DNA of 14,135 bases from Candidatus Poseidoniaceae archaeon (GTDB lineage: Archaea; Thermoplasmatota; Poseidoniia; Poseidoniales; Poseidoniaceae). A program made the position numbers and the translations under genes. The stretch lies in contig DUJC01000082.1 of NCBI GenBank assembly GCA_013330015.1, positions 7,406-21,540 on the forward strand, given 5' to 3'. Position 1 is the stretch's first letter, and each line of letters starts with the position of its first letter. The notes beneath the pieces were generated by a model. The model made no database searches. It was not told the DNA's origin and saw nothing but the letters and a program-made list of their open reading frames with translations. Shown one piece after another: positions 1 to 14,135 of the stretch.

Positions 1-1311
1 CAAGTGGTTCGTGACATCTCGGAACTCAAGGGCGAACCAGAATGGATGACCGACATTCGCGTCAAAGCCTATCACCACTTCATGGAACGAGAAATGCCAA
101 CATGGGGCAACTGCGATTCACTTGCAGGTATCGATTTCGACAACGTCACCTACTTCCTGCGTTCATCCGATAAAACGGAAAAGGATTGGGACGACGTACC
201 CGATGACATCAAGCGAACCTTCGACCGATTGGGTATCCCTGAAGCTGAGCAGAAATGGCTTGGTGGTGTCACCGCTCAATACGAAAGCGAAGCCGTCTAT
301 CACTCGATTCGAGAAGATCTCGAAGAACAAGGTGTTCTCTTCCTTGACATGGACTCAGGACTCAAAGAGCACCCTGAACTTGTCAAGAAATACTTCGGAA
401 CGGTAATCCCACACTCCGACAACAAATTCTCTGCGCTCAACACAGCGGTTTGGTCCGGTGGCTCATTCATTTACGTACCGAAAGGCGTCCATGTCGAAAT
501 GCCTGTCCAGGCCTACTTCCGAATCAACGCCAAGAACATGGGTCAGTTTGAGCGAACGCTCATCATCGCCGATGAAGGTTCATCGATTCACTATGTTGAG
601 GGATGCACTGCACCAACATACTCGACGGATTCCTTGCATTCTGCTGTGGTTGAATTGATTGCCATGGAAGGTGCAAAGATTCGCTATTCAACCGTACAAA
701 ATTGGTCTGCAAACGTCTACAACCTTGTCACGAAGCGTGGTGTTGCTCACAAGAACGCTACCGTTGAATGGGTCGATGGAAACATTGGCTCAAAGTTGAC
801 CATGAAGTATCCTGCAGTTCTGCTCAAAGGAGAAGGAGCTCATGCTGAGGTCATCTCTGTAGCCTATGCGGGAGAAGGTCAACACCAAGATGCTGGTGCG
901 AAAGTGCACCACCTTGCTCCGAACACAACCTCAAGCATTCTATCAAAATCCATCTCAAAGAACGGTGGTCGCTCGTCTTACCGAGGTATGCTCCAAGTCA
1001 CTCCAAAGGCTGCTGGGTGCCGCTCAAAGGTCGTTTGTGATGCACTCATGCTCGACGAAGACAGCCGCAGCGACACCTATCCAACAATGGAAATTGGGAA
1101 CCCGACCGCTGATCTCGAACACGAAGCCAGTGTTTCCAAAGTTTCTGGTGACCAACTGTTCTACCTCATGAGCCGTGGACATACCGAAGAGGAAGCCATG
1201 GGCATGATTGTCAACGGATTCTTCGAACCTTTTACGCGAGAACTTCCGATGGAATATGCCGTTGAACTCAACCGTCTCCTTGAATTGGAAATGGAGGGCT
1301 CGATTGGATGA
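1..1311 (+). CDS. sufB: Fe-S cluster assembly scaffold protein SufB, N-terminus cut off by the window edge
   Basis: SufB is the core scaffold of the SUF system: with SufC (ATPase) and SufD it forms a cytosolic complex on which [Fe-S] clusters are built from SufS/SufE sulfur. The reading frame is open from base 1 (CAA), so the gene begins upstream; the GTG at base 4 is an internal Val codon, not a believable start, because the family motif KGEPEWM (from about codon 10) is normally preceded by 20-30 residues. Visible landmarks, counting codons from base 1: MPTWG near 35, VEGCTAP with Cys202 (equivalent of the E. coli Cys254 entry site), VVCDAL with Cys346 (E. coli Cys405), LEHEA with His374/Glu375 (E. 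coli His433/Glu434), and [10 protein letters not shown] plus MIVNGF near the C-terminus. All residues known to matter in E. coli SufB are kept. The stop overlaps the sufD start in ATGA. Family assignment is firm. Confidence 0.97.
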
Positions 1312-2342
1312 CATCGTATCTCGATGCCAACGTTCCAAGTCGATCCGAACACCTCTGGCGCTACACGCCATGGTCAAGGGTTCATCCAGGCGCTGTTGAT
1401 ACTGTACCACAGGTCGATACTGCAACCATCAAAACGGAAGACTTTGAACTTGCCACTTCGGCGATTAAACCACTTCCTACCTCGGACATTGCCCGAATCT
1501 TTCTCAATGAAATTCTCCAAGAGACAACGACCATCGATTGCGATGACAAGGATGGGAATATTCACATTCACGCAGGAGGACACGCAGTCGCAACACATCT
1601 TCACGTTACGTGCAATACTGCATCAAATATCGTCATTTACTTGCACGGAGAACCGGATTGGTTCGGCTTAGCTCTAACAGGGGATGTCAATGCGAATGCA
1701 CAACTGAGCGTCGGCGTCATCAACGAACTGTCCACCGATACGGTCATGGTTCGTGTCGATGATTGGTCGGTTCATCGAGACGCTCGATTTGAACTTGCTA
1801 CCCTCTCGATGGGAGGACATCGAAACAAATCCGACATCCGTTCAACTCTGAAAGGTTCCAATGCCTCGCTCAAGCAATTCATCGCCGTCCACGGTCATGG
1901 GACGCGACATGATGATCACCACATCGAGATTCATCATCAACAACCGCACACGAATTCACACTTGTTGCTCAACGCTGCCTGCGATGACCGGAGCCATTCG
2001 ATTGGAACGGGTGCACTCACCATCGATGATGTTGCACAACATACCGATGCTGGTCAGATTTTCCGAAATCTCTTGTTATCACCTTCATCACGAGCTGAAG
2101 CCATTCCTGAACTCGAAGTCTTGGCGAACGAGGTTTCTGCCGCTCACGGTGCTGCATCTGCACCAATCAACAAAGAACATCTGCATTACTTGATGAGTCG
2201 AGGATTATCGAAGGAAGAAGCGACCTCAATGATTGTTGAGGGCTTCCTTGTTGACTCCTTTAGTGGCCTGGACTCTGAACACGTACGCGATGAAATGCAA
2301 ACTCGCTTGACGGTGCATCTTGAATGCCAACTTATTCGGTGA
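1308..2342 (+). CDS. sufD: Fe-S cluster assembly protein SufD
   Basis: SufD pairs with SufB to make the beta-helix heterodimer of the SufBC2D scaffold. The 344-residue product starts at an ATG overlapping the sufB stop (ATGA), consistent with coupled translation. N-terminal [12 protein letters not shown] fits the SufD/SufB-family RxExWRYT segment, and the C-terminal part has the typical core HLHYLMSRG followed by [11 protein letters not shown]. At the functional C-terminal site the usual D-V-K-C-S-H-G is E-V-S-A-A-H-G: His280 (E. coli His360) is kept but the Cys position (E. coli Cys358) is Ala278. The protein is about 80 residues shorter than E. coli SufD, with a short N-terminal region. The middle part (residues 90-270) is a beta-helix-like stretch with little sequence conservation. 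A second SufB-like paralog is the only alternative, but operon position and the WRYTP segment favour SufD. Confidence 0.92.
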
Positions 2343-2346
2343 TCGC

Positions 2347-3537
2347 ATGGCTATTCAAGATGACTTTCCAATACTCCGGCGCCAAGTCAACGGCCATCGG
2401 CTAATCTACCTCGACAATGCTGCGACGACACAAAAACCGGCCGTTGTCATCGATGCTATGAACGATTACTACACCAAACACAACGCCAACGTACACCGTG
2501 CGGTCCATACGCTTGCTGGTGAAGCGACCGATGGATACGAGGCGTGTCGAACATCGTTGAAGTCGTGGTTCAATGCAGAGCGTTGCATTCTCACGAGCGG
2601 AACAACGGAAGCCATCAACCTCGCAGCGCACGCATGGGGACATCCTCAACTCAAAGGTCGTGCCATTGTCCTCACTGAAATGGAACACCATAGCGACATC
2701 GTTCCTTGGCAGATGCTCGCTGAAGCGTTTGGGAACGAACTTCGCTACGTTCCAGTAAAAGACGATTTAACGCTCGATATGGAAGCATACGAAGCCTCCA
2801 TCGAAGGGGCAGGGCTCGTATGTGTGGTCCACACATCGAATGTCCTTGGCGTTCGAAATCCGATTGAAGACATTATTCGAATCGCCCACGAAAACGGTGC
2901 ACGAGTACTCCTTGACGCTGCACAAGGTGCACCGCATTGCCAAATCAACATGGCCGAACTCGGTGCGGACATGATGGCATTATCGGCCCACAAGATGTGT
3001 GGTCCAACGGGTATTGGCTGTCTTTTGGTCAATGAAGAGACCTTCCAAGAGATGAAACCGTTCATGGGTGGAGGCGATATGATCGAGACGGTGACGCTCG
3101 AGGGGTCCACCTACCAGACCAATGAGCACCGATTCGAGGCAGGAACACCTCGAATTGCAGAGGCCATTGGATGGAAATCTGCACTTGACTATCTCGGACA
3201 ATTGGATCTTGATGAGCAACATCAGCGTCTTCTCAAGATCGCTCGATACGTTGCCGATGAACTTCGCTCTCTCGGGATGACGGTGTACGGGCGACACGAT
3301 GACAATGATTCATCGGTTGTATCCTTCTTGCATCCAACGCTCCATAGCGAGGATTTTGCGCATCTCCTCGATGCACGAGGCGTAGCGGTTCGGACAGGTC
3401 ACCACTGTGCTCAACCGTTGTTGAATCGGCTTGGTATCAGCGGGACTGTTCGTGCATCGTTTTACATCTACAACACCATGGAAGATGCTGAAGAATTCTT
3501 GAGGCATCTTCGCGACATTCTGGAGCGATTCGCATGA
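2347..3537 (+). CDS. sufS: Cysteine desulfurase SufS (PLP-dependent, group II)
   Basis: SufS converts L-cysteine to L-alanine and leaves a persulfide on its active-site Cys, which is then passed to SufE. The 396-residue protein opens MAIQDDFPILRR and continues with YLDNAATTQKP, the usual SufS N-terminus. I therefore prefer the ATG at 2347, 4 nt after the sufD stop, to the in-frame ATG at 2320 that would add nine residues and overlap sufD. Motifs: EMEHHSDIVPWQ (cofactor-stacking His region), DAAQGAPH with the PLP-nitrogen Asp, LSAHKMCGPTGIG with Schiff-base Lys216, GGGDMI, and RTGHHCAQP with catalytic Cys354. The RxGHHCA form marks group II (SufS) rather than group I (IscS/NifS) enzymes. Length and motif spacing are normal. 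The stop overlaps the sufE start (ATGA). Confidence 0.96.
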   Translation: MAIQDDFPILRRQVNGHRLIYLDNAATTQKPAVVIDAMNDYYTKHNANVHRAVHTLAGEATDGYEACRTSLKSWFNAERCILTSGTTEAINLAAHAWGHPQLKGRAIVLTEMEHHSDIVPWQMLAEAFGNELRYVPVKDDLTLDMEAYEASIEGAGLVCVVHTSNVLGVRNPIEDIIRIAHENGARVLLDAAQGAPHCQINMAELGADMMALSAHKMCGPTGIGCLLVNEETFQEMKPFMGGGDMIETVTLEGSTYQTNEHRFEAGTPRIAEAIGWKSALDYLGQLDLDEQHQRLLKIARYVADELRSLGMTVYGRHDDNDSSVVSFLHPTLHSEDFAHLLDARGVAVRTGHHCAQPLLNRLGISGTVRASFYIYNTMEDAEEFLRHLRDILERFA

Positions 3538-3944
3538 CGTATCCTGAGCAACTCTCCGAGTTGATTGAGGATTTCAAATCCATTGACGATCGAATGGAAC
3601 GTTTGGAGTATGTCTTTGATTTGGCATCGGAAGTGAACGAATTGCCGACTTCAGAATGGGATGATTCAACCCGAATAACTGGCTGTCAATCCGAAGCCCA
3701 TGTCCGAGTTGACGTCGAGGAGAGGTCTGTTCGACTTTATGCAGGAGCTGACTCAAAGTTGGTACAAGGATTGATGGGCATTTTGACCATTGCCATCGAC
3801 CAACAACCCATCGAGACAGCGCAGGCTTTGACGCCCGATTTTGCTGTCGAGATGGGTATCCTCAATTCGCTTTCACCTTCACGAAGCAATGGATTTCGAA
3901 ACATGTTCGACAAGGTGATGAACGATCTATCGGGGGTTGAATAA
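3534..3944 (+). CDS. sufE: SufE-type sulfur acceptor and SufS activator
   Basis: SufE takes the persulfide from SufS and hands it to SufB. The 136-residue product has the SufE signature RITGCQSEAHV with acceptor Cys51, the same position as in E. coli SufE, and the expected helical layout: an N-terminal helix (LSELIEDFKSI), then ERLEYVFDLA, and after the Cys loop the segment SKLVQGLMGIL. It overlaps the sufS stop by four bases and its own TAA shares an A with the next ATG (TAATG), so it is clearly part of the operon. It is SufE and not the zinc-dependent SufU, which has a different fold and motif. SufE is mainly known from bacteria and plastids, so its presence in an archaeal suf operon is worth noting. 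Confidence is high on motif and context. Confidence 0.93.
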   Translation: MTYPEQLSELIEDFKSIDDRMERLEYVFDLASEVNELPTSEWDDSTRITGCQSEAHVRVDVEERSVRLYAGADSKLVQGLMGILTIAIDQQPIETAQALTPDFAVEMGILNSLSPSRSNGFRNMFDKVMNDLSGVE

Positions 3945-4261
3945 TGGTCGATGAAGCACACGTCATGGAATCGCTACAATCCGTTGAAGACCCAGAATTG
4001 GACATCTCGATTGTCGACCTTGGTCTTGTTTACGGCGTTCGTTTCGAACATCGCGATGAAGGTCTGCATGCTGAAATCGATTTGACACTCACTTCACCTG
4101 GCTGCCCTGCAGCTCCTGAAATCATGGCTGCAGCGCATCGTGCTGCACTGCAAACCGATGGGCTTGACAGTGTCCACATCAATCTTGTTTGGTCACCACG
4201 CTGGGACCCACGTGTTCATGCTACAGAGGATGCTCGCATGGATATGGGCATCTGGGATTGA
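3944..4261 (+). CDS. MIP18/DUF59-family Fe-S maturation protein (SufT/PaaD-like)
   Basis: Small 105-residue protein of the MIP18 (DUF59) family, whose members help Fe-S protein maturation (SufT, eukaryotic CIA2) or mature oxygenase subunits (PaaD). Seen in the sequence: the opening DPELDISIVDLGLVY (residues 16-30), the core LTSPGCPAAPEI with the conserved Cys54, and the C-terminal VWSPRWDP followed by a short DMGIWD ending. This gives a stand-alone DUF59 domain, without the ATPase part found in ApbC/Mrp proteins. The ATG shares one base with the sufE stop, so it is the last gene of the suf operon. Its TGA abuts the stop codon of the convergent ribK without a spacer. Role in cluster transfer is inferred from family and operon; SufT is a reasonable name but I leave the symbol open. 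Confidence 0.9.
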   Translation: MVDEAHVMESLQSVEDPELDISIVDLGLVYGVRFEHRDEGLHAEIDLTLTSPGCPAAPEIMAAAHRAALQTDGLDSVHINLVWSPRWDPRVHATEDARMDMGIWD

Positions 4262-4732
4262 TCATTCACCAACATGAAGCGTGATTTCGTCACCGTCTTC
4301 AACACCGAGACGTTCACGTAAAAACGGACCTGAAATTACTTCGACGACATCGACATGTCGAGTAAGATCTGGAATAAGTATAGCACAGTCGATAATGTGA
4401 TCATCATGGGAAATCTTCGCGCGGTAGGCAGTAGCTCCACCAAAAGAGACGCCATCCCGCAAAAACCCACGAACGCGTAATGCATCAAAAGAATCAACGT
4501 CGACATTTGATGCTTGTTCAAGCGAGGTTGAATCTGCGTCGAGTGTATCGATACCAGCCTTATTCCTCAGTGCAATGTAGTGGACAAGGTGATTTTGTTC
4601 AACGGTGATGTTGAGCGTGCCCGGCCATGCTGTTGTTCCTAGAATGGATCGGAATTGTTCTTGGTAATGCGGTTGAGACATGAAAACATGTGCTCGACCT
4701 AACCCGCTACTGACAATACCATTGAGTTGCAC
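4262..4732 (-). CDS. ribK: CTP-dependent riboflavin kinase (archaeal type, DUF120)
   Basis: The archaeal riboflavin kinase makes FMN from riboflavin using CTP and is unrelated to bacterial RibF. The 156-residue protein shows the family pattern: G-I-V-S-S-G-L-G near the N-terminus (residues 5-12, nucleotide loop), a Phe at 17 followed by SQPHYQEQFRSILG, PGTLN (37-41), HVDVVEVISGPFLRERL and the GDEITLHV ending. It is some 20 residues longer than the Methanocaldococcus enzyme, apparently through an insertion at about 50-80. The start is GTG at 4732: an in-frame stop lies four codons upstream and no other start is available; a purine-rich stretch containing GGAG twice (4745-4754 on the complementary strand) precedes it at 12 nt or more. 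It is divergent from kbl and convergent with the suf operon. This gene is the best single argument that the DNA is archaeal. Confidence 0.93.
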   Translation of the reverse strand: MQLNGIVSSGLGRAHVFMSQPHYQEQFRSILGTTAWPGTLNITVEQNHLVHYIALRNKAGIDTLDADSTSLEQASNVDVDSFDALRVRGFLRDGVSFGGATAYRAKISHDDHIIDCAILIPDLTRHVDVVEVISGPFLRERLGVEDGDEITLHVGE

Positions 4733-4744
4733 AACGAGACCCTA

Positions 4745-4754
4745 TCTCCTCTCC
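4745..4754 (-). promoter_or_regulatory. Purine-rich ribosome binding site region of ribK
   Basis: On the minus strand the bases read GGAGAGGAGA, two Shine-Dalgarno-like GGAG units in tandem, 12 nt before the GTG start of ribK. The distance is longer than usual, but the frame offers no closer start, so this stretch supports translation from the GTG. Confidence 0.5.
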
Positions 4755-4794
4755 TTTTTCATCATGCGTGTTGAGGCCACATCTCACAAAAGCC

Positions 4795-4827
4795 CTTAAT
4801 CAACCTCGACGAGGAGCAAATGGTGAG
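4795..4827 (+). promoter_or_regulatory. kbl promoter: TATA-like CTTAAT and GGTGAG ribosome binding site
   Basis: A TATA-like CTTAAT (4795-4800) lies about 34 nt before the ATG at 4831, and GGTGAG (4822-4827) sits three bases before that ATG. The geometry matches the citrate synthase promoter at 12260 and places transcription start shortly before the ribosome binding site, which would put the upstream in-frame GTG (4768) outside the mRNA. The same AT element read on the other strand (GATTAA) may serve ribK. Inferred from pattern only. Confidence 0.45.
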
Positions 4828-4830
4828 ACC

Positions 4831-6012
4831 ATGCCTGGCGACATGACGTGGATGAAACAGCGCTTTGATGAACTCAATGAGAAATCCCTGCTCTGGGAAC
4901 CCCCGACGCTCGAAGGTCCGAATCAACCACGTTGCACGATGGAAGGCAAACCTACCATCATGCTGTCTGCAAACAACTATCTGAACTTGACAACACATCC
5001 AAAGGTCGTTCGGGCAATGGTCGATGCTACAACGACCTATGGTGCCGGTAGTGGCTCAGTACGAGCCATCGCCGGAACAATGGATTTGCACCTGGAAGCT
5101 GAGCGAACTGTTGCAGATTTCAAAGGTGTTGAAGCAGCCTTGATTTATTCAGCAGGTTACACCGCCAACGTTGGACTCATTCCGACATTGGTCCAAGGTC
5201 CACAGGATGTGATCATTAGCGATGAGCTCAACCACGGGTCGATCATCGATGGAGTTCGATTAACGAAAGCACGTCGTGGTGTGTATGCTCACAACGATAT
5301 GGGAGAACTCGAGGCGGTCCTTCGAGCGCATGAGGATGCAGATCGAAAACTCATCATCACGGATGGTGTCTTTTCCATGGATGGTGATTATGCACCTCTG
5401 GATGAAGTAAACAAACTCGCTGAAGAATTTGGAGCAATGGTTCTGGTCGATGATTGTCATGGAGAGGGTGTTCTTGGAGAAGGTGGCCGAGGGATTGTTG
5501 ATCATTTCAAACTTCAAGGGAAGGTTGACTTCGAAGTCGGTTCGTTCTCAAAAGCGCTCGGCGTTCAAGGAGGAATCCTCGCTGGAACGGAAATGACTCG
5601 AACGCATGCATTGAATCACTCTCGTTCATGGCTTCTCTCAGGTTCACAACCACCTGGCGTTGCAGCCGCACAAAAAGCAGCGATTGAAGTGCTCATGGAA
5701 GAGCCAGAACACCATGCAAAACTATGGGAGAACACCAATTACTTCCGCAAGGAATTGCAATCTCTCGGATTCGATACGGGCGTATCGACAACACCGATTA
5801 TTCCGATCATGTGTGGTGAATCCTCAACTGCGAAAGCGATGACAACTCACCTCCAAAAGGAGGGTGTCATGGCCGGAGCGATTGTTTTTCCAATGGTTGC
5901 TCGAGATAAAGCCCGGATTCGTACACAGATGTCTGCTGGTTTGTCTCGAGACGATCTCGACGATGTTCTTCGCCTACTGGAATCGATTGGTCCAAAAGTT
6001 GGTCTCATCTGA
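4831..6012 (+). CDS. kbl: Alpha-oxoamine synthase, probably glycine C-acetyltransferase (2-amino-3-ketobutyrate CoA ligase)
   Basis: PLP enzyme that condenses or cleaves glycine/2-amino-3-oxobutyrate with acetyl-CoA; threonine breakdown is the usual role of Kbl. The 393-residue protein is close in length to E. coli Kbl (398). Motifs: NNYLNL near 48, SVRAIAGT near 77, SDELNHGSIIDGVRLTKA with the cofactor-stacking His135, TDGVFSMDGDYAPL, VLVDDCHGEGVLGEGGRG (PLP-nitrogen Asp) and GSFSKALG with Schiff-base Lys241. SVRAIAGT and SIIDG point to Kbl or the broad-specificity Thermus-type synthase rather than biotin-pathway BioF, but acyl-CoA choice cannot be read from the sequence and no threonine dehydrogenase gene is adjacent. 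I choose ATG 4831 over GTG 4768 because a GGTGAG site sits three bases ahead, the extra 21 residues match nothing in the family, and a TATA-like element lies within that extension. Confidence 0.87.
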   Translation: MPGDMTWMKQRFDELNEKSLLWEPPTLEGPNQPRCTMEGKPTIMLSANNYLNLTTHPKVVRAMVDATTTYGAGSGSVRAIAGTMDLHLEAERTVADFKGVEAALIYSAGYTANVGLIPTLVQGPQDVIISDELNHGSIIDGVRLTKARRGVYAHNDMGELEAVLRAHEDADRKLIITDGVFSMDGDYAPLDEVNKLAEEFGAMVLVDDCHGEGVLGEGGRGIVDHFKLQGKVDFEVGSFSKALGVQGGILAGTEMTRTHALNHSRSWLLSGSQPPGVAAAQKAAIEVLMEEPEHHAKLWENTNYFRKELQSLGFDTGVSTTPIIPIMCGESSTAKAMTTHLQKEGVMAGAIVFPMVARDKARIRTQMSAGLSRDDLDDVLRLLESIGPKVGLI

Positions 6013-6032
6013 TACAGAATCACTGAACTGAA

Positions 6033-6392
6033 TCAGGATTTGATTTCAGTTTGCTCAGCATCTTCCATAATGACGAATACGAATGCACCTGATGCGCTGT
6101 CGTAATCCACAGACAAAAACAGGGCCTTCATTTGTCGCTCTTCGAATGGATCGTGGAACCATGGTTGTCCGCCTCGAAAAATCTTCAGAATTTCTTTGTA
6201 TTCTGCCATGGACATGTTTCCACTAATGGTGTATTCTGCCGATTCAGAACCTTCGTCAAGAAGATCATCGCCTTCTTGACCACGAATGACTGTGCGTTGC
6301 AATCGACGCTTAACGCTCATGTGTACATTGCAATTCTCAATTCTATGCCAGTCTTTACCTACCGATGCAATAAAGCATTCATTCGCTTCCAT
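6033..6392 (-). CDS. Uncharacterised 119-residue protein, weakly reminiscent of small phage-tail proteins
   Basis: I do not recognise this protein with certainty. It is soluble, acidic, without signal peptide or membrane segment, starting at ATG 6392. The pattern is an N-terminal strand-rich part (residues 1-35), VIRGQEGDDLLDEGSES, YTISGNMSMAEYKEILKIFRGG, PWFHDPFEERQ and the strands ALFLSVDYD and GAFVFVIMED. The order RG-x-EGDDLLDEG, YTISG, helix, short loop, two strands and E-D recalls tail or baseplate adaptor proteins of phage and contractile injection systems, but this is a sequence impression only. It is the last of four minus-strand genes, 56 nt after its neighbour. A TATA-like TTTTATC (complement of 6433-6439) lies 40-odd nt upstream, so it may have its own promoter. 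It is convergent with kbl across 20 nt. Confidence 0.7.
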   Translation of the reverse strand: MEANECFIASVGKDWHRIENCNVHMSVKRRLQRTVIRGQEGDDLLDEGSESAEYTISGNMSMAEYKEILKIFRGGQPWFHDPFEERQMKALFLSVDYDSASGAFVFVIMEDAEQTEIKS

Positions 6393-6448
6393 GCGAGATA
6401 CTCTCAGAGGATAACCAATAGAGTTTGTGTCGATAAAACGACGTACGT

Positions 6449-7063
6449 TTATTCTGATTCGAAAGCATCGACAACTTCCAGAAGTTCGAGATCTTCTCCA
6501 GCAAGGCTGTCTGCCGAATCTTCGATTGGTTCCGTGTAGGTTTTCACTTCATCGAATGGGTTAACACCCTCATCGATCATGCATAGAAGACGCCATCGAG
6601 GAGCCCAGGACAGGTGCACGTATGCAGGACCAGGAAGCAGGAGTACAAACAATGAGAGTCCACTAGGAATGTCAAGGATACTGGAATAATCCATACCGAG
6701 CAAGGCAATTCCAACGAACGGCATTGGATAGAGGATGACTCGCGGTGGCGTCATCGGCATTCGTTTCGAAAAGGAAACGAGAATCAAGGATGCAAATCCT
6801 AGCGCGAGACATGCAGCCATGAATAAAGCCGAAAAAAGCAACCAATTTGAGAGCGATTCGTTGACGTTATCGTATCGTAACATGTACGGAAAAATAAGTG
6901 CTAAACTGATGAGGAACCCATAGAACATTCCAATGTTGGCAGGATGTGAGAGCCAAAGAGGCAGTCGAGAAAAACGACGAGACAAGGAGGTTCCGAACAG
7001 AAGATCTTCATCCTCTTGTTTGAGTTGTGAAACCACTTCAGACCAGCGAACATGAGGTTCCAT
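6449..7063 (-). CDS. Uncharacterised four-helix membrane protein
   Basis: Unrecognised 204-residue protein. It has a charged N-terminal cytoplasmic-looking segment (residues 1-40, EDEDLL then SRRFSRLPLW), four hydrophobic segments at about 44-62, 74-98, 109-124 and 134-150, a conserved-looking APRWRLL just after the last segment, and an acidic C-terminal tail (165-204) ending in a run of Glu/Asp-rich residues. The RW pair after the last helix and the acidic tail suggest a membrane anchor with a cytosolic interaction tail, but no transporter or enzyme motif is visible. I use ATG 7063; a TTG at 7093 would add ten residues and lacks a good ribosome binding site. It follows the next membrane gene by about 58 nt on the same strand, with no clear TATA box between, so an operon is likely. 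Confidence 0.75.
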   Translation of the reverse strand: MEPHVRWSEVVSQLKQEDEDLLFGTSLSRRFSRLPLWLSHPANIGMFYGFLISLALIFPYMLRYDNVNESLSNWLLFSALFMAACLALGFASLILVSFSKRMPMTPPRVILYPMPFVGIALLGMDYSSILDIPSGLSLFVLLLPGPAYVHLSWAPRWRLLCMIDEGVNPFDEVKTYTEPIEDSADSLAGEDLELLEVVDAFESE

Positions 7064-7121
7064 AGTGATACCCTGCAACATTGAGGCTATCAATGCACCC
7101 GTCTATGCATCAACGAATTGG

Positions 7122-7763
7122 CTATTCTTGACGCATCAATTTCTTGGCGATTGGACCTGCAGCATCCTCGAGTTCCATCTCTTCTGGCCAGTCACGGTCA
7201 AGCAACCCATAATCCATTGATTCTCGCTTTCGGGCATCCTCAATCTCATCTTCGACTTCATTGTGCGCATCTCGCAAAGCAAGAGATTGATTCAGTAAGG
7301 CCATTGTTCTTCGAAGACGAGCACCTATGGTTTTCTCTTCCGTAAAATAGCCGAAGATGGTGTAATCTTCATCCAACGCCACGAGGTTGAACCCTGAGAG
7401 TAAATCGTCCTCAATCAGCCTGTATCGGTTTTCACCGGCCTCAACCCACCGGCCATCTTGGAGACGAATCATGACTTCTGCTTGTTTGATGGAATCCAGT
7501 TCCATCATCGGATGCGAGGGGCTGACTGCGAATGGAATCCGTTGCCAATGCTGCCACTCGCTCCAACCTAAAACGAAAATAACAACAAACACTCCAAGCA
7601 AGATGAGACTGAGGAAGGAGATTCCGACAACGACGATGCCAATGAGAGGTAAGAGAAGGAAGAGGCAAAATCGAACAAAGATTTGCCGTGTGTGTTCCTG
7701 CGCTTTCGGTGTTTGTGAAAAGACAATGAAGTGATCTGGGAGGCCCTCTTCAAACGTCATCAT
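7122..7763 (-). CDS. Uncharacterised membrane protein with helical hairpin and cytoplasmic C-terminal domain
   Basis: Unrecognised protein of about 213 residues. A short N-terminal strand (DHFIVFSQTPK) is followed by two adjoining membrane helices at about 29-50 and 51-67, then a soluble domain (70-160; AEVMIRLQDGRWVEAGENRYRL, TIFGYFTEEKTIGARLRR) and a charged helical tail rich in Glu/Asp/Arg that ends KKLMRQE. The helical hairpin followed by a soluble domain recalls small bacterial-type PH or DUF2244-like membrane proteins in topology only. The start is ambiguous: GTG 7769 followed by ATG at 7766, 7763 and 7760. The AAGGAG (complement of 7771-7776) favours 7763 or 7760 by spacing (about 7 and 10 nt). 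The gene abuts or overlaps the DUF309 stop, so the two are probably translated from one mRNA. Confidence 0.75.
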   Translation of the reverse strand: MMTFEEGLPDHFIVFSQTPKAQEHTRQIFVRFCLFLLLPLIGIVVVGISFLSLILLGVFVVIFVLGWSEWQHWQRIPFAVSPSHPMMELDSIKQAEVMIRLQDGRWVEAGENRYRLIEDDLLSGFNLVALDEDYTIFGYFTEEKTIGARLRRTMALLNQSLALRDAHNEVEDEIEDARKRESMDYGLLDRDWPEEMELEDAAGPIAKKLMRQE

Positions 7764-7765
7764 CA

Positions 7766-8197
7766 TCACTCCTTATCAATTGTAGGAAGCCGGACGTTTT
7801 CATAGGTTTGTTGCCATTCATCAACATCGTGGAAAAACACAGAGACATTCTTGACATGTTGTGCAATATCAAAACCCCAAGCAACGTCCCATGGCTCAAG
7901 TTTCGGCGTCAATTTCGCCCATTGGTTGGTAACGCCACGCACCTTTCTTCGCTGATGGTTGTAGAGAAGTGCCGCTGTTTGAATCAATCCTTGGACAAGA
8001 AGGATTTCAGCTTGCGGGGCATGACGTGCTTTGAGAGAATTCCAAAGATCTTCCCATGCTTCATGCGCATGCCAAAATCGACCGTTATCGAAATCTTGGC
8101 GACCTCGTTCAAGCAAAACTTCTTCGTCTTCAGAAAGTGGTGATGCCTCCATGGTTGGCCGAAAGCATCGACCATTGAAATGCTTCTCATTTGGCAT
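7766..8197 (-). CDS. DUF309 family protein
   Basis: The 143-residue protein contains the DUF309 signature: RGRQDFDNGRFWHAHEAWEDLW (residues 31-52), where the His-x-His-Glu-x-x-Trp-Glu pattern (His43, His45, Glu46, Glu49) may bind a metal, followed by a helical EILLVQGLIQTAALLYNHQRRKVRG. DUF309 proteins are small helical proteins of unknown biochemical role found in archaea, bacteria and plants. Start: of GTG 8209, ATG 8197 and ATG 8152 I choose 8197, because a TATA-like TTTTATC on the minus strand is centred about 25 nt upstream, the spacing of a leaderless archaeal gene; the 22 residues before the domain then form a short tail. It is the first gene of the minus-strand cluster and divergent from the DUF835 gene. 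Confidence 0.85.
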   Translation of the reverse strand: MPNEKHFNGRCFRPTMEASPLSEDEEVLLERGRQDFDNGRFWHAHEAWEDLWNSLKARHAPQAEILLVQGLIQTAALLYNHQRRKVRGVTNQWAKLTPKLEPWDVAWGFDIAQHVKNVSVFFHDVDEWQQTYENVRLPTIDKE

Positions 8198-8214
8198 CAA
8201 GGGACACACACTTC

Positions 8215-8253
8215 AAAAGATAAAAGCAAATCTTCCCTTACGAGGGGTGAGGT
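8215..8253. promoter_or_regulatory. Divergent promoter between the DUF309 and DUF835 genes
   Basis: The AT-rich core AAAAGATAAAAGC (8215-8227) reads GCTTTTATCTTTT on the minus strand, a TATA box centred 25 nt before ATG 8197 (leaderless). On the plus strand the same core is centred about 37 nt before GTG 8259, with GGTGAGGT (8246-8253) as ribosome binding site, so one element may drive both directions. Confidence 0.5.
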
Positions 8254-8258
8254 AATTG

Positions 8259-9935
8259 GTGGATTTTATTCCCGGAGATGTGTTGGAAACGAGACGCGGT
8301 GGCGTCGATGTTCTGCGACATCTTGCTCAAGAGTTGGCGACCCTAGAGCAAAATGGATCCATTCAGATTATTCGGAACATTCCAAACGTTGGTGAGCGTG
8401 TTGGCCATCTTCTCATCTTTGATGGAACCCTCGCAGCAGCCTTCCATCGTGCCGACAAAAACCGCTTGGGCATTGAAGCGCTTCTTGAAATTGAGTCCGA
8501 TGCTTCAACGCTCGATGCAACCATGAGCCTCCATGAAATGAATGAAGCAACCTACAACAGCACACTCTCGCAGTACCCCGACGCACGATTGGTCGCTGCA
8601 GACGAAGGGGAAAAAGAGGGAGTGTGGTGGGCCTCTGTTCGCACGCCTCGGCGAAAAATCGAGCGAGCGGAACGCTTACCTGAACTCAAACCGAGCGTAT
8701 CGGTTCCAGAGGTATTGCGACGTCGAAGTGAAGCACGCTTGAGAAATCAGCATGGAACCATGCTTCAACGCGGCCAGGTATGGCTGGAACATAGCATCGA
8801 AGTCGACGATGCATTCCATCTCGCTCGACAAATGGATGAATTGAATGAACCGTTCCTCGTTCTCTCTAGGCAACCACCTCCTCACATGGAGAACTATTTC
8901 AAGAAAGGACTCGAACACTATCGTTGGTTGTCAGAAACTGAGCATGAACGTACGCTTGAGCCATCGCTTGAATCGATTCGAACAGCAGTGGATGTTTTCT
9001 TCGAGCAGCACAAAAAATGTGCTCTGTTCATGGAGGGTATTGAGTACCTCTCTGGAATCCATGGCGAACAAAGGGTCATTGAGATGATTCGTAGCATTAT
9101 CGACCAGACACGTTTGAATGGAAATGTGTTCATCCTTACCTCCAATCTCGAGGCATTCTCAACACAGCAACGAGCTCGATTGGAACGTGAGTGTTCGCAT
9201 CTGAGCAAAGAACAACTTCAATCGTGGTTGTTGGATGTCGAAATCTTAGCGGAACATCCTTACTTCCAAATGATCGATGAGGAAGAAGAAGAAGCACTTG
9301 GGAGGCATCTTGAGGAAAACACACACGACCCGATCATTGCTCCAGAGCAGACTGCTCATCAACCCACTACATTGACACCATTGCCAGTTGAACATCAATC
9401 AATGAAGGTGGATGAAGAACTTCAATCCAAAATGATGGAATGGGCCAAAGAATCTGAGGAGGAGCAAGAAGTTTTCACCGAAGAACCTGAAACAATGGAC
9501 GAACAAGTGGAACGTCTTCTCGATCGCAGGCCTCGGACACCACAGCGTATTGTTCGACGCCGAAAACACACTCCACAATTGACCAAAGGGAATACGTTGG
9601 ATGCTGCCGCAAAACATGACAAAACGCTTCCAAATCTGCAAGCGGTTGATTCAAACAAAGCAAAGCAATTTGTCCCTGTAACCTCATCGAGAGAACATGC
9701 ATTCCCACCCCCAAAACCAACACTCTCGTCGAAAGGTATCGACCAGGCAGCGGCATCGACTGCAGGGAAAAAACTCGCTCAATTCCCCCCAATCAAATCG
9801 ACGGGGCATGTACCGGTTGCCGTTTCGACACGGAAACATCAACCACCCAATACAAAGACGTCGCCACATGCTCGCGAGCATGCATCAGCAAAACAACGGT
9901 TTTCGGATGAACACGAACCGGAGGGCGGCGCATGA
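8259..9935 (+). CDS. DUF835 domain protein with long disordered C-terminal tail
   Basis: A 558-residue protein in three parts. Residues 1-115 form a globular N-terminal domain (GGVDVLRHLAQELATL, then VGHLLIFDGTLAAAFHRAD and GIEALLEIE), whose pattern of small-molecule-like strand-turn-G-x-L resembles the PATAN/DUF4388 group, though weakly. Residues about 170-315 are a DUF835 domain: FLVLSRQPPPHM, KKGLEHYRWLSETE, CALFMEGIEYLSGIHG, NVFILTSNLEAFS and RARLERECSHL match the family (LsR-x-P, WLs, dGieYL, Lere). DUF835 occurs in archaeal signalling and motility-related proteins, but its activity is unsettled. From about 325 to the end the chain is low-complexity: acidic first (DEEEEEALG), then Arg/Lys/Pro/Gln-rich and probably disordered. 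GTG 8259 is preferred over TTG 8256 for spacing from GAGGT. It overlaps the DnaA-like gene by ATGA. Confidence 0.85.
   Translation: MDFIPGDVLETRRGGVDVLRHLAQELATLEQNGSIQIIRNIPNVGERVGHLLIFDGTLAAAFHRADKNRLGIEALLEIESDASTLDATMSLHEMNEATYNSTLSQYPDARLVAADEGEKEGVWWASVRTPRRKIERAERLPELKPSVSVPEVLRRRSEARLRNQHGTMLQRGQVWLEHSIEVDDAFHLARQMDELNEPFLVLSRQPPPHMENYFKKGLEHYRWLSETEHERTLEPSLESIRTAVDVFFEQHKKCALFMEGIEYLSGIHGEQRVIEMIRSIIDQTRLNGNVFILTSNLEAFSTQQRARLERECSHLSKEQLQSWLLDVEILAEHPYFQMIDEEEEEALGRHLEENTHDPIIAPEQTAHQPTTLTPLPVEHQSMKVDEELQSKMMEWAKESEEEQEVFTEEPETMDEQVERLLDRRPRTPQRIVRRRKHTPQLTKGNTLDAAAKHDKTLPNLQAVDSNKAKQFVPVTSSREHAFPPPKPTLSSKGIDQAAASTAGKKLAQFPPIKSTGHVPVAVSTRKHQPPNTKTSPHAREHASAKQRFSDEHEPEGGA
9920..9925 (+). 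promoter_or_regulatory. Ribosome binding site GGAGGG of the DnaA-like gene
   Basis: GGAGGG lies inside the last codons of the DUF835 gene, six bases before the ATG at 9932. This strong site fixes the start of the DnaA-like gene and shows that translation is coupled to the gene before it. Confidence 0.65.
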
Positions 9936-11758
9936 GCATTGAGAAAACCAATCGATTGCGCATTGCATTGCAAAAGGCAAAAGCAGGTCTTGAACTGCAG
10001 GATGAGCAAAACAAAGAGAATCCATCCAAACTTGGACGACTTCTGAACAAACCAACTTCTCTGTCATCAGAACGCCGTCTCGTTCCGTCCCAACCAATTC
10101 ATGAACGACCACTGATGTCTGCCATCAGCAAAGAAGTGCTTGGAGAGGATATCGGATATCAGCCTACGATTGATCTGGAGAATTCCCACCCAGTTTCAAG
10201 GATGAAGAATTTGCGTGAACGGAGTTTCGACGAATCAATCCCTGAGGGAAGTTTGGGCGACAAAATTGGATTCTCATCAATTGGACAACCACTTTGGTCA
10301 TCGATTCTCGATGAGCAACGCAACATGCCATCCAACATGATTCCCACAACGATGTCTAGGCCAAAACACGGTGAACGGTTGCATCATTCAACCACGTTGT
10401 CCAGCCAGACACACTGGCCTCAACGGTTGGAATTAAGACAACGCAAGACCTTCAAGCAGTGGAAGGTGACTCCAGAAAACGAACAAGCCACAAGTGTCTG
10501 TGAATCGATCATCGACCATTTGGGAGAGCGACATAATCCACATCTTATCATAGGAGCAAATGAAGTTGGAAAAAGTCACTTGCTCAATGCAACTGGACAA
10601 AGCGTTTTGCGGTATTTCGATGGTGATGTTCGAATTATTCGTGCTACGGAACTTGTTGGTGCTAGCCAATTGCCAAATGATTGGCAAGATGCAATTGCGA
10701 CGACGGTGTTGCTGTTGATTGACGATGTTCACGTTATTGCTGCACATGAAGGCCATGCACAAACTGTTGGCCATCTCGTTGACCATGCGCTGAATCTCGG
10801 CGTCCACATCCTCTGCACCTCAGGAACCCACCCTCAAGAATGGCCGTCATCACGTCTGTGGGGATTATTGCGCAATGCATCAGCATCGACAGTGCAACCA
10901 GCTTCAGAAGCAAGTTTGGTCATGCACATCAAGCATCAAACTTCGTTGCTCGGCATGCTCCTCGAGGATGCACACATCATGCAGGTTCTCAACCATTCAG
11001 GTCAATCATGGAGAGGCGTTGAAGCAGCCATTTCCATGCTGAAAGATGCACATGAGCGAGGAGAAAACATCGTCGATCCAGAGGATGTCATCACACTTCT
11101 AACGGGACGTTCATTGCAGCCCGCCATGAGAAGCGATTCAATTCTAGAACCATCCATCTCATTAGCTTCAGACATTCTCAAACGAGCAACCGATGTCGTC
11201 TACTCAGAAGTCGATGCAGGTGGTATCGAACTTCATGCAACTACTCTCGATATCAAAGAGGACGATTGGGAACCAACCGAAGTATCTGCTGAAGATATTT
11301 CCAGTGCAAACGATTTGCTCGAAATGCACCTGCGCACGACCCTCGAAGAATTGACGCCAGAAGCACCAACCGTCCTCGATGTAGATTCACGCGACCAGCA
11401 CCTTACACATCAATTGGGAACCGTCAGTGGCCAGGACATTGAACGCACAGCAGACGTACTCGCAGGAATTGATGCGTCTATCGATGAAGCCCTTGCAGAG
11501 CGTGAACGATTAATGGTTCGAGACGATCTTCGTCTCCGGCATCTAGAGTTCAAAATGGAGGAACTTCTCGAACGAACGGCTCATGCAGACGCCAACGAAC
11601 TCATCGATATCGTGGATGAATTGAGAGTCATTGAACACGAACTCGGCCTAGTGAGTGAAGATGCAATGGAAGCCTTCGAAATGGAGGATGAAGAAATCAG
11701 AATCGCCCACTTGTCAACGATTCGACCAACAACTCGACTGCTGGGTGAAGAGGAATGA
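9932..11758 (+). CDS. DnaA/Hda-like AAA+ ATPase lacking the DnaA DNA-binding domain
   Basis: A 608-residue protein. Residues 1-180 look mostly disordered and carry two copies of a short motif (LGEDIGY at 70, LGDKIGF at 108). At about 185-390 is an AAA+ module with the DnaA/Hda layout: TFKQWKVTPENEQA (compare TFDNFVVGPSNQLA), Walker A GANEVGKSH with Lys214, Walker B VLLLIDDVH with Asp264/Asp265, sensor I HILCTSGTHPQEW near 297, and SWRGVEAAISML with a sensor-II-position Arg361. The C-terminal 220 residues are acidic and helical, with a coiled coil near 520-575; no DnaA domain IV helix-turn-helix signature is visible, so double-stranded origin binding as in bacterial DnaA is unlikely. Archaea initiate replication with Orc1/Cdc6, so another regulatory or loading role is more likely. 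It overlaps both neighbours by ATGA. Fold is confident; function is unknown. Confidence 0.83.
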   Translation: MSIEKTNRLRIALQKAKAGLELQDEQNKENPSKLGRLLNKPTSLSSERRLVPSQPIHERPLMSAISKEVLGEDIGYQPTIDLENSHPVSRMKNLRERSFDESIPEGSLGDKIGFSSIGQPLWSSILDEQRNMPSNMIPTTMSRPKHGERLHHSTTLSSQTHWPQRLELRQRKTFKQWKVTPENEQATSVCESIIDHLGERHNPHLIIGANEVGKSHLLNATGQSVLRYFDGDVRIIRATELVGASQLPNDWQDAIATTVLLLIDDVHVIAAHEGHAQTVGHLVDHALNLGVHILCTSGTHPQEWPSSRLWGLLRNASASTVQPASEASLVMHIKHQTSLLGMLLEDAHIMQVLNHSGQSWRGVEAAISMLKDAHERGENIVDPEDVITLLTGRSLQPAMRSDSILEPSISLASDILKRATDVVYSEVDAGGIELHATTLDIKEDDWEPTEVSAEDISSANDLLEMHLRTTLEELTPEAPTVLDVDSRDQHLTHQLGTVSGQDIERTADVLAGIDASIDEALAERERLMVRDDLRLRHLEFKMEELLERTAHADANELIDIVDELRVIEHELGLVSEDAMEAFEMEDEEIRIAHLSTIRPTTRLLGEEE

Positions 11759-12213
11759 GGGGTGCTTGGTGGGCCGACGGGGTTCGCTTTTCCTGCCAAC
11801 CTGATTGTGGACGCTGTTGCGATGAACCAGGTGGTATTGTCTACCTGTCCCGTGCTGACGCACAACGTCTCGCAGAACATGCAGGATTAACTGTGAAAGA
11901 ATTTCTGAGAAGGGATTGTACAACGACATTGGATGGTCGTTATGTTCTTCGCTCAAATCAATCCGATGGTATTTGCATCTACCTCGACGAAAAAAAGCAA
12001 TGCGGCATCTATCAAGTACGTCCACAGCAGTGCAAAGCCTTTCCATGGTGGGCAGAAAATCTGCGCAGCAAGCGCTCATGGAAACAAGTTAAGGCAACAT
12101 GTCCGGGGCTGACTTCAGAGGATGCGATTCTCATTAGTGGCGATGAGATTCGTTTGCATGTCCATGCTGATCGACAATCGACCCATGGTTTTCGCGTGTG
12201 GCAAGATTCGTGA
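11755..12213 (+). CDS. YkgJ-type CxxxCxxCC metal-binding protein
   Basis: A 152-residue cytosolic protein of the YkgJ zinc- or iron-chelating family (PF03692-like). Near the N-terminus is the cluster C14-x3-C18-x2-C21-C22 followed by GGIVYLS, then CIYLDEKKQCGIYQVRPQQCKAFPW with Cys74, Cys83 and Cys93, and the final CPGL with Cys116. These eight cysteines match the family's metal site; FWW-like aromatic residues (PWWAEN) are also typical. The biochemical role of the family is not settled, and an Fe-S cluster cannot be excluded. It overlaps the stop of the DnaA-like gene by ATGA and is the third and last gene of the operon starting at 8259. A small hairpin follows the stop. Confidence 0.88.
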   Translation: MRGAWWADGVRFSCQPDCGRCCDEPGGIVYLSRADAQRLAEHAGLTVKEFLRRDCTTTLDGRYVLRSNQSDGICIYLDEKKQCGIYQVRPQQCKAFPWWAENLRSKRSWKQVKATCPGLTSEDAILISGDEIRLHVHADRQSTHGFRVWQDS

Positions 12214-12215
12214 AC

Positions 12216-12250
12216 AGGTGTAGTTTCGCACACCTACCGGATTCTTTTCC
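12216..12250 (+). terminator. Possible terminator after the DUF835 / DnaA-like / YkgJ operon
   Basis: A perfect 6-bp stem AGGTGT (12216-12221) / ACACCT (12230-12235) with an 8-base loop starts three bases after the stop codon and is followed by a pyrimidine-rich tract with TTCTTTTCC (12242-12250). Archaeal termination relies more on T tracts than hairpins, so this is only suggestive. Confidence 0.4.
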
Positions 12251-12259
12251 GTCCTTTCC

Positions 12260-12295
12260 TTTATACGAATGACCGCGTTGGCTTACAACGGTGAG
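12260..12295 (+). promoter_or_regulatory. Citrate synthase promoter: TATA box and GGTGAG ribosome binding site
   Basis: TTTATA (12260-12265) is centred about 37 nt before ATG 12299. A start site 25-27 nt downstream would fall near 12288-12290, directly before GGTGAG (12290-12295), which sits three bases ahead of the ATG. The in-frame ATG at 12269 is only four bases after the TATA box and cannot be the start if this promoter is used. The twelve bases GGTGAGACCATG recur exactly at the kbl start. Confidence 0.65.
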
Positions 12296-12298
12296 ACC

Positions 12299-13465
12299 AT
12301 GACAAAGGAAGCAGACTATTTGCTCAACTTGACTGAAGCTCATCTCGATATAGGGATGCGTGGTGTCCCAGTCGGAACCTGTCGAACGTCCTTCGTTACA
12401 CCAAACGAAGGCGTCCACTATTGTGGTTACCCGATTGCAGAACTTGCTGAAATGGAGCCGGAGGACGTCGTTTACCTACTCCACAATAAGGAACTACCAA
12501 CACCTGAACAGTCCTCCGCATTCAAGCAAGACCTTGCAGAGCGAGCAAACATTCCAGGCGATTTTGATCCTATTTTCTCAGCACTTCCACGCGATGGACA
12601 TCCTATGGATTGGCTGGCCATCGGAATTCAAACCCTTGGCATGTGGGATTGCATGAACGATTGGAGGGAAGATGCCCTCAACCTTGTCGCTCGAATGCCA
12701 CGCATGATGGGGCTCCTCTTCCGATACCGTGAAGGACGAGCCGATAACATTCCTGCGGACGATACCAGTTTGTCAATGGTCGAGCGATTCACGCACACAT
12801 TGCAACTCGATGTTGATCAAGAGAAGTTGGCACGTGTTCTCTCAGTCTACCTTGTTCTCCACATGGATCACGGTGGTGGAAACCTCTCAACATTCGTAGG
12901 AAAGGCTGTCGCAAGCGGACATGCGACATTGTACTCCGCCATAGCGAGCTCTATGAACGCCCTTAGCGGTCCGCTCCACGGTCGAGCCAATCAATCATGC
13001 TTGGAATTCGTTCTACGTGTCGGAACATCCAATCCGGTTGAGGTGGAACAATTCGTTCGTGGAGAGCTTGCAGCTGGTCGTCCAGTCTTCGGTTTTGGTC
13101 ACGCAGTTCTTCGAGCAGAAGATCCTCGAGCCACCGTGCAATTTGCTCTTGGTGAGAAAATTTGTCCTGATGACGAGAACTTCAAGGTCATTCGAACGCT
13201 ACGAGAAGTTGCTCCACGCGTCCTTTCTGAAAATCCAAAAATTTCCAATCCAAATGCCAACGTCGATATCGCATCTGGTGCTTTATTGCACCACGTCGGA
13301 CTCAAGGACCCAAGTTACTACACGACCTTCTTTGGTTGGGCAAGAGTTGCAGGTATTGGAGCCCAAATCTACGATGAGCGAGTGGTCGTCCGCAATGGGA
13401 AAGGCGTTCCAATCTATCGACCGAAATACTTTGCTCGTGACCAAGTGCTACGACACGTTGAGTGA
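12299..13465 (+). CDS. gltA: Citrate synthase, mitochondrial-like sequence type
   Basis: Condenses oxaloacetate with acetyl-CoA to citrate, the entry step of the TCA cycle. The 388-residue protein has the catalytic triad: GPLHGRAN with His227, GFGHAVLRAEDPRA with His268, and NANVDIASG with Asp323. Details follow the eukaryotic type: GHAVLRxxDPR instead of the bacterial GHRVYK, then KNP/ISNP-N-NVD-SG-LL, and YYTTFFGWARVAGIGAQ, which recalls the pig enzyme's YYTVLFGVSRALG. The N-terminal GMRGVPVGTCRTSFV and GYPIAELAEM also fit. I use ATG 12299 instead of 12269 because of the ribosome binding site and TATA position. A 2-methylcitrate synthase is the main alternative, but no propionate genes are near. 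It is convergent with the Rieske gene, stop codons abutting. Confidence 0.93.
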   Translation: MTKEADYLLNLTEAHLDIGMRGVPVGTCRTSFVTPNEGVHYCGYPIAELAEMEPEDVVYLLHNKELPTPEQSSAFKQDLAERANIPGDFDPIFSALPRDGHPMDWLAIGIQTLGMWDCMNDWREDALNLVARMPRMMGLLFRYREGRADNIPADDTSLSMVERFTHTLQLDVDQEKLARVLSVYLVLHMDHGGGNLSTFVGKAVASGHATLYSAIASSMNALSGPLHGRANQSCLEFVLRVGTSNPVEVEQFVRGELAAGRPVFGFGHAVLRAEDPRATVQFALGEKICPDDENFKVIRTLREVAPRVLSENPKISNPNANVDIASGALLHHVGLKDPSYYTTFFGWARVAGIGAQIYDERVVVRNGKGVPIYRPKYFARDQVLRHVE

Positions 13466-13840
13466 TTACGAGTTGAGATCAATCTCAACGTAACCATTGT
13501 GTTCGCGTACGTCGTACATCTTCAACGAGGAGGGTTTCCGGAGTTTTCCGAGGAATCGTCCGTAGGCTGGGAAATAATGTGCAGGAGACCATTCATTCAC
13601 AGAACCGTCCTCAGGGTGGTAGGTCGTTTGATGCAATGGACATCGCAAGCAACCATCTTTGATTTTGCCACCCCAATGCATAGGCCAAGCCATGTGACGG
13701 CAAAGTGCGTTGCTGCCGAAGATTCCTTCTTCTGTTCTCATCACGAGGACCATTTTTGCTCCAATGGCCTTACCTTTGACCTTGTCCATCTTAAGTTTCG
13801 ATGATTTACAAATCCGTTTCCACTTGGGACCTTTGTCCAT
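13466..13840 (-). CDS. Rieske-type [2Fe-2S] ferredoxin-like protein
   Basis: A 124-residue soluble protein built almost entirely of one Rieske domain. The cluster ligands are visible: LCRHMAWPMHWGG with Cys47 and His49, and CLRCPLHQTTYHPEDG with Cys67 and His70, giving C-x-H and C-x-x-H boxes 17 residues apart. The rest is NEWSPAHYFPAYG and a strand-rich C-terminus ending VEIDLNS. There is no membrane helix or signal peptide, so it is not the respiratory bc1/b6f subunit; it resembles the ferredoxin parts of ring-hydroxylating oxygenases or free Rieske electron carriers. The ATG at 13840 is preferred to TTG 13849 because a TATA-like box lies 24 nt upstream. Its stop abuts that of the citrate synthase gene; the redox partner is not visible here. 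Confidence 0.88.
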   Translation of the reverse strand: MDKGPKWKRICKSSKLKMDKVKGKAIGAKMVLVMRTEEGIFGSNALCRHMAWPMHWGGKIKDGCLRCPLHQTTYHPEDGSVNEWSPAHYFPAYGRFLGKLRKPSSLKMYDVREHNGYVEIDLNS

Positions 13841-13859
13841 GCGTGTCAATTCCCCTCTA

Positions 13860-13869
13860 GATTTATCAA
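13860..13869 (-). promoter_or_regulatory. TATA-like box of the Rieske gene (leaderless spacing)
   Basis: On the minus strand the bases read TTGATAAATC, centred about 24 nt before the ATG at 13840, the distance expected for a leaderless archaeal transcript. GAGGGG lies between (complement of 13852-13857) and could instead act as a ribosome binding site, so the leaderless reading is tentative. Confidence 0.45.
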
Positions 13870-13916
13870 TGGGTGTTCAAATTCATGCAGGATTTGTTTC
13901 AATTTTGGAACAGTGA

Positions 13917-13925
13917 TTTATATTT
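13917..13925 (+). promoter_or_regulatory. TATA box of the RND/MMPL transporter gene (leaderless spacing)
   Basis: TTTATATTT is centred 26 nt before ATG 13946, the best TATA box in the window and at the position expected when transcription starts on the A of the start codon. No ribosome binding site is seen ahead of the ATG, which supports a leaderless mRNA. Confidence 0.65.
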
Positions 13926-13945
13926 CAACTTGGGCGCTTTGAATT

Positions 13946-14135
13946 ATGGAAAACCCATTCAACACGTTAACTACATTATCCGTTACGCGACCCAAGGCGA
14001 CGATTGCTTCAATTATCGTCATCACCCTAACCCTCTCTTCGATGGCCCGGTTCATCGATTTCGATAACAGTGAAGATGCATTTTATCCTCAAAACGATAC
14101 GACTGAATTGTTGTATGAGATTGAAGATCGCTATC
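13946..14135 (+). CDS. RND/MMPL-family membrane transporter, N-terminal fragment cut by the window edge
   Basis: Only the first 63 codons are present and the frame is open to the end of the window. After a short cytoplasmic start (MENPFNTLTTLSVTRPK) comes one hydrophobic segment (residues 18-33, ATIASIIVITLTLSSM), then MARFIDFDNSEDAFYPQND and LLYEIEDRY. This matches the opening of RND-superfamily MMPL/SSD proteins, where helix 1 is followed by a soluble loop starting with a short D-x-D-x-x-x-x-F-x-P box and a helix with a conserved ExxF/Y. Such proteins are usually 700-1100 residues and export lipids or other hydrophobic compounds using ion gradients; the substrate cannot be told from this fragment. 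The ATG is set by the TATA box 26 nt upstream. It is divergent from the Rieske gene across 105 nt. Confidence 0.75.
   Translation, partial: MENPFNTLTTLSVTRPKATIASIIVITLTLSSMARFIDFDNSEDAFYPQNDTTELLYEIEDRY

Follow-up and report, generated by a model that had tools for sequence, protein, structure and literature searches.

A DnaA-type AAA+ protein encoded next to a KaiC-like DUF835 protein in Poseidoniales archaea

The window, i.e. the complete analysed stretch of 14,135 nucleotides from a Candidatus Poseidoniaceae archaeon (contig DUJC01000082.1), harbours a gene for a DnaA-like AAA+ protein which is preceded by a DUF835 gene and followed by a PF03692 gene (Table 1). The stop codon of the DUF835 gene and the start codon (ATG) of the DnaA-like gene overlap at 9932-9935. 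The PF03692 gene was a close neighbour in all eight loci read, is, however, located on the same strand in only six of them and therefore probably stands outside the module described below. Pfam and NCBIfam revealed no signalling context among the scanned neighbours in the window, which relate to Suf, citrate synthase and riboflavin kinase.

Table 1 Features of the DnaA-like gene and its adjacent genes in the window
Feature	Position	Strand	Remarks
Partner gene, N-terminal domain and DUF835	8256..9935	+	559 aa; PF05763; KaiC-like, no P-loop
Partner N-terminal domain, residues 1-113	8256..8594	+	homologous to that of DnaA-DUF835 fusions
Partner DUF835 domain, about residues 168-317	8757..9206	+	PF05763, profile comparisons
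DnaA-like AAA+ gene	9932..11758	+	608 aa; ORF call, PF00308, TIGR00362
N-terminal part, residues 1-165	9932..10426	+	mostly low-confidence/disordered in model; conserved short motifs, e.g. P120/W122/R130
DnaA-clade AAA+ core, residues 166-395	10427..11116	+	profiles, PDB sequence search, fold
Walker A GANEVGKS, residues 208-215	10553..10576	+	Lys = K214
Walker B LLLIDD, residues 260-265	10709..10726	+	D264-D265
Sensor II Arg361, in SWRGVEAAI	11012..11014	+	aligns with E. coli DnaA R334
C-terminal acidic helical hairpin, residues 500-574	11429..11653	+	pLDDT 74-87 for 501-570; conserved columns, charge
PF03692 (CxxCxxCC) gene	11755..12213	+	4-nt overlap with DnaA-like gene

Conservation, with 163 homologous proteins at E≤0.001, rules out a chance ORF. 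Among the best 120 of these homologues, the source names, where an organism was given, were Poseidoniaceae, Poseidoniales or Euryarchaeota. The top Pfam hit of the 608-aa protein is Bac_DnaA (PF00308; E 7e-12, residues 168-303, above the cut-off), and the top NCBIfam hit is DnaA (TIGR00362; E 1.3e-15, residues 155-371), followed by Hda (TIGR03420; E 2.3e-12), with both scores remaining well below the respective equivalog cut-offs (57.4 bits vs. a cut-off of 343.9 and 46.9 bits vs. 194.8, respectively). The sequence search against the PDB matched five chains at E≤1, all of them DnaA, and the predicted fold of the core is likewise nearest to bacterial DnaA. The core (about residues 166-395) is thus a DnaA-clade AAA+ domain, as proposed in a preliminary description of the locus, and the residues singled out there, K214, D264-D265, TSG (with S297) and R361, were all correct. 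Other ATPase families were discarded. No STAND/NACHT family, which had been named as a possible better match, occurs among the five Pfam matches (E≤1), and IstB of the IstB/DnaC/DnaI loaders scores 25 bits (cut-off 200), lower than DnaA in NCBIfam. The ORF is also absent from the four TIGR02928 (Orc1/Cdc6) matches in its own genome, two of which, on other contigs than the window, exceed the cut-off. No Orc1 chain is found among the 50 listed matches of the core, which is uninformative either way.

The survey of related archaeal genomes suggested in the preliminary description detected the gene in 120 of 193 Poseidoniales genomes, and further DnaA-type proteins related to it occur more widely in Thermoplasmatota, the phylum covered by the distribution survey (in one contig scan, 78 of the 80 loci among the matches listed carried bacterial titles). 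The gene is indeed DnaA-type in an Orc1/Cdc6 host, but it is no oddity within its lineage, as a large part of the order Poseidoniales has kept it. The PF00308 search is unspecific, as the control also gave matches above the cut-off in M. jannaschii, H. volcanii and M. acetivorans, all three of them archaea; outside Poseidoniales, therefore, only matches of at least 79 bits were considered. In one further family (four loci, L190-L193), weak PF00308 hits resembled additional DnaA proteins, but L191, the one tested, is an Orc1/Cdc6 relative (47.8 % identical). Some other archaeal DnaA-type proteins possess zinc-ribbon or FN3-like parts.

The core is flanked by two long extensions of the kind expected from the preliminary description. 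About 160 N-terminal residues display low model confidence (10-residue pLDDT blocks mostly <60). The N-terminal part contains invariant columns, and in an alignment of 54 sequences 25 of its 165 columns are at least 90 % identical. The C-terminal part (residues 396-608) is acidic (26 % D+E, net charge -37) and partly helical in the model (helices 453-473, 500-551 and 554-574). Its conservation matches that of the core, with at least 90 % identity in 44 of its 213 columns vs. 42 of 230 in the core (same 54 sequences). Together with the zinc-ribbon or FN3-like parts of the other archaeal proteins, this conservation would agree with a mainly structural role as nucleotide-gated scaffold or positioning protein, in which the AAA+ core would mediate assembly and the acidic C-terminal helices would do the actual work. 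We consider such a role quite unlikely, because neither the N-terminal domain nor the DUF835 domain of the partner is explained by it.

DnaA in bacteria versus Orc1/Cdc6 in archaea represents the textbook divide of initiator ATPases (see also PMC11880632). Orc1/Cdc6 was present in all 40 genomes searched, that of the window included, while Bac_DnaA_C, the helix-turn-helix of DnaA domain IV, was found in none of these 40 genomes (the search control was positive in 10 of 14) and yielded no Pfam match (E≤1) in the 608-aa protein. The proposed absence of the DnaA DNA-binding domain from the protein, including its C-terminus, thus held. The DnaA-type core requires one correction: Poseidoniales keep Walker A and B but have lost two other DnaA features, the arginine finger and a section of the initiator-specific motif. 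At the position of the box VII finger (E. coli R285), all 20 bacterial DnaA have Arg, whereas all 13 Poseidoniales rows have L, V, I or A. The stretch from Walker A to Walker B spans 49-51 residues, compared to 55-57 in the 20 bacterial proteins, and the V211 position is deleted in all 13 rows, so that the initiator-specific motif before Walker B is not full-length. Arg361 is at least 90 % conserved (21 sequences), and the Walker A Lys is replaced by Arg in three sequences (P0103, P0114 and P0115). The lost arginine finger, the incomplete initiator-specific motif, the lack of the DNA-binding domain of DnaA and the presence of Orc1/Cdc6 make it unlikely that the protein of the window acts as a replication initiator.

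These properties also bear on an Hda-like replication regulator, which would contact Orc1/Cdc6, MCM or PCNA and turn initiation down or up. We regard this role as unlikely: the single Hda sequence aligned has retained the arginine finger lost in Poseidoniales, the target of Hda, a DnaA with domain IV, was not found in any of the 40 genomes, an Orc1 match occurs in none of 23 loci around the DnaA-like family, and the conserved partner is the DUF835 protein. A role of the DnaC/DnaI/IstB type, as helicase loader or transposition helper, appears extremely improbable; the loader function considered at the outset gained no evidence.

Association with the DUF835 protein, also considered in the preliminary description, is backed by gene order, co-occurrence and gene fusion. 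The DUF835 gene adjoins the DnaA-like gene in all eight loci read (4-nt overlap in seven) and is located directly upstream in 111 of the 117 Poseidoniales genomes for which both were among the matches listed; in the remaining six the two matches reside on different contigs. Across the 193 Poseidoniales genomes, both genes are present in 118 and both absent from 71. The DUF835 domain of the partner has a KaiC/RecA-like predicted fold, and no P-loop was found in the protein. Its N-terminal domain is modelled with low confidence (pLDDT blocks 34-59), and the best Pfam match is DUF2226 (E 8.4e-4 in one of eight pieces, below the cut-off, and 0.088 in another). In at least 12 of 292 Thermoplasmatota genomes, a single open frame covers both a DnaA-type AAA+ domain and DUF835, e.g. 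L073 (Methanomassiliicoccales) and L074 (Thermoplasmata), a lower bound as at most three candidates were scored per genome. DUF835 domains are widespread in the phylum, so that their presence alone proves little. Ten of the 12 fusion genomes also share the N-terminal domain of the partner (hhalign 97.8 %, score 75.5 vs. at most 14.8 in 30 column shuffles). We use "DnaA-DUF835 module", a label defined in the present analysis, for a DnaA-type AAA+ domain joined to (in the "DnaA-DUF835 fusions", likewise our label), or directly beside, a protein with this N-terminal domain and DUF835, and the latter arrangement is found at the window locus. The new point is this Rosetta-stone link of a DnaA-type AAA+ domain with DUF835.

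The fusions provide what speaks for a second initiator, i.e. a pair binding origins via the partner or its own tails: the arginine finger is kept in nine of 12, the stretch between Walker A and B has full length (56-57 residues) in ten of 12, and six fusion loci are located near gyrB/gyrA in the order gyrA-gyrB-thiC-fusion. In E. coli, dnaA and gyrB are near neighbours. Such a function is nevertheless very improbable for the Poseidoniales pair, considering the losses in its core, the lack of domain IV and the presence of Orc1/Cdc6 across the 40 genomes, and the 71 genomes devoid of both genes. Another family contains a split DnaA/DUF835 pair, L213, the AAA+ core of which ends near the C-terminus and which scores 344.4 bits on TIGR00362; hence, reaching the cut-off of 343.9 is no proof of an initiator.

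Phylogenetic trees were examined for common descent with the fusions. A first AAA+ tree including Hda, IstB and DnaC suffered from long-branch distortion, DnaC joining the Poseidoniales branch. In the rebuilt trees, the first without four rows (Hda, IstB and DnaC) and the second also without L064, L066 and L067, Poseidoniales are nested in fusion group A (support 98/95, then 98/98). AU tests on the second rebuilt tree did not reject placement of Poseidoniales with all bacterial DnaA (p 0.263) or with the other archaeal group (p 0.445), nor a grouping of all archaeal rows (p 0.546). The 12 fusions fall into more than one group, and four changes of the fusion label are needed on each AAA+ tree, implying that fusion or fission may have occurred more than once. 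On the DUF835 tree, a clade of Poseidoniales with fusion group A was rejected (p 0.0166), as was one with groups A and B (p 0.0014), and the nearest relative of the window-type DUF835 is another Poseidoniales DUF835 protein. A second tree, from which the two other Poseidoniales DUF835 rows (L186 and L187) were dropped after the first, did not reject a set that was itself defined after the first tree (p 0.295); neither tree included L001, a cut copy. The DUF835 trees are therefore mixed and provide no confirmation of a fission.

We lean towards a signalling module made up of two genes, in which the protein of the window would be the ATPase subunit alongside DUF835 (degenerate KaiC-like), rather than towards an initiator. 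The two Poseidoniales proteins would form one complex, and their gene pair would most likely have arisen by fission of a DnaA-DUF835 fusion. The N-terminal domain of the partner may sense a signal which DUF835 would pass on, with the DnaA-type subunit as putative ATP-dependent switch or scaffold, while motifs of the disordered N-terminal part and the acidic C-terminal helices could dock further partners. The adjacent KaiC-like partner gene, and the fusion of such an ATPase to it in some related archaea, suggest the recruitment of a bacterial replication ATPase into an archaeal signalling module. Rather doubtful is a more detailed scenario, in which a Thermoplasmatota ancestor acquired dnaA from bacteria, maybe along with gyrase, dropped domain IV and spliced the ATPase into a DUF835/KaiC-like sensor, yielding a switch that reports DNA topology or replication; Poseidoniales would later have split the protein into two overlapping genes and lost the arginine finger.

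If true, this reading would clearly exemplify the re-use of an initiator ATPase for a different task, with a DnaA-clade AAA+ protein that is conserved in a marine archaeal group, called the most abundant one in ocean surface waters (available text of PMC6461757), and that relatives carry in fusion with a KaiC-like domain. The gene pair offers a concrete pair of partners and a handle on the function of DUF835. Automatic names such as "DnaA/Hda family protein" or "chromosomal replication initiation ATPase DnaA" in archaeal genomes should not be read literally. No description of the archaeal DnaA-type family or of DnaA-DUF835 fusions was found in the titles and abstracts of the open-access papers listed, nor was a passage on DnaA in the available portion of PMC7203096.

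Compared to known systems, the protein of the window shares with bacterial DnaA (PF00308, domain III) the AAA+ core fold, the N-linker TF..W/F motif, Walker A/B and the sensor II Arg, and differs by the missing domain IV and arginine finger, the shortened initiator-specific motif and the Orc1/Cdc6-containing host. Hda, the regulatory inactivator of DnaA whose partner is the sliding clamp, is likewise a DnaA-type AAA+ protein without domain IV and with a short Walker A to B stretch; it differs from the protein of the window, which has long N- and C-terminal parts, a lost arginine finger and a DUF835 neighbour. The partner resembles in its DUF835 domain and KaiC-like fold the inactivated KaiC (iKaiC) output proteins of archaeal signalling. 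The available text of PMC5847659 counts DUF835 among the inactivated KaiC-like output domains of archaeal response regulators, the fusions named there are those of REC and PAS with DUF835, and DnaA does not occur in its main text. The DnaA-DUF835 fusions (L052, L054, L060, L061, L064, L073 and others) correspond to both genes, their AAA+ core being homologous to the protein of the window and their N-terminal and DUF835 domains to its partner; they differ in forming a single chain, several with a zinc-ribbon-like CxxC stretch before the AAA+ domain, and, unlike Poseidoniales, in mostly retaining the arginine finger.

The DnaA-like gene is preceded by a DUF835 gene, the 3' end of which shares four bases with the ATG of its neighbour. 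The DUF835 gene lies 5' of the DnaA-like gene and on the same strand in all eight loci read, which cover both Poseidoniales families, with the identical 4-nt overlap in seven of them. Its start is unsure, as the ORF reaches about 28-36 residues farther upstream in several relatives; in the genome of the window, the upstream extension of the match crosses an in-frame stop. Further neighbours in the window are Suf genes, citrate synthase and a CTP-dependent riboflavin kinase. The divergent trio upstream was matched in the same order in six of the eight Poseidoniales loci read, DUF309 being without a match in L031 and L033.

Coordinates of features in the window and in two further loci
Feature	Locus	Position	Strand	Remark
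First gene of divergent trio	Window	6449-7093	-	Trio spans 6449-8209, opposite to DUF835 gene
Second gene of divergent trio	Window	7122-7769	-	
DUF309 gene of divergent trio	Window	7766-8209	-	
DUF835 partner gene	Window	8256-9935	+	PF05763, E 4.9e-14
DnaA-like gene	Window	9932-11758	+	608 aa
DnaA-type gene of split pair	L213	2396-4123	-	AAA+ core ends near C-terminus
gyrA	L196	11776-14001		Profile matches in two stretches

By genome search, the DnaA-like gene was matched in 27 of 40 genomes, i.e., in all 24 of the genus (own genome included) and in 3 of 16 of the sister family. A search with its alignment matched 120 of the 193 Poseidoniales genomes; the DUF835 alignment likewise matched 120, some of these matches being weak and possibly representing another DUF835 protein (e.g., G018, G039, G284). 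Both genes were present in 118 genomes and neither in 71, while G348 and G321 possess the DnaA-like gene only and G152 and G039 a DUF835 match only. Among the 117 genomes with a listed match to both, 111 display the order DUF835-then-DnaA-like, both genes being in the same orientation and the matched parts no more than 1.5 kb apart; in the remaining six, the genes locate on different contigs. Genomes listed for genera g2, g3, g4, g6 and g8 of family f2 are small (1.2-1.6 Mb) and lack both genes. Orc1/Cdc6 scored above cut-off in all 40 genomes (two genes in that of the window); within 23 loci of the DnaA-like family, Orc1 was not matched. DnaA domain IV (PF08299) was detected in none of the 40 genomes; of 14 control genomes, the 10 that gave a match were all bacterial.

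A PF00308 search of the phylum Thermoplasmatota matched 104 of 292 genomes; weak matches were distrusted, because the control also exceeded the cut-off in three archaea. Scores of at least 79 bits were obtained in 25 genomes outside Poseidoniales, the maximum within this order being 69. In 8 of 10 selected high-scoring proteins, a Pfam scan located DUF835 C-terminal to the AAA+ domain. Other architectures comprise AAA+ with a double zinc ribbon (L043, L044) and an FN3-like N-terminus before the DnaA-type AAA+ (L046, L049); L043 and L044, together with L045, are archaeal open frames of unusual length (1213-1419 aa), and all three contain a DnaA-type AAA+. When the fusion alignment served as query, AAA+ and DUF835 were found within one open frame in at least 12 of the 292 genomes, a lower bound since up to three candidates per genome were scored. 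Ten of these carry the N-terminal domain (G198, G285, G271, G066, G273, G276, G233, G262, G045, G057), and two are listed without it (G247, G301). The same search revealed DUF835 domains to be widespread across the phylum. Named examples are the fusions L073 (Methanomassiliicoccales archaeon) and L074 (Thermoplasmata archaeon).

Profile comparisons of the window family with the fusions aligned the DnaA-like core over 205 columns (99.6%, E 6.2e-25), DUF835 (99.4%, E 6.6e-22) and the N-terminal domain of the DUF835 protein (97.8%, score 75.5; three unrelated domain pairs scored 10.4-11.4, 30 column shuffles at most 14.8). Between them, the two adjacent genes of the window therefore encode all three domains found in the fusion. 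The N-terminal domain is missing from the fusions L066 and L067. Among 20 further DUF835 loci, it was recognised in L170 and L171 only, proteins of about 356 aa which combine it with DUF835 and have no DnaA core; they belong to family f30, where a fusion also occurs, and have possibly lost the AAA+ part. A second split pair is present in L213 (family f33), where a 576-aa DnaA-type ORF is followed after 78 bases by a 271-aa DUF835 ORF on the same strand; the N-terminal domain was not found in this pair. The L213 DnaA-type protein (344.4 bits) narrowly exceeds the NCBI DnaA equivalog cut-off of 343.9, which makes its automatic naming as initiator DnaA likely.

Long branches dominated a first AAA+ tree, whose 60 rows included Hda, IstB and DnaC. 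Without these four rows, the 13 Poseidoniales cores were placed inside fusion group A, i.e., 8 of the 12 fusions (support 98/95), as they were when L064, L066 and L067 were also omitted (98/98). The other four fusions, group B, clustered with other archaeal DnaA-type proteins. Each AAA+ tree requires four changes of the fusion label, and fusion or fission may thus have recurred. AU tests rejected neither the grouping of Poseidoniales AAA+ with all bacterial DnaA (p 0.263) or with the other archaeal group (p 0.445), nor that of all archaeal AAA+ rows together (p 0.546). In the DUF835 tree with other DUF835 proteins, the Poseidoniales partner stood beside another DUF835 protein from its own order, and clades of Poseidoniales with group A (p 0.0166) or with groups A and B (p 0.0014) were rejected; a post hoc set with L170/L171 and without group B, L066, L067, L186 and L187 was not (p 0.295). 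Fission of a fusion is therefore the simplest account of the domains, with the trees falling short of proof.

The gene order gyrA-gyrB-thiC-fusion, in which thiC, gyrB and gyrA were named through NCBIfam matches of three query proteins, is common to L073, L199, L200, L209, L210 and L211; the E. coli chromosome has gyrB, recF, dnaN and dnaA in direct succession. Matches of L196 gyrA include an intein-containing GyrA family, and this archaeal gene is likely to harbour an intein. A radB-like gene (Rad51 domain) is located 3' of the fusion gene in L203 and L208 (families f8 and f18), and a KaiC-domain gene comes next after the DnaA-type gene in L046.

One published account (PMC5847659) lists DUF835 among the output domains of archaeal response regulators, as a KaiC-like domain that has been inactivated. 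The partner model (mean pLDDT 60.6; DUF835 blocks mostly 82-93, N-terminal domain 34-59) matched KaiC (1.2e-4) and FlaH (1.7e-4) best, followed by a poorly superposed Vps4 chain and RecA (2.3e-4), all with modest TM-scores of at most 0.47 by target length. No GxxxxGK[ST] motif was found in the partner sequence.

The analysis establishes which domains are present, that the two genes overlap and tend to occur together, that their domains are fused in other genomes, and that motifs have been lost. We propose, leaning modestly this way, that the two genes form a signalling module with an ATPase arm descended from DnaA. The two proteins would form one complex, a signal would enter through the N-terminal domain of the partner, switching would be ATP-dependent, and the tails may dock partners. 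The main rivals to this reading are an Hda-like replication regulator and a nucleotide-gated scaffold. The AAA+ type is already known, and some source names among the best 120 of 163 homologues found by protein search ('DnaA/Hda family protein', 'chromosomal replication initiation ATPase DnaA') already bring the DnaA label into automatic annotation. An archaeal family with DUF835 pairing and fusion was not found described in the literature searched, chiefly open-access with few subscription papers.

The working residues were compared in a motif alignment of 13 Poseidoniales rows, 12 fusions, 11 other archaeal proteins, 20 bacterial DnaA, E. coli Hda and DnaC. Of the two Walker B Asp residues, all 13 Poseidoniales rows keep the second and 12 keep the first, which is Glu in L025; 11 rows retain the Walker A Lys, and 8 have an Arg where sensor II aligns. 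ATP binding is likely retained. Arg replaces the Walker A Lys in P0103 and P0114, as also in P0115, so that ATP use may differ in this part of the family. DnaA uses its arginine finger and its V211-region motif to form ATP-dependent filaments and to bind single strands. All 13 Poseidoniales rows have lost the box VII finger, which persists in 9 of the 12 fusions, in each of the 11 other archaeal proteins and in all 20 bacterial DnaA; these 13 rows also carry a deletion at the V211 position. This core is therefore unlikely to assemble a DnaA-like filament on DNA. The distance from Walker A to Walker B in Poseidoniales, 49-51 residues, differs from both the 55-57 of bacterial DnaA and the 46 of Hda.
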